Assembly (NCBI GenBank): GCA_018713165.1
Contig: DVFR01000041.1
Location: 1-54,306, forward strand
Direction: 5' to 3'
Source of the DNA: Candidatus Coproplasma stercoravium
GTDB lineage: Bacteria; Bacillota; Clostridia; Christensenellales; Borkfalkiaceae
Length of the DNA stretch: 54,306 nucleotides
Shown here: positions 1 to 54,306 of the stretch, piece after piece
How the letters are laid out: each line of letters opens with the position of its first letter
Position numbering within the stretch: the first letter of the stretch is position 1
Made by a program: the position numbers and the translations under genes
Notes under the pieces: generated by a model
Databases searched by the model: none
The model's input: the letters and a program-made list of their open reading frames with translations, nothing else
Told to the model about the DNA's origin: nothing

Positions 1-44
1 CATTGTAGTTCTTCAAACAGCGGACAACCGCTGTTTGTACAATG
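1..44. repeat. Nested inverted repeat at window edge
   Basis: An outer 7-bp inverted repeat (1-7 with 38-44) encloses a perfect 9-bp stem (15-23 with 28-36) around a 4-nt loop. It lies beyond the purine operon terminator and has no gene in it. It could be the terminator of a gene to the left or part of an intergenic repeat. The stretch 45-130 that follows has no ORF and is rich in GAGCG/GCGAG words. Confidence 0.6.
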
Positions 45-135
45 TGAGATGAGCGAGGGCAAATCAAAGCACGAGCGGTGACCGAGCGCGGCGGTTTATA
101 CACAGCATGCCGCGCGAGACCTTAGTTTCTCGAAC

Positions 136-177
136 TCACGAAAAATTTAGCTCTCCGCCAGAGCTAAATTTTTGTGA
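136..177 (-). terminator. Terminator of the purine operon
   Basis: A perfect 14-bp stem (141-154 with 160-173) has a 5-nt loop, is extended by a TCAC/GTGA clamp, and ends in a U run on the minus strand. It lies just after the purH stop, so purH appears to be the last gene and purD is not part of this operon. Confidence 0.85.
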
Positions 178-183
178 ACTCCT

Positions 184-1803
184 TTAGTGCTTAAAGTGCC
201 TTTCGCCGACGAATACCATCGCAATGCCAGCCTTGTTGGCAGCCTCTACCGACTCTTTGTCGCGTATAGAGCCGCCCGGCTGAATTATTGCCGTGATGCC
301 TGCTTTTGCGCACTCTTCAACGCAGTCGGAGAACGGGAAGAAGGCGTCGGAAGCCATAACCGAACCCTTTGCCTCTGCGCCCGCGTGCTCTATCGCCTGC
401 TGCGCTGCCCAGATACGGTTGGTCTGTCCCATGCCGATACCCGTAGTTCTGCCCGGTTTGCCGATTACGATTGCGTTCGACTTGGTATGCTTTACCACGC
501 GCCATGCGAACATCATCGCCTCGACCTCCTCCGCAGTGGGAACGCGGTCGGTTACGACGCCCAAACCGTAAGTCGTCTTTTCCTTGCCCGAAGGCGTTGC
601 GGAAACGGTGACCTCTGCCTTGCGGGAGAAAAGTCCCATATCCTCGTCCTTGATTAGGCACTCATCGTACTGCTGGACGAGCAGTCCGCCGTACACCTTT
701 TTCATGTCGCGGGCGGTGCTCTCGCGACGGGCGGAGATGTCGTCTATCTGCAAAAGACGGATATTCTTTTTGCCTTCGAGAATTTCGAGCGCCTTATCGG
801 TATATGCGGGCGCCATTACAATCTCTATGAAAATCTTGTTTATCTCTTCGGCGGTCTTTTCGTCTACCGTGCCGTTTATCGCGAGTATGCCGCCGAACAC
901 CGATACGGGGTCGGAGGTGTAGGCGCGCATGTACGCCTCGTATATATCCTTGCCCGTGCCGACGCCGCAGGGGTTGGCGTGCTTGCACGCAACTACCGCG
1001 GGCGTATCGCCGAATTCCTTTAAAAGTTCGAGCGCGCCGTTTGCGTCGTTTATGTTGTTGTAGGAAAGCTCCTTGCCCCAGAGCTGTTTTGCCGACGAGA
1101 GCGAACCCTTGCGGATAAACGGCTCGTTATAGAACACAGCCGACTGCTGGGGATTTTCGCCGTAGCGCATATCCTGCGCCTTTTCGTAGGCAAAAGTTAT
1201 TGTGTCGGGGTACTGAATCCCGAGTTGGTCGGCAAGGTAGTTGGAGATGAGGCTGTCGTACTCGGCGGTGTGCGCGAACACCTTGTATTGCAGGTATTTT
1301 TTTGTCTGCAAAGTAACGCCGCCCGCGGCGAGCTCTTCGAGCACTTTGCCGTAGTCTTTGGGGTCGACGATTACGGCGACGTCCTGATAGTTCTTTGCCG
1401 CCGCCCTTATCATTGTGGGCCCGCCGATATCGATATTTTCGATACACTCGGCAAAATCCGCGCCGCGCGCAAGGGTTGCCTTGAAGGGATAGAGGTTTAC
1501 CGCAACGATATCAATCGTGTTTATTTTGAGTTCTTCGAGCTGCTTCATGTGCTCGGGGTTGGAGCGCATTGCAAGAAGCCCCGCGTGGACGTTGGGGTGA
1601 AGGGTTTTTACCCTGCCGTCGAGGCACTCGGGGAAACCCGTGATATCGGATATGCCGATAACTTCGAGCCCCGCGTCTTTGAGCGCCTTTGCGGTGCCGC
1701 CCGTGGATATGATTTCAAAACCGTTGGCAATAAGTCCCTTGCAGAAATCGACTACGCCCGTCTTGTCGGAAACAGAAACGAGCGCCCTCTTTTTCATCTC
1801 CAT
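184..1803 (-). CDS. purH: Bifunctional AICAR formyltransferase / IMP cyclohydrolase
   Basis: This cytoplasmic enzyme carries out the last two steps of de novo IMP synthesis: formyl transfer from 10-formyl-THF to AICAR, then ring closure. The 539-residue length is normal for the family. The N-terminal MGS-like cyclohydrolase domain starts with ALVSVSDKTGVVDF and has the STGGTAKAL phosphate-binding loop. The C-terminal transformylase domain carries the CKHANPCGVG catalytic Lys-His motif. An ATG at 1803 is preferred because TGAGG lies about 6 nt upstream; a second ATG two codons in is possible. It is the last gene of the minus-strand pur operon, 88 bp after purN, and a strong terminator follows. 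Nothing is unusual. Confidence 0.97.
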   Translation of the reverse strand: MEMKKRALVSVSDKTGVVDFCKGLIANGFEIISTGGTAKALKDAGLEVIGISDITGFPECLDGRVKTLHPNVHAGLLAMRSNPEHMKQLEELKINTIDIVAVNLYPFKATLARGADFAECIENIDIGGPTMIRAAAKNYQDVAVIVDPKDYGKVLEELAAGGVTLQTKKYLQYKVFAHTAEYDSLISNYLADQLGIQYPDTITFAYEKAQDMRYGENPQQSAVFYNEPFIRKGSLSSAKQLWGKELSYNNINDANGALELLKEFGDTPAVVACKHANPCGVGTGKDIYEAYMRAYTSDPVSVFGGILAINGTVDEKTAEEINKIFIEIVMAPAYTDKALEILEGKKNIRLLQIDDISARRESTARDMKKVYGGLLVQQYDECLIKDEDMGLFSRKAEVTVSATPSGKEKTTYGLGVVTDRVPTAEEVEAMMFAWRVVKHTKSNAIVIGKPGRTTGIGMGQTNRIWAAQQAIEHAGAEAKGSVMASDAFFPFSDCVEECAKAGITAIIQPGGSIRDKESVEAANKAGIAMVFVGERHFKH

Positions 1804-1891
1804 ATATGTAACCTCACAAATTATTTTTCACTTGGATTTTTTTGCCGCAAAATGCGGCAAAATTTATAATTGCCCCCGTACTATGCCCGAA

Positions 1892-2509
1892 TTAACGAAG
1901 TACGGTGACCTTTCTGTCCTGCTTTATTATCTTGCCTTCGCACAGCTTTTTTACGCAGTAGGGAAGAAGCTCGTGCTCGACTTTTAAAATGCGAGCCTGG
2001 AGCGTTTCGGGCGTGTCGTCGTCCTCCACTTCCACCGCGCGCTGGGCGATTATCGCGCCGCCGTCGGGCACTTCGTTGACAAAGTGCACCGTGCAGCCCG
2101 AAATCTTCGCACCGTATTCGAGCACCGCCCTGTGGACTTTGAGCCCGTAAAAACCGCCGCCGCAGAAGGCGGGAATGAGCGAGGGGTGAATGTTTATTAT
2201 TCTGTCGTTAAATTCCCTTATAAAACTTTCGGGAATTATTTTGAGCCAGCCCGCGAGCACGATATAGTCCACCCCGAGCCCGTGCAGAAGGTCGGAGAGC
2301 TTTTTGTATAACTCTTCGAGGTCGGGATAGTCGGCCTTGGCAAACACTTCGGCGCGTATGCCGTGTTTTTGCGCGCGGTCGATTGCGCCTATGCCGTGCT
2401 TTGAGGCGATGAGCGCGGCAATTTCGCAGAAATGCTCCCTCTCGTTGGCGTCGATAACCGACTGAAAATCGGTGCCGCCGCCCGAGGCAAAAACGGCTAT
2501 TTTTTTCAT
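1892..2509 (-). CDS. purN: Phosphoribosylglycinamide formyltransferase
   Basis: This enzyme transfers a formyl group from 10-formyl-THF to GAR, the third step of purine synthesis. The protein begins MKKIAVFASGGGTDFQS, which has the family's glycine-rich phosphate-binding start. The catalytic set is visible: NIHPSLIPAF carries the Asn and His, and VNEVPDGGAI carries the Asp. The open frame extends 17 codons upstream into purM, but the ATG at 2509 overlaps the purM stop as ATGA and gives a standard 205-residue protein, so I place the start there. The overlap implies translational coupling to purM. Confidence 0.95.
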   Translation of the reverse strand: MKKIAVFASGGGTDFQSVIDANEREHFCEIAALIASKHGIGAIDRAQKHGIRAEVFAKADYPDLEELYKKLSDLLHGLGVDYIVLAGWLKIIPESFIREFNDRIINIHPSLIPAFCGGGFYGLKVHRAVLEYGAKISGCTVHFVNEVPDGGAIIAQRAVEVEDDDTPETLQARILKVEHELLPYCVKKLCEGKIIKQDRKVTVLR

Positions 2510-3528
2510 TTTATGAGCTTTACGCCGCTGCCTTTGAGCGTTTTGCCTATTACGGCGCACTCCTCCCCGTTCTCTCTTAAAATTTCGAGCGTTTTATCCA
2601 CGTCGCGCTTTGCAACGCAGACTACCATGCCGATACCCATGTTGAAGGTATTGTATATCTGCTCGTCGGAGATGCCCGCCTTTTCCTGCATTACTTTGAA
2701 CACTGCGGGAACTTCGTAGGAGCGCAGCCAGATTTCGCAGCCGACTCCCTTGGGGAAGATGCGGGGGATATTTTCGATAAAGCCGCCGCCCGTTATGTGC
2801 GCAATGCCCTTTACCTTTACCCTTTCGATGAGGTTCAGAATCGAGCGGACGTATATGCGGGTGGGCTGAAGGAGCACGTCGATGGGGCGCGCGCCGAGGC
2901 GGGAATCGAAGCGTTCGAGCGCAGCCTTGTCCTCGCCGAAGAGCTTTCTTACGAGCGAATAGCCGTTGGAATGAACGCCGCTCGACTTGATGCCGATGAG
3001 CGCGTCGCCGGGCTTTATTCTGCTGCCGTTTATAATCTTCTTTTTATCGACTATGCCGACCGCAAAGCCCGCGATATCGTATTCGCCGTCGGGGTAGAAG
3101 CCGGGCATTTCGGCAGTTTCGCCGCCGATAAGCGCCGCTCCCGCCTGCCTGCAACCTTCGGCTACGCCCGAAACGACGGTCGCCACGGTTTCGGGCGAGA
3201 GTTTGCCCGTCGCGAAATAATCGAGGAAAAAGAGCGGCTTTGCGCCCTGGCAAACTATGTCGTTTACGCACATAGCAACCGCGTCGATGCCTATAGTGTT
3301 GTGCTTTCCGGCGATGAACGCATATTTGAGTTTTGTTCCCACGCCGTCGGTGCCCGCAACGAGTACGGGGTGTTTCATGCCCTTCGAGAGCTCGTAAAAG
3401 CCGCCGAATGAGCCGATGTCGCCGAGAACGTGTTCGTCGTAAGTAGATTTTACGTACTGCTTCATGAGCCGTACCGCTTCGTATCCCCTTTCAACGTCTA
3501 CGCCGCTGTCTTTGTATGAGATTGCCAT
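2506..3528 (-). CDS. purM: Phosphoribosylformylglycinamidine cyclo-ligase (AIR synthetase)
   Basis: This enzyme closes the imidazole ring of AIR with ATP, the fifth step of purine synthesis. At 340 residues it is the usual length. Family hallmarks are the start YKDSGVDVERGYEAV, VAGTDGVGTKL, the IGGETAEMPGFY motif of the active site, and HITGGGFIENIPR. It lies 40 bp after purF and overlaps purN by 4 nt (ATGA) in the same operon. Nothing is degenerate in the visible motifs. Confidence 0.97.
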   Translation of the reverse strand: MAISYKDSGVDVERGYEAVRLMKQYVKSTYDEHVLGDIGSFGGFYELSKGMKHPVLVAGTDGVGTKLKYAFIAGKHNTIGIDAVAMCVNDIVCQGAKPLFFLDYFATGKLSPETVATVVSGVAEGCRQAGAALIGGETAEMPGFYPDGEYDIAGFAVGIVDKKKIINGSRIKPGDALIGIKSSGVHSNGYSLVRKLFGEDKAALERFDSRLGARPIDVLLQPTRIYVRSILNLIERVKVKGIAHITGGGFIENIPRIFPKGVGCEIWLRSYEVPAVFKVMQEKAGISDEQIYNTFNMGIGMVVCVAKRDVDKTLEILRENGEECAVIGKTLKGSGVKLIK

Positions 3529-3568
3529 AAAACCTTTTTACCTCGCTTAATATATTCCTTATAAAAAT

Positions 3569-4981
3569 TTATTCAAATTTGAGCTTGTCGGTCTCGTAAT
3601 CGTCCATCGGGTAAGGATAACTGCCCGTGAAACAGCCGAGACAGAAATGAAGATTTGACTTTTTGCACGACTCCACGAGGTGCTCCACCGAGAGATATTT
3701 CAGGCTGTCGGCGCCGATGCTCTCGCATATCTGCTCTTCCGTTTTGTATGCGCCTATGAGCTGGGAATAGGTCTGGATATCTATCCCGAGGTGGCAGGGG
3801 TGCTTTACTATGGGCGAGCAGATTCGTATGTGCACTTCCTTCGCGCCCGCTTCGCGCAGCATCTTTATTATCTTGCGCATGGTGGTGCCGCGGACGATGG
3901 AGTCGTCGATGATTATCAGCCTCTTGCCGCGTATGTTGGCGCGGAGGGCGTTCATTTTTACGCTTAAACTGTTTTCGCGCTGGCGTTGGTCGGGCTGGAT
4001 GAAAGTTCTGCCGACGTACCTGTTTTTTGCCAGCGCCTCGACAAAGGGTATGCCGCTCTCTTCGGCGTAGGCGCGCGCGGCGACGTTTGCACTGTCGGGC
4101 ACGCCCGCAACCATGTCGGCTTCTACCCCGTAGTGTCTGGCGAGCAATCTGCCCGCCTCCTGGCGCGCGTGATATACGCTGCAACCGTCAATCACCGAAT
4201 CGTGGCGGGCGAAATATACATACTCGAATATGCAGAGATTGCCGTCCTTGGGGACGTTTTGCATCATGTGCGACTGAATGCCGTTTGAATCGATGACCAC
4301 GATTTCGCCGGGCTTTACGTCGCGCAGGAAATTCGCGCCGACCGCGTCGAGGGCGCAACTCTCGCTGGCAACCACCACGTCGTCGTCGGCCATGCCTATG
4401 CACAGCGGGCGTATGCCGTAGGGGTCGCGCACGGCGATGAGCTTGTCCGTCGTCATTATCACGAGCGCGTATGCGCCTTTGAAGTGCGGGCAGGCGCGGA
4501 TAACTCCCTTTAAAATGTCGCCGTCGGACAAGTCGTTTATCATTATCGCCATCACTTCGGAGTCGATGGTGGTCTGGAACACGGCGTTGCGCTTTATCAG
4601 CTCGTCGCGGAGCTGTTTGGTGTTGGTAAGGTTGCCGTTGTGCGCGAGCGCCATTTTGCCGCATTTGCCCGTGAACACTACGGGCTGTGCGTTTAAAAGC
4701 TGGCTGGCGCCCGTCGTCGAGTAGCGGACGTGCCCCACCGCTATGTCGCCCTCGGGGAGCTTTTCGAGCTCGCCGTGGGAAAATATTTCGGGAATGAGCC
4801 CCATGCCCTTGTGATATACGATTTTGTCGGCAAAGGCGACGGCGATGCCGCCGCTCTCCTGCCCCCTGTGCTGGAGGGCATACAAGCCGTAATATACGGT
4901 GTGCGCTACCGTGCGGTTTTCCGACGAATATACGCCGAACACGCCGCACTCGTCGTGAATTTCGTCATGAATTTCGTCCAT
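3569..4981 (-). CDS. purF: Amidophosphoribosyltransferase
   Basis: This is the committing enzyme of purine synthesis, making phosphoribosylamine from PRPP and glutamine. The 470-residue protein has an 11-residue propeptide before Cys12, as in the Bacillus subtilis type, so Cys12 becomes the N-terminal nucleophile after self-processing. Glutaminase motifs are intact: ECGVFGVYSS, LQHRGQESGG, HVRYSTTGAS and AHNGNLTN. The PRPP loop IIIDDSIVRGTT and Cys residues near the C-terminus (FCLGCFTG) fit the [4Fe-4S] form. The propeptide holds a small tandem duplication, DEIHDEIHDE. The gene sits between a PurF paralogue and purM. Confidence 0.97.
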   Translation of the reverse strand: MDEIHDEIHDECGVFGVYSSENRTVAHTVYYGLYALQHRGQESGGIAVAFADKIVYHKGMGLIPEIFSHGELEKLPEGDIAVGHVRYSTTGASQLLNAQPVVFTGKCGKMALAHNGNLTNTKQLRDELIKRNAVFQTTIDSEVMAIMINDLSDGDILKGVIRACPHFKGAYALVIMTTDKLIAVRDPYGIRPLCIGMADDDVVVASESCALDAVGANFLRDVKPGEIVVIDSNGIQSHMMQNVPKDGNLCIFEYVYFARHDSVIDGCSVYHARQEAGRLLARHYGVEADMVAGVPDSANVAARAYAEESGIPFVEALAKNRYVGRTFIQPDQRQRENSLSVKMNALRANIRGKRLIIIDDSIVRGTTMRKIIKMLREAGAKEVHIRICSPIVKHPCHLGIDIQTYSQLIGAYKTEEQICESIGADSLKYLSVEHLVESCKKSNLHFCLGCFTGSYPYPMDDYETDKLKFE

Positions 4982-5021
4982 ATGTCTCCTGGTATGAAGA
5001 AAGAGAGCACGCGGGCAGGAT

Positions 5022-6443
5022 TTATTCCTTGCCCGTCCAGCAGTATGTGCAAAGTTTGCAGGGCTCGATGCCTATGGCCTCGATAAGCCCCTCTATCGAC
5101 TGAAATTCAAGCGATTCGAAGTGGAACTTGTCGCATATAGCTTTGCGCATAGCCTTTCCGCGCTCCGTTTCGGAATCGCTGTATTCCTCTAAATGCTTTA
5201 CGGCTTCGTCGCCTTCGAGCTCCGCCATGGTGCGGCGGGTAATCAAATCCATATCGCCCGAAGAGCGCGAGAAGTTGAGGTATTTGCACCCGTACATTAT
5301 GGGCGGGCAGGCCGAGCGCATGTGCACAGCCTTTGCGCCGTGCGAATACAAAAACTCTACCGTCTCTTTGAGCTGGGTGCCGCGCACGATGGAGTCGTCG
5401 ACGAGCAGAAGGCTCTTGCCCTCTATGAGCTCGTGGACGGGTATGAGCTTCATCTTTGCGACCTTGTTGCGCTCCGACTGGTTTACGGGCATGAAGCTCC
5501 TCGACCACGTCGGCGTATATTTTATATAGGGGCGTGCAAAGGGGACTTTGCACGCGTTGGCATAACCTATGGCGTGGGGAGTGCCGGAATCGGGAACGCC
5601 GCCCACGTAGTCGATGCCGTGCATGTCGTGCGTTTTTGCGTCGCGGCGGGCGAAGATTTCGCCGTTTTTGCAGCGCATCATCTCTACGTTCACTCCCTCG
5701 TACGAAGAGGTCGGGTAGCCGTAGTACGACCACAAAAAGGCGCAGATTCGCATCTTTTCGCCCGGAGGCGCGAGCTGCGTTACGCCGTCCGCCGAAATTT
5801 CGACAATCTCTCCGGGGCCGAGTTCGCGGTAGTCGGAATAGCCGAGTTTTTTATAGGCGAAACTTTCAAACGAGGCGCAGTAGCCGTCGTCCCCCTTTCC
5901 TATCTGAATGGGGAGCCTGCCGACCTTGTCCCTCGCGGCAATCAAGGTGCCCTTATCGGTGAGAATGAGAATCGATGCCGTGCCGTCTATCCTGTCCTGC
6001 GCGTAGCGTATGCCCTCGGCGTAGGAGTCTTTGCTGTTTATGAGCGCGGCGACGAGCTCGTTGGAGTTGACCTTGCTGCCCGTCATCGCGTCGAAATAGC
6101 CGCCGCGGGAGAGCACCTCCTTCGTGAGCTCTTCGGCGTTGTTGATTATGCCTATGGTGCTTATCGCGTATTTGCCTATCTTCGACACCATGAGAAGGGG
6201 CTGCGGGTCGGTATCGCTTATGCAGCCTATCGCCGCATTGCCGCGCATTTCCGAGAGGACGCGTTCGAACTTCGTTCTGAACGGCGCGTTTTCGATATTG
6301 TGAATTTCGCGCTGGAGGCCGATTTCGGGGTCAAATGCCGCCATGCCTCCGCGCTTGGTGCCGAGATGGGAATGATAGTCGGTGCCGATGAACGCGTCGA
6401 AAACGGCGCTGCTCCTCTTTACCGAACCGAAAAAGCCGCCCAT
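5022..6443 (-). CDS. PurF paralogue with a dead glutaminase domain
   Basis: The 473-residue protein is clearly homologous to amidophosphoribosyltransferase. The PRPP-binding loop LLLVDDSIVRGTQ (about 345-357) is intact, and the Cys residues expected of a [4Fe-4S] form are present (MRICAFLW, SACPPIMYGC, EPCKLCTYC). The N-terminus reads MGGFFGSVKR, so Gly replaces the nucleophilic Cys. The RYSTTG and HNGN glutamine-site motifs of the neighbouring PurF are replaced (STIGIINN). It should therefore not hydrolyse glutamine. It might use ammonia, regulate PurF, or catalyse another PRPP reaction; the function is unknown. Similar 'MGGFFG' proteins are, to my knowledge, found in other gut anaerobes. 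It lies 6 nt after purC and 40 nt before purF. Confidence 0.9.
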   Translation of the reverse strand: MGGFFGSVKRSSAVFDAFIGTDYHSHLGTKRGGMAAFDPEIGLQREIHNIENAPFRTKFERVLSEMRGNAAIGCISDTDPQPLLMVSKIGKYAISTIGIINNAEELTKEVLSRGGYFDAMTGSKVNSNELVAALINSKDSYAEGIRYAQDRIDGTASILILTDKGTLIAARDKVGRLPIQIGKGDDGYCASFESFAYKKLGYSDYRELGPGEIVEISADGVTQLAPPGEKMRICAFLWSYYGYPTSSYEGVNVEMMRCKNGEIFARRDAKTHDMHGIDYVGGVPDSGTPHAIGYANACKVPFARPYIKYTPTWSRSFMPVNQSERNKVAKMKLIPVHELIEGKSLLLVDDSIVRGTQLKETVEFLYSHGAKAVHMRSACPPIMYGCKYLNFSRSSGDMDLITRRTMAELEGDEAVKHLEEYSDSETERGKAMRKAICDKFHFESLEFQSIEGLIEAIGIEPCKLCTYCWTGKE

Positions 6444-6449
6444 CCGCGC

Positions 6450-7172
6450 TTACTCTCCCGTGAGGCGTTTGAACACTTCGTTGTAAGCGTCTTCCACGCC
6501 GCCGAGGTCGCGGCGGAACCTGTCTTTATCGAGGCTGACGTGCTTTTCGGTATCCCAGCTGCCTGCCTCCCAGAAGCGGCAGGTATCGGGAGAGATTTCG
6601 TCCGCGAGAACTATTTCGCCGTGGAATCTGCCGAATTCGAGCTTGAAGTCGATAAGGTCGATGTTGAGCTTTTTGAAGAACTCAATCATGACGTCGTTGA
6701 CCTTGAACGCAAGTTCCTTTATCCTTGCTATCTCCTTTTCGGTGGCAAGGTTTAAAGCGAGCGCGTGGTAGTCGTTGATGAGGGGGTCGTCGAGCTCGTC
6801 GCACTTATAGGAAAACTCTATGGTGGGAATGGAGAGCTTGGTGCCTTCCTTTACGCCGTAGCGCTTTGAAAAGCTGCCCGCCGCAACGTTCCTGATTATA
6901 ACCTCGAGGGGAACAATCTGAACCTTTTTAACGACGGTATCCCTGTCGGAAAGCTGCTCTACAAAGTGCGTGGGTACGCCGTGCTTTTCGAGCATAGACA
7001 TCATCATGTTGCTCATCTTGTTGTTGATTACGCCCTTGCCGACAATCGTACCCCTCTTCTGTCCGTTGAACGCCGTGGCGTCGTCCTTGTAGGAAACGAT
7101 GACGTAGTCGGGGTTTTCGGTTGCATAAACCTTTTTTGCCTTGCCTTCGTAAAGCTGTTCTTTCTTTTCCAT
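6450..7172 (-). CDS. purC: Phosphoribosylaminoimidazole-succinocarboxamide synthase
   Basis: SAICAR synthetase joins CAIR and aspartate with ATP. The N-terminal [11 protein letters not shown] motif, a substrate-binding DDATAFNG, and the [18 protein letters not shown] and DTCRFW segments identify the family. The length, about 240 residues, is normal. Two starts are possible: an ATG at 7172 giving MEKKEQ, and a TTG at 7178 with better spacing (5 nt) to the AAGGAG ribosome site. I keep the ATG. It is the second gene of the operon, 165 bp after purE, and the intergenic gap holds a hairpin. Confidence 0.96.
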
Positions 7173-7301
7173 AGTCAAAATTTCTCCTTAGAAAATTTTA
7201 TTATCCTGATTTGGGTGCGCGCGGCTTTTTCGGCGCGGCGCGCGTTGCGTTCCGCGCACGGCATACGCGCCGCGGCGGAATTTTTAAGGTATATACTTTA
7301 A

Positions 7302-7329
7302 ATACCCGCAGGCGCGCGGCTTTGCGGGT
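7302..7329 (-). terminator. Hairpin between purE and purC (possible attenuator)
   Basis: A perfect 8-bp stem (7302-7309 with 7322-7329) has a 12-nt GC-rich loop. It lies just past the purE stop and is followed on the minus strand by a short U-rich stretch. It could lower expression of the distal pur genes or protect the purE 3' end. The weak U tract means full termination is unlikely. Confidence 0.45.
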
Positions 7330-7336
7330 AATTTGT

Positions 7337-7834
7337 TTACAGCTCGGTAAGTTCCGACTGCAGAGCGGCGTCGTCGGAATTTATTTTGTCCTTCATGGCC
7401 GCCTTGTATGCCGAGAGTTTTTCTGCTATTGCAGGATATTTTATCCCGAGAATCTGCAGTGCCAGAAGACCCGCGTTTTCGCCGCCGTTCACGCCGACGG
7501 TAGCCACGGGAATGCCCGAGGGCATCTGTACGATTGACAGAAGACTGTCGAGCCCGCCCATCATGTCGGTTTTTACGGGAAAACCTATAACGGGGAGCGT
7601 GGTATAAGCCGCAACGACGCCGCCGAGGTGCGCCGCCTTGCCTGCCGCGCAGATTATTGCTTCCACCCCGTTTTCGCGCGCGCCTGCCGCGAACGCGTGC
7701 GCCTCTTCGGGCGTGCGGTGGGCGGAGATTACGCGCACTTCGGTTTCGACGCCGAAATCGCGCAGAACCTTTACGGCGGGCTTAACTACGGGGAAATCTG
7801 ATTTCGAGCCCATTATAACGGCAACTTTCGCCAT
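7337..7834 (-). CDS. purE: N5-carboxyaminoimidazole ribonucleotide mutase
   Basis: PurE class I converts N5-CAIR to CAIR. The 165-residue protein opens with VAVIMGSKSDFP, the family phosphate and active-site motif, and has VISAHRTPEEAH with the catalytic His, then AAGKAAHLGGVVAAYT and PVIGFPV. An AGGAGG ribosome site lies ahead of the ATG at 7834. It is the first gene of the minus-strand pur operon and is divergent from a membrane protein gene only 53 bp away, so its promoter must lie in that gap or inside the neighbour. I see no purine riboswitch in the gap. No purK is present in the window. Confidence 0.96.
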   Translation of the reverse strand: MAKVAVIMGSKSDFPVVKPAVKVLRDFGVETEVRVISAHRTPEEAHAFAAGARENGVEAIICAAGKAAHLGGVVAAYTTLPVIGFPVKTDMMGGLDSLLSIVQMPSGIPVATVGVNGGENAGLLALQILGIKYPAIAEKLSAYKAAMKDKINSDDAALQSELTEL

Positions 7835-7852
7835 GAAAAAAATCCTCCTGTA

Positions 7853-7887
7853 TGGTAAAAACTGTTTTTTTGAAACATACTTTTAGT
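7853..7887 (+). promoter_or_regulatory. Candidate leaderless promoter of the DUF1294 gene
   Basis: A CATACT -10-like box (7876-7881) ends 6 nt before the ATG at 7888, and no ribosome site precedes that ATG. The -35 match at 7853-7858 is weak. The same CATACT-6-ATG layout recurs at the Cys-rich lipoprotein gene at 11506. This is inference from spacing. Confidence 0.35.
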
Positions 7888-8190
7888 ATGGTGCTGATAT
7901 ATATAGTGGTGGCGGTTTATATCGCCGCCGTCAACTTTTACGCCGTAATGCTCATAAAATCGCAGCGCGACGAAGAGGGCGACGACGGAAAGAGGCACAG
8001 CGGCGACGGAAAGCTGATACTCACCGCGCTGCTCGGCGGGGCGATAGGCATTTACGTATCTATGTTCGCCATGAAATACCGTCTTAAAAACCTGCTGTTT
8101 ATGGTGCTCATGCCCGTGATTGCCGTATTGAACGTGTGGTTCTTTTACGTGGCGTTCAAATCGGGTTTCACCTTTTTCATAGCCGGCTGA
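7888..8190 (+). CDS. DUF1294 family small membrane protein
   Basis: This is a 100-residue predicted inner-membrane protein with about three hydrophobic segments: residues 1-20, a central [15 protein letters not shown] stretch, and a C-terminal [16 protein letters not shown] stretch. The central Gly-rich segment followed by [10 protein letters not shown] resembles the DUF1294 signature (G-G-x-x-G with a basic loop). Function is unknown in this family. I chose ATG 7888 over the upstream 7852 ATG because it begins directly at the first membrane segment and sits 6 nt after a -10-like box. It is divergent from purE. Confidence 0.65.
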
Positions 8191-8340
8191 AAAGCCGCCA
8201 TAACAAAAGAATCCGGCGGCGCACCATGCGCTTTGAAAAACTTTTGCCCCATTCTGAGAGTACAGATAGATTATATCACAAACAGAGCGCAAAGAAAAAC
8301 ATTTTGAAAGATGTTTTTTACAATTTTTTAATATGGTAAA

Positions 8341-8391
8341 AACTGCCGCGGGCTCTGCAAAAAATTTGCAGAGCCCGCGGCAGTTAATTTT
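8341..8391. terminator. Bidirectional terminator (21-bp perfect stem)
   Basis: Arms 8341-8361 and 8365-8385 are perfectly complementary with a 3-nt loop, and U runs follow in both directions. It separates the plus-strand DUF1294 gene from the convergent ABC importer operon. A smaller hairpin with a U run lies just before it at about 8294-8325. Confidence 0.85.
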
Positions 8392-8416
8392 TGAGGTTGC
8401 TTGACGCGCGTTAGGC

Positions 8417-9076
8417 TTAAATGAGCGATTTTATGAGCTTTTCGCGGAAGCCCGGGCGGGCGAACATATCGGCAGAAGGCTCGCCTTCGGGAAAAAGTTC
8501 GGCGGCAACGGCGCCGTTTTTTAACACGAGCACCCTGTTCGAGAGCATTGCCGCCTCGTCGGCATCGTGCGTGACGAACACCGCCGTGCGCCCCTCCCTT
8601 TTCCACAGTTCCAGAAAGAGGGCGGAAATTTTCAGCTTTAACGCAAGGTCGAGCGAGGAGAACGGCTCGTCCATGAGAACGAGCGAGGACGGATACAAAA
8701 AGGCGCGGGCGATTGAAACCCTCTGCGCCTGGCCGCCCGAGAGCTGCGCGGGGTATGCGCCCGCCTTATCGGAGAGCCCAACCGCGAGAAGCATTTCCTC
8801 GACCCTGTTTTTATCTTTGCACACGAGCTTTAAATTGCCCCGCACCGTGAGCGAGGGCACGAGGCGCGGCTGCTGGAAGATATACGAACAGGCGGGCTTT
8901 TGCGAAATTTCGCCCTCGTACGGGGTGAGCCCCGCAAGCATGTTCAAAAGAGTGGTCTTGCCCGAGCCGCTCTCGCCGAGGATACAGGTGATTTTGCCCT
9001 CTTCGAGCGAGAGATTGAAATTTTCGTACACGGTGAGAGAGCCGTATTTTTTGGTTATATTTTTAAATTCAATCAC
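8417..9076 (-). CDS. ABC importer ATPase (nitrate/sulfonate/taurine-type)
   Basis: This cytoplasmic ATPase subunit powers the importer encoded by the two genes upstream. In its 219 residues are Walker A GESGSGKTT, a Q-loop IFQQPRLVPSLTV, the signature LSGGQAQRVSIARAF, Walker B LVLMDEPFSSLD and the switch His FVTHDADEA. It is most like SsuB/TauB-type proteins. The start is GTG at 9076, supported by an AAGGAGG about 10 nt upstream. It overlaps the permease gene by 8 nt. The substrate is not identifiable from the ATPase. Confidence 0.9.
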   Translation of the reverse strand: MIEFKNITKKYGSLTVYENFNLSLEEGKITCILGESGSGKTTLLNMLAGLTPYEGEISQKPACSYIFQQPRLVPSLTVRGNLKLVCKDKNRVEEMLLAVGLSDKAGAYPAQLSGGQAQRVSIARAFLYPSSLVLMDEPFSSLDLALKLKISALFLELWKREGRTAVFVTHDADEAAMLSNRVLVLKNGAVAAELFPEGEPSADMFARPGFREKLIKSLI

Positions 9077-9875
9077 GTTCGCCTACCTCCTTCGTTCTGC
9101 GCACGCGACCCTCCCCGCCCGTCCATCTGCGGGTGAGCAGGGTGAGCTTTGAAAGCGCCCATTCCAGAAGTCCTCCCGCGACGAGCGCGCTTATCGTGAG
9201 CGCGAACATCTGCGCCGTATCCAAAAATACGTTGGATTCGTATATCAGCCCGCCGAGAGAATTGAACGTGCTGCACAGCACTTCGGCGGAAATCATGACT
9301 TTTAGCGTGAGCGAAAGATTTGCGCCGACCTGCGAGAGCACGGGCGGCAATATCTGGGGAATATAAATTTTGAACAGCCGCGCGGCAGGCGGCACGCCGT
9401 AGACCTTTGCCATTTCGGCAAGCTTTATGTCGGTTCCGTCGAAAGCCGCCATAAACTGCGCATACGAGAGCGGGAACAACATGAGCACCGCTACGATTGA
9501 CGGCGCCACGCGGGGCGACGACCATATCAAGAGCATGAGGGTTATCGCCATAGTCGGCACGGTGCGGAACACGGCGATAAAGGGCGCCAAAAAGCGGCGC
9601 ACCCCGTAAAACGATGCGCTGAGCGAAGCCAATGCCGCTGCCAAGGCGAGAGAGATTAGCCACGAGAGCGCCGTGCGCGCGAGAGTCATGCCGAACGCCG
9701 ACCAGAAACGTGCGGAGCACAGCAGAGAGAAAAATTCAACGACCGTATCCCACAACGAGGGAACGACGTAGCCGTCGTTTACCGCAAAGTAAGCTATAAG
9801 CCATACGACCCACATGCAGACTATCGCCGAAACGGAAACTATTAAGTTGTAGAGCCTGCCGTGTTTTGTTTGCAA
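9069..9875 (-). CDS. ABC importer permease (SsuC/TauC-like)
   Basis: The 268-residue inner-membrane protein has about six hydrophobic helices, starting with LIVSVSAIVCMWVVWLIAYF. The permease coupling motif is seen as EMAKVYGVPPAARLFKIYIP (consensus EAA---G---------I-LP). It pairs with the ATPase (8-nt overlap) and the lipoprotein 25 bp upstream. The start codon is TTG at 9875, supported by AGGTGA 6 nt upstream. The family transports sulfonates, nitrate, or pyrimidine and thiamine precursors; which one applies here is not shown. Confidence 0.9.
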   Translation of the reverse strand: MQTKHGRLYNLIVSVSAIVCMWVVWLIAYFAVNDGYVVPSLWDTVVEFFSLLCSARFWSAFGMTLARTALSWLISLALAAALASLSASFYGVRRFLAPFIAVFRTVPTMAITLMLLIWSSPRVAPSIVAVLMLFPLSYAQFMAAFDGTDIKLAEMAKVYGVPPAARLFKIYIPQILPPVLSQVGANLSLTLKVMISAEVLCSTFNSLGGLIYESNVFLDTAQMFALTISALVAGGLLEWALSKLTLLTRRWTGGEGRVRRTKEVGERD

Positions 9876-9900
9876 GTCAGTTCACCTTTCAACTAAAATT

Positions 9901-10926
9901 TCAGCTTGCCGAATAGAAAAATTTATCGGCAATGGTGAGAGTTGTGCCCGTAACCGCTTCGAGCTTATCGATAAAGCCCGTTATCTCCTGCCTGCATTCG
10001 GTTGCAGGCACGAACTCTATCGCGCAGCGCGAGATTACCGTTGAATTGAGATTGTTTGCGTTGAGCGAACTTGTGGCGCCGCCGTAGTTTGCGTTTATGG
10101 CGTTCACAATCGCCGTCATGTCGGCATCGTCGGAGGCTATCCACTCGGCGTTCGCCTCCACCGCCGCCATCAGGCTGGAAATAAACTCGCTGTTTTGCTC
10201 TATAACGCTGTTCTTTGCAAGCATCACCGCCTGGGGGAAGCCGTTTTCGCCGTAGAGCGCCTGAATGTCGCCCACGATTTTAAGCGCGGGCGCGGCCGTC
10301 GTCTTTGCGGTGACGAGCGGCTCGGCGCCTATCATATAGTCGAATTCGGCAGCAGGGGTTATGCCCGTAGAGGGGTCGGCTATGTTTATGAGGTTGACGC
10401 TGTCGGACTTGGCGTCGGACACGCTCTCGACCACGGTATAGGGGATGTCGTTGTCCTCGAAAATGATTTTGAACACGTTGCCGACGAAGCTCGAAAGCTG
10501 TATGCAGCCCACGGTTTTGCCTACCAGCGTATCGAGATTTGAAACAGTTATCTGTTCATCGGGGTGCTTTGCCGAGAGCATGTATAAATTTCCGTGAGTG
10601 ACGGTTCCGAGGAGGGAATAAGTTTCGCCGCTGCCCGCAAGCTGTACGGCGGCGTTTACGGGAAGTATGCAGATATCTGCCACCCCGCCCGAAACCTGCT
10701 GAGTTATGGCGTTTGAATTTACGACGGTGTAGTTTACCTCCCCGCCGAACTGCATATCCTCCACCATGAGCCGGGCCGCCGCGAGCGCGGGGGCGCCGTC
10801 GGGCATGGCGACGGTGTATGAAAATTCACCCGAACCCGTATCTTCGGCACACGCCGAAACGCCGAGAACGAATACCGCCGCTGCCGCGCAGGCAATGGCT
10901 ACAACCTTTCTTTTTAAACCTTTCAT
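9901..10926 (-). CDS. Substrate-binding lipoprotein, NMT1/THI5-like
   Basis: This 341-residue binding protein of the importer has a basic-hydrophobic signal peptide ending in a lipobox (VSAC) at about residue 26. The mature part begins like NMT1/THI5 and SsuA proteins: TVAMPDGAPALAAARLM, then a VADICILPVNAA hinge-like segment and LDTLVGKTVGCIQLSS. An AAGGAG site sits at good spacing before the ATG. It follows the TM1266-like gene by 131 bp. Ligand: a small anionic or heterocyclic compound is plausible, but no ligand-specific motif is recognisable. Confidence 0.85.
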   Translation of the reverse strand: MKGLKRKVVAIACAAAAVFVLGVSACAEDTGSGEFSYTVAMPDGAPALAAARLMVEDMQFGGEVNYTVVNSNAITQQVSGGVADICILPVNAAVQLAGSGETYSLLGTVTHGNLYMLSAKHPDEQITVSNLDTLVGKTVGCIQLSSFVGNVFKIIFEDNDIPYTVVESVSDAKSDSVNLINIADPSTGITPAAEFDYMIGAEPLVTAKTTAAPALKIVGDIQALYGENGFPQAVMLAKNSVIEQNSEFISSLMAAVEANAEWIASDDADMTAIVNAINANYGGATSSLNANNLNSTVISRCAIEFVPATECRQEITGFIDKLEAVTGTTLTIADKFFYSAS

Positions 10927-10967
10927 ATATATCTCCTTTTAAAATAAAAATCGTTAAAAATATGCGT

Positions 10968-11051
10968 TAGTTGCGGCATATGTGCGGGGCAATAGTACTT
11001 TTGCAAAGTATTATGCGCAAAATAAAATACGGCGGCACATATGGCGCAAAC
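10968..11051. repeat. Dispersed quasi-palindrome, inverted pair
   Basis: The 26-bp word at 10968-10993 occurs exactly again at 31937-31962. A diverged reverse copy lies at about 11034-11051. The two can pair in a long hairpin (9 bp, one mismatch, then 5 bp). A second inverted pair in the loop (about 10996-11013) forms a smaller stem. It lies between the TM1266-like stop and the binding-protein start. It may be an mRNA processing or stabilising element, or a small REP/MITE-like repeat. Confidence 0.7.
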
Positions 11052-11057
11052 AACGCG

Positions 11058-11306
11058 CTAAATTTTGCTCATGAGCGTTTTTGCCGTAACGCCCTTCAAA
11101 CTCCCTATTTTTCCCGTCAGACCGTTTAAAACTTCGGCGGGCGCGTCGGCAATGACGCACATCACATAGATATTTTTTGCCTTATACGGCACTCCCATTC
11201 TTCCGACGATGTATTCGCCGAATTCAGAAAGTATTGCATTGATTGACGACGCTATAGTCCTGTCCTCCACGATAACGCTTATTACCGCCACCCTGTTTTC
11301 GCCCAT
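11058..11306 (-). CDS. TM1266-like iron-only hydrogenase system regulator relative
   Basis: This 82-residue protein has an ACT/NikR-C-like ferredoxin fold by sequence pattern: RVAVISVIVEDRTIASSINA, GRMGVPYKAKNI and VIADAPAEVLNGLTGKIG. It matches the TM1266 family, named from [FeFe]-hydrogenase maturation loci, where it is proposed to be a regulator. No hydrogenase or hydEFG gene is in the window; instead it heads an ABC importer cluster. Its ATG is preceded by a terminator-like hairpin whose 3' arm contains the AGGGAG ribosome site, so its expression is probably controlled in the leader. It has no DNA-binding domain of its own. Confidence 0.75.
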   Translation of the reverse strand: MGENRVAVISVIVEDRTIASSINAILSEFGEYIVGRMGVPYKAKNIYVMCVIADAPAEVLNGLTGKIGSLKGVTAKTLMSKI

Positions 11307-11311
11307 AAAAA

Positions 11312-11450
11312 AACTCCCTGCCGAAAGCGGACGGGGAGAAAAAACGCAAAAGCGCGCGGCTGTAACGCGCCGCGTGGTTTAACTTTATTCACCCCTTTAC
11401 AGTCAGGCAAGGCGCCTTTCCGCTCAGGCAACATAAAGTTTAGCACAGCG
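11312..11450 (-). promoter_or_regulatory. Structured leader and promoter of the TM1266-ABC operon
   Basis: On the minus strand a promoter-like TTGCAT-17-TAAACT is followed by direct repeats TCAGGCAA (plus-strand 11403-11410 and 11424-11431, 21 bp apart). A GC-rich stem follows, then a CTCCC/GGGAG hairpin with a 7-U run directly before the ATG at 11306. The AGGGAG ribosome site is inside the hairpin's 3' arm. A CUGUAA segment in the leader is complementary to a later UUACAG. This looks like a repressor operator plus a riboswitch-like leader. I cannot match it to a known riboswitch class. Confidence 0.5.
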
Positions 11451-11505
11451 CACAAAAAAATGCAAGCAAATGAATAACCCGCGTTAATTTTCACATACTG
11501 CGGGT

Positions 11506-12135
11506 ATGAAAAAGGTTGCTTTGATTTTACTTACCGCCGCGCTTGCGGCGGCATCGCTGGGAGGCGCCGCCTGCTCCAAGGGACAGACGGGCGGCGGAAA
11601 CAACACAATGAGCGGATATGTGCGTGCCGAGGGCGAAACGGATAACGGTTACGACTGCGGCTGCGGCGACGACTGCAAGTGCAAGGGCGAGTGCGACGAT
11701 GACTGCGACTGCAGAGAGAATTGCGACTGCGGCAAAGAAGCGCAAAAAGGCGGAAACAAAGAGGAGCGCAAACGCGGCGGAAGGAATATGCGCGGAGAAG
11801 AAGCGGGCGGCACGGGCGGCTTTGAATTCGACGGCGAAAAGATGGACGGAAAATTCGACAAAAAGCGCAACGGGTTCGGCTTTTTTGCACCCGACAACGG
11901 AATGTTCGGGCGCGACCCGATGCCCGTACCCCCTCCTCCCCGCACCGAAGGCATTGAAGGGAACGAAAATCCGATTACAGGCCAAGACGGCGAAAATACC
12001 GACGGGAAGAGCCGCAGCAGTGCGGACGGGAGCGTAAAAGCCCCCGAAAACGGAAAAGGCGGCGGACGAAAAAGGAACAACGGCGGCAGAAAGAGGCTTA
12101 AAAAACCCGATTCAAAGGAGCGCGCCGCGGGATAA
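11506..12135 (+). CDS. Cys-rich, Gly/Lys-rich putative lipoprotein
   Basis: I do not recognise this family. The 209-residue protein has a signal peptide (residues 1-22) and a lipobox-like end at Cys23, so it is probably secreted and lipidated. Residues 51-75 hold nine Cys in a Cys-x-Cys pattern mixed with Asp and Glu, which suggests metal or Fe-S binding, metallothionein-like. The remainder is low complexity: basic Gly-rich at about 80-110, a PVPPPP segment, and a basic tail. No ribosome site precedes the ATG; a CATACT box ends 6 nt upstream, so the mRNA may be leaderless. It is divergent from the TM1266-like operon and is followed by a strong terminator. Confidence 0.7.
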   Translation: MKKVALILLTAALAAASLGGAACSKGQTGGGNNTMSGYVRAEGETDNGYDCGCGDDCKCKGECDDDCDCRENCDCGKEAQKGGNKEERKRGGRNMRGEEAGGTGGFEFDGEKMDGKFDKKRNGFGFFAPDNGMFGRDPMPVPPPPRTEGIEGNENPITGQDGENTDGKSRSSADGSVKAPENGKGGGRKRNNGGRKRLKKPDSKERAAG

Positions 12136-12161
12136 AAATTAAATAATTGCAAAACCGACAA

Positions 12162-12192
12162 GTGGCGCGCCCGAACATTCCGGGCGCGCCAC
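12162..12192. terminator. Terminator after the Cys-rich lipoprotein gene
   Basis: A perfect 12-bp GC stem (12162-12173 with 12181-12192) has a 7-nt loop. It lies between the plus-strand lipoprotein gene and the convergent aconitase-family gene. The U tract is weak on the plus side. Confidence 0.7.
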
Positions 12193-12256
12193 CGTCGATT
12201 AAAATTCATGGTAAGATTGCTCTTAAATAAGAGGGCTTCGACGGGGTTTTTACAAA

Positions 12257-14488
12257 TTAAAGCCCTGCCTTTTGCCTGTTGTAGTTTATGAGGCAGCCCG
12301 AGAGAATTATCCTCTTTTCTTCGGGCGTGAGATAGCCGAGTTCGAGCTGAATGTTCTTTACCTTTCCGCCCGAAATGTGCTTTGCGGGAACGACGTCGGC
12401 GCCCTCGGTGAGAAGTCCGACGATATTTTCGATATAGATATAGTCGCCGACCTTATAGTCGAAATTCCTGCAAACGAGCGGGAGCATGCCCCAGTTTATG
12501 AGGTTGGAGCGGTAGCGCTTGGTGGCATATTCGGTTGCAATGTTGGCAACGCCGCCAAGGACGCGCTGGCAGGACGCCGCCTGTTCGCGCGCGGAACCGT
12601 CGCCCGGCTTTCTGGCCACGACGCAGCTGCCGTACATAGTATCTTTATCGAGCGCAATGCCGACTTCCTTTAACACCTCTTCGGGAAGCGAGCCGCTGTC
12701 GCGCCTGACTTTTTCGTCAGCCATAACCGCCTCCGCCCTGCCGACGTATGCGGGGTCTTTGCGCGAAAGAGCGAATTTTGCAAGGCGCATGGGGTTGGAA
12801 CGGTATGAGGAAGTTTCGCCCGAGGGTATGAGCTCGTCGGTAGTAGTTACGGGGTCGGTGAGTACCGAAACCGCCTTCATGAGAACGCTGTTTGCAAGGG
12901 GAATCTGCTCGGGCCAGTCGGCAATGTTGTTGCCGTACACAAGCTCGGTTTCGGGCTGAGGGTTGCCCCAGCCGCGGTAAACGCGCTTTTCGTATATGGA
13001 GCCGTCGAAGTAGTATTTTTTAACCTTTTTGGTATACTCCGCCTCCGTGCCGGGGGTGAGCACGCCGCCGTTTGCCGCGGTTGCCGCGATTGAGCGCGCG
13101 TCCATGAGCGCCACCGCCGAGAGCTGACCCTCGCCGAGTTTTGAGCCCTCCCTGTTTTCGAAGTTGCGCGTGGTGTGGCGTACAGAGAGTCCGTTGTCCG
13201 CGGGGGTATCGCCCGCGCCGAAGCAGGGGCCGCAGAACGCCGTTTTAACTATCGCGCCCGCGCCCATGAGCTCGGAGATATAGCCGTTATCGACGAGGCA
13301 TTTGAATACGGGCTGGCTTTGGGGATATACGCTTAAAGAGAATTCGCCGTTGCCGCAGCTCTTGCCCTTTAAAATTTCGGCGGCTTCGGCAATATTTTCG
13401 TACATGCCGCCCGCGCAACCTGCGATTATGCCCTGGTCGACGTAAACTTTGCCGTCCTTTATCTTGTTCGTGAGGCGGAACGTTTCGGCGCCTTTGAGCT
13501 TGTTGCCCAGCGCCTCCACTTCGCCGAGGATATCCTTGGCGTTTTCAATCACTTCCCTTATGGTGTAAGCGTTTGAGGGATGGAAAGGAAGGGCAATCAT
13601 CGGCTCTATGCGCGAGAGGTCGATGACGACAGCGCCGTCGTAGTAGGCTGGCTGTTCGGGGTGAAGCTCTTTAAAATCGCCCTCCCTGCCGTGTATTTTA
13701 AAGAATTCGCGCGTGGTTTCATCGGTCTCCCATATGCTGGAAAGGCAGGTTGTTTCCGTCGTCATGACGTCGATGCCGAGGCGGAAATCCATGGAGAGGT
13801 TCTTTATTCCGGGGCCGATAAATTCGAGCACCTTATTTTTTACGAAGCCCTTTTTGAAAGTCGCGCCGACGAGAGCTATCGCAACGTCCTGCGGGCCCAC
13901 GCCCTTTTTGAGCTTGCCGCGAAGGTACACGGCGATAACCTCGGGGCGCTTTACGTCGTACGTCTGCCCGAGGAGCTGTTTTACGAGTTCGGGGCCGCCC
14001 TCTCCCACCGCCATGGTGCCGAGAGCGCCGTAGCGCGTGTGCGAATCGGAGCCAAGAATCATGGCGCCGCACTTCGCCTCCGCCTCCCTCATGTACTGGT
14101 GAATGACCGCAAGGTGCGGGGGAACGTAATTTCCGCCGTATTTTTTTGCGGCGGAGAGCCCGAACACGTGGTCGTCCTCGTTTATCGTCCCGCCGACCGC
14201 GCACAGAGAGTTGTGGCAGTTGGTGAGCGTGTAGGAAAGGGGAAATTCCTTTAAGCCCGACGCCTTGGCCGTCTGGATAATGCCGACGTAGGTTATGTCG
14301 TGCGAGGCGAGCGCGTCGAACTTTATTTTAAGGTTTTCGTCGTCGCCCTTGTTGTGCGCCGAGAGTATTTTATATGCCATGGTGCCCTTTACGGCTTTAA
14401 GCTTTTTGGACTCGACCATGAATGCGGCGCTCTCTTTGAAGAGCTTGTCTTCCATATAATACACGCCGCCTTTAATGAGCTTTATCAT
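12257..14488 (-). CDS. Aconitase-family hydratase (YbhJ-like)
   Basis: This 743-residue protein is of the aconitase/IPM-isomerase superfamily. The three [4Fe-4S] ligands can be placed: Cys in GIIAGCAGGMYENI (equivalent to IGSCTNS) and both Cys of AFCGPCFGAGD. A nucleotide-superfamily SDSHTRYGALGTMAVGEGG motif matches aconitase GTDSHT. The C-terminal swivel domain is present (MYGSCVVARKPGDGSAREQA, then RYRSNLINWGMLPL), so domains 1-4 are all in one chain. It differs from citrate aconitases in many residues and most resembles 'putative hydratase' YbhJ of E. coli, whose substrate is not established to my knowledge. It is a single gene, preceded by an AAGGGAG-like site. Confidence 0.85.
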   Translation of the reverse strand: MIKLIKGGVYYMEDKLFKESAAFMVESKKLKAVKGTMAYKILSAHNKGDDENLKIKFDALASHDITYVGIIQTAKASGLKEFPLSYTLTNCHNSLCAVGGTINEDDHVFGLSAAKKYGGNYVPPHLAVIHQYMREAEAKCGAMILGSDSHTRYGALGTMAVGEGGPELVKQLLGQTYDVKRPEVIAVYLRGKLKKGVGPQDVAIALVGATFKKGFVKNKVLEFIGPGIKNLSMDFRLGIDVMTTETTCLSSIWETDETTREFFKIHGREGDFKELHPEQPAYYDGAVVIDLSRIEPMIALPFHPSNAYTIREVIENAKDILGEVEALGNKLKGAETFRLTNKIKDGKVYVDQGIIAGCAGGMYENIAEAAEILKGKSCGNGEFSLSVYPQSQPVFKCLVDNGYISELMGAGAIVKTAFCGPCFGAGDTPADNGLSVRHTTRNFENREGSKLGEGQLSAVALMDARSIAATAANGGVLTPGTEAEYTKKVKKYYFDGSIYEKRVYRGWGNPQPETELVYGNNIADWPEQIPLANSVLMKAVSVLTDPVTTTDELIPSGETSSYRSNPMRLAKFALSRKDPAYVGRAEAVMADEKVRRDSGSLPEEVLKEVGIALDKDTMYGSCVVARKPGDGSAREQAASCQRVLGGVANIATEYATKRYRSNLINWGMLPLVCRNFDYKVGDYIYIENIVGLLTEGADVVPAKHISGGKVKNIQLELGYLTPEEKRIILSGCLINYNRQKAGL

Positions 14489-14688
14489 GTGAAATCTCCC
14501 TTTTTGTTATTGTAGTTCATTTTTTATTATAACAAAAAAACGGAAATTATTCAAGGCTTTGCCGCAAACAAATTTGATTATGGGAGCAAAAAATCTGCAC
14601 CAGCCGCCTGCCTGTGCGTGCACAGACAAAAAAAATGGATTTTACGCTGAAAAGAGAGTAAAATCGCCCGCAACGGCATAAAATAGCC

Positions 14689-14718
14689 TTGATTTTTTGC
14701 GGCGCGGTGGTGTATAAT
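14689..14718 (+). promoter_or_regulatory. Leaderless promoter, TTGATT-18-TATAAT
   Basis: The -35 TTGATT (14689-14694) and perfect -10 TATAAT (14713-14718, with an extended TG) are separated by 18 bp. The ATG at 14725 is 6 nt after the -10, so transcription should start at or next to the A of the ATG. No ribosome site is possible. Confidence 0.75.
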
Positions 14719-14724
14719 CTTTTT

Positions 14725-15216
14725 ATGAAAACTTTTAAATACAAATTTACAAAACTTATATACGCACTTATCGGCGTGGGAATGGCGGCGAGCATAGTCG
14801 TTTTTGCAATCACGCTGTGGCAGGTGATTGAATTCGGGCTGGAATCTTCGGCGGTGCCGACTTTTACCATAATACGCTACGCGCTTATGTTCATAGTTTC
14901 GGTGGCGCTGTTTGCCATACTGCTCTCACTCCTCATTTCCTCTTACTACGAGGTCGACAAAAAGAACAAAGTTATTAAAACGAGCTTCGGCTTTATAAAG
15001 AGCAGGTACGAGATTGACAAGATTGACGTTATCACGCTCGACAGGACGACAAACAAACTCACCGTTGTTTTCGAGGACGAAAATTTTGTGGTGATTGTGG
15101 TGAAGGACGCGTGGTACGAGGACTTCGTGCAGGCGATACTCGACGTGAACCCGAAGATAGAATACAGCATAAAGTCAAAGACGGGCACAGGGGACGACAA
15201 CGGGAAAAAATCGTGA
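14725..15216 (+). CDS. Membrane protein with PH-like domain
   Basis: The protein has 163 residues. Two N-terminal membrane helices (about 10-35 and 50-80) are followed by a soluble domain with alternating beta pattern, SSYYEVDKKNKVIKTSFGF and DKIDVITLDRTTNKLTVVF, which resembles bacterial PH (bPH/YdbS-type) domains. The exact function is unknown. The charged C-terminal tail (SKTGTGDDNGKKS) is probably disordered. The start at 14725 was chosen because a consensus promoter lies immediately before it; an upstream in-frame TTG falls inside that promoter's -35 box and is excluded. Confidence 0.65.
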   Translation: MKTFKYKFTKLIYALIGVGMAASIVVFAITLWQVIEFGLESSAVPTFTIIRYALMFIVSVALFAILLSLLISSYYEVDKKNKVIKTSFGFIKSRYEIDKIDVITLDRTTNKLTVVFEDENFVVIVVKDAWYEDFVQAILDVNPKIEYSIKSKTGTGDDNGKKS

Positions 15217-15281
15217 AGATTTTTAATCCCTCCGTACTGCCACGAGGGCAAGACGACTCCCATAAGCAGAACGATAAACGC

Positions 15282-15314
15282 GGGCGCCGCGGCAAAATTT
15301 TTGCCGCGGCGCCC
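15282..15314. terminator. Bidirectional terminator
   Basis: A perfect 16-bp stem (15282-15297 with 15299-15314) has an A/T centre, between the PH-domain gene (+) and plsY (-). A U-rich tract follows on the plus side. Confidence 0.8.
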
Positions 15315-15322
15315 TTTAATTT

Positions 15323-16057
15323 TTATTGTGATTTTTTGAGCTTTTTGTTTATCATCCGCTTTATCGAAGTGCGGTGTTCCTCGCCGCCCAGAAGTTTATA
15401 CAGATTTTTGTGGTGCGCTATCCAAGTGAAGAGGTTTATCGCAAGCAGGAGCATGAAGCAGCCTATTACCCAGCCGTTTGAAAGCTCCGCGCCGTAGCGC
15501 ACGAAGAATTCCACCGCCTGCCATATCGAAAACGCCGAAACGCCGAGGAGCGAACCCATCGAGCCCCACTCCGACGCGGCGATATACAAAAATACGATAA
15601 CGCACACGCCCAGCCCGATAAATACGTACCACCACTGTTCGCACGCGAGCGACACCCAGAAGAGCCCGAGCGTGGACGCAATGCCCTTGCCGCCCTTAAA
15701 CTTCATCGTGACGGGGAAAATATGACCTATTACGACGAACAGTCCGCAGAAATAGCGCATGAAATCGCCGACGTTTACGTCCGTACCCGCAAACACGCTG
15801 TCTCTGAAAATGAAGTAGGCGCAAAGCACGGGCAGACCGCCTTTTGCGGCGTCGCAGAAGAAGTTGATGATGCCTATTTTAAGCCCGAAGGTACGCATCA
15901 TGTTCATTGTGCCCGGGTTGCCGCTGCCCTGCTCGCGTATATCGCGGTTTTTGAACTGGGATATGATTACGGCGAAGTTGAAGCAACCGACGAGGTAGCA
16001 CACTACCGCCGCGATTAAAAGATAATACCATCTTTCGGAGATAAAAAATTCTGTCAT
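15323..16057 (-). CDS. plsY: Acyl-phosphate:glycerol-3-phosphate acyltransferase
   Basis: This inner-membrane enzyme makes lysophosphatidate, the first step of phospholipid synthesis in PlsX/PlsY bacteria. Family motifs are present: GSGNPGTMN near residue 41, GHIFPVTMKFKGGKGIAST in the second conserved loop, and a C-terminal INLFTWIAHHKNL segment. At 244 residues it is somewhat longer than the usual 200-210, with a larger middle loop and a basic tail (TSIKRMINKKLKKSQ). It follows der by 33 bp and is probably co-transcribed with it. An AAGGAT-like ribosome site precedes the ATG. Confidence 0.92.
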   Translation of the reverse strand: MTEFFISERWYYLLIAAVVCYLVGCFNFAVIISQFKNRDIREQGSGNPGTMNMMRTFGLKIGIINFFCDAAKGGLPVLCAYFIFRDSVFAGTDVNVGDFMRYFCGLFVVIGHIFPVTMKFKGGKGIASTLGLFWVSLACEQWWYVFIGLGVCVIVFLYIAASEWGSMGSLLGVSAFSIWQAVEFFVRYGAELSNGWVIGCFMLLLAINLFTWIAHHKNLYKLLGGEEHRTSIKRMINKKLKKSQ

Positions 16058-16090
16058 TTCCGCTATCCTTTTAAAACAAAGCGCAAAAGC

Positions 16091-17407
16091 TCAGTCGTTT
16101 TCCTTTTTGTCGCGCGTGAGTATCCTTATGGGCGTGCCCGAAAAATCGAACGCCGCGCGCAGGGTATTCTCTAAAAATCTTTCGTACGAAAAGTGCATAA
16201 GCCTGCCGTCGTTTACGAACAGCGCGAACGCGGGCGGAGCTTCGGCAACCTGCGTCGAATAATATATTTTGAGCCTGCGCCCGTTGTATGAGGGCGGCTC
16301 GTTGGCGCGCACGGCGGAGCTTATCACGTCGTTTAAAACGCCCGTCTGTATGCGGCGGTGGGTATTTTCGTAAACTTCCTTTACCGCCGAGAGAATTTTA
16401 TCTACCCTCTGCCCCGTTTTTGCCGAGATATAGAGCGAACGGAAATAATCCATAAACTTCAAATCTTCTTTAAGCTTGTTCTGGAAGGTGTTTATGGTGT
16501 TCGTGTCCTTTTCAATCAAATCCCACTTGTTCATGACGACGAGCGAGGGCTTGCCCTGTTCGTGGACGTAGCCGATGATTCTCGTGTCCTGTTCGGTGAG
16601 CCCCTCGGTGCTGTCCACAACGAGTATGCACACGTCGGCGCGGCGGACGGCGTCGAAGGCGCGCATTACCGAGTAATACTCGACATCGTCCTCCACCTTG
16701 CTCTTTTTTCTTATGCCCGCGGTATCGATTATCGTATATTCCCCGCCGTCGGGCGCGGTGAAGCGCGTATCAATCGCGTCGCGCGTGGTGCCCGCTATAT
16801 CGGTAACTATAGAGCGGTCGAAACCTAAAAGCCTGTTCACAAGGCTCGACTTGCCCGCGTTGGGCTTGCCGACGACGGCAATCTTTATGCTCTCGTCCTC
16901 TTCGTTTGGAATCTTTTCAAAGTAGCTTACGGCCTCGTCCAGAAGGTCGCCTATGCCCGTGCCGTGCTCCGACGAGATTGCATACGGCTCGCCGAGCCCT
17001 AGGGCGTAGAACTCGAAAAGTTTTTCTTCGGAGTAGTTGTCAATTTTGTTGACGACTAAAATTACGGGCTTTTTGCTGCGGCGGAGCATATCGGCGACGT
17101 CGTAGTCGGAGGAGGTGAGCCCCTCCTTTCCGTCGACGAAAAATAAAATGACCTGCGCGGTGTCAATCGCGACCTCCGCCTGCTTTTTAATCTCCCGCCA
17201 CATCGTGTCCTGCGATTTGAGCTCTATGCCGCCCGTATCGACCATGGAAAAGCCATGCCCGCGCCATTCGGCGTCGGCATAGAGGCGGTCGCGGGTGACG
17301 CCCGGTCTGTCTTCTGTTATCGAAATTTTTCTGCCTGCAACTTTATTGAAAAAAGTGCTCTTGCCGACGTTGGGTCTGCCGACTATGGCGACGAGCGGTT
17401 TAGCCAT
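16091..17407 (-). CDS. der: Ribosome-assembly GTPase Der (EngA)
   Basis: This double-domain GTPase is needed for 50S subunit assembly. The first G domain has GRPNVGKSTFFN and DTGG; the second has GKPNAGKSSLVN, DTAGIRKKSK and NKWD. A C-terminal KH-like domain includes the conserved NEPPSYNGRRLKIYY stretch. At 438 residues it is the family length. The GAGGAG ribosome site fits the ATG at 17407. The gene pair der-plsY is common in Firmicutes, often with gpsA following; gpsA is not present here. Confidence 0.97.
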   Translation of the reverse strand: MAKPLVAIVGRPNVGKSTFFNKVAGRKISITEDRPGVTRDRLYADAEWRGHGFSMVDTGGIELKSQDTMWREIKKQAEVAIDTAQVILFFVDGKEGLTSSDYDVADMLRRSKKPVILVVNKIDNYSEEKLFEFYALGLGEPYAISSEHGTGIGDLLDEAVSYFEKIPNEEDESIKIAVVGKPNAGKSSLVNRLLGFDRSIVTDIAGTTRDAIDTRFTAPDGGEYTIIDTAGIRKKSKVEDDVEYYSVMRAFDAVRRADVCILVVDSTEGLTEQDTRIIGYVHEQGKPSLVVMNKWDLIEKDTNTINTFQNKLKEDLKFMDYFRSLYISAKTGQRVDKILSAVKEVYENTHRRIQTGVLNDVISSAVRANEPPSYNGRRLKIYYSTQVAEAPPAFALFVNDGRLMHFSYERFLENTLRAAFDFSGTPIRILTRDKKEND

Positions 17408-17470
17408 ATTGCTCCTCTTAAAACGTTTATTCCACTACATTATAATAAAAAGACGGAATTTTGTAAAGAA

Positions 17471-17505
17471 AAAACGGCTTACCGAACAGGTAAACCGCCT
17501 TTTTT
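17471..17505 (-). terminator. Terminator between a small membrane gene and der
   Basis: A 9-bp stem with one mismatch (17475-17483 with 17489-17497) and a 5-nt loop is flanked by A and U runs. It lies just past the stop of the 115-residue membrane protein and about 64 bp before der, so der-plsY likely has its own promoter. Confidence 0.7.
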
Positions 17506-17518
17506 ACTTTTTGCCTGA

Positions 17519-17866
17519 TTAAAGGTTGAAGCCGATGCCGATGATGCCGCATATGTAGAGAACGAGGGCAACCCAGTAAACTATTTTCCAGTTCTTGCCC
17601 CTGCCGCGGCAGTAATCGTATGCGGGGAACGCAACGGCTACGAGGAGGGCAATCATGGATACCATGCTGCACACGCCCTGAAGAGTGCCCGCCCAGCTTA
17701 TCGTAACGCCGCAAAGATTTAAAAGCGCAACGACGAACGATATGAACATTGCGATTGCCGAGAAAACTATGCCCCAGAATGCGCAGAGTTTGGTTATATC
17801 TCTCCTCTCGCGGTGTTCAACGACTACGCGCTTGGTTCTTTTGGTGGTCTTTTTGTTGTCTGCCAT
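17519..17866 (-). CDS. Small membrane protein with basic N-terminus
   Basis: I do not recognise this family. The protein has 115 residues: a very basic first 25 (KKTTKRTKRVVVEHRERR), then three predicted helices (FSAIAMFISFVVALLNLCG, VCSMVSMIALLVAVAFPAY and VYWVALVLYICGIIGIGFNL). The basic tail is probably cytoplasmic. The ribosome site AAGGAG fits the ATG at 17866. It stands alone between rluD and der with a terminator after it. Confidence 0.7.
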   Translation of the reverse strand: MADNKKTTKRTKRVVVEHRERRDITKLCAFWGIVFSAIAMFISFVVALLNLCGVTISWAGTLQGVCSMVSMIALLVAVAFPAYDYCRGRGKNWKIVYWVALVLYICGIIGIGFNL

Positions 17867-17987
17867 AAAATCATCTCCTTATAATTTTCAGTGATTAAAT
17901 TATAGCACCGCAGCAAAACAAACACAACAATTTGAACGCCGTATGCAATATAAAAAATATTTATACCGCCCATTTCGGCATAATTGG

Positions 17988-18004
17988 TGCGGCAATATGC
18001 CGCA
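17988..18004 (-). terminator. Short hairpin after the rluD stop
   Basis: A perfect 6-bp stem (17988-17993 with 17999-18004) has a 5-nt AT loop directly next to the rluD stop. Its core (TGCGGC...GCCGCA) resembles the dispersed 3' element seen at four other sites. It probably marks the end of the lspA-rluD transcript. Confidence 0.5.
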
Positions 18005-18005
18005 A

Positions 18006-18926
18006 TCAAAGCTCTTTGAGCTTACTTAAAACGGCCGTGAAATAATCGGGAAGAGGAACTTCGAAAGTCATTTTTTCTCCCGTTTTCGGGTGGTTGAACG
18101 AGAGGCGCGCGGCGTGCAGGAGCTGGCCTTTAAGCGCAAATTTCTGCTTTTTTATGCCGTAGACGGGGTCGCCGACAATCGTGTGGCCGAGGTACTTTGC
18201 GTGCACCCTTATCTGGTGCGTTCTGCCCGTATTTAAATCGAAGCGGCAGAGCGTGTAGCCGATGTAGCGCTTTATTACCGAGAAATGCGTTATAGCTAGC
18301 TTGCCCTTGCCTTCGGGCACCACCGCCATTTTAAGCCTGTCTTTGGGGTCGCGTCCGATATACGTGGTTACGGTGCCCTCGTCCTCCTTTAAGTTGCCCT
18401 CCAAAAGGGCGACGTACGTGCGCGCGCACGTTTTATCGGCAATCTGGGCGGAGAGGCTTAAGTGCGCGGCGTCGTTTTTTGCCACGACTAAAAGCCCCGA
18501 AGTATCTTTGTCTATGCGGTGGACGATGCCGGGGCGGATAACGCCGTTTATGCCGCTCAAATTATCGAGGTTATACAAAAGAGCGTTTACGAGCGTGCCC
18601 TCCTTGTTGCCGTTGCCCATGTGCACCGTCATGCCCTGCGGCTTGTTTATAACCGCCAAATCGGCGTCCTGATATACGATATCGAGGGGAATCGCCTCGG
18701 GCTTTACCGAGTATTCCTCCGCAGGCGGGACGGTAATTTTTACCTCGTCGCCCTGCCTTACCCCCTGCGAGGGTTTTACCGGTTTTCCGTTAATTTCAAC
18801 GCCGCCGCTTTCAAATATTTTTTTGAGCGCGGAACGCGTTAGTTGCGGCATATTGCCGCTTAAATATAAGTCGGCGCGTGGATACGCGCCGTCGCTTACA
18901 AAACTGAATTTTTCACTCCCGTCCAT
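18006..18926 (-). CDS. rluD: RluA/RluD-family 23S rRNA pseudouridine synthase
   Basis: The enzyme isomerises uridines in 23S rRNA. An S4 RNA-binding domain covers about the first 70 residues (LTRSALKKIFESGGVEINGK). The catalytic domain has the HRIDKDTSGLLVVAK motif with the nucleophilic Asp and GRTHQIRVHAKYLGHTIVGD. At about 306 residues it is the family length. The ATG at 18926 has GGGTGA 6 nt upstream; a GTG three codons earlier is possible. It overlaps the end of lspA by 14 nt, the usual lspA-rluD pairing. Whether it is RluD, RluC or another member in specificity cannot be told from sequence. Confidence 0.92.
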   Translation of the reverse strand: MDGSEKFSFVSDGAYPRADLYLSGNMPQLTRSALKKIFESGGVEINGKPVKPSQGVRQGDEVKITVPPAEEYSVKPEAIPLDIVYQDADLAVINKPQGMTVHMGNGNKEGTLVNALLYNLDNLSGINGVIRPGIVHRIDKDTSGLLVVAKNDAAHLSLSAQIADKTCARTYVALLEGNLKEDEGTVTTYIGRDPKDRLKMAVVPEGKGKLAITHFSVIKRYIGYTLCRFDLNTGRTHQIRVHAKYLGHTIVGDPVYGIKKQKFALKGQLLHAARLSFNHPKTGEKMTFEVPLPDYFTAVLSKLKEL

Positions 18927-19629
18927 CGTTTTCACCCGTATTTTGGGCGCTGTTTACGCCCGTATTCTTTGCGCCCGATTGCGTATTTTCGCCGCCGTGC
19001 GCATCTTCGCGTTCGGACGAGGTTTCGCCATCTGCGGCGGGGACGGATAAAGCCTTCTTTTCATCCTCCTTTTTCTTCTGCGCAGCCTTCGCCTTTTTGG
19101 TGAGGGGGAACGCAGCCCATTCGTTTAAAAACAGGAGGTCTATAACTGCGAGAACCAGCCCGACCATCAGCCAGATATCGGCAAAGTTGCACACGAACGA
19201 CACGAACCCGAAGTCCATGGCGATAAAATCGCGCACGTAGCCGAAGGCGAGCCTGTCGACAAGGTTGCCGAGCGCGCCCGCCGTAGCCATATACAGGCAA
19301 AGCTTTAAGAGCGTAAACCGCTCGGGCAAAAGAAGCACTATGGCGATAAACACGGGCACGGCGATAAACGTGAGCGTGATGAACAGCGGCATCGCCCACG
19401 AAGTGCCGCCGCCCATGCCGAGGCTTGCGCCGTCGTTATGCACGACGTTAACCACCCCGATAAAGCCGGGGATAAGCGAAAAACTCCAACCGTCGGCTTC
19501 GGCGAAGTGCTTTGTGAGAAGGTCGGCGGCGAGCATCGCTATTCCTATTCCGAGGAAGAGTGCGCTCTTCCAGCCGAAACACTCCCTTATCCTGCGGCCG
19601 ATTTTTACAAAAAAGTCCTTAACTTTCAT
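18913..19629 (-). CDS. lspA: Lipoprotein signal peptidase with long C-terminal tail
   Basis: This inner-membrane aspartyl protease cleaves prolipoprotein signal peptides. The catalytic Asp residues are in GNLVDRLAFGYVRDF and VCNFADIWLM; the conserved AADLLTKHF and VVHNDGASLGM segments are present. The membrane core ends near residue 165. About 70 further residues follow, very charged and polar (KKAKAAQKKKEDEKK, then a Ser/Asn/Gly/Glu-rich end), which is unusual because LspA is normally 150-170 residues. Its substrates include the lipoproteins seen in this window. A TATAAT box lies 11 nt before the ATG. Confidence 0.93.
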   Translation of the reverse strand: MKVKDFFVKIGRRIRECFGWKSALFLGIGIAMLAADLLTKHFAEADGWSFSLIPGFIGVVNVVHNDGASLGMGGGTSWAMPLFITLTFIAVPVFIAIVLLLPERFTLLKLCLYMATAGALGNLVDRLAFGYVRDFIAMDFGFVSFVCNFADIWLMVGLVLAVIDLLFLNEWAAFPLTKKAKAAQKKKEDEKKALSVPAADGETSSEREDAHGGENTQSGAKNTGVNSAQNTGENDGRE

Positions 19630-19742
19630 AACGTGGTATTATTATAGCACAGACGGATAAAAAACTTAACCGTTTTGAGGTGAAAATTAATTGAATACAA
19701 AAATTAAAACGCGAGGGACGCCTGAAACGGCGCGTGTGGCGC

Positions 19743-19771
19743 TTTACATATTTTTGCGGCGATGATATAAT
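19743..19771 (+). promoter_or_regulatory. Promoter of the CDF gene, TTTACA-17-TATAAT
   Basis: A near-consensus -35 (19743-19748) and a perfect -10 (19766-19771) are separated by 17 bp, giving a leader of about 25 nt. A five-codon mini-ORF (19790-19807, MADRI) ends across the CDF start codon. Confidence 0.7.
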
Positions 19772-19803
19772 ATATTGAAAATAAATTTTATGGCAGACAG
19801 AAT

Positions 19804-20967
19804 ATGAGCGAACTACTTTTGAGGCTTTTCGTGCCGAAAGGCAGCCCCGACGACCCGAAGGTGCGCACGCGCTGCGGACTGCTTTCAGGAATTACGGGAA
19901 TTATTATGAATATACTGCTCGTCGCGGGCAAACTTACGGTGGGCATAATCGCGGGGTCGGTGGCGATAATCGCCGACGCCGTGAACAACTTCTCCGACGC
20001 GGCGTCATCCGTGATTACGCTTGCGGGGTTCAAACTTGCAGGGCAGAGGCCCGACAAGGAACATCCCTTCGGACACGGCAGGATTGAATACGTTGCGGGG
20101 CTTATCGTTTCGGTACTCATTATATTTATGGGCTTCGAGCTGGCGCGCTCTTCCATCGAAAAGATTATTTCGCCCGAGGCGACAATCTTTTCGTACGCCG
20201 CCATGGGCGTGCTGATTGCGGCGATACTCGTAAAATTATGGCTGTTCTACTTTAACAGAAAAATTGCAAAGCGCATAAACTCCGCCTCTATCGCGGCGAC
20301 TTCAATGGACTCGCTCACCGACGTCATTGCCACCGCCGTGGTACTCGCCGCGCTGATAGGCGGACAGTACACCGACTTCCCGATAGACGGCGTTGCGGGC
20401 GTTATTGTGGCAATATTCATATTCAGGTCGGGCTGGGGCGCGGTAAAATCGACCCAGGCGCCGCTGCTCGGGAGACCGATGAGCAAGGAACTGGCCGACG
20501 CGATTGACAAACTCGCCTTGGAGCACGAAAATATTTTGGGCATACACGACCTTATTTACCACGACTACGGCCCCGGCAGAGCGATAGTAAGCTTCCATGC
20601 AGAGGTGCCCGCAGACAGAAACCTGATGGAGACGCACGAACTTATCGACCACATAGAGCGCGAAATACGCGACAAATTCGGGATAGAGGCAGTGATACAC
20701 ATGGACCCGATAGTCGTCGACGGCGACACCGAGGAGATGCGCGACCTTGTGGAGAGCGTTGCAAAGGGCATACACCCCGACGCCACCGTGCACGATTTGA
20801 GAATTGCCAACTGGAACGATATACGAAACGTTTACTTCGACATAATAGTCCCCTACGGACTGGATATATCCGACGAGGAGATAGAAAAGCGCGTTAAGGA
20901 GGAGATAGCAAAAAAGTGCGGAATGAACGCCGTAATACACGTGGAGCACCCGTTTATAGAGAGCTGA
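19804..20967 (+). CDS. Cation diffusion facilitator (Zn/Mn/Fe efflux)
   Basis: This 387-residue inner-membrane metal/proton antiporter has six predicted helices in the first 220 residues and a cytoplasmic dimerisation domain after them. Metal-site motifs are ADAVNNFSDAAS in helix 2 and SMDSLTDVIAT in helix 5, plus the HPFGHGRIEYVAGL signature of the family. The C-terminal region continues past one dimerisation domain into a second, similar alpha/beta stretch (ATVHDLRIANWNDIRNVYFD), longer than classic 300-residue CDFs. No ribosome site is evident; the start overlaps a five-codon upstream mini-ORF (ATGA), suggesting coupling. Metal specificity is not clear. Confidence 0.92.
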   Translation: MSELLLRLFVPKGSPDDPKVRTRCGLLSGITGIIMNILLVAGKLTVGIIAGSVAIIADAVNNFSDAASSVITLAGFKLAGQRPDKEHPFGHGRIEYVAGLIVSVLIIFMGFELARSSIEKIISPEATIFSYAAMGVLIAAILVKLWLFYFNRKIAKRINSASIAATSMDSLTDVIATAVVLAALIGGQYTDFPIDGVAGVIVAIFIFRSGWGAVKSTQAPLLGRPMSKELADAIDKLALEHENILGIHDLIYHDYGPGRAIVSFHAEVPADRNLMETHELIDHIEREIRDKFGIEAVIHMDPIVVDGDTEEMRDLVESVAKGIHPDATVHDLRIANWNDIRNVYFDIIVPYGLDISDEEIEKRVKEEIAKKCGMNAVIHVEHPFIES

Positions 20968-21040
20968 AAATGCTCCGCAACGCCAAAGGCGGAACAAAGT
21001 TTTTGAGCCTGAAAACCGCAATAAAAAATATGTATATTAA

Positions 21041-21081
21041 AAACGTGTGCGCCGCGGAAAATTTCCGCGGCGCACACGTTT
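21041..21081. terminator. Bidirectional terminator (20-bp perfect stem)
   Basis: Arms 21041-21060 and 21062-21081 are perfectly complementary. It separates the CDF gene (+) from the convergent gene at 21113. Its GTGTGCGCCGCGG arm resembles the stem at 31987-32022; both sit next to a copy of the dispersed CATATG element. Confidence 0.85.
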
Positions 21082-21082
21082 A

Positions 21083-21106
21083 GTTCAGGCATATGTGCCG
21101 TTCAAT
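21083..21106. repeat. Diverged copy of the dispersed 3' element
   Basis: About 19 of 24 positions match the copy at 31939-31962, with the GGCATATGTGC core identical. It begins 7 nt past the stop of the sugar-transferase-like gene on the minus strand. Confidence 0.5.
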
Positions 21107-21112
21107 TAAAGT

Positions 21113-21859
21113 TCAGCCGACGCGGCTCTTCGCTCTTTTAAACTCTTCAACCTCGCCGTCGGCAAGCTTTTGCGCCTCTTCAAGCTGTTCCGCGGTTATT
21201 TCGCCGCGGGCAAGGAGTTCTTCGGCATAGCCTTCCCCTCCCACGCACAGAAACTCTCCCTTTTCGCCGCGCATGGCGCGGAGCATGGAAGTGAAGAACG
21301 CGCGCACGTCGGAAAGCAGCGAGCGTTTTTTTGCATAGTCGCAATCGGCGGCGAACATCTCCTCGTATTCGGGGCGGCGGGCAAACGCGAGCGCCGCGGA
21401 AGAGAAAATTCCCGGGCGTACGTCGAAGCGCGCCTCGTATTCGTCGTCTATGAGCGCGCCGTCTCTGAGGGATATCGGCGAGGGCCCCACGAGCGACATT
21501 TTGCCCGAAATTACGCTTAAAAGAAGGGGAAAATATTTCAGGGCGCTGCCGCTTATGTAGCTCTTTTTATCACCGCGCGAAAAATCGGAAAACACGCGCA
21601 CGCACACGGGCTTGCCGCCCTTGCCCACTATCCAGTGCTTTTCACACACCTTTTTCGCATGTTTTTTTACGATGACTGCGCATACTGCGGTCGCGGGAGA
21701 GATTATAACAAAGAATATCAGCCCGAAGAGAAAATCGAGAAAGGCTTTGGCAAAGAAGCGGTAGTTTACCGCGAGGAAAAATATTATTATCGCCAGAGCG
21801 ACTATGGTAAAAATTGCTATGCCCGCGGGCGAAGCCATAAATTTTAAAAATTCTTCCAT
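21113..21859 (-). CDS. Degenerate bacterial sugar-transferase-like membrane protein
   Basis: The 248-residue protein has two N-terminal hydrophobic segments (about 12-32 and 40-60). A following region resembles the C-terminus of polyprenyl-phosphate sugar phosphotransferases (WcaJ/PglC type): LLSVISGKMSLVGPSPISL and YEARFDVRPGI correspond to the family's GDMSLVGPRP and R-x-x-x-x-PGITG. However, the catalytic Asp-Glu region expected before this (S-L-D-E-L-P-Q) reads GSALKYFPLL, so the usual enzyme centre seems lost. The C-terminus adds a charged helical stretch (GEITAEQLEEAQKLADGE). Possibly a non-catalytic relative; function unknown. It follows engB by 2 bp in the same operon. Confidence 0.65.
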   Translation of the reverse strand: MEEFLKFMASPAGIAIFTIVALAIIIFFLAVNYRFFAKAFLDFLFGLIFFVIISPATAVCAVIVKKHAKKVCEKHWIVGKGGKPVCVRVFSDFSRGDKKSYISGSALKYFPLLLSVISGKMSLVGPSPISLRDGALIDDEYEARFDVRPGIFSSAALAFARRPEYEEMFAADCDYAKKRSLLSDVRAFFTSMLRAMRGEKGEFLCVGGEGYAEELLARGEITAEQLEEAQKLADGEVEEFKRAKSRVG

Positions 21860-21861
21860 CG

Positions 21862-22488
21862 TTACTCCTCCTCCCCGTCTGAAAGCCCGCCGGGCGGCTC
21901 GCCGTAAAGCTCAATCACGCCCTCTATGCGCGAGAGAACTTTATCGAGCCCGACCCTCGTCTGCGAGGAAGTAATAATCACGTCATCTGCGCCGCACTTT
22001 AATTTTGCGGCGATATTTTTTGCCCCGTTTAGCCCCGCCATGCGCGAAACCTTGTCCGCCTTGGTAGCTATAACCGTGAAAGGTATGAGCCCCGCATATA
22101 AAAATCCGACCATGTTCACGTCGTCGGCGGTGGGGTCGTGGCGGATATCGACGAGCGAAAAGGCGTGGCTGCAGTTTGACCTGTCGGCAAAGAAATCTTC
22201 CATTAGCCGCGCCCAGCGCGCCTTTTCCGCCTTGGATACCTTTGCAAAGCCGTAACCGGGGAGGTCGGCGAGAATAAACGCACCGAAATCGAAGTAGTTC
22301 ACAAGCCGCGTCCTTCCCGGGTCCTTTGAAACGCGGGCGAGCTTTTTGCGGTTTGCAAGCATGTTTATAAAGCTCGATTTGCCCACGTTCGACTTGCCGC
22401 ACACGGCGATTATCGGCTTTTCGGCGCGGATAAACTGCGATTTCGATGCCGCGCTCGTTATAAATGCGACGTCGGTTATTTTAAGCAT
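21862..22488 (-). CDS. engB: Ribosome-assembly GTPase EngB (YsxC/YihA)
   Basis: This small GTPase is required for 50S maturation. In 208 residues it shows G1 GKSNVGKSSFIN, G3 DLPGYGFAKVSKAEK with the family's PGYG signature, G4 ATKADK and G5 SSQTRVG. It lies 19 bp after lon, matching the conserved Firmicute order clpX-lon-engB. Confidence 0.96.
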   Translation of the reverse strand: MLKITDVAFITSAASKSQFIRAEKPIIAVCGKSNVGKSSFINMLANRKKLARVSKDPGRTRLVNYFDFGAFILADLPGYGFAKVSKAEKARWARLMEDFFADRSNCSHAFSLVDIRHDPTADDVNMVGFLYAGLIPFTVIATKADKVSRMAGLNGAKNIAAKLKCGADDVIITSSQTRVGLDKVLSRIEGVIELYGEPPGGLSDGEEE

Positions 22489-22507
22489 ATGTGCCGTCCT
22501 TTTCGGC

Positions 22508-24817
22508 TTAAAGCCCCACGATTGCGTTGTGGAAAACCGCGCCGACGTTGTTTACGGGAATGAAGTGTATTTTTTCGCGCACGTTCCTGGGAATCTCTTC
22601 GAGGTCCTTTTGGTTGTCCTCGGGAATGATTACGTTTTTAACGCCCGTGCGGTAGGCGGCGAGCGCCTTCTCCTTTAACCCGCCTATGGGCAGAACGTTG
22701 CCGCGCAGCGTAATTTCGCCCGTCATGGCGATATCCCCGCGCACGGGCTTTCCGGTGAACGCCGAAAGGATTGCCGTCGCCATGGTTATACCCGCGCTGG
22801 GTCCGTCTTTGGGGGTCGCGCCCTCGGGAACGTGAATATGGATATCTGTGGTATCGAACGCCGAATCGTCTATTCCGTAGCTGCGGCTGTTGGAGCGGAT
22901 ATAGCTTATCGCGGCGCGGGCGCTCTCCTTCATCACGTCGCCAAGTTTGCCCGTGAGCTGAATGTCGCCCTTGCCGTGCATTGCCGAAACTTCTATCGTG
23001 AGAGTCGTTCCGCCGACAGCCGTCCACGCAAGTCCCGTAGCCGCGCCAACCTCGTCGCGGCGGGGCGTATCAAAGTCCTGCCTGAACCTTGCGGGGCCGA
23101 GCAGGGCATGGAGGCTTTCGGCCGTGACTTTGCGCTTAGATTTGGCGCCCTCCGCCACTTTTACAGCAATCTTGCGGCATACGGCGTCGATAGTGCGCTC
23201 CAGCGTGCGGACGCCCGCTTCGCGGGTGTAGCCCTCTATCATGGCGCGGAGCGCGCCTTCGGTAAAGGTGACGTCGCCCTCTTTGAGCCCGTTTGCTTCG
23301 AGCCGCTTGGGGATAAGATAGCGCCTTGCTATCTGCAACTTCTCCTCCTCGGTGTAGCCGCTTATCTCTATGAGCTCCATTCTGTCGAGAAGGGGCGAAG
23401 GAATAGTTTCGACGGAGTTCGCCGTGGTTATGAAAAGCACCTTGGAAAGGTCGTACGGAACTTCGAGATACCTGTCGCGGAAGGTGTTGTTCTGGGCAGG
23501 GTCGAGCACTTCCAGAAGGGCGCTGGCAGGGTCGCCGCGCATATCTGAGGAGAGCTTGTCTATCTCGTCAAGAAGGAACACAGGGTTGATTGAGCCCGCG
23601 TTTTTGAGCCCGTAGATTATGCGCCCCGGCATTGCGCCGACGTAGGTGCGGCGGTGACCCCTGATTTCGGCCTCGTCCTTAACGCCGCCGAGGCTCATGC
23701 GCACGAATTTGCGCCCGAGAGAGCGCGCGACGGAGGTAGCGATAGAAGTTTTGCCGACGCCCGGAGGGCCTACGAAGCACAGAATGGGCGCCTTTAAGTT
23801 GCCCGTGAGCTTTAAAACGGCGAGGTATTCGGTTATCCTCTCCTTAATCTTTTCAAGCCCGTAGTGGTCTTCGTTGAGAATTTTCACCGCGTCGCCGAGG
23901 TTTTCGGTGTCCTCCGTCTCCTCCTTCCACGGCAGGTCTATGAGCCAGTCGAGGTAGTTGCGTATCACAGTGTATTCGGGAGAGGACGACGACATCTTGT
24001 CCATGCGCGCAATCTCTTTGAGCGCCTTCTCCTCTATCTCCTGCGGCATGCCCTTTTCTTTAATCTTGTTTGCAAGTTCCTCGCGCTCGTCCTCGTCGTC
24101 GCCGAGTTCGGCGTGAATGGCTTTGAGCTGTTCGCGCAGATAATATTCGCGCTGGTTTTTATCTATGTTCTGGCGCACGGCGTTGTTTATTTTGCGCGCG
24201 AGGCGCATTATTTCAAGCTCGTCGTTCAAACACCTCTCCAGCATGCGCAGGCGCTCGGTCACGTTTTCGCACTCGAGAATTTTCTGCTTGACCTCGTCGC
24301 GCAGGGGCAGACTGTTTGCGGCGACGTTTACGTATTCGTCGGGGTCGCCGCACCTGTCGAGGCGGGCGACTGAGTCCTTGGATATTCTGCTCTCTGTCGA
24401 GGTAATGTCGCGCATTATGTCTTTTGCGGTGCGGAAATATGCCTCCTCGAGCGTGGGGTCGCCGTGAACGGGCTTAATCTCGTCGGCCTCGGCGAGGAAA
24501 CACTCGTCGAACGAAAATCTGCGCACGCGCACGCGGCACAGTCCTTCGGCGAGGATACGCACGCTGTCGGATGGAAGGCGCGTTATCTGTTTTATCTTTA
24601 CAACCGTGCCTACCGTACAGATGTCGTCTGCCGTTATCTCGTCCTTTTCGGGCTCGGGCTGGACGCAGACGAGGAGTTGCATGTCGCCGTCGGCGGCGCG
24701 CTTAACCGCAGTGAGCGATATAAGCCTGCCCGCGTCGAACGACACGACGGTATCGGGGAATATGACCCTGCCGCGCATGGGCACTACGGGTATTTCGTCG
24801 TAATATCTGATTGACAT
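22508..24817 (-). CDS. lon: ATP-dependent protease Lon
   Basis: This cytoplasmic hexameric protease has 769 residues, the standard length. The N-terminal LAN domain ([18 protein letters not shown]), a coiled-coil ([20 protein letters not shown]), AAA+ Walker [12 protein letters not shown] and Walker [11 protein letters not shown] are present. The C-terminal protease domain has the catalytic Ser in [13 protein letters not shown] and Lys in [15 protein letters not shown]. The start is at 24817, followed upstream by a long repeat-filled gap, so lon probably has its own promoter apart from clpX. No CIRCE or other heat-shock operator was recognised. Confidence 0.97.
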
Positions 24818-25446
24818 AAGTTTTACCGTAATTTTGCAGCAAATATTGTTTTAAAACAGGGGGAGCATAGCGCTCCCCCTTGACAGGCGGCTTCGCCGCT
24901 TGATTAGTTTGTTGTTGTCAGCAGTTTAGTAAGAAAACACATTCTCCCTTACTAAAATATTGTGAACTATTTCTCTCTTTGTCCGTCGCCTTTGGCTCCG
25001 AGATTTCTCGACTTCGCTCGAAATGACAAAGAGAGAGCTATAGGCAGGCGGAGTAAGTCAGCATCGCCATAAAATTCAGAGATGCGAGTCCTCTTGTTCA
25101 TAATGACTTCATAGTTGCAAGCAAAATCCCCCCTGCCCTCATTTCATTCGGTCATCCCCCCTTATAGCTGAAGCGATAAAGGGGGCAAGTCGGAGAACGC
25201 GCCCAAAAAACTTGAAGATGCGAGTGAGACAAGGCGCGCAAGGAAAACCTGAGGGAGTTTACAGAGAAGTAAATGACCGAAGGTTGCCGCAGCGCAACAC
25301 CGCAAAATGCCAGCGGCGCATAAAATTCAGAGAAGCGAGCAAGACAAGGAGCGTGCGGAATGCCGCGAAGGAGCTTACTTAGCGGTAAGTGACTGAGCGG
25401 AACCGCAAACGCGACACAGTATTGCGACGCTTATATGAATTTTATT
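24818..25446. repeat. Gene-free repeat mosaic between clpX and lon
   Basis: This 629-bp stretch has no credible ORF. It contains a GGGGGAGC/GCTCCCCC hairpin (24859-24879) and a 12-bp inverted repeat 24972-24983 / 25025-25036 around a TTTCTCGACTTCGCTCGAAA-type core that is a familiar intergenic repeat in many bacteria. It also has a CCCCC/GGGGG hairpin (about 25155-25186) and two tandem related units of about 115 bp (25217-25331 and 25332 to about 25440, roughly two thirds identical by eye). The word at 25068-25088 recurs at 25319-25339 with one change. It looks like layered non-coding repeats or an unrecognised RNA. Confidence 0.7.
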
Positions 25447-26676
25447 TTATGCCGATTTTTTGTAGACCAGCTTCGGCTCCGCACTCCTCGTCACACAGTC
25501 TTTGGTGACGATGACCTCCTCCACGTTCGGCTCGGAGGGGAGCTTATACATTACGGGGGTCATAAAACTTTCGATTATCGTGCGCAGACCGCGGGCGCCC
25601 GTCTTTAAACGGATTGCGGTGTTGGCGATTTCGCGCACGGCCGCGTCCTCCACGGTGAGCTTTACCCCGTCGAGGGCAATCAGCTTCTGGTACTGCTTGA
25701 TTATCGCGTTCTTGGGCCGCGTGAGAATGTTTACGAGCGCCTCCTCGTCGAGGGGGTGCAGACTTACCACGATGGGCACCCTGCCCACAAATTCGGGAAT
25801 GAGCCCGTACTTGGTTAAATCCTGCGGCTTTACGTCGGCGAGCATCTCGTAAGACACTTCGTTGTCGGCAAGTTTTACCTGACCGCCGAAGCCGAGGGAA
25901 GTCGTATCCTTGCGCTTTTGCACGATTTTATCGAGCCCGACAAATGCGCCGCCGCATATGAAGAGGATATCCGTCGTATCTATGCGCAGCATCTCCTGCT
26001 GGGGGTGCTTTCTTCCGCCCTGAGGGGGAACGTTTGCAACGGTGCTTTCGATAATTTTAAGCAGCGCCTGCTGTACGCCCTCGCCCGAGACGTCGCGCGT
26101 GATGGAAACGTTTTCACCCTTTCTGGCAATCTTGTCAATCTCGTCGATATAGATTATGCCGCGCTGGGCGCGCTCTATATTGTAGTCTGCATTCTGAATG
26201 AGTTTTAAAAGTATATTTTCGACGTCCTCGCCGACGTAGCCCGCCTCCGTTAAAGTGGTGGCGTCGGTCGTGGCGAACGGTACGTTGAGAATTTTTGCAA
26301 GCGTGCGGGCAAGCAGCGTTTTGCCGCAACCCGTGGGGCCTAAGAGCAGAATGTTGCTCTTTTCAATCTCTATTTCGTCGTCCTTCGAGCTTGCGGAAGC
26401 GGCGTTGTTTATGCGCTTATAGTGATTGTAGACGGCTACGGAGAGCACCCTCTTCGCCTCGTCCTGCCCTACGATGTATTTATCGAGCTCGGCCTTTATC
26501 TCGGCGGGCTTTTTTAAGGGCACGGGGGTGAAGGTATCGTCGCCCTCCTCCTTTATCATATCGTGACCTATTTCCAGACACTCGTCGCAGATACAGGCGC
26601 CGTTCTGACCTGTTATAAGCTTTTTAACCAGATCTTCGGGCTTGCCGCAGAAGGAACAGTATCTCTTTTCTTTCAT
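25447..26676 (-). CDS. clpX: ClpX ATPase, unfoldase of ClpXP
   Basis: This AAA+ unfoldase feeds substrates to ClpP. In 409 residues it has the N-terminal C4 zinc finger (YCSFCGK ... CICDEC), Walker [16 protein letters not shown], Walker [14 protein letters not shown], and a sensor/arginine region with GFGG and RVPIVV segments. The start is ATG 26676, 5 nt after AGGAGG; an upstream in-frame GTG is less well placed. A stable hairpin (26688-26709) abuts this ribosome site. It lies downstream of clpP with a terminator between them. Confidence 0.97.
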
Positions 26677-26687
26677 TAACACCTCCT

Positions 26688-26709
26688 CGTCCCTTTAAAA
26701 TAAGGGACG
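26688..26709 (-). promoter_or_regulatory. Hairpin abutting the clpX ribosome site
   Basis: A perfect 8-bp stem (26688-26695 with 26702-26709) lies directly upstream of the AGGAGG of clpX. Further upstream, AAAAACCGCA and TGCGGTTTTT (about 26753-26762 and 26819-26828) can pair over 56 nt. The 211-bp clpP-clpX gap therefore contains a structured leader, possibly with temperature- or factor-dependent control. Confidence 0.4.
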
Positions 26710-26835
26710 ACTATGTACGGCTGTTTGAGTTTTTTTGAATTTACGATGAAAAACCGCAGGCGCGCGGCGCGTGCCGTTTTTGCAGCCCGGATACGCTGCA
26801 GATTATGCAATTATAAATTTGCGGTTTTTAAAATA

Positions 26836-26867
26836 AGCGCGCGCCCGCCGCGCGGCGGGCGCGCGCT
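26836..26867 (-). terminator. Terminator or attenuator after clpP
   Basis: A perfect 15-bp GC stem (26836-26850 with 26853-26867) lies directly past the clpP stop, with an AT-rich tract following. It should separate tig-clpP from clpX or pass only part of the transcripts. Confidence 0.75.
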
Positions 26868-26887
26868 ATATTAAATTTAAGTAAAAA

Positions 26888-27487
26888 TTATCTCTTGGTG
26901 AACACTTTGTCGATAAGTCCGTAGGCGAGAGCTTCGTCGGCAGAGAGATAATTGTCCCTGTCGGTGTCGCGCTCGAGCTGCTCGACGGGCTTGCCGGTGT
27001 TTGCGGCGAGAATTTCGTTGAGCTTGCGCTTGGTGCGCAGAATGTGCTCGGCGGCAATCTTTATGTCGCTCGCCTGACCCTGCGCCCCGCCGAGAGGCTG
27101 GTGAATCATTATCTCGCTGTTGGGGAGGGCATACCTCTTGCCCTTGGCGCCGCTGGATAAAAGGAAGGCACCCATCGAAGCCGCCATGCCTATGCAGATG
27201 GTGGATACGTCGCACTTTACGTAGTTCATAGTGTCGTAAATCGCAAGTCCGGCCGAAACGCTGCCGCCGGGGCTGTTGATATAGAGCGAAATATCTTTGG
27301 AAGGGTCTTTCGCCTCGAGATAGATGAGCTGGGCCACTACGGTGTTTGCCGTCGCGTCGTCAATCTCGCCGCTCAGAAATACAATTCTGTCCTCCAAAAG
27401 GCGGCTGTAAATGTCGTAAGAACGCTCCCCGCGGGAGGTCTGCTCGACTATATAGGGCACGAGCGCGCCCCTTTCGTTATTTTTCAT
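26888..27487 (-). CDS. clpP: ClpP serine protease subunit
   Basis: This is the proteolytic core of ClpXP. In 199 residues the catalytic triad is in place: Ser104 in [11 protein letters not shown], His129 in IMIHQPLGG, and Asp in [11 protein letters not shown] near 178. The start [20 protein letters not shown] is typical, and an AAGGAG site precedes the ATG. It follows tig by 68 bp in the order tig-clpP-clpX. Confidence 0.97.
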
Positions 27488-27555
27488 TTTAACACACTCC
27501 TTTAAGCGGCATGCGCGGCATTTAAATTAAAGCGCCGCGCCCGCTTTTTTGCGGA

Positions 27556-28854
27556 TTATTCGGTGTACATTTCGTTGTTTGATTTGAGGAAATCGAAGAG
27601 TTTGGAAACGACTATGTCGCTCTCGATATATTCCACCTGACGGGGGTCGAGATTCTTTTTGTACTCTTCGGCGGTTTTGCCTACCGACTGCGCCTGCTCG
27701 GCAATTTTTGCCTCAACCTCTTCGGGCTCGGCCTTGATGTTTTCGGTGCGCACGATTTTATCTATAACGAGCGTAGACATAACGCGCTCTCTCGCGCTGC
27801 CCGTGAACTGGGTGCGGAACTGCTCCATCGTGGTGCCCATGTACTTTAAGTAGTCGTCGAGTTTGAGCCCCTGGTACATGAGCCTGTAAGAGAAGTCCTG
27901 AACCATCTTGTCAATCTCCTGCTCAATCATCGCGTCGGGAATATCTGCCTTCGCGGTTGCGCAGATTGCCTTTAAGATGCTGTTCTCCGTTTCGTTGAGG
28001 CTGCGGGTTGCGGCATTGCGTTCGAGCCTTTCGCGGCACTTTGCCTTATAGTCGGCAACAGTTTCGCTTCCGCCGTTGGCCTTTACGAATTCATCGGTGA
28101 GCTCGGGGTACTTCTTTTCGGTTATGCCTTTAAGCTTTATCTCGAATACGGCTTCCTTGCCCTTTAAGTCGTCGGCCTGGTAGTCGTCGGGGAATTTTAC
28201 GTTTATGTTCTTCTCCTCGCCGAGCTTCATGCCCTCCACCTGCTCTTCGAAGCCGGGGATGAACGCGCCGCTGCCGAGTTCCAAATCGTAGTCCTCAGCC
28301 GTGCCGCCGGGGAATTTTACGCCGTCGACGCTGCCGGAGAAGTCAATCTTTACGGTGTCGCCGCTCTTGCACGCACGGTCGGTAACCTCGACGTTTTCGG
28401 CCTTGCTGAGGAGGATTTTGTTTGCCTCCTTGTCGACGTCCTCGTCCGTAACATTATACTCATAACTTTTGATTTTTAAACCCTTGTAGGAACCTATTTC
28501 AACGTCGGGCTTTACGGGAACGAGCGCGGTGAGGGTTACGCCCTTTTCGTCGGAGATGTCTTCGACGGAGAGCGAAGGGTCGCCTACCGCGGTGAAGTTA
28601 TCCTTCTCCTTTGCGATAATGTCGGGATAGGTTGCAGAGAATACGATGTTGAAAGCCTCGTCGAAAAATACGCCCTTGCCGTAGAAATTTTCGAGCACGG
28701 CCTTGGGAGCCTTGCCCTTTCTGAAACCGGGAACGCTGTATTTGCCCCTGGTGCGAGCATAAGCCTTGTCTATCGCGTCGTCCCACTCCTCCTTGGAATA
28801 GGTGATGGTTACTTTTACCGTGCTTTTTTCTGCGGGTGCTGTTTTGTAGTTCAT
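27556..28854 (-). CDS. tig: Trigger factor, ribosome-associated chaperone
   Basis: This chaperone and peptidyl-prolyl isomerase binds at the ribosome exit tunnel. In 432 residues it has the N-terminal ribosome-binding signature GFRKGKAPKAVLENFYG, an FKBP-like PPIase domain (GDTVKIDFSGSVDGVKF, LGSGAFIPGFEEQVEGMK) and a C-terminal helical chaperone domain. The start is ATG 28854, 7 nt after GGAGAG; five extra codons upstream are open but lack support. It is the first gene of the tig-clpP-clpX-lon-engB block. Confidence 0.96.
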   Translation of the reverse strand: MNYKTAPAEKSTVKVTITYSKEEWDDAIDKAYARTRGKYSVPGFRKGKAPKAVLENFYGKGVFFDEAFNIVFSATYPDIIAKEKDNFTAVGDPSLSVEDISDEKGVTLTALVPVKPDVEIGSYKGLKIKSYEYNVTDEDVDKEANKILLSKAENVEVTDRACKSGDTVKIDFSGSVDGVKFPGGTAEDYDLELGSGAFIPGFEEQVEGMKLGEEKNINVKFPDDYQADDLKGKEAVFEIKLKGITEKKYPELTDEFVKANGGSETVADYKAKCRERLERNAATRSLNETENSILKAICATAKADIPDAMIEQEIDKMVQDFSYRLMYQGLKLDDYLKYMGTTMEQFRTQFTGSARERVMSTLVIDKIVRTENIKAEPEEVEAKIAEQAQSVGKTAEEYKKNLDPRQVEYIESDIVVSKLFDFLKSNNEMYTE

Positions 28855-28920
28855 GTTAAATCTCTCCAAATGTTATATTGTAAAATTTTATTTTCAGCCG
28901 TTTAAAGCGTGCGGCGGACG

Positions 28921-28954
28921 GGGACAAGTCCTGACAAGGGACAAGCCCTGACAT
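28921..28954. repeat. Tandem 17-bp direct repeat upstream of tig
   Basis: Two adjacent copies of GGGACAAGYCCTGACAW (28921-28937 and 28938-28954) differ at two positions. Each contains a short palindromic GGAC-AA-GTCC-like core. They lie in the divergent tig/rqcH intergenic region about 70 bp upstream of tig, between the gene and an AT-rich -10-like patch, so they could be an operator or lie in the tig leader. Confidence 0.6.
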
Positions 28955-29058
28955 TTTATACAATTATATAAATAGTATGACTTACCGCATAGAAATCATT
29001 TTAACACAATAGTTTGCTTTTGAAAAGCGTTTTAAGCGTTTTGCGGGCAAATAATTAT

Positions 29059-29087
29059 TTTACATTTTGCCGCGTTTGAGCTATAAT
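29059..29087 (+). promoter_or_regulatory. Promoter of rqcH, TTTACA-17-TATAAT
   Basis: The -35 (29059-29064) and perfect -10 (29082-29087) are spaced by 17 bp. A 6-bp hairpin (about 29099-29113) lies in the 40-nt leader before the ribosome site. Confidence 0.75.
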
Positions 29088-29134
29088 TGAATGAACAAGC
29101 GGGCTCCGCCCGCAAAAAAGGGCAGGTAAAGGTT

Positions 29135-30811
29135 ATGCCGCAGGACGCGTTTACGCTTAAATACGTAATTGAAGAGCTCGACGAAAAGTTGCGCGGAGGA
29201 AAGATTTCCAAAGTCAACCAGCCGGCAAAGGACGAGCTTACTCTTTTTATATACACACAAAAGGGCACGGTTAAACTTGAAATATGCGCGCACGCGCAAA
29301 ATTGCAGGCTGAACGTCGCCGCGGGCGCGGCGCACAACCAGAAAACGGCGCTCTCCTTTTGCATGCTTTTGAGAAAGCACCTCACGGGGGCGGTGGTAAA
29401 ATCGGTAAAACAGCCGGGGTTTGAAAGAATCGCCGCCATAACGCTCGACTGCGCGGGCGACTTCGACAGGGCGGAGCGCGTACTGTACTGCGAAATTATG
29501 GGCAAGTACAGCAACGTGATACTCACGGAAGAGGGAAAAATTCTCGGCGCGATGAAGACCACCTCGCTCGAGAGCGGCGCCAAGCGCATACTTTTTACGG
29601 GCGCTAAGTACGAACTGCCCGAACCGCAGGACAAGGCAGACCCCACCGACCTTGCCGCGCTCGGAAACGCGATGGCGGGCGGCGGCGACGCAGATTTTAT
29701 CGCAAACAAAGTTACGGGCATAAGCTACGCGACGGCACTCGACATAGAGGCGGCATTCGGCGGACACGCCTCGGCGAAGGACATATACGACTACGTTGGC
29801 GGGAAGTTTTATTCGCCCTGCGTCACCTTCAAAAAGGGCGCGCCGTCAGACTTTAAGGTATGCTGCTTCGACGGCGAAAAAAAAGACTACCCCACCCTTT
29901 TGGACGCACAGACGGCATACTACGACTACGTGTGCAGGAAAAAGGCGTTCGACGACAAAAAACGCAGGCTCGACTCCGCCCTGCGCTCGGCAGAAAAGAA
30001 GTGCGAAAAGAGGCTGGGAATAATACTTGCAAGGCATTCGGAGTGCCGCGACATAGAGGACGTGAAACTGAAGGGCGAACTGATTACCGCCAACATATAT
30101 GCGATTGAACGGGGTTCCGACAGTCTTAAAGCGGTGAATTATTACGACGAAAATATGCCCGAGGTGACCATAGCGCTCGACCCGAGGCTCACCCCCGCGC
30201 AGAACGCGCAAAAGTACTATAAGAGATACGCAAAACTCAAAAGAACGCTCGACGCCCTCGCCGTGCAGAAGAAGGATACCGAGGACGAAAAGACGTACCT
30301 TGCGAGCATACGGTTTTCGCTCGACAAGGCGGACGACATAACCGACTTCGACGAGGCGGAGAGCGAACTTATAACGCTCGGCGCGCTCAAAGCCGAAAAC
30401 GAACCAAAAAACAAAAAGAGAGAGACGCCGCGCGCGCCCTACCGCACCTACGAATACGGCGGTTTTACCATAATCGCGGGGCGGAACAACGTGCAGAACG
30501 AGCGGCTGACGAGAAGCCTTTCGGAAAAAGATTTGTGGCTGCACGCGCAGAGATACCACTCCTCCCACGTCGGCATACTTTCGGGCGGGCGGGAAGTGCC
30601 CGACGGGGTGATAAAGGTCGCGGCGGAGATATGCGCCTACTACTCGGAGGCGCGCGAGGGCGCAAAGGTGCCCGTGGACTACACGCTTAAAAAATTCGTA
30701 AAAAAACCTTCGGGCGCAAAGCCGGGATTTGTGGTTTACACCGACTACAAGACGGCGCTAGCCGAACCCGACAAACACGCAGAGCTGAGGAGGACGGACG
30801 ATGAACGGTGA
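29135..30811 (+). CDS. rqcH: RqcH/NFACT-family ribosome quality-control protein
   Basis: This protein binds obstructed 50S subunits and drives alanine tailing of stalled nascent chains; older annotation is 'fibronectin-binding protein'. In 558 residues it has an NFACT-N domain from MPQDAFTLKYVIEELDEKL, a helix-hairpin-helix and coiled-coil centre (about residues 250-430), and an NFACT-R domain with RTYEYGGFTIIAGRNNVQN and DLWLHAQRYHSSHV. The conserved Asp-Arg pair needed for tailing appears as Glu-Arg (GFERIA), a conservative change. The start is ATG 29135 with an AGGTAAAGG site; upstream open codons lie inside the promoter. Confidence 0.92.
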   Translation: MPQDAFTLKYVIEELDEKLRGGKISKVNQPAKDELTLFIYTQKGTVKLEICAHAQNCRLNVAAGAAHNQKTALSFCMLLRKHLTGAVVKSVKQPGFERIAAITLDCAGDFDRAERVLYCEIMGKYSNVILTEEGKILGAMKTTSLESGAKRILFTGAKYELPEPQDKADPTDLAALGNAMAGGGDADFIANKVTGISYATALDIEAAFGGHASAKDIYDYVGGKFYSPCVTFKKGAPSDFKVCCFDGEKKDYPTLLDAQTAYYDYVCRKKAFDDKKRRLDSALRSAEKKCEKRLGIILARHSECRDIEDVKLKGELITANIYAIERGSDSLKAVNYYDENMPEVTIALDPRLTPAQNAQKYYKRYAKLKRTLDALAVQKKDTEDEKTYLASIRFSLDKADDITDFDEAESELITLGALKAENEPKNKKRETPRAPYRTYEYGGFTIIAGRNNVQNERLTRSLSEKDLWLHAQRYHSSHVGILSGGREVPDGVIKVAAEICAYYSEAREGAKVPVDYTLKKFVKKPSGAKPGFVVYTDYKTALAEPDKHAELRRTDDER

Positions 30812-31082
30812 AAAAGGCGGAAACGTTTACGCAATACTCGGCGCCGTGGCATGCGCGCTTGGCGCGATTATGTACGGGCTGGCGTTTACGCCCGTTGCCA
30901 TATACGGACTGATTGCGGGAATCGTGTGCGAGATTGCCGCGTGCGGGCTGTTCAGGGCGCAGCAAAAGCGCCGCCCCATGCTCTGGGCGAAGGTCGTGCT
31001 TATAATATCGTACGTTCTGCTCGCGCTAGGCGCGGCGTTCATGGTCGGCGGAATAATATGGGCGGCATTGCAACAGTCATAA
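30801..31082 (+). CDS. Small three-helix membrane protein
   Basis: I do not recognise this family. The 93-residue hydrophobic protein has helices at about 8-30, 33-50 and 63-88, with a basic loop QQKRRPMLWAK. It overlaps the end of rqcH by 11 nt, so it is translated from the rqcH transcript. A strong terminator follows. The pattern recalls small DUF4190-like membrane proteins but no firm assignment is possible. Confidence 0.7.
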   Translation: MNGEKGGNVYAILGAVACALGAIMYGLAFTPVAIYGLIAGIVCEIAACGLFRAQQKRRPMLWAKVVLIISYVLLALGAAFMVGGIIWAALQQS

Positions 31083-31093
31083 ATTGCGACAGG

Positions 31094-31124
31094 CGGAGCC
31101 GCGGCGGGAACCGCCGCGGCTCCG
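31094..31124 (+). terminator. Terminator of the rqcH transcript
   Basis: A perfect 14-bp GC stem (31094-31107 with 31111-31124) has a GAA loop, 12 nt past the stop of the small membrane protein. An AT-rich tail follows. Confidence 0.8.
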
Positions 31125-31176
31125 TAATATTTTAAAACGGTATAAAATTGGCTTTTATGGCGCAATTTTATATTAA

Positions 31177-31575
31177 ATGGACGTCATTTCAAGAGCGGTA
31201 TTCAATAAAATCGCGCTGTCGTGCAAGGACGGCGGATATGCAATAATCGACGGCGCAGAGTTTGCCGACGCGCTGCCCGAGGGCGAGAGGCGCGCCGCGG
31301 GGGAGATTGAAGGCGCGCTTAAAGCGCTGCAAAAGCAGGGGTATATCGACATAAAGTACGCTCGCGGCGACATGTACTGCGTGGCGGCGCTCAAAGCCGC
31401 GCTGCCCGACGAGCAGAAAGAGAACGAAAAAACGCAGAACAGCGCGGCCTGCCCCACCGTCGTGGAGGTTAAGCAGAAATTCAGCAAGATTGCCGCGGCG
31501 GCATATGCGGCTGCGGCGTTTTTAGGCGGTGCGGCGGGCAGCGCCATTGTATGCGCGATATTTGCGGCGGTGTGA
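31177..31575 (+). CDS. Winged-helix-like protein with C-terminal anchor (A)
   Basis: The protein has 132 residues. The N-terminal half looks like a small winged-helix domain ending in GYIDIKYARGDMYCVAALKA, a beta-wing with basic residues. A polar linker follows, then a C-terminal Ala/Gly-rich hydrophobic helix (AAAAYAAAAFLGGAAGSAIV) that would anchor it in the membrane. It is followed after 1 nt by a second gene with the same layout. No clear ribosome site precedes the ATG. Function unknown; a membrane-tethered regulator or sensor is possible. Confidence 0.6.
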   Translation: MDVISRAVFNKIALSCKDGGYAIIDGAEFADALPEGERRAAGEIEGALKALQKQGYIDIKYARGDMYCVAALKAALPDEQKENEKTQNSAACPTVVEVKQKFSKIAAAAYAAAAFLGGAAGSAIVCAIFAAV

Positions 31576-31576
31576 G

Positions 31577-31939
31577 ATGCTTTCGAGAAGGGAAAGCCTT
31601 GTTATGAACGCCGTGTACGAGCTGTGCGACGGGACAGACAGCTGCCTGATTTCGCGCAGCGACATAACCTCGCTGCTGCCCAAAAAGGTCGCTTTTACCG
31701 AAGAGGGGCTCGACGACACGCTGTTTGCGCTGCACGTCGACGGGTATTTCGACCTTATAACCTCGGAGAGAAAGGGCGAGCGGATGTACGTTATAACGCT
31801 TAAAGAGAGCGGCTACGCGTTCAGGCGGTCACAAAAACAGCGGCGGCGCGATGTATGGTTCAAGATAGCGCTGGCCTTCGTCGGCGCGCTCGCAACTTTT
31901 ATTTTCGGACTCATTCTGCGCAGTATATTCGGGCAATAG
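31577..31939 (+). CDS. Winged-helix-like protein with C-terminal anchor (B)
   Basis: The 120-residue protein has the same plan as its upstream neighbour: helices, then GYFDLITSERKGERMYVITL as the wing, a basic stretch SQKQRRRD and a terminal membrane helix (WFKIALAFVGALATFIFGLIL). The wing segments of the two proteins are alike, so they are probably diverged duplicates. The start at 31577 begins 1 nt after the previous stop; the upstream open extension reads into the neighbour and is unlikely. The stop codon is itself the first three bases of a copy of the dispersed 26-bp element. Confidence 0.65.
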   Translation: MLSRRESLVMNAVYELCDGTDSCLISRSDITSLLPKKVAFTEEGLDDTLFALHVDGYFDLITSERKGERMYVITLKESGYAFRRSQKQRRRDVWFKIALAFVGALATFIFGLILRSIFGQ

Positions 31940-31962
31940 TTGCGGCATATGTGCGGGGCAAT
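31937..31962. repeat. Dispersed 26-bp element at a stop codon
   Basis: This copy is identical to 10968-10993. It starts with the TAG stop of the upstream gene. The ends TTGC/GCAA and the core GGCATATGTGC are nearly self-complementary. A strong terminator stem follows 24 nt later. Confidence 0.75.
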
Positions 31963-31986
31963 TTGTATTTTAAATAATTTTTAAGG

Positions 31987-32022
31987 CATGTGCGCCGCGG
32001 CGTTTTCGCCGCGGCGCACATG
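31987..32022. terminator. Terminator (16-bp perfect stem)
   Basis: Arms 31987-32002 and 32007-32022 flank a TTTT loop. It follows the two winged-helix genes and precedes the promoter at 32049. The stem sequence CATGTGCGCCGCGG is related to the 21041-21081 terminator. Confidence 0.8.
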
Positions 32023-32048
32023 AAATTTTAAACGGCGTAAAAAAAGTA

Positions 32049-32077
32049 TTGCCATGCGCGGAAAAATCTGCTAAAAT
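32049..32077 (+). promoter_or_regulatory. Promoter TTGCCA-17-TAAAAT
   Basis: The -35 (32049-32054) and -10 (32072-32077) each match consensus at five of six positions with 17 bp between. The start at 32109 then gives a leader of about 25 nt with a GGAG site, which rules out the upstream ATG at 32052-region reading. Confidence 0.75.
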
Positions 32078-32108
32078 TAATTCGCATCAAATTTTACGGA
32101 GAAAAAAC

Positions 32109-33131
32109 TTGGAAGAACAGACGAAAGACGGCGCTTCGGCCGCGCCCGAAAAAAAACACGCAAAGGCGATTACGGCTATCGCCGTCGTTGCAAGCGTTAT
32201 AGTTGCCCTCGGCGTATTTCTCATGGTATGGTTTCTGGGCGACAGCTACCCCGACTTCGACAACCGGTTCAGGCAGGAGACCGCCATTCCCGCGCTGGAC
32301 GAGGGCTTTATCCCGCAGGGCACTGGCAACTACGGCGACACGCAGTTTATAAGCGGATACATGAACGACGGCAGCCCCTCGCGCATTTATGTAATTGAAA
32401 ATGGCGAGACGACGGGTTACGTGACCGTATCGCTCGGCGACGACGAAATTTATGCGGGGCACGCGTGCGGCGTTGCGACCAACGGCAGCAAGTTCTGGCT
32501 GGTTTCGGAGGGCACGGTTTACGTTTTAAGGTACACCGACGTAATCTCCGCCGCAGGCGAAAACGGCACGGTAAGCCTTTCGACGAGCTGGGACGCAAAC
32601 TGCGGCGCAGATTTTTGCTACTACTACTCGGGCTACATATACGTAGGAGAGTTTTACCGCGCGGGCAACTACGAGACGGAGGAGGGCCACAGGCTCACCT
32701 CCCCTGCGGGCGACGAAAACCCCGCCGTGATTTTGCGCTATTCGGCAAGTCAGACCACCCCCACCACTCCGAGCAGGGCGTTCAGCATACCCGGGGAAAT
32801 CCAGGGAATGGCGATAAACGAGGCGGGCGACAGAATTATACTTTCGCAGAGCTACGGGCTTAAAAATTCGCACATACTCGTGTATTCCTTCAGCACCTCC
32901 ACCACCGATTACAGCACGACGGCGCTGGAAATAAACGGGAAAAAGGTGAGCAGAACCTATTACCTCGACTCGAACAACCTCGTCGAGGACTACGAAGTGC
33001 CCTGCATGAGCGAGGGAATGTACTCCTCAGGCGACAGGATTTACGTTCTGTTCGAGTCGGCGAGCGTGAAATACCGCATGTTCGTGCGAGAAAAGCTTTA
33101 TCACATCTACTCCTTCCGCGTAAGGACGTGA
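32109..33131 (+). CDS. Membrane-anchored extracellular protein, propeller-like
   Basis: The 340-residue protein starts at TTG 32109 with GGAG 8 nt upstream. One N-terminal helix (AITAIAVVASVIVALGVFLM, about residues 21-45) follows a basic cytoplasmic segment, giving type II topology. The large outer part has repeated beta-rich segments such as TQFISGYMNDGSPSRIYVIE, KFWLVSEGTVYVLRYTDV, YIYVGEFYRAG and QGMAINEAGDRIILSQSYG, the last like the blade signature of beta-propeller proteins. No catalytic motif is recognised. It stands alone between terminators, just upstream of the redox block, with which a link is only positional. Confidence 0.65.
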   Translation: MEEQTKDGASAAPEKKHAKAITAIAVVASVIVALGVFLMVWFLGDSYPDFDNRFRQETAIPALDEGFIPQGTGNYGDTQFISGYMNDGSPSRIYVIENGETTGYVTVSLGDDEIYAGHACGVATNGSKFWLVSEGTVYVLRYTDVISAAGENGTVSLSTSWDANCGADFCYYYSGYIYVGEFYRAGNYETEEGHRLTSPAGDENPAVILRYSASQTTPTTPSRAFSIPGEIQGMAINEAGDRIILSQSYGLKNSHILVYSFSTSTTDYSTTALEINGKKVSRTYYLDSNNLVEDYEVPCMSEGMYSSGDRIYVLFESASVKYRMFVREKLYHIYSFRVRT

Positions 33132-33152
33132 CGCAGAATATAAAAAAGATGC

Positions 33153-33180
33153 GGCGGGACTGTTTGTCCCGCCTTTTTTT
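33153..33180 (+). terminator. Rho-independent terminator
   Basis: A perfect 8-bp GC stem (33153-33160 with 33166-33173), a 5-nt loop and a 7-T run lie 22 nt after the stop at 33131. Confidence 0.9.
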
Positions 33181-33264
33181 GCGGCAATTTTTGCGGCTTT
33201 ACAGAAATTTGCGGCAGACATAAAAAATTTTAGCGTTATTTGCAATAAAAATACGCGAGAAAAT

Positions 33265-33293
33265 TTTACTATTTTGTTAAAATGTTTTATAAT
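33265..33293 (+). promoter_or_regulatory. Leaderless-type promoter, TTTACT-17-TATAAT
   Basis: The -10 TATAAT (33288-33293) ends 8 nt before the ATG at 33302. The -35-like TTTACT is at 33265-33270. No ribosome site fits between, so the mRNA would have at most one or two nucleotides of leader. Confidence 0.6.
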
Positions 33294-33301
33294 TGTTGCG
33301 T

Positions 33302-33910
33302 ATGAAATTCCGCTTCCCCGCAAAAAAAATTGCAGTGCTCGCGCTGTTTTCGGCGCTGGGGCTTATAGCGTTTATAATCGAGAACCAGTTCCCCCCGCTG
33401 TTCGTGCCCGGCGCGAAGATGGGGCTTGCGAACATATTCTCCCTTTCTGCGCTCATTTTATACGGCCCCGCCGAGGCGCTCGTCGTCGTTGCCGTGCGCA
33501 CGGTGCTCGGCTCGCTGTTCGCGGGGAACATATCAATGCTTTTATACAGTTTTACGGGGGGAGTAATTTCGCTGGCGCTTTCGGCAATACTCATTTATGC
33601 GGTATATCCGCGCGTGAGCATTATGGCGGTGAGCATAGCCGCCGCCGTGGTGCACAACCTTACGCAGAACGCCGTGTACGCGCTTATTACGAACACTGCC
33701 CTGATGTTCGCGTATATGCCCTACCTTGCGCTAATCGGCATACTTTCGGGCGCGGTTGTAGGGGCGGTCGTTACGATAATATTTAAAAAGGTGCCCGAAA
33801 GCGTGTTCCTGCGCGCCGCATACGACGGGGCAAAGGGCGAAAAAAAGGAGAAAGCCGCAGACGGCGGAAAAGCCCCCGGGACAGGCGGGGACGGAGAGTC
33901 TGAGGCATAA
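33302..33910 (+). CDS. Gx transporter / heptaprenyl-diphosphate-synthase component I family
   Basis: The 202-residue integral membrane protein has about five to six helices and the family's VPGAKMGLANIFSL motif near residue 37, then LVVVAVRTVLGSLFAGN. This 'Gx transporter' family (often labelled heptaprenyl diphosphate synthase component I) is S-component-like and recurrently sits with NusG-II, ApbE and Rnf genes in Firmicutes, as it does here. A role in moving a flavin or quinone precursor is a hypothesis in keeping with that context. The soluble tail (about 170-202) is charged and disordered. ATG 33302 was chosen over one three codons earlier inside the -10 box. Confidence 0.8.
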   Translation: MKFRFPAKKIAVLALFSALGLIAFIIENQFPPLFVPGAKMGLANIFSLSALILYGPAEALVVVAVRTVLGSLFAGNISMLLYSFTGGVISLALSAILIYAVYPRVSIMAVSIAAAVVHNLTQNAVYALITNTALMFAYMPYLALIGILSGAVVGAVVTIIFKKVPESVFLRAAYDGAKGEKKEKAADGGKAPGTGGDGESEA

Positions 33911-33997
33911 AGACAGCGCGTGACTGCACGCGCGCACGCGCGCAATGTGAAAAGTGCGCGTAACGCAAGTTTATATTCGGAGAAAAAAGGTTAAAAA

Positions 33998-34016
33998 CGC
34001 GCCGCGTTGCGGCGCG
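33998..34016 (+). terminator. Hairpin after the Gx transporter gene
   Basis: An 8-bp GC stem (33998-34005 with 34009-34016) with a 3-nt loop is flanked by A runs. A second hairpin, AAACGG/CCGTTT (about 34048-34071), follows just before the rnfC ribosome site. The intergenic stretch 33911-34083 thus separates the Gx gene from the rnf operon; no clear rnf promoter was identified. Confidence 0.55.
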
Positions 34017-34083
34017 CGTAAAAAATACAGTTAAACGTAAAGTTAAAAACGGACGCAGAGCGCCCGTTTACAGGAGGTCAGAT

Positions 34084-35397
34084 TTGAAAGCTGTTAAAGG
34101 CAGATTCTTTTTCGGCGGCGTGCACGTGCCCGACGAAAAGTCGCTTGCAAAAGCTTCGCCAATCGACAAGCTGCAGCAGCCGCCCGAAGTTAAGATTGCC
34201 ATGAAGCAATCGCTCGGCAGGCCCGCCGTTCCCTGCGTAAAAGCCGGGGACTCCGTTGCCGAGGGGCAGCTTATAGCAACGGCGGACGGCGCGGTATCTT
34301 CGAACGTGTTTGCAAGCATCAGCGGCACGGTTACCGAAATTTGCGAGCTTGAGAACGAATGCGGGGCGAAAGACACGTTCATCGCGATAAAGGGCGACGG
34401 CGAGGGGCGCAAAACCTTCCTTTCCCCTTTGAGCGACCCCTCGCCCGAGGAAATCGTTCAGAGGATAAAAGACGCGGGCATTGTAGGGCTCGGCGGGGCG
34501 GGTTTCCCCACCGCCGTAAAGCTTAAACCGCACAACCCCGTGGATACGTTTATAATAAACGGCTCGGAGTGCGAACCCTACCTTACGTGCGACTACCGCG
34601 TAATGATAGAAAACACCGACGAAGTTGCGCGCGGCGCGAGGTACATTGCAAAGGCGCTCGGCGTGAGCGACATAATAATAGGCATAGAGACCAACAAGCC
34701 CGACTGCATTGCGGCATTTGAAAAATACGACGACATTAAGGTAGTCGCGCTGAGAAAGACCTACCCTATGGGCGGCGAAAAACAGCTTATTTACAGCTGC
34801 ACGGGCAGAAAGGTACCCGCGGGCAAGCTCCCCTCCGACGTCGGCGTGATAGTAAACAACGTTGCCACCTGCCTTGCCGTGTGCGAGGCGATAGAGCTGG
34901 GCAAGCCCGCATACGAGGCAATACTCACCGTTTCGGGCAGAGCGATAAAAAACTGCGCGAACGTGAAAGTGCCCGTCGGCACGCCTTTCGGCTATATAGT
35001 CGAGCAGTGCGGCGGAGAGGCCTCCGCGCCCAAAAAAGTGGTGCTCGGCGGGCCGATGACAGGCGTTGCCATAAAGAGCTACGACAGTTACGTTAAAAAG
35101 ACGACGAGCGGCATACTTCTGCTTTCGGAAAAGGAGGCCGCAGCCGAGGAGCCCACTCCCTGTCTGAACTGCGGGCTGTGCGCAGACCACTGCCCCATGC
35201 ACCTTATGCCGATGAACACCGCCTTCTACTCCTCCGCGGGCGACTTTGAAAACGCGGTGAAACTGGGCGGAACGCTGTACTGCATAGAGTGCGGCGTGTG
35301 CGAATACGTATGCCCCGCCAAGCGCCCGCTTTTGCAGGCGATAAGAAAGACCAAGAATGCCGTGCGCGCGCAGGGCAAAACTGAAGGAGGCAAATAA
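34084..35397 (+). CDS. rnfC: Rnf complex subunit C, NADH/flavin/Fe-S protein
   Basis: The peripheral cytoplasmic subunit exchanges electrons with NAD(H) in the ion-pumping ferredoxin:NAD oxidoreductase. In 437 residues it has the FMN/NADH-binding GLGGAGFPTAVKL and the NGSECEPYLTCDYR motif, a SLBB region, and two [4Fe-4S] motifs (CLNCGLCADHC and CIECGVCEYVC). Start codon TTG at 34084 is supported by AGGAGG at 34074-34079. It heads the operon C-D-G-E-A-B, with stop and next start overlapping as TAATG. Confidence 0.96.
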   Translation: MKAVKGRFFFGGVHVPDEKSLAKASPIDKLQQPPEVKIAMKQSLGRPAVPCVKAGDSVAEGQLIATADGAVSSNVFASISGTVTEICELENECGAKDTFIAIKGDGEGRKTFLSPLSDPSPEEIVQRIKDAGIVGLGGAGFPTAVKLKPHNPVDTFIINGSECEPYLTCDYRVMIENTDEVARGARYIAKALGVSDIIIGIETNKPDCIAAFEKYDDIKVVALRKTYPMGGEKQLIYSCTGRKVPAGKLPSDVGVIVNNVATCLAVCEAIELGKPAYEAILTVSGRAIKNCANVKVPVGTPFGYIVEQCGGEASAPKKVVLGGPMTGVAIKSYDSYVKKTTSGILLLSEKEAAAEEPTPCLNCGLCADHCPMHLMPMNTAFYSSAGDFENAVKLGGTLYCIECGVCEYVCPAKRPLLQAIRKTKNAVRAQGKTEGGK

Positions 35398-36545
35398 TGG
35401 ACAACAGCATAGTAATATCCACCCCTCCCCACGTAAAGTCGAGGCGCACGACGAGAAAAATTATGCTCGACGTGCTCATCGCGCTCGCTCCTGCGGCGAT
35501 ATGCGGCATCGTCTACTTCCTGCTCGACGCGTTCATACTCGAGCTCACCTGCGTGGCGTTTGCGGTAGTTGCCGAATTCGTGTACTTCTTCATAGCAAAG
35601 GGCGGCTTTAACGTGCGCTTTGCAAACAAGGAGACGAAGGAGATAAACAAAAAGATAAAAGAGCTCAAAAATTCGGGACAGCCCTACGACGAAGTGACGG
35701 CGCAGCTTAAAGCAATCCGTGCGGAGCTGAAAAAATCTGCCTTTGCAAAGTCGCGCGGGGTGTGCCTGAACTGGGTTAAGCAGTTCGACTTCACCTCGGT
35801 GGTTACGGGGCTTATTCTCGCACTCATACTTCCTCCCACGGTGCACTGGTACGAGGCGGCCATCGGCGCGGTGTTCGCGATAGTAGTCGTAAAAATGGTA
35901 TTCGGCGGGACGGGCAGGAACATTGCCAACCCCGCGGCGGTAGGCAGGGTGTTCATGTTCATATCGTTCACCCTCACCACCTACACGGCGGCGCACTTCG
36001 GCGCGATTGACGGCGACACTCTCTCTTCGGGCGCGACGTACCTCACGGGCGCGCTCCTCACCGACAATCCCGATATCGGCGCAATGTCGCTTTTAGACCT
36101 CTTCCTCGGAACGGGGCTCGGCGGCTGCATAGGCGAAACGTGCAAACTTGCGCTCATCGTCGGCTATATATATCTCGCCGTGCGCAGGGTTATAAAGTGG
36201 TGGCAGCCCATACTGTTCCTCGCGGTTGCGGGACTTATGACGGTTGCGTTGAACGGCGACTTCGCGTTCTTCCTGCCCTCCATACTCTCGGGCGGCATTA
36301 TGTTCGGCGCGATATTTATGATGACCGACTACGTAACCTCGCCCAAGGGCGTTTACGCGCAGATTGTTTACTACGCATTCGGCGGTCTGCTCACCGCAGT
36401 TCTGCGCCACTTCACGCATCTGGAAGTTACATCCTTCGTTATAATAATAATGAACCTGATTGTTCCCCTTTTGGACAACTTTATAAGGCGCAAGCCGTTC
36501 GGATACAGGAAAGAAAAGAAAGACAAGGAGGGCGCCGGAAAATGA
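35397..36545 (+). CDS. rnfD: Rnf complex subunit D with cytoplasmic insertion
   Basis: This membrane subunit carries a covalent FMN. The flavinylation motif SGAT is at about 211-214 (SSGATYLTG), so Thr214 is the expected site. About eight to ten helices are predicted. The protein is 382 residues, versus about 310-350 usually. The extra length is a polar, helical insert at about residues 72-125 (KETKEINKKIKELKNSGQ, then LKAIRAELKKSAFAKSRG) after the second helix, probably cytoplasmic. It overlaps rnfC by 1 nt and rnfG by 4 nt. Confidence 0.95.
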   Translation: MDNSIVISTPPHVKSRRTTRKIMLDVLIALAPAAICGIVYFLLDAFILELTCVAFAVVAEFVYFFIAKGGFNVRFANKETKEINKKIKELKNSGQPYDEVTAQLKAIRAELKKSAFAKSRGVCLNWVKQFDFTSVVTGLILALILPPTVHWYEAAIGAVFAIVVVKMVFGGTGRNIANPAAVGRVFMFISFTLTTYTAAHFGAIDGDTLSSGATYLTGALLTDNPDIGAMSLLDLFLGTGLGGCIGETCKLALIVGYIYLAVRRVIKWWQPILFLAVAGLMTVALNGDFAFFLPSILSGGIMFGAIFMMTDYVTSPKGVYAQIVYYAFGGLLTAVLRHFTHLEVTSFVIIIMNLIVPLLDNFIRRKPFGYRKEKKDKEGAGK

Positions 36546-38392
36546 GTACGGAAAACGGAAAAGAGAAAAAGCCGTTTACTGTGAAAGGCTTTTTTAAGAG
36601 CACCTCTTTTAAATGTATTGCGGTGCTGCTTGCGATAGTGCTCATCTCGGGCATACTGCTTACGATATGCAACAGCCTTTTCTACGTTTCGGAAGCGGAG
36701 AGGTTGCAGAGAGTTTTAAGCAGCGTTTACGGCAGGGAGGTCACGGCGACGGCAGTCGCCCTCGACCAGCCCAACATAAGCGAATACGAAATTGAAGTTA
36801 ACGGCTCGACGGGAAACTACGGCGATTCTATGGCGGAAGAGATTAAAGACGGTTCGCTGTTCGTGCATAAGACGGAAAGCGACGTGCTTGCCCTTCTGAA
36901 CGCCGACGGCGACTTCACCACGGGCAACCTCGACGGCGAACTTGCCACGGGCGCGACCTACTCCACCTTCCTCTGCTCGTACGCGGCGCTGTTCGCGGCG
37001 GCGAATTACGAAAACGCGCTCTCGGGCACGGGCGGGCAGCTTGTGCGGACGAAGTATATCGACACCGACAACACGAGCTACACGACCTCCGGCGATAGCG
37101 TAACTTTTAATATCGTTACCACCGAATATTCGCGCGCGGGCGCATTCACAATCAACGTTACGGTTGGCGAAGGCGGCGTTATCACCGCTTACGAAATTGT
37201 TGAAAACGGCTCCATTCCCCCCTCGTTTGCCGACAGAATGCCTCCAAATGTGCTTGACGGCACGCTGTTTGTAGGCAAGGACGAAAGCGGAATGCTCGAA
37301 GTTTTCCCCGAAAACGGAATGACCCCCGACGGCGTGGACGATACGCTCTCCACGGGCGCGACGCAGTCGAACTTCTTGTGCACGTACGGCGCGCTGTTCG
37401 CGCTCTCCAACTACGAGGCGATACTCGGCGGGGCGGCGATAGACGAAACGCTTGAATACACGCAGTATATCGACCTTGAAAACACCGAGGCGACGGCAGG
37501 CGACGGCGAAGTGACATACACGATTGTTACCACCGATTACAGCCGCGCAGGCGCGTTTACGATAAACATTACCGTACGCGGCGGCTTTACGACGAGCTAC
37601 ACGGGCGGCACGGTCAACAGCGTTTACTATATAGAGGACGACGGAAACTACCTCGTGAACGCGACGGGCACGGGCGGCTTCTCGGGCGGCACCGTAACCT
37701 GCTGGGTAGTCGTTAACATGACCGACGGCGCGGTGAGCGGCGTGGGCAGAGTAGTGATAGACAGCAACTCGGGCCAGTCTTATATTAATAAGGTAAACAG
37801 AGACGACGTTTTAAGCGAATTTGAGGGCGAGTATTCCGAAGGCGAAGACGCCTCCGCATGGACGGGCACGGGCGCTACCATGTCGCTCACGGCGATAACG
37901 GGTTCGGTTAACACCGCGCTCTCGTTCGTAAGGAGCGAGCTTGCCTCGGGCGGCGCTTCAAATCCCCTTGCAGGATACCGGTACACCGACTATATCAACG
38001 CATACTCCACCACCATCTCGGCGGAGGGCAGCAATGTAAACTATACTGTCGTAACCACGGCGGCGGCTCAAGCACAGTCGTTCACGATTGATATTACCGT
38101 GGGCGCGGGCGGAGTTATAACGGCTTATAATATTACGACAAACGGCTCAACTTCCGACAAATATATAAACAACATGCCTGCAAACGTTAAAGACGGCACG
38201 CTGTACGTCGGCAAGAATGCCGAAGCGATACGCGCACTGCTCGGCGGAGCGGAGGGCGACTTCGGCCCCGACGACCTCGACGATACGCTCCAGACCAACG
38301 CGACTTACTCGACGTTCCTGTGCACGTACGCGGCGCTGTTTGCGTCGGCAAACTATGAAATGGCTCTCACCGCTGAGGGAGGTGCAAACTAA
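36542..38392 (+). CDS. rnfG: Rnf subunit G, expanded to about four FMN-binding modules
   Basis: The true start is ATG 36542, overlapping the rnfD stop (ATGA); the open frame upstream is out of frame with rnfD and spurious. The 616-residue protein has one N-terminal helix (about 24-46) and a long outer part. Four FMN_bind-like modules end in TGAT at 136-139, TGAT at 271-274, TGAT at 443-446 and a degenerate TNAT at 585-588. Modules 1, 2 and 4 share the near-identical segment STFLCTYAALFAxxNYE; module 3 resembles ordinary RnfG. Usual RnfG has one module and about 200 residues. Up to three or four covalent FMNs (Thr139, 274, 446 and perhaps 588) are inferred, attached by ApbE. Confidence 0.9.
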   Translation: MSTENGKEKKPFTVKGFFKSTSFKCIAVLLAIVLISGILLTICNSLFYVSEAERLQRVLSSVYGREVTATAVALDQPNISEYEIEVNGSTGNYGDSMAEEIKDGSLFVHKTESDVLALLNADGDFTTGNLDGELATGATYSTFLCSYAALFAAANYENALSGTGGQLVRTKYIDTDNTSYTTSGDSVTFNIVTTEYSRAGAFTINVTVGEGGVITAYEIVENGSIPPSFADRMPPNVLDGTLFVGKDESGMLEVFPENGMTPDGVDDTLSTGATQSNFLCTYGALFALSNYEAILGGAAIDETLEYTQYIDLENTEATAGDGEVTYTIVTTDYSRAGAFTINITVRGGFTTSYTGGTVNSVYYIEDDGNYLVNATGTGGFSGGTVTCWVVVNMTDGAVSGVGRVVIDSNSGQSYINKVNRDDVLSEFEGEYSEGEDASAWTGTGATMSLTAITGSVNTALSFVRSELASGGASNPLAGYRYTDYINAYSTTISAEGSNVNYTVVTTAAAQAQSFTIDITVGAGGVITAYNITTNGSTSDKYINNMPANVKDGTLYVGKNAEAIRALLGGAEGDFGPDDLDDTLQTNATYSTFLCTYAALFASANYEMALTAEGGAN

Positions 38393-39042
38393 TGAACAAA
38401 TATGCAAAGATAAGCCTTGACGGACTTATATTCCAGAATCCGACGTTTATGCTCGTCCTCGGCACCTGCCCCACTCTCGGCCTCATTTCTTCGGCTTCGA
38501 GCGCGGCGGGCATGGGACTTACGGTAGTGGTCATCTTAACGCTGAGCAACATGCTGATTTCCGCGCTGAGAAAGGTTATTCCCAACGAAGTGCGCATTCC
38601 CGCTTACATCGTTATAATAGCCACGCTGGTAACGCTTGCGCGAATGGTGCTCGAAAAATTCGTGCCCGACTTATACGACAGTCTGGGCGGATTCCTCGCG
38701 CTGATAGTCGTAAACTGCATCATACTCGGCAGAGCGGAAGCCTTCGCGAGCAAGCACACCGTGATAGAATCTGCGCTCGACGGCGTGGCGACGGGTCTCG
38801 GCTTTACGGCGGCGCTCACGATAATGGGCATAATATGCGAGTTCCTCGGTTCGGGTTCGATATTCGGGCTCAGGATAATGGACTTTACGATAGGCGCGTT
38901 TGCGACGCCTGCGGGCTCGTTCCTCGTGTACGGCACGTGCATAGCGGTGTTCGTTTATATCATGGATACGATAGAGCGCGTGCGCAGGGAGAAAAAATAC
39001 AAGCCCTTAACGCACGAATCGCTTGCACAGGAGGTGGCGTAA
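38392..39042 (+). CDS. rnfE: Rnf complex subunit E
   Basis: This integral membrane subunit of 216 residues has six predicted helices; with RnfA it forms the membrane-embedded pair that holds a [2Fe-2S] site and lines the ion path. Motifs NPTFMLVLGTCPTLG and RVPNEVRIPAY-like segments match the family. The start overlaps the rnfG stop (TAATG), and a GGGAGG ribosome site lies inside the end of rnfG. Confidence 0.95.
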   Translation: MNKYAKISLDGLIFQNPTFMLVLGTCPTLGLISSASSAAGMGLTVVVILTLSNMLISALRKVIPNEVRIPAYIVIIATLVTLARMVLEKFVPDLYDSLGGFLALIVVNCIILGRAEAFASKHTVIESALDGVATGLGFTAALTIMGIICEFLGSGSIFGLRIMDFTIGAFATPAGSFLVYGTCIAVFVYIMDTIERVRREKKYKPLTHESLAQEVA

Positions 39043-39648
39043 ATGGGAACGTTTATTGCGATAGTTCTTGCCGCGGTGCTCACAAACAACTTCATCACCG
39101 TGCGCACGTACGGCATCTGCCCCTTCCTCGGCGTTTCTAAAAAGACCTCGTCCGCGGTGGGCATGGGCGTTGCCGTCACCATCGTCATGGCGATTGCGAC
39201 GGCGGTCACCTACCCCCTCTACGAGTATGTTATGGTGCCGCTCGGAATAGATTTCCTCGAAATCATATTCTTCATCTTCATCATCGCCGCGCTCGTGCAG
39301 ATGATTGAAAAGGTCATACAAAAGCTTTCGCCCACACTCTACAACGCGATGGGCATATACCTGCCGCTTATCACCACCAACTGCGCGGTGCTCGGCGTGT
39401 GCGAACTCGTAATCGGCGACATGAGCTCGATTATAGGCACGGCGACGATGAACACCGGCTGGGCGGTTTTATACGCCGTATTTGCCGGGCTCGGCTTTAC
39501 GCTCGTTATGATTATAATGAGCGGACTGAGGGAGCGCATAGGATTGTATTCGAGCATGCCCAAGGCGATAAAGGGCTTCCCCATAGCGATGATTACGGCG
39601 AGCATAATCTGCATGGCTTTCACCGTGTTCAGCTACATTCAGGTTTAA
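39043..39648 (+). CDS. rnfA: Rnf complex subunit A
   Basis: The membrane subunit of 201 residues is homologous and inverted in topology to RnfE. Family motifs VLTNNFITVRTYGICPFLGVSKK and NCAVLGVCE are seen, including the Cys residues of the membrane Fe-S site. It directly abuts rnfE, with AGGAGG before the ATG. Confidence 0.95.
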   Translation: MGTFIAIVLAAVLTNNFITVRTYGICPFLGVSKKTSSAVGMGVAVTIVMAIATAVTYPLYEYVMVPLGIDFLEIIFFIFIIAALVQMIEKVIQKLSPTLYNAMGIYLPLITTNCAVLGVCELVIGDMSSIIGTATMNTGWAVLYAVFAGLGFTLVMIIMSGLRERIGLYSSMPKAIKGFPIAMITASIICMAFTVFSYIQV

Positions 39649-39658
39649 GGAGGGCGAT

Positions 39659-40486
39659 ATGAATTTACTCGTTACACTCGGTACGGTAGACGCCCAGACG
39701 TGGAAAACGGTAGGCATTGTGGCAGGCATACTCGCGGGAATCGCGCTTGTGCTCGTAATTGCCATTCTTATTGTAGGAAAGGTATTCAAAGTAGACGTAG
39801 ACGAAAAGGTTACGGCGATACTCGAAAATCTTGCAGGCGCAAACTGCGGCGGCTGCGGCTGCTCGGGTTGCAGCGGATTTGCGCAGAAACTTGCGTGCGG
39901 AAAGGGCGACCTTGCCGACTGCCACGTAACCTCGCCTGAGAAGAAGGCAGAGATTGCCAAACTTCTGGGCATAGAGATGAAGGACGAGGAGCCGACGGTT
40001 GCCATAGTAAAGTGCAAGGGCGGCGAAAACGCAAACGACGCCTTTGAATACAACGGCAACCCCACCTGCGCGGCGAACGCCTCGCTGCTCGGCGGAAACA
40101 AAATGTGCAAAACGGCGTGCCTCGGCTGCGGCGACTGCGCGGCGGTCTGCCCCGAAAAGGCTATAAAGCTTGTGAACGGCGTTGCCGAAGTTATACCCGA
40201 AAGGTGCATTTCCTGCGGGGCGTGCATAAACACCTGCCCCAAGCACATTATAGAGCGCATACCCGTAAAGGCGCCCGTATATGTCGCCTGCTCCTCCCAC
40301 TGCAAGGCAAAGGAAGTTATGCAGAGTTGCAAAGTCGGCTGCATAGGCTGCGGCGTATGCGCGAGGAGCTGCCCCCACGGCGCTATAACCATGGTAGACA
40401 ATCTGCCCGTATTCGACTATTCGAAGTGCACGGGCTGCCTCACCTGCGTTGCAAAATGTCCGAGGAAGATAATTTATACAAGGTAA
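39659..40486 (+). CDS. rnfB: Rnf complex subunit B, ferredoxin-type electron-entry subunit
   Basis: This subunit accepts electrons from reduced ferredoxin. In 275 residues it has an N-terminal helix, a Fe-S motif (ANCGGCGCSGCSGF ... ACG), then four CxxCxxC-type clusters: CLGCGDCAAVC, CISCGACINTC, CIGCGVCARSC and CTGCLTCVAKC, giving about five [4Fe-4S] clusters. An AGGAGGG site precedes ATG 39659. It is last in the operon and a strong bidirectional terminator follows. Confidence 0.95.
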   Translation: MNLLVTLGTVDAQTWKTVGIVAGILAGIALVLVIAILIVGKVFKVDVDEKVTAILENLAGANCGGCGCSGCSGFAQKLACGKGDLADCHVTSPEKKAEIAKLLGIEMKDEEPTVAIVKCKGGENANDAFEYNGNPTCAANASLLGGNKMCKTACLGCGDCAAVCPEKAIKLVNGVAEVIPERCISCGACINTCPKHIIERIPVKAPVYVACSSHCKAKEVMQSCKVGCIGCGVCARSCPHGAITMVDNLPVFDYSKCTGCLTCVAKCPRKIIYTR

Positions 40487-40496
40487 ACTTAATTTA

Positions 40497-40538
40497 AAAA
40501 ATCCCCGCCTGCGGAAATTTCCGCAGGCGGGGATTTTT
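40497..40538. terminator. Bidirectional terminator between rnfB and the NusG-II gene
   Basis: An 18-bp perfect stem (40497-40514 with 40521-40538) with an AAATTT centre has A/T runs on both outer sides. It closes the rnf operon and the convergent apbE operon. Confidence 0.9.
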
Positions 40539-40613
40539 ATGTTATAAACAAAAGAATAATAAATTGAATTATATCGGCAGACTGCCGCAAAAAATGGGGC
40601 TTTTAAAGGAAGC

Positions 40614-41108
40614 TTATCCGACGGGAATGGTGTCGTCGCTGCCAAAGTAGCCCGACGGCATTATGACGAGCCTGTGCGGCGTGCACGTTATCATGCCCGA
40701 AGTATCGGTTATTGCGGGCGTATACACGCAGTCGCGGCGGTTTGAACAGTCGCTCTCCGTCACCCTTACGGTGCGCGCCGATTTATCTATTAAAATAACG
40801 TTATAATCTGTATGCTCCTCCGCCGAGCCGCCGTCGGTGCAGAAGGTTATTTCAAGTTCGTCCCCGCCGTCGGACACGGCTATATTCTGCGGCAGGAGCA
40901 CGCTGTACTCGTCGGAATCAAAGTCGTACGAAAAGGCGAGGTTGTTGTTGTAATACACCTCCACCCCGTCAAGCGCGCTGCGGTTATAGCCGAACGTGAC
41001 GGCGAGAAAGAGCGCCGCCACCGCGAGCAGAATGACGCCGTATATGAGTATGTCCCAGATTTTAAAAAATCTGTCTTTTTTCGCCTGTCCGACTTTTTTT
41101 AATGACAT
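40614..41108 (-). CDS. NusG domain II-containing membrane-anchored protein
   Basis: The 164-residue protein has one N-terminal helix (IWDILIYGVILLAVAALFLA) and a beta-rich outer domain of the NusG_II family, with the C-terminal signature DTSGMITCTPHRLVIM. Such proteins often accompany apbE, rnf and Gx-transporter genes in Firmicutes; their role is not settled, but electron-transfer or flavin-protein assembly is plausible. Three Cys (SDCSNRRDC and ITC) could form a disulfide or bind a metal. It follows apbE by 42 bp. Confidence 0.8.
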   Translation of the reverse strand: MSLKKVGQAKKDRFFKIWDILIYGVILLAVAALFLAVTFGYNRSALDGVEVYYNNNLAFSYDFDSDEYSVLLPQNIAVSDGGDELEITFCTDGGSAEEHTDYNVILIDKSARTVRVTESDCSNRRDCVYTPAITDTSGMITCTPHRLVIMPSGYFGSDDTIPVG

Positions 41109-41150
41109 CTTTACACCGCGCGGACAACCTTTGCGCCCGCCGTCCGCCTT

Positions 41151-42365
41151 TTATTTTTCGCCCGTGAACACCACGTCGCCGTTTTCGTCCGTCTCGCTTG
41201 CGAGCTTATAATGCTCTCCCGCAAGCTCGTACTCTCCCTCTTCCATATTCGTTACGACGAGTTTTTCACCCGCGGAATTTAAATATACGAAAGCTATTTT
41301 GAGGTTCCTGGTTTTTACCGAATCGGAATTTATATATTCAATCGCCCTGTCGAGCCCCATTGCGCTTATCGCGGTAGTACGCGCGTCGGCCTCCGCCGCC
41401 GTGCCGCCGAGGCAGCTTGCTGTGAGTATGCCCGTTTCAATCGGCGAACCCGTGAAAGGATTGATTATATGGCAGTAGCGCTTGCCGTCTACCTCATAAT
41501 AATTTTCATAGTCGCCGCTCGTGGAGAGGGCAACGTCGCGCACGCGCACCGACATATAGTAGTCGGAGGAATTGCCGCGCGGGTCGCGGAAAGTGAGCGA
41601 CCACAGCCCGTCGGAACTGCCCGCCGAGCCGTTTATCGCCATGCTTGACGAGCCGAAGGAAAAGTATCCGTTTTCGTAGCCGACTCTGTCGATATAATCG
41701 TCTATTTTGTCGGCGACGTACCCCTTTGCTATGCCGCTCAAATCTATCGCGAGAGAATATACGGTGTCGTCCCCCTCCACGGTGACATAGCTTTCGGGCT
41801 TTACGACATAACAGCCCGTTTCGTCTTTATAGAGCCGAATGTCGCCGAAGCTTTCCGAAAGGGTGCGGAAGGCTTCGATGTACTTATCCTCGGGGAGCTC
41901 GTCTAAACTCTCCCTGTCGTACGGGCGCTTGCTGTCGGAAAATTCGCGGGGCGCAAAGCCGTACAAATCGACGCTGTAATATATCCCGGGGTTGTAGTAG
42001 CCCTCTGTTTCGTCGTACATGCTCACCGCCGTCTGCAACAGTTCGTAGGTGAACGACTCTATGCGCACGATTTCGCCGGGGTCGGCGGCGTTGAACCTGT
42101 AAATATCCGAGCTCTCTATCGTGGTGCTGAACGCGTTTTCGTAGTTGTAAATACTTGCACTTACATCCGCGCCGACAGATTCGGCGCGGGACTTTGCCTC
42201 TTCGGTGGAGAAATCGTCGTACAGCGCGAGGGTAGACATGGTGCCGAATACGTAGTCGGTACGCCTGTATCTGGTTACGGCGGAGCTATCGTCTGCACAG
42301 CCGAGAAATATAGAAGCGCACGCGGCGAGCGCCGCGGCTGAAACAATGACAGATTTTTTAAACAT
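41151..42365 (-). CDS. apbE: FAD:protein FMN transferase (ApbE), lipoprotein
   Basis: The enzyme attaches FMN from FAD to Thr in S/TGAT motifs of secreted or membrane proteins, here the likely modifier of RnfG, RnfD and the FMN lipoprotein. In 404 residues it has a signal peptide and lipobox (IFLGC, Cys22), YVFGTMSTLALY, DLSGIAKGYVADK, GYFSFGSSSMAINGSAG, HIINPFTGSPIETG and EADARTTAISAMG with the metal-binding Asp. It is slightly longer than usual (about 330-350). A TATACT box 10 nt before the ATG, with TTGCTT 17 bp upstream of it, gives a very short leader. Confidence 0.93.
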   Translation of the reverse strand: MFKKSVIVSAAALAACASIFLGCADDSSAVTRYRRTDYVFGTMSTLALYDDFSTEEAKSRAESVGADVSASIYNYENAFSTTIESSDIYRFNAADPGEIVRIESFTYELLQTAVSMYDETEGYYNPGIYYSVDLYGFAPREFSDSKRPYDRESLDELPEDKYIEAFRTLSESFGDIRLYKDETGCYVVKPESYVTVEGDDTVYSLAIDLSGIAKGYVADKIDDYIDRVGYENGYFSFGSSSMAINGSAGSSDGLWSLTFRDPRGNSSDYYMSVRVRDVALSTSGDYENYYEVDGKRYCHIINPFTGSPIETGILTASCLGGTAAEADARTTAISAMGLDRAIEYINSDSVKTRNLKIAFVYLNSAGEKLVVTNMEEGEYELAGEHYKLASETDENGDVVFTGEK

Positions 42366-42494
42366 AATCTCTTACAGTATACCCGCGGCGGGCTTAAAAA
42401 GCAACTTAAAAGGCGCACGCTTAAAGAAAATAAAAAGGCGCAGGCAAATTTTGTGCACACTTAAGCAAGGCTTGCACATTACAAAACGCTCAGT

Positions 42495-42524
42495 AAAAAG
42501 CGCAGGCGGCTGCCTGCGCTTTTT
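42495..42524. terminator. Terminator after the FMN-binding lipoprotein gene
   Basis: A perfect 13-bp stem (42495-42507 with 42512-42524) with a 4-nt loop ends in U runs both ways. It lies past the FMN lipoprotein stop and upstream of the apbE promoter. Confidence 0.85.
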
Positions 42525-42534
42525 AAATTGATTT

Positions 42535-42984
42535 TTATCCGGCGTTATAATTCCTGAGCGCGTCCTGCACGGCGCGGAGAAGCCTGCCGCTGCAATTCGT
42601 CGCTCCCGATATGAGGAAGTCGGAATCGCCTACCTCAGAAGGCGTGCCGTCTACTCCGCAGGTGACTTCAATCGCGAGGACCTCATCCACCGTTTTGCCG
42701 ACGTAGGCTGCGAGAAGTTCGTCCCTGCTTTCGAGATAGGCGTCCTTCCCGCCCCAGCTGTCGGTCACTTCGACGTAGTCGCTCGGAACGATTTCAACCG
42801 ACTGAATCACGCCCTCTTCTACCACAACGCTCACCTTAACTCCGTAATCGGCGCCGCCCCAGACGTTGGCGTAGTGATATTCGCCCTCGAGCCCGCCGTC
42901 GGTGCAGGCGGCAAAGCCCGCCGCAATGAATACGGAAACAGCACATATTGCAAGGCATATAAGAGCCCTTTTTAACTTACTCAT
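42535..42984 (-). CDS. FMN-binding lipoprotein (single SGAT domain)
   Basis: The 149-residue secreted lipoprotein starts at ATG 42984 with AAAGGAG at good spacing; 19 upstream open codons lack support. It has a signal peptide and lipobox (GFAAC, about Cys26). The FMN_bind domain is of about 110 residues, with GVKVSVVVEEGVIQSVEIV and a clean flavinylation motif DFLISGATNCSGRLLRAV. Next to the ApbE gene it is a likely substrate and a mobile or surface electron carrier, possibly receiving electrons from RnfG. Cys at TCGVDG and TNCSG are also present. Confidence 0.85.
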   Translation of the reverse strand: MSKLKRALICLAICAVSVFIAAGFAACTDGGLEGEYHYANVWGGADYGVKVSVVVEEGVIQSVEIVPSDYVEVTDSWGGKDAYLESRDELLAAYVGKTVDEVLAIEVTCGVDGTPSEVGDSDFLISGATNCSGRLLRAVQDALRNYNAG

Positions 42985-43058
42985 AAACAACTCCTTTAAA
43001 AAACGCCGAGGCCGCACGCGCTCGCATACGGAACGTCGCAATTCATCTTACAACATTA

Positions 43059-43097
43059 TACCGCGCAGTCGCTTTAAAATCAAGCGACTGCGCGGTA
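43059..43097. terminator. Terminator after the MacB-like gene
   Basis: A perfect 16-bp stem (43059-43074 with 43082-43097) and a 7-nt loop lie between the end of the ABC exporter gene (43154) and the FMN lipoprotein start. Confidence 0.8.
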
Positions 43098-43153
43098 TTA
43101 AAAACAATTACCGGAACAATTTTATGCTAACAGCGCCACATTCCGCGCCCGTA

Positions 43154-45931
43154 TTATTCCGTACGGAGCGCGATTACGGGGTCTTTCTTCGCGGCGGCGG
43201 AGGCAGGAATGAGCCCCGAAATGAGCGTGAGAACGACGCTTACGCAGACCATTATGAGAGCCTGCCATACAGGAAGAGCCGCAAGAGACGAAATGCCCGT
43301 GAGCGGCGTTAAGATGAGGTTGATGACGATTTGCAGGAGATATGCGACAAGAATGCCGATAAGTCCCGCAAACAGACCGATGATGAACGTTTCAGCATTG
43401 AATACGTGCCGTATATCCCGTTTTCGGGCACCGATACTTCGTAGAATACCTATCTCCTTGGTTCGCTCGACGACGGATACATAGGTTATTACGCCAATCA
43501 TTACGGTAGATACTACGAGCGAAATGGCCGTGAACGCGACGAGCACGTACGTTATGGCGTTGAGTATCGTATTTACCATTCCCATGAGCGTGCCGACGGT
43601 ATCCGCATAATTAATTTCGGTGGGGCCGTCGTAACCGTCATAGGTGCCGTGCTCATTAAAGTAAGCCGTACGCGCCGCCTCTACCGCACTGTTCCATTCG
43701 TCGAGATAGGCGAGCATTTCTTCTTTCGAATCAAAATCGCGCGCATAAACAGAAACTGTTGCGGGCGTGTCGTTGCCGCCGAGCAAACGAACGGTTTCTG
43801 TAACGTCGCTCGCAGTAAAGCCCGATTGCGAACTGTATTTCGCAGTCACGGTTTCGGGAATCAATCCGTTTGAAAGCAGATGTGCAACCCAGTTGGCTAT
43901 CGTCTGTTCGCCTGCAACCGTTCCGAGCTCTGTAGGGCTTGTGAACGCGTTTATCGTGTTTACAATGTCAGACTGCATATTAACTGAGATATACTCTGTC
44001 AAAAGCTCCTCGGTTATATTTAAACCCGACGTAAGACAACCGTAAGTAAGCCCGTCTTTGAGCCTTAAAATTCCGCTTATTTTGAGAGTTTTGCCCTGTT
44101 CTTCGGTTATATCGGCCGAAACGCTCTCACCGGGTTCGGCTATGTCGTAGCCGCGGTAATTATATGTATAACTACCGCCGTCAGTTTTTGTGTATAGCGC
44201 ATCATTGTAATACAGGGTATACTCCCTTCCTATTATATCTTCAAAAGGAATACTGTCGGGCTCTTCATTATCGCCGACTCCGTCCTCCGCCGATATGAAT
44301 AAATCAAGGAAACGCGTTTCGTCGAGGAAACCGAGCTGAACGAGAGTGAGGTCGATGACGTCGTTGCTCGAACCTACGACGAGCACGACCTCGTCAGAGC
44401 TGTCGGGGAAACTGCCCGCAACGACGTCGTACTGCGAAAGGACATACGAACCATAGTCCTCATCGCTGAAATCAGACGTGCCGGGCATAACGCTTACCAC
44501 GTCGGTAAAGAACTGTACGAACTGTGTGAGATTGGAATATTCATCCGCAGCCGTAGTGAGAATATACGTATAATACTCGCGCAGACTTTCAAGAGAGAGA
44601 TGGGCGTCTCTCGGCTCTATGCCTGTAGTTTCGGAACCTATCTCAACGTCGGTGAACAGATTGCCCGAAATGGATACGCCGTATGAATACTGAATGGCGT
44701 AATACAATTCCTCAGGCATCGACTCGAGATATTCGATATACGTCATATCCTTGCCGCCGATATTTGCAACGTTTCCGTCTGTAAGGTCATTCTGCGTGGT
44801 CATACCCTGCGCAAGCTGGGAGAGGAAGGAATTTATATAAACTTTATCGTCTATTTCGTCAAGTTCGAGATTAGCAGAACCGCTCATAAAGCTCGACATT
44901 GCGGATGTCAAATCAACCGAAGTTTCGCTCACCGTTACGGGATAGTATGAGAGCATATCCTCCTCGGTACTTCGTATGTAGTTGTTGAAGCCCGAAGAGA
45001 GCGCAAGCACGAGGCAGACCGATATTATGCCTATGCTGCCCGCGATTGCCGTTATCAGCGTGCGCGCCTTTTTTGTGAGCAGATTTTTGCCGCTTAAACC
45101 GAAAGCCGTGCGGAAAGACATCGAGGAGTGCTTCTTCTTTTCCTTTTCTGCCTTTTTATCGACGACGCCGCCGTTTTCGCGCACGGCTTTATCGAGCCGC
45201 TCCGCCTCGACGTGCGCCTTGTGCGCCCTCACCTCCGCCTCCTCTTCCACGGGGGAATAGGGTGCGCTGTCGCCTATAACGAGGCCGTCTTTGAGCTCTA
45301 CGATACGCGTGGAATACTTATAGGCAAGCTCCGGGTTGTGCGTTACCATTATAACAAGGCGCTCGCCCGCAATCTCCTTTATGAGCTCCATAATCTGTAT
45401 GCTAGTGTTTGTGTCGAGCGCGCCCGTGGGCTCGTCGGCAAGCAGTATTTCGGGATTGTTTACGAGTGCGCGGGCGATTGCAACCCTCTGCATCTGTCCG
45501 CCCGAGAGCTGGTTGGGGCGCTTGTTGAGCTCTGAGCCCAGCCCGACCCTGCGCAGGGCCTCCGCCGCGCGTTCTTTGCGCTCTCTGGGGCTCACGCCTG
45601 AGAGCGTTAAGGCGAGTTCTACGTTGCCGAGCACCGTCTGGTGGGGAATGAGGTTATAGGTCTGGAACACGAAACCTATGCGGTGGTTGCGGTAGGTGTC
45701 CCAGTCGCCGTCTTTGTAGTCCTTTGTCGAGGTGCCCTCGATGATAAGGTCGCCCGAGGTGTAGTGGTCAAGTCCGCCGATGATGTTCAAAAGAGTGGTT
45801 TTGCCGCAGCCCGATGCACCGAGAATGGAGACAAACTCGTTGCGGCGGAAGGCAAGGTTTATACCCTTTAATGCCGACACGGTGGAGTCGCCGACCTTAT
45901 AGTCCTTTGTGATGTTGCGAAGTTGAAGCAT
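43154..45931 (-). CDS. MacB/FtsX-type ABC transporter, ATPase fused to permease
   Basis: The 925-residue fusion has an N-terminal ATPase (Walker [13 protein letters not shown], signature [15 protein letters not shown], Walker [13 protein letters not shown], switch MVTHNPELA; residues 1-230), and a charged linker. One helix follows ([20 protein letters not shown]), then an outer domain of about 430 residues and three C-terminal helices of the FtsX type ([20 protein letters not shown]). MacB-type proteins act by mechanotransmission rather than classical transport; substrates may be lipoproteins, peptides or antimicrobials. The outer domain is larger than MacB's. A GAGGAAG ribosome site precedes the ATG. 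The gene is isolated, with a terminator after it and no partner protein. Confidence 0.88.
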
Positions 45932-46106
45932 CTTTCTTCCTCTTTATAAATAAAAAAACTTTCGGTTTTTATAAGCTTGCGGAGCCGGCGCCTTTAACCT
46001 GCCCTGCGGCGGATAAAGGCGGATAAATTTTTACACATTTGTTTTTACCGTACAAATTATAACGACAAAATATAAATTTCCTATAAAATAACGGTGAAAT
46101 TATTTT

Positions 46107-46973
46107 TTATTTTGTGTTATTTTTCGTTTCGTTGTCGTCGCCATCCGAATGTCCGTCCTGTGCGGCGTTTGAATCGCGCCCGCGGCGCTCCTTTATTTTA
46201 TCGAAGTACTCTGAAAGCATCTCCTGAACGCTCTTGCCCGATTTGAAAGCGAACAAAAAGCTCGCCTTTTTTGCCTTAGCCTTCTCGCGCGTGCGTTTCA
46301 TGCTCTCGGCAGCTTTTTCTTTGCCCTTTTCCAGCCCCTCTTTAAAGTTTTCCTTGCCGCGCTCTATGCTCTCTTTAACGCTCTCTTTGAGCTTTTCAAA
46401 CGAGACGATTATATGGTTCTCTTTTGCGAACTTGCGAATCTTTACCGACAAATTCAGAGAGTGCGCGAGGTCGACGATGAAAACGCCGAAAAACAGTCCG
46501 ACGAAGAACGCGAACCCGAGATGGGTTACGAACCACGCCACCCAGCCGATTATAAACTGATGGATAAAAATTATGTAAATTGCCGCGGCGGCCGTCCAGA
46601 GCAAAGAGAAAAGCGGGCATATTATGCCCTGAATATTGCCTGGCTGTTTGGAATAGTCCCATAGCTTTATCTTCATGCCCTTGATAAAAATTATGCCCGC
46701 GACGTATTCAAGCGCGGTTAAAAGCACGCCTGCAATTAAAATTAAAATAAGTTTATCAGCCCATGCGTAGCCGGTGTTTACGGGGATAAAACTCACGGCA
46801 TACATAAAGGTGGGCCCGAAGCCGTAGAGCGGAAGGTACGGGCCCGTTAAAAAACCGGGGTTTATCCATTTTTTTGCACTGAATATCCTGCGGAACAGAA
46901 CTTCGGCACACCAGCCGAGGCAACTGCCCACGAAAAAGAGAAAGCACAGTTCGAGCACTATCCGGGCGACCAT
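46107..46973 (-). CDS. Putative ABC-transporter permease, CmpB family, with coiled-coil tail
   Basis: The 288-residue protein starts at 46973 (MVARIVLEL), with AAGGA upstream; the longer open frame lacks a site. Five predicted helices fill the first 190 residues, with family motifs GSCLGWCAEVLFRRIF, INPGFLTGPYLPLYGFGP and a WDYSKQPGNIQG loop. After the membrane part a highly charged helical tail (KLKESVKESIERGKENFKEG, about 90 residues) is unusual and probably forms a cytoplasmic coiled coil. The 'permease' name is inherited from annotation; transport is unproven. Confidence 0.75.
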   Translation of the reverse strand: MVARIVLELCFLFFVGSCLGWCAEVLFRRIFSAKKWINPGFLTGPYLPLYGFGPTFMYAVSFIPVNTGYAWADKLILILIAGVLLTALEYVAGIIFIKGMKIKLWDYSKQPGNIQGIICPLFSLLWTAAAAIYIIFIHQFIIGWVAWFVTHLGFAFFVGLFFGVFIVDLAHSLNLSVKIRKFAKENHIIVSFEKLKESVKESIERGKENFKEGLEKGKEKAAESMKRTREKAKAKKASFLFAFKSGKSVQEMLSEYFDKIKERRGRDSNAAQDGHSDGDDNETKNNTK

Positions 46974-47022
46974 AAAAAGTCTTTCCTTATTGTAAATTAA
47001 TATTGTGGCAAAAACGCCGCTC

Positions 47023-47046
47023 GTTGCGGCATATATGCGGGGCAAT
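47023..47046. repeat. Dispersed 3' element, near-identical copy
   Basis: One base differs over 24 positions from the copy at 31939-31962 (CATATATGCGG for CATATGTGCGG). It lies 23 nt past the gltX stop on the minus strand. Confidence 0.6.
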
Positions 47047-47068
47047 TACCTTTTTATAAGCAGGGAAA

Positions 47069-48709
47069 TTACCTCTTTGCGGCGTCGAGGCGGGCAAGCG
47101 AACGTTCGCGCCCGAGTATGCCCATAACCGTGCACAAATCGGGCGAGTTGGGGCTGCCCGTTATGGCTATGCGCACAATTTCGGCGGCGTCGGAGACGTT
47201 GCCCTTATACTTTTCGGGGTTAGCCTTATATTCGGAATTTTCGGATGCGAAGCCGACAGATGCCGCCGCCGTTTTAAGCTTTGCAAACCATGCGGAATTA
47301 TCGTCGTTTTCGTCGTAACTTTCAGCAAACGCCGAGAGCATGCCGTTTACGGTATCGCCGTCGAAGCGGAAGGAATATTCGGGGGCGAAAGTATCGTCGA
47401 AGAAATAATCGAAAAGGCGCACGCTCTGTTCGGCGCGCTCAATGTCCTTGCGGCGCTTTTTCTGCCCTGCGCCCATGATGAGCGCAAGGATTTTTATTAT
47501 ATATCCGCTGTTTTCAAAATGCGCCCTGTCGGCGTCGGTGCCGAATTCCTTTACCCAGCCGTTCAAAAATTCGTACATCTCCTCGGGCGTGAGCTTTGAA
47601 AGCTCGTCGCGCGAGACGTCGTTGAGCTTGTCGAGGTCGAAGAGCGCGCCGCTTCTCCCCATCTTTGAAACGGAGAAGGGGAACTCGGTATAGCTTGCCG
47701 TCGGGTTCTTTGCCGCCCACTCCTCGAAATTGGAGTTGAGAATGGTCATGAGATACTTTATAACCGCCGCGGGATAGTAGCCCTGCGCGCGGTAGAAATC
47801 GAGCGAGAGCTCGGGGTCTTTGCGCTTGGAGAGCTTGCGCTTGGTGCCGCCGTCTACCTTCATGAGCGAACAGGTATGGCCGTAGCGGGGAAGTTCGAAC
47901 CCGAGAACTTTGAACAGCTCTATGTGAATGGGCAGGCTTGACAGCCACTCCTCGCCCCTTATAACGAGCGTGGTGCGCATAAAATGGTCGTCTATCGCGT
48001 GGGCGAAGTGATATGTGGGTATGCCGTCGGACTTTAATATGACGACGTCCTGATTATTTTCGGTTACGGTGATGCTGCCCTTAATCGCGTCGCGGAAGGT
48101 GTGCTTTATATTTACGTCGCCCTGCGATTTGAGCCTTATAACGTAGGGCATGCCCTTATCGAGCGCAGCGTAAATTTCCTCCTCCGACTTGTCGCGCCAC
48201 ACGGCGTATTTGCCGTAGTAGCCCGTTATCTCCTTATTTTCGGTCTGAACGCGCCTTATTTCGTCGAGCTCCTCCTCCGTGCAGAAGCAGGGATATGCGA
48301 GCCCGCGCTCTATGAGGTCTTTGGCGAAAGCCCTGTATATTGGCGCGCGGCGGCGCTGGTAATAGGGGCCGTATGCGTTTTCACCATCTATCTCAGCGCC
48401 TTCGTCGAAGTTTATTCCGAAGTACTTCAGGGAACGGATAACCGACTCCACCGCTCCGTCCACCTTGCGCTTTTCGTCGGTATCCTCGATTCTGAGGTAG
48501 AACACGCCGCCCGTGGTATGCGCGGCGCGCTCGTCGGCAAGCGCGCTGTATAAGTTGCCGAGGTGTATAAAGCCCGTGGGCGAGGGCGCAAGGCGGGTAA
48601 CTTCCGCCCCCTCCTTTAAAACGCGGGGAGGGTAAGCCTTTTCGCAGTCGGAAAGAGAGGGTAAATTTTCGTCGGGAATGAGCCTTGCGGCAAGTTTTTT
48701 CAAGTCCAT
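47069..48709 (-). CDS. gltX: Glutamyl-tRNA synthetase
   Basis: This cytoplasmic class I synthetase charges tRNA-Glu. In 546 residues it has the HIGH-type motif HLGN in LAPSPTGFIHLGNLYSALAD and the KMSKS-type motif KRKLSKRKDP. The length and the later helical anticodon domain fit the Glu/Gln-type enzyme found in Clostridia. Whether it is discriminating or also charges tRNA-Gln cannot be read from motifs. AAGGTGAG is upstream of the ATG. It stands alone, with a dispersed 3' element just past its stop. Confidence 0.95.
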   Translation of the reverse strand: MDLKKLAARLIPDENLPSLSDCEKAYPPRVLKEGAEVTRLAPSPTGFIHLGNLYSALADERAAHTTGGVFYLRIEDTDEKRKVDGAVESVIRSLKYFGINFDEGAEIDGENAYGPYYQRRRAPIYRAFAKDLIERGLAYPCFCTEEELDEIRRVQTENKEITGYYGKYAVWRDKSEEEIYAALDKGMPYVIRLKSQGDVNIKHTFRDAIKGSITVTENNQDVVILKSDGIPTYHFAHAIDDHFMRTTLVIRGEEWLSSLPIHIELFKVLGFELPRYGHTCSLMKVDGGTKRKLSKRKDPELSLDFYRAQGYYPAAVIKYLMTILNSNFEEWAAKNPTASYTEFPFSVSKMGRSGALFDLDKLNDVSRDELSKLTPEEMYEFLNGWVKEFGTDADRAHFENSGYIIKILALIMGAGQKKRRKDIERAEQSVRLFDYFFDDTFAPEYSFRFDGDTVNGMLSAFAESYDENDDNSAWFAKLKTAAASVGFASENSEYKANPEKYKGNVSDAAEIVRIAITGSPNSPDLCTVMGILGRERSLARLDAAKR

Positions 48710-48869
48710 ATTCTCACCTTTTTAAAGTTTTCCATTGTATTTTGCGGCGCGGGGCGCCGTATTATTTGAATTTTTAAATTGAGTTGCGGCTTTGCGCGGT
48801 TTGCAGGTTTAAAAAATGCAGAACGGAAACCCGGATACATTATACCACGCGCGGGCGCTGTTAGTCATT

Positions 48870-50177
48870 TTATTTGCCGTGCAATCTTGTATTTTTACGC
48901 AAAAAAACGGCAACCACGCGCGAACGCGCATACGATAAAATACGGAGCACGACTGCCGCCGCCGAAAGCCCAGCCGCAATCGCGGCGAGATACGCGGCGC
49001 AATCGGCGCCGTAAAAGGCCGCGCGCTCGAAGTCGCCCGCAGCTGAATATTCAGCCGCATAATAGAGCGACGCACCGGGAAGCAGTGGCACGACTGCGGG
49101 CGTTAAAAAGACGCCCGAGGGTATTTTATAAACCTGCGCAAAGGCATACGCCTGCACATATGCAGCAAACGCCGATATGAAAGTGCAAATAAAAGCGCCC
49201 GCGGGGAGCGCGAGAAGATATAGCGAATAGGTTAAAAGCGCCGCAAACGCACCCGAGAGCACGCGCTTTGCGCGAGCGTTGAACATCAGGCAGAAGCCCG
49301 CCGAACCGACGGCGCATGTTATGTATGAAACGACCACGGCACCGACGCCCGAACGCGGGTGAAACACCTCCTCCGTACCGAGAAAACCGAACGCCACGCG
49401 TGAAAAGGCATAGCCCGCCACTATCGCCGCCGTTGCCGCAAGTCCGCCCAGAATGCGGTATGCGCCCGAAAGAAGGTCGCCCGACAGCAAGTCGCGCAGG
49501 GCGTTGCATAGCTGCAAACCGGGTATAACCGTCATTATACTGCCGAGAATTACGAGCGAAGGGCTTGTGCCTATGCCCAAAAGGCCTGCGGCGTGGCATA
49601 AAATAAGCGACAGAGCTCCGCCCGCCGCAGAGAGAAGAAGAGTTCTTGCCGCGCCGCCCGAACCGCGCTTTGAAAGCGCGGAGGATAGAACGGCCGTAAC
49701 AAGCCCGACGATGAAACATATGAGCGCGTCGGAAATACTTCCGCCGAAAAAGGCGCAGAACGAGCCGCAGGCGAGCCCGCCGCCGAAATGCGTAAAACGG
49801 GAAGGCTTTAACATAAGAGCCCTGCCGAGCTCCTCCTCAACCTCTCCGAGCTCCGCGCCGCCCTCGGCAAGGCGGAGCACGCGGGAACAGTCCTCGAGGA
49901 GCGAAAGGTCGTTATTTGCGCCATATATGCGCTTTAATTGCGTTATGGTGACGCCGCAGGCGCGCACGGATATCTGCACGTGGGAGGGAAGCGCGGCAAC
50001 CTCGGCGCCGCACAGCGAATACGCCGCGCACATGCGCGCGGCAAAACTTTCGGAGAGCCCCACAGAGGCGCCCGCCGATACGAGCGCCGCACAGAGATTT
50101 AACGAAAGATTCGCAACCCTTTCGGCAAATTCGCGCCCGAATTTATAGCCTTCATGTTTTTCGCATAAATTTTCCAT
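48870..50177 (-). CDS. ThrE-type threonine/serine exporter, two-domain form
   Basis: The 435-residue membrane protein begins with a soluble segment (CEKHEGYKFGREFAERVANL), followed by the family's GASVGLSESFAARMC and SHVQISVRACGVTITQLKR stretch. About ten membrane helices in two blocks follow, matching the fused ThrE form (DUF1212 plus DUF3815). These export Thr/Ser or small peptides in Corynebacterium; in Clostridia the substrate is untested. The start ATG is only 7 nt after a TATAGT -10 box, with no ribosome site, so it may be leaderless. Confidence 0.85.
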   Translation of the reverse strand: MENLCEKHEGYKFGREFAERVANLSLNLCAALVSAGASVGLSESFAARMCAAYSLCGAEVAALPSHVQISVRACGVTITQLKRIYGANNDLSLLEDCSRVLRLAEGGAELGEVEEELGRALMLKPSRFTHFGGGLACGSFCAFFGGSISDALICFIVGLVTAVLSSALSKRGSGGAARTLLLSAAGGALSLILCHAAGLLGIGTSPSLVILGSIMTVIPGLQLCNALRDLLSGDLLSGAYRILGGLAATAAIVAGYAFSRVAFGFLGTEEVFHPRSGVGAVVVSYITCAVGSAGFCLMFNARAKRVLSGAFAALLTYSLYLLALPAGAFICTFISAFAAYVQAYAFAQVYKIPSGVFLTPAVVPLLPGASLYYAAEYSAAGDFERAAFYGADCAAYLAAIAAGLSAAAVVLRILSYARSRVVAVFLRKNTRLHGK

Positions 50178-50184
50178 ACGTTAT

Positions 50185-50300
50185 ACTATACGGAAAAATT
50201 GCGTTTATGCAGAATTAAAATAAAAAATTAAAAAATTAAAGTTAGATTTTTAATTAAAATAAAATTAATTTTTAATTTAAATTTTATTTTTTATTTAAAA
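50185..50300 (-). promoter_or_regulatory. thrE-type promoter with long AT-only upstream tract
   Basis: A TATAGT -10 (50185-50190) ends 7 nt before the ATG at 50177. Upstream, 50213-50300 is A/T except for two G residues and is largely self-complementary (AAAATAAAAAATT... with ...AATTTTATTTTTT). It would serve as an UP element or a bent segment. Beyond it, a GTGCGGC/GCCGCAC hairpin (50302-50332) ends the XRE transcript. Confidence 0.55.
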
Positions 50301-50342
50301 GGTGCGGCAATATAGTTAAAATACCGCCGCACGAAAATATTT

Positions 50343-50942
50343 TTATTTTACTTTACGAAAAACAAACCACAAAATTATAAGCACCTCGAACGGACACGCC
50401 GCGACGAACAGAAGCCAGAGATTGCCAATCTCTGTAAAGAGGTACATAAACGTGAAAATCATGGCGGCGAGCGACCACACAATCAGCGAACAGGTTATCG
50501 CGTTGGTGATTCTGTTGCCCCATACTGCCGAAAATACCGTTAAAACTATCGAAGAGACGAACGCCGCAGCGACGAAACTTAAATATTCGTACTCCAAATC
50601 GGGAATATAGCAGAGTATTACAAAGATACCCGTTGCAATAAACCACACGAGCGCGAACGACAGCAGAGTTATTAAAATCTGCTTTTTGCGCTTGTGGAGC
50701 ACGGGTTTTACTTCCTTTTCCTTAGGGCGGCTTACAAGGTCGTCGAGCGTAATGTTATATATGCCCGCTATCTGCATTAAAACGCGGATATCGGGAACGG
50801 ACTCGCCCCTCTCCCACTTGGATACCGCCTTATCGGAATAATTCAAAAGCTCTGCAAGCTGCGCCTGCGTGAGATTTGCCTTGGTGCGGAAGCGCAAAAG
50901 ATTTTCTGCAATTATATCTTTTATATCTTCTTGTTCGTTCAT
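50343..50942 (-). CDS. XRE-family regulator tethered to the membrane
   Basis: The 199-residue protein starts with an XRE HTH (KANLTQAQLAELLNYSDKAV SKWERG in residues 19-45) and has four predicted C-terminal helices from about residue 93. It is an HTH_3-type DNA-binding protein anchored in the membrane, probably sensing envelope or metabolic state. The ATG at 50942 is 6 nt after TAAAAT with TTGATT 17 bp before it, so the mRNA should be leaderless. Inverted repeats around 50990-51010 may be its operator. It is divergent from degV. Confidence 0.85.
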   Translation of the reverse strand: MNEQEDIKDIIAENLLRFRTKANLTQAQLAELLNYSDKAVSKWERGESVPDIRVLMQIAGIYNITLDDLVSRPKEKEVKPVLHKRKKQILITLLSFALVWFIATGIFVILCYIPDLEYEYLSFVAAAFVSSIVLTVFSAVWGNRITNAITCSLIVWSLAAMIFTFMYLFTEIGNLWLLFVAACPFEVLIILWFVFRKVK

Positions 50943-51257
50943 AATGCAATTTTACCATATATTTGTTATAAAATCAAGGCTATTTGCCCCATTCTACTGT
51001 GAGTAGAATGTGAAATTTTTGCAGTAGAGTCGGTATTTCGCGCGGTATAGCGCGATTTTTTAATCGTAGAGCAAAACGCCGAACAATAGGGTGTATTACG
51101 CAGTACAATCGTATATAATTATTTATGTAAAAAGCGCAAAACACGTTTGGCGCTTTGAACTTTTGAATTTTTAGCGGAATAAAAAGATTACAACATTGCG
51201 ATTACGCGGCGCAAAAGAGCGCATAAAGTTTTATTTTATTACAGGAGAAATATTACA
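50943..51257. promoter_or_regulatory. Divergent XRE/degV regulatory region
   Basis: This 315-bp region has no gene. On the minus side TAAAAT (50949-50954) and TTGATT (50972-50977), 17 bp apart, form the XRE promoter. A perfect 9-bp inverted repeat with a GTG spacer (50990-50998 with 51002-51010) and two partial half sites, AGTAGAG (near 51023) and AGTACAAT (near 51102), look like operators. A TATAAT at 51114-51119 and AAAGCGC/GCGCTTT hairpin (about 51132-51157) form the degV leader, which ends in CAGGAGAA. Confidence 0.65.
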
Positions 51258-52196
51258 ATGAAATTCGATATCTTCGTAGATTCATCCGCCAACCTCACCG
51301 AAAAGATGATTGAAGATTGCGGAATCAGAGTTATATCGTATGTATGCACCTGCGACGGCAAGGAGGTTATCTGCTATAAAGACGGAAATACTTTTGCGCA
51401 GTCTGCAAAAGATTTTTATGCGGCGATGAGCGCGGGAGCCGACGTCTCCACCTCCCTTATAACGCAGGAGAGGTTTGAGGCTGAATGGGAACCCTCGCTG
51501 AAAGAGGGCAGAGACGTGCTTATGTTTACCATCTCTTCGCAGGTGAGCGGCACCAACCATCAGGCAAACCTCGCGGCCGAGGCGCTCATGAAGAAGTATC
51601 CCGCGAGGAAGATTTACGTTGCCGACTCGGTGAACTCCTCCCTCGGCGAGGGACTGCTTGCCGTTAAGGCGGCAAACCTGCGCGATATGGGCGAAACGCT
51701 CGACACCTGCGCGAAGTGGATTGAAAACAACAAGTGGAAGATGAATTCCTACTTCACCGTATCCGACCTCAAATATCTGAGAAAGGGCGGCAGAATTTCG
51801 GGCGTGACGGCGCTTGCGGGTACGCTTTTAAACATAAAGCCCATTCTCAAGGCCGACGGAAACGGCAGAATCGTTATGTGCGGCAGGGTTAAGGGCAGGA
51901 GAAAATCGGTAGCCGAGCTCGCCGACTACTACAAAAATTATGCGGTGTTCCCCGAGGGACAGACCGCGGCCATCTGCCACTGCGACTGCGAGGACGAGGC
52001 AAACGCGCTCGCCGATATGATAAGGCAGCTCGGCGCGAAGGACGTGACCGTGGAGTATTACGATATAGTGAGCGGCGCGCACGTAGGGCCCGGCACGATT
52101 GCATTGTTCTTTATGGGTAAAGACAGACGCGGCGAACAGGCCGAAGAGGCAAAAAAAGCTGCGGGCAAAACAATGCGCGCCGAAGGTAAGATATAA
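51258..52196 (+). CDS. DegV family fatty-acid-binding protein
   Basis: This cytoplasmic fatty-acid carrier resembles FakB, which hands fatty acids to the FakA kinase. In 312 residues it has the N-terminal DSSANLTEKMIEDCGI motif, TSLITQERFEAEW with the TS(Q) segment, and GKVSDLKYLRKGGRIS-like DLKYLRKGGRISGVTA with the conserved Arg of the binding site. The C-terminal tail is basic and disordered (RRGEQAEEAKKAAGKTMRAE). AGGAGA precedes ATG 51258. No fakA homologue is in the window. Confidence 0.92.
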   Translation: MKFDIFVDSSANLTEKMIEDCGIRVISYVCTCDGKEVICYKDGNTFAQSAKDFYAAMSAGADVSTSLITQERFEAEWEPSLKEGRDVLMFTISSQVSGTNHQANLAAEALMKKYPARKIYVADSVNSSLGEGLLAVKAANLRDMGETLDTCAKWIENNKWKMNSYFTVSDLKYLRKGGRISGVTALAGTLLNIKPILKADGNGRIVMCGRVKGRRKSVAELADYYKNYAVFPEGQTAAICHCDCEDEANALADMIRQLGAKDVTVEYYDIVSGAHVGPGTIALFFMGKDRRGEQAEEAKKAAGKTMRAEGKI

Positions 52197-52511
52197 AGAA
52201 ATAAGTTATAAAGCGCGGCAGCGCGATATCGTTTTACGGCGCTCCGCCGCTGTTATAAAAACCGAAAGAATTTACGGCAATAAATTTATGCGGCACGCCG
52301 CCGTATACTGAACTTTGTTTACACAACTCCTAAATAAAAAAACTTGGACCGCCGCCGCGCAAAATTGCGCGGCGGCGGTTCATTATACAAAAAATACTTT
52401 ATATGCCCGTATTGCACCGCCGCATTGCCATTGCATTTACGCCGCGCTGAAAAGGGCGAAAAACTTTTATGGCGACATAATTTAAGGCGGCAGGATTTAA
52501 GGCGGGAAAAA
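52197..52511. terminator. Convergent gap with 15-bp terminator
   Basis: This 315-bp gap is between degV (+) and the DeoC-like gene (-). It holds a perfect 15-bp stem (52348-52362 with 52365-52379) as a bidirectional terminator. The rest (52197-52340 and 52380-52511) shows no ORF that looks coding; a short direct repeat ATTTAAGGCGG occurs at about 52480-52505. Confidence 0.75.
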
Positions 52512-53273
52512 CTATTTCTCCGCGGCGGAAAGTATTGCCTGCGCCACGGGAATTGCCGCCGCGCTGCCTATTACCGTTGCGCCGAGCTCCAGAAGTGTTG
52601 CGATGCGCCCCGGGGCGTCGGCTCCGTCCGCCTTGATTGCCGCCCTGTCTTTTAAGGCGACCTTTATTATCTTTAAATCTTCCTCGTCGGCACCGCTGCC
52701 GAAAAAATCGCCCGCCGTGCGCACGCAGGTTATGCCGCAGTCGCACACGAGCGCGCACAGCCGCGAGAGCTCCTGCGAGGTTAAAAGCGGAGCTTCGAGA
52801 TTGATTCTGAGCTGCGCCTTTTTCGCCGCCGATTTGAGTTTTTTGAATTCGCGCTTTACATAGCCCCAGCTGCCCTCCTTTACGGCGGGAACGTTTACCG
52901 TAACCTCCGCAACGTCGGCACCGTCGCGCAGGGCGCGCTTTATCTGCCGCACCTTTATGTCGGTCGTATCTGTGCCGCCGAGAGGGGATATAAGCGCGGC
53001 GACCGAAACTTCCGACGCGGCGCCGAGGTAGTCGTGCGCGGGCTTTACGAGATAGGGCAGAACGCATACCCCGCCTATGCCGAGCTTTTCGGCGTCCTTT
53101 AAAGCGCGGCGGAGCGCCGCGCGTTCGCACGATGCCTGAGTGAGCGAAAGCTCTATCTTGCCGATTAAAAGGCGCGCCTCCGCCACCCTCTTCTGGCGTT
53201 TGAATTCGTCGAATTCCTGCCGCTCCTGCGGCGAGATTACCTGTTGTTCAGTCTGAGTGGTCTGATTATCCAT
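52512..53273 (-). CDS. DeoC-like protein without the Schiff-base lysine
   Basis: The 253-residue protein is homologous to deoxyribose-phosphate aldolase: barrel segments LGIGGVCVLPYLVKPA, EVSVAALISPLGG, LRDGADVAEVTVNV and LLELGATVIGSAAAI match the family order. The catalytic lysine region, FIKTSTG in DeoC, reads CVRTAGDFFG here, so Arg185 replaces the Schiff-base Lys. The Asp of the relay (VDVV) appears as Glu (AEVT). The second lysine (AAIKADG, Lys214) is kept. It also has a long polar N-terminus (residues 1-30). It is likely not an aldolase; sensing, or a different chemistry, is possible. AAAGGT precedes the ATG. Confidence 0.75.
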   Translation of the reverse strand: MDNQTTQTEQQVISPQERQEFDEFKRQKRVAEARLLIGKIELSLTQASCERAALRRALKDAEKLGIGGVCVLPYLVKPAHDYLGAASEVSVAALISPLGGTDTTDIKVRQIKRALRDGADVAEVTVNVPAVKEGSWGYVKREFKKLKSAAKKAQLRINLEAPLLTSQELSRLCALVCDCGITCVRTAGDFFGSGADEEDLKIIKVALKDRAAIKADGADAPGRIATLLELGATVIGSAAAIPVAQAILSAAEK

Positions 53274-53345
53274 ATTTTACCTTTTATTCCATTATACCCC
53301 GTTATAAGGCAAAATATACCGCGCGGAAGGAGCTAAAATTTATGT

Positions 53346-53591
53346 ATGGAAGCGATAGGAATTTTGTACCTTGCCATCCTCTTCGTGGCGTGTTTCGTGT
53401 TCGTGCATATGGTGAAACTTGCCGTTATAGGCTTTAAGAGCGTGCGCAAAAAACCCGAGGAAAAACCGCAGCCCGAGCCCGAAAAGAAGAAGGAGCCCCA
53501 ACCCGTATATTATATTGTGGAAAAGAAACGGGCGCGGAGCAAGGCTACGTACTCGAAACCGAGAGAGATAAAGTTCAAGGACGACAAATGA
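53346..53591 (+). CDS. Small membrane protein with basic proline-rich tail
   Basis: The 81-residue protein is not recognised. One N-terminal helix (IGILYLAILFVACFVFVHMV) is followed by a basic and Pro/Glu-rich cytoplasmic tail (KKPEEKPQPEPEKKKEPQP) and a basic end. An AAGGAG site lies 13 nt upstream, which is long; an out-of-frame ATG sits between. It ends close to a strong terminator. Confidence 0.6.
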   Translation: MEAIGILYLAILFVACFVFVHMVKLAVIGFKSVRKKPEEKPQPEPEKKKEPQPVYYIVEKKRARSKATYSKPREIKFKDDK

Positions 53592-53594
53592 AAA

Positions 53595-53636
53595 AAGCCG
53601 CGGCGGCGCGCAGAATTTTGCGCGCCGCCGCGGCTT
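53595..53636 (+). terminator. Terminator overlapping the next promoter
   Basis: A perfect 18-bp stem (53595-53612 with 53619-53636) closes the small membrane gene. Its last two bases are the first of the TTGCTT -35 (53635-53640) of the GNAT gene. Confidence 0.8.
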
Positions 53637-53663
53637 GCTTTATTTTAAAAAATATGTTATCAT
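53635..53663 (+). promoter_or_regulatory. Leaderless promoter, TTGCTT-17-TATCAT
   Basis: The -35 TTGCTT (53635-53640) and -10 TATCAT (53658-53663) are 17 bp apart. The ATG at 53670 comes 6 nt after the -10, so there is no room for a ribosome site. Confidence 0.6.
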
Positions 53664-53669
53664 GCCGCC

Positions 53670-54152
53670 ATGGAAATAAGACAGGCAACAATTTACGATT
53701 TGGATAAGCTGTGCGAAGCGGAGGCAGAGTGCTTCAACCCCGCGGAGCGCGCCGAAAGGACGAGCATTGAGAAGAGGCTTAAAACTTTTGCAAACCACTT
53801 TTTGCTTTTATTTGAGCGCGGCAGGCTTGCCGCCTACATAGACGGCGCGGTGACGGATGGGCGCGACCTTGCAGACGAGATGTTCGAAAACGAGAAACTG
53901 CACGACGAGAAAGGAGCGTGGCAGATGATATTCGGGCTGGGCGTGAAAGAGAATTTCCGCGGCAGAGGGTACGCCGCGATGCTTATAAAAGAATTTTGCG
54001 CCGTTGCTGAAAGCGAAGGGCGGCGCGGCGTAGTTTTAACCTGCAAGCCGCATCTTGTACCCTTTTATTCAAAGTTCGGCTTTAAGGACGAGGGCGTGTG
54101 CTCCTCCTCCCACGGCGGTGCGGTGTGGCACCAGATGAGAATGGAATTTTAA
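53670..54152 (+). CDS. GNAT family N-acetyltransferase
   Basis: The 160-residue protein has the GNAT fold: MEIRQATIYDLDKLCEAEAE at the start, the acetyl-CoA pyrophosphate loop GVKENFRGRGYAAMLIKEF (R/Q-x-x-G-x-G/A), and VVLTCKPHLVPFYSKFGFKDEG, which has the late FYxKxGF motif. The acceptor cannot be told. The start lies directly after a promoter, with no ribosome site. Confidence 0.88.
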   Translation: MEIRQATIYDLDKLCEAEAECFNPAERAERTSIEKRLKTFANHFLLLFERGRLAAYIDGAVTDGRDLADEMFENEKLHDEKGAWQMIFGLGVKENFRGRGYAAMLIKEFCAVAESEGRRGVVLTCKPHLVPFYSKFGFKDEGVCSSSHGGAVWHQMRMEF

Positions 54153-54179
54153 CGCGTTTTGAAAACTGAAACATGCAGT

Positions 54180-54306
54180 AAAGATCCCCCACTAAAGTGG
54201 GGGCTTTATTTTAGCCCTATAAGGGCACTATACCGGCAACCGCTCAAGCGGTCACCGGTACGCTAAAGCTAACGACCGCGCTCCTGTTGCCTCAACCCTT
54301 AAAAGG
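54180..54306 (-). mobile_element. Possible IS200/IS605-type element end with guide-RNA-like hairpins
   Basis: The edge contains three stacked hairpins: CCCCCAC/GTGGGGG (54186-54192 with 54197-54203), GCCCT/AGGGC (about 54214-54226), and a nested ACCGG/CCGGT around ACCGC/GCGGT (about 54232-54259). A minus-strand open end of 17 codons (54252 to beyond 54306, ending EATGARSLALAYR) runs off the edge. Terminal hairpins plus an ORF end fit the right end and omega-RNA region of a TnpB-type element, but the gene is almost all outside the window, so this is tentative. Confidence 0.4.

Follow-up and report, generated by a model that had tools for sequence, protein, structure and literature searches.

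Multi-flavin RnfG proteins have a published precedent: multi-flavinylated RnfG subunits in RNF clusters were reported in 2021 (Meheust et al., PMC8238504), and the portion of that paper concerned with them proposes a second, branching electron path to extracytosolic acceptors and names Christensenellales RnfGs that carry multiheme domains. The idea of a multi-flavin RnfG, put forward for the present locus in an earlier note made from the DNA sequence, was therefore already in print. Within the complex, RnfG is described as moving between RnfA/RnfE and RnfD (PMC12174285). Flavinylation at three and four sites has been shown for SaFMN3 and CbFMN4, as presented in the part of PMC10339131 devoted to these proteins. 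A search of the open-access literature on repeats in RnfG gave no fitting paper among the matches listed.

The window, by which we mean the whole 54,306-nucleotide stretch analysed here, comes from Candidatus Coproplasma stercoravium, whose genus we take to be placed in the order Christensenellales (GTDB). Translation yields the 616-residue RnfG that the earlier note had described, and the Rnf setting it assumed is confirmed: rnfG sits between rnfD and rnfE in a contiguous, complete rnfCDGEAB operon, with apbE nearby on the opposite strand (Table 1). This complete operon and the N-terminal anchor helix (residues 21–46) identify the protein as an RnfG. The Rnf subunits of the operon pass their Pfam families (RnfG and FMN_bind aside). 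Of the subunit models in NCBIfam, those for rnfC and RsxE pass, and the TIGR models for rnfA, rnfB, rnfD and rnfE score somewhat under their cut-offs, indicating that the operon has diverged. The apbE of the Rnf locus is the one ApbE match in a search of the source genome. Fused or broken genes were rejected as the origin of the long RnfG, which is one uninterrupted frame whose ends overlap rnfD and rnfE, and reading its translation by eye revealed no CXXCH haem motif. Between early membrane segments of RnfD, at about residues 70–115, lies a charged and probably helical region with a weak resemblance to coiled-coil families.

Table 1. Features of the Rnf locus and modules of RnfG (positions in the window)
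Feature	Position	Strand	Basis or remark
rnfC	34084..35397	+	TIGR01945 457.9 bits, above cut-off
rnfD, candidate flavin site SGAT (DGDTLSSGAT)	35397..36545	+	Pfam NQR2_RnfD_RnfE 260.5 bits
rnfG, multi-module, 616 aa	36542..38392	+	ORF, translation, profiles
RnfG membrane anchor helix, residues 21–46	36602..36679	+	helix in model, low pLDDT there
RnfG module 1, residues 67–162, repeat without N-terminal third	36740..37027	+	repeat profile 99 bits; ELATGAT, candidate FMN acceptor Thr139
RnfG module 2, residues 163–300, full repeat	37028..37441	+	repeat profile 155 bits; TLSTGAT, candidate acceptor Thr274
RnfG module 3, residues 301–470	37442..37951	+	core profile 145 bits; candidate acceptor Thr446
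RnfG module 4, residues 471–610, full repeat	37952..38371	+	repeat profile 157 bits; candidate acceptor Thr588 in TNAT
rnfE	38392..39042	+	Rnf-Nqr 194.1 bits
rnfA	39043..39648	+	Rnf-Nqr 168.8 bits; rnfA is the best NCBIfam match
rnfB, ferredoxin-type [4Fe-4S] subunit	39659..40486	+	Fer4 and FeS families; PRK07118-type RnfB
NusG domain II protein, adjoins apbE	40614..41108	-	PF07009 39.4 bits
apbE, FAD:protein FMN transferase	41151..42365	-	PF02424 178.5 bits
149-aa lipoprotein-like ORF, one FMN_bind-like domain (SGAT)	42535..42984	-	directly upstream of apbE

Profiles for the anchor (N), the core (C) and the repeat (R), built from the window and fetched loci, resolve the protein as N-R-R-C-R, with the N-terminal portion of one more repeat joined to the core. 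The membrane anchor and the core are separated by modules 1 and 2, and module 4 is a C-terminal addition. The likeness of modules 1, 2 and 4 that had been noticed at the outset corresponds to 47–54% mutual identity; the view that all modules are copies of one kind, or four equal copies, had to be abandoned because module 3 is of the core type. Its N-terminal part is 60% identical to module 2 over 48 residues, and the remainder, of a different type, is the RnfG core (residues 351–470). By these profiles, the ancestral core of RnfG is module 3; the other three modules form a repeat family of their own. The N-terminal 66 residues are 88–89% identical to those of three orthologues. Across all loci, the repeat has a strongly conserved Cys (79/95) and the stretch SNxLCxYAALFAxANY after the acceptor, features absent from the RnfG core type.

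Pfam reports no FMN_bind match for the window RnfG at E up to 1, NCBIfam has nothing for the protein, and the sole match within it in the own-genome search, to module 3, reaches 11.7 bits against a cut-off of 22. None of the modules in this RnfG clears the FMN_bind cut-off, and neither does the six-module RnfG of L004 (Candidatus Coproplasma stercoripullorum; Clostridia in NCBI). Searches of PDB sequences, by phmmer with RnfG and with the repeat profile, gave unrelated weak matches only. The same repeat type, however, passes FMN_bind in a relative, which is why we regard the Pfam model as too insensitive here, and the core of the orthologue in L002 scores 28.1 bits, above the cut-off. Profile comparison aligns the repeat with canonical RnfG, the TGAT in register; the core profile scores 97.9% against 21 RnfG proteins of other families, whose selection relied in part on weak matching to that profile. 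A separate AlphaFold model of module 4 (pLDDT 92) adopts the FMN_bind fold and is matched by the single-domain crystal structures 8p2a and 8p2b, so a new fold was rejected; Foldseek alone, without VIA-align, gives weak matches (best E 0.048, none below 0.001), with IscU chains ranking next. The best matches of the full-length model are canonical RnfG or NqrC structures (7zc6, 9eri, 8rb9; 4u9s), but its pTM is only 0.58, on 5 rows, and it therefore gives no inter-flavin distances. The proposal of about four FMN-binding modules is thus carried by relatives, profile comparison and fold and receives nothing from a direct Pfam match; the HMM search once suggested as its check comes out against it if taken literally, with module 3 at most and below threshold, and in its favour through the repeat that passes in a relative. 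More than one FMN_bind-type domain in the window RnfG is supported by predicted fold and by sequence, and the practical lesson is that Pfam FMN_bind can miss multi-module RnfG proteins.

The candidate flavin sites are where they had been placed, with TGAT at residues 136–139, 271–274 and 443–446 and TNAT at 585–588. Chance was rejected as their origin: RnfG contains four instances of [ST][GN]A[ST]x[ST] against a mean of 0.09 after shuffling, and none of 20,000 shuffles reached four. Of 109 repeat rows, 14 that do not cover the acceptor were left out, and the remaining 95 have Thr (74), Ser (13) or Gly (8) at that position, hence Thr or Ser in 87, with Ser at +2 of the site in 90. The acceptor is Thr or Ser in all 77 cores and in 70 of 70 aligned RnfD relatives. 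Four relatives have TNAT, as in module 4, in their core, and a fifth has TNAS there, which suggests that the module 4 site may be functional. Measured against the motif Dxx[ST]GA[ST], the window sites show [ST]GA[ST] at three positions and TNAT at the fourth, and the opening Asp at none. This Asp is also scarce in the genus (4/77 cores, 8/94 repeats, 1/70 RnfD) and present in 5 of 21 RnfGs of other families; a review section on the ApbE motif attributes only minor effects to its replacement by Ala (PMC12052999). Glycine occupies the acceptor position in 7 of the 95 repeats and in one shortened row, among them every repeat of L051 (three) and one each in L060, L072, L091 and L112, so some relatives keep repeats without a flavin site. 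The RnfG of L051 (genome G016) is 674 aa long, its three repeats having Gly at every flavin-acceptor position. In L077 (G043), an RnfG of 1139 aa with seven modules, the last five of six repeats read NGSS or NGST instead of TGAT.

The suggested search of related genomes for the same layout placed the window protein within a series. From 70 anchored RnfG frames, L074, which ends after the anchor, was excluded; module number runs from one to seven across the 69 readable RnfGs, 55 of which have at least two. Layouts without insertion are N-C (14), N-C-R (35), N-C-C (4), N-C-R-R (8) and, once each, N-C-R-R-C, N-C-R-R-R and N-C-R-R-R-R-R-R. Modules stand between anchor and core in N-R-R-C-R (2, the window included), N-R-R-C-R-R (2) and N-R-R-C-R-R-R (1). 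The counts for L038, L040, L050, L091 and L102, at or near contig ends, are minima, and the RnfG of L105 is spread over several frames. All 69 come from one genus except the single-module L107, from another family of the order; genomes G018, G046 and G062 lie outside the sample. In two genomes from other families of the order (G098 and G106), FMN_bind matches number 46 and 19 per genome, many in frames of 600–900 aa.

On an RnfD tree built by a quick method from 68 of the 70 rows, the four module-number classes require 15 changes, and a single change accounts for the five RnfGs that have modules inserted ahead of the core, which group together (SH-aLRT 93, not starred). In the window, L002, L003 and L004, the first modules group by position (support 99) and so do the fourth (92), module 2 not fully, which implies that the inserted layout predates these species. 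A simple count against three orthologues gives dN/dS of 0.20–0.36 for the repeats, 0.09–0.19 for the core and 0.04–0.08 for the anchor region, at dS of 0.76–1.41 with one value saturated. Positional orthology and purifying selection together indicate that modules 1 and 4 are old and have been kept.

The lipoprotein-like frame upstream of apbE was absent from the features first recorded for this DNA. It has a signal followed by Cys (GFAAC), its ATG at 42984 is preceded by AAAGGAG, and its FMN_bind score of 14.7 bits is under the cut-off of 22. Positions 42544–42981 on the reverse strand match the first 200 aa of a relative's multi-FMN lipoprotein (E 5e-22, 48%), and identity to the domains of the L144 protein, which has three FMN_bind stretches, is 45–48%. 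Of 73 genomes of the genus, 45, counting that of the window, encode homologues of those first 200 residues, often enlarged to multi-FMN proteins; the lipoprotein is missing in the nearest relatives, G002, G030 and L004. A repeat or FMN_bind protein lies directly beside apbE in 7 of 16 loci examined, five of these with an rnf operon on the same stretch, and the N-termini read are mostly of lipoprotein type (L154 shows none in the frame read). A partnership of the window lipoprotein with RnfG is plausible. In L108 (7333–9102, forward strand), ApbE and a repeat-type FMN_bind module share one 590-aa frame, possibly a flavin transferase carrying its own substrate domain.

We lean towards reading this protein as a normal Rnf shuttle subunit with added FMN_bind domains, whose likeliest use would be a side branch to an outside acceptor. 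The [2Fe-2S] cluster of RnfA/RnfE would reduce the FMN of module 3, which in turn would reduce that of RnfD. Modules 1, 2 and 4, tethered around the core, would each bear one covalent FMN attached by the neighbouring ApbE, and flavins near the core could draw electrons off the U-shaped path and pass them, directly or via the FMN_bind lipoprotein beside apbE, to an acceptor outside the cytoplasm. The parts of this scheme with support are the gene, the operon, the module fold, motif conservation, purifying selection, and the adjacent ApbE and lipoprotein. Counting against it are the FMN_bind scores under the cut-off, the absent motif Asp, TNAT in place of TGAT in module 4, the repeats of relatives with Gly acceptors, the weak Foldseek matches, the low pTM of the full-length model and the lack of the lipoprotein in G002, G030 and L004. 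Covalent FMN at most of the four sites is very probable and electrons may be exchanged between modules; export from the complex is a serious possibility that falls just short of an even chance.

The same modules could also serve a complex from which nothing exits. The extra FMNs would then be a flavin antenna or electron buffer inside the ordinary Rnf cycle, holding electrons and making productive contact more likely as the core moves back and forth from RnfA/RnfE to RnfD. Modules flanking the core on both sides of one tether would suit this, as would the described shuttle role of RnfG (PMC12174285), and since a single module suffices in 14 of the 69 readable relatives, the extra ones look accessory. 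The window FMN_bind lipoprotein and the multi-FMN proteins beside apbE in relatives are left unexplained by it, and we hold it to be rather unlikely.

There are two further accounts. The folded repeats might be a spacer or scaffold that lengthens or shields RnfG or binds a partner or the cell wall, flavins being absent or incidental; the glycine acceptors of L051 and the four other loci, the modules that Pfam leaves unrecognised and the missing motif Asp all fit, yet the Thr or Ser acceptor and +2 Ser kept in most repeats, a module fold matching flavinylated domains, and an apbE that is always near where contig reach allowed, among the loci examined, make it improbable. That module number simply drifts by inter-repeat recombination, as near-neutral accretion in which the number has no function, agrees with its variation between close relatives and its range of one to seven; we judge this very unlikely, given the positional orthology of modules 1 and 4 in four species and the purifying selection on them. 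Of wider readings, it is conceivable, though doubtful, that the genus turned Rnf into an all-flavin, haem-free outlet, adding RnfG domains stepwise on both sides of the core and multi-flavin lipoproteins beside apbE, so that ferredoxin-level electrons would leave the cell along a path of one to seven flavins, depending on the species. If the added modules do carry flavins, the genus offers a natural Rnf series in which RnfG bears one to seven extracytosolic flavins and the partner set is defined, and the flavin-only outlet proposed in 2021 becomes testable by comparing the variants.

Compared with known systems, the window protein shares the anchor, the core (module 3) and the operon with canonical RnfG and NqrC (7zc6, 9eri, 8rb9; 4u9s), which have one FMN_bind domain and a length of about 200 aa where it has four modules. 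Like SaFMN3 and CbFMN4, secreted multi-flavin proteins, it is a single extracytosolic chain that carries several FMN_bind domains; as PMC10339131 presents them, those two are apparently not RnfG subunits and have flexible linkers between their domains. FMN-bind2 is likewise an FMN_bind subtype in several copies per protein, but its description in PMC11334425 gives about 160 aa, paired sheets and pairing in even numbers, against about 130 aa in our repeat. With the RnfGs of PMC8238504 the protein has in common more than one FMN_bind domain and a place inside an Rnf operon. Unlike the Christensenellales multiheme RnfGs named there, it is devoid of CXXCH, and it differs from the RnfGs described in that source by modules that score under Pfam FMN_bind, a distinct repeat type and two modules between anchor and core. 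Relative to what that paper relates of RnfG, the present locus and its relatives add modules inserted ahead of the core, a series within one genus that runs from one to seven modules, a repeat that Pfam scores under its threshold, and the lipoprotein by apbE.
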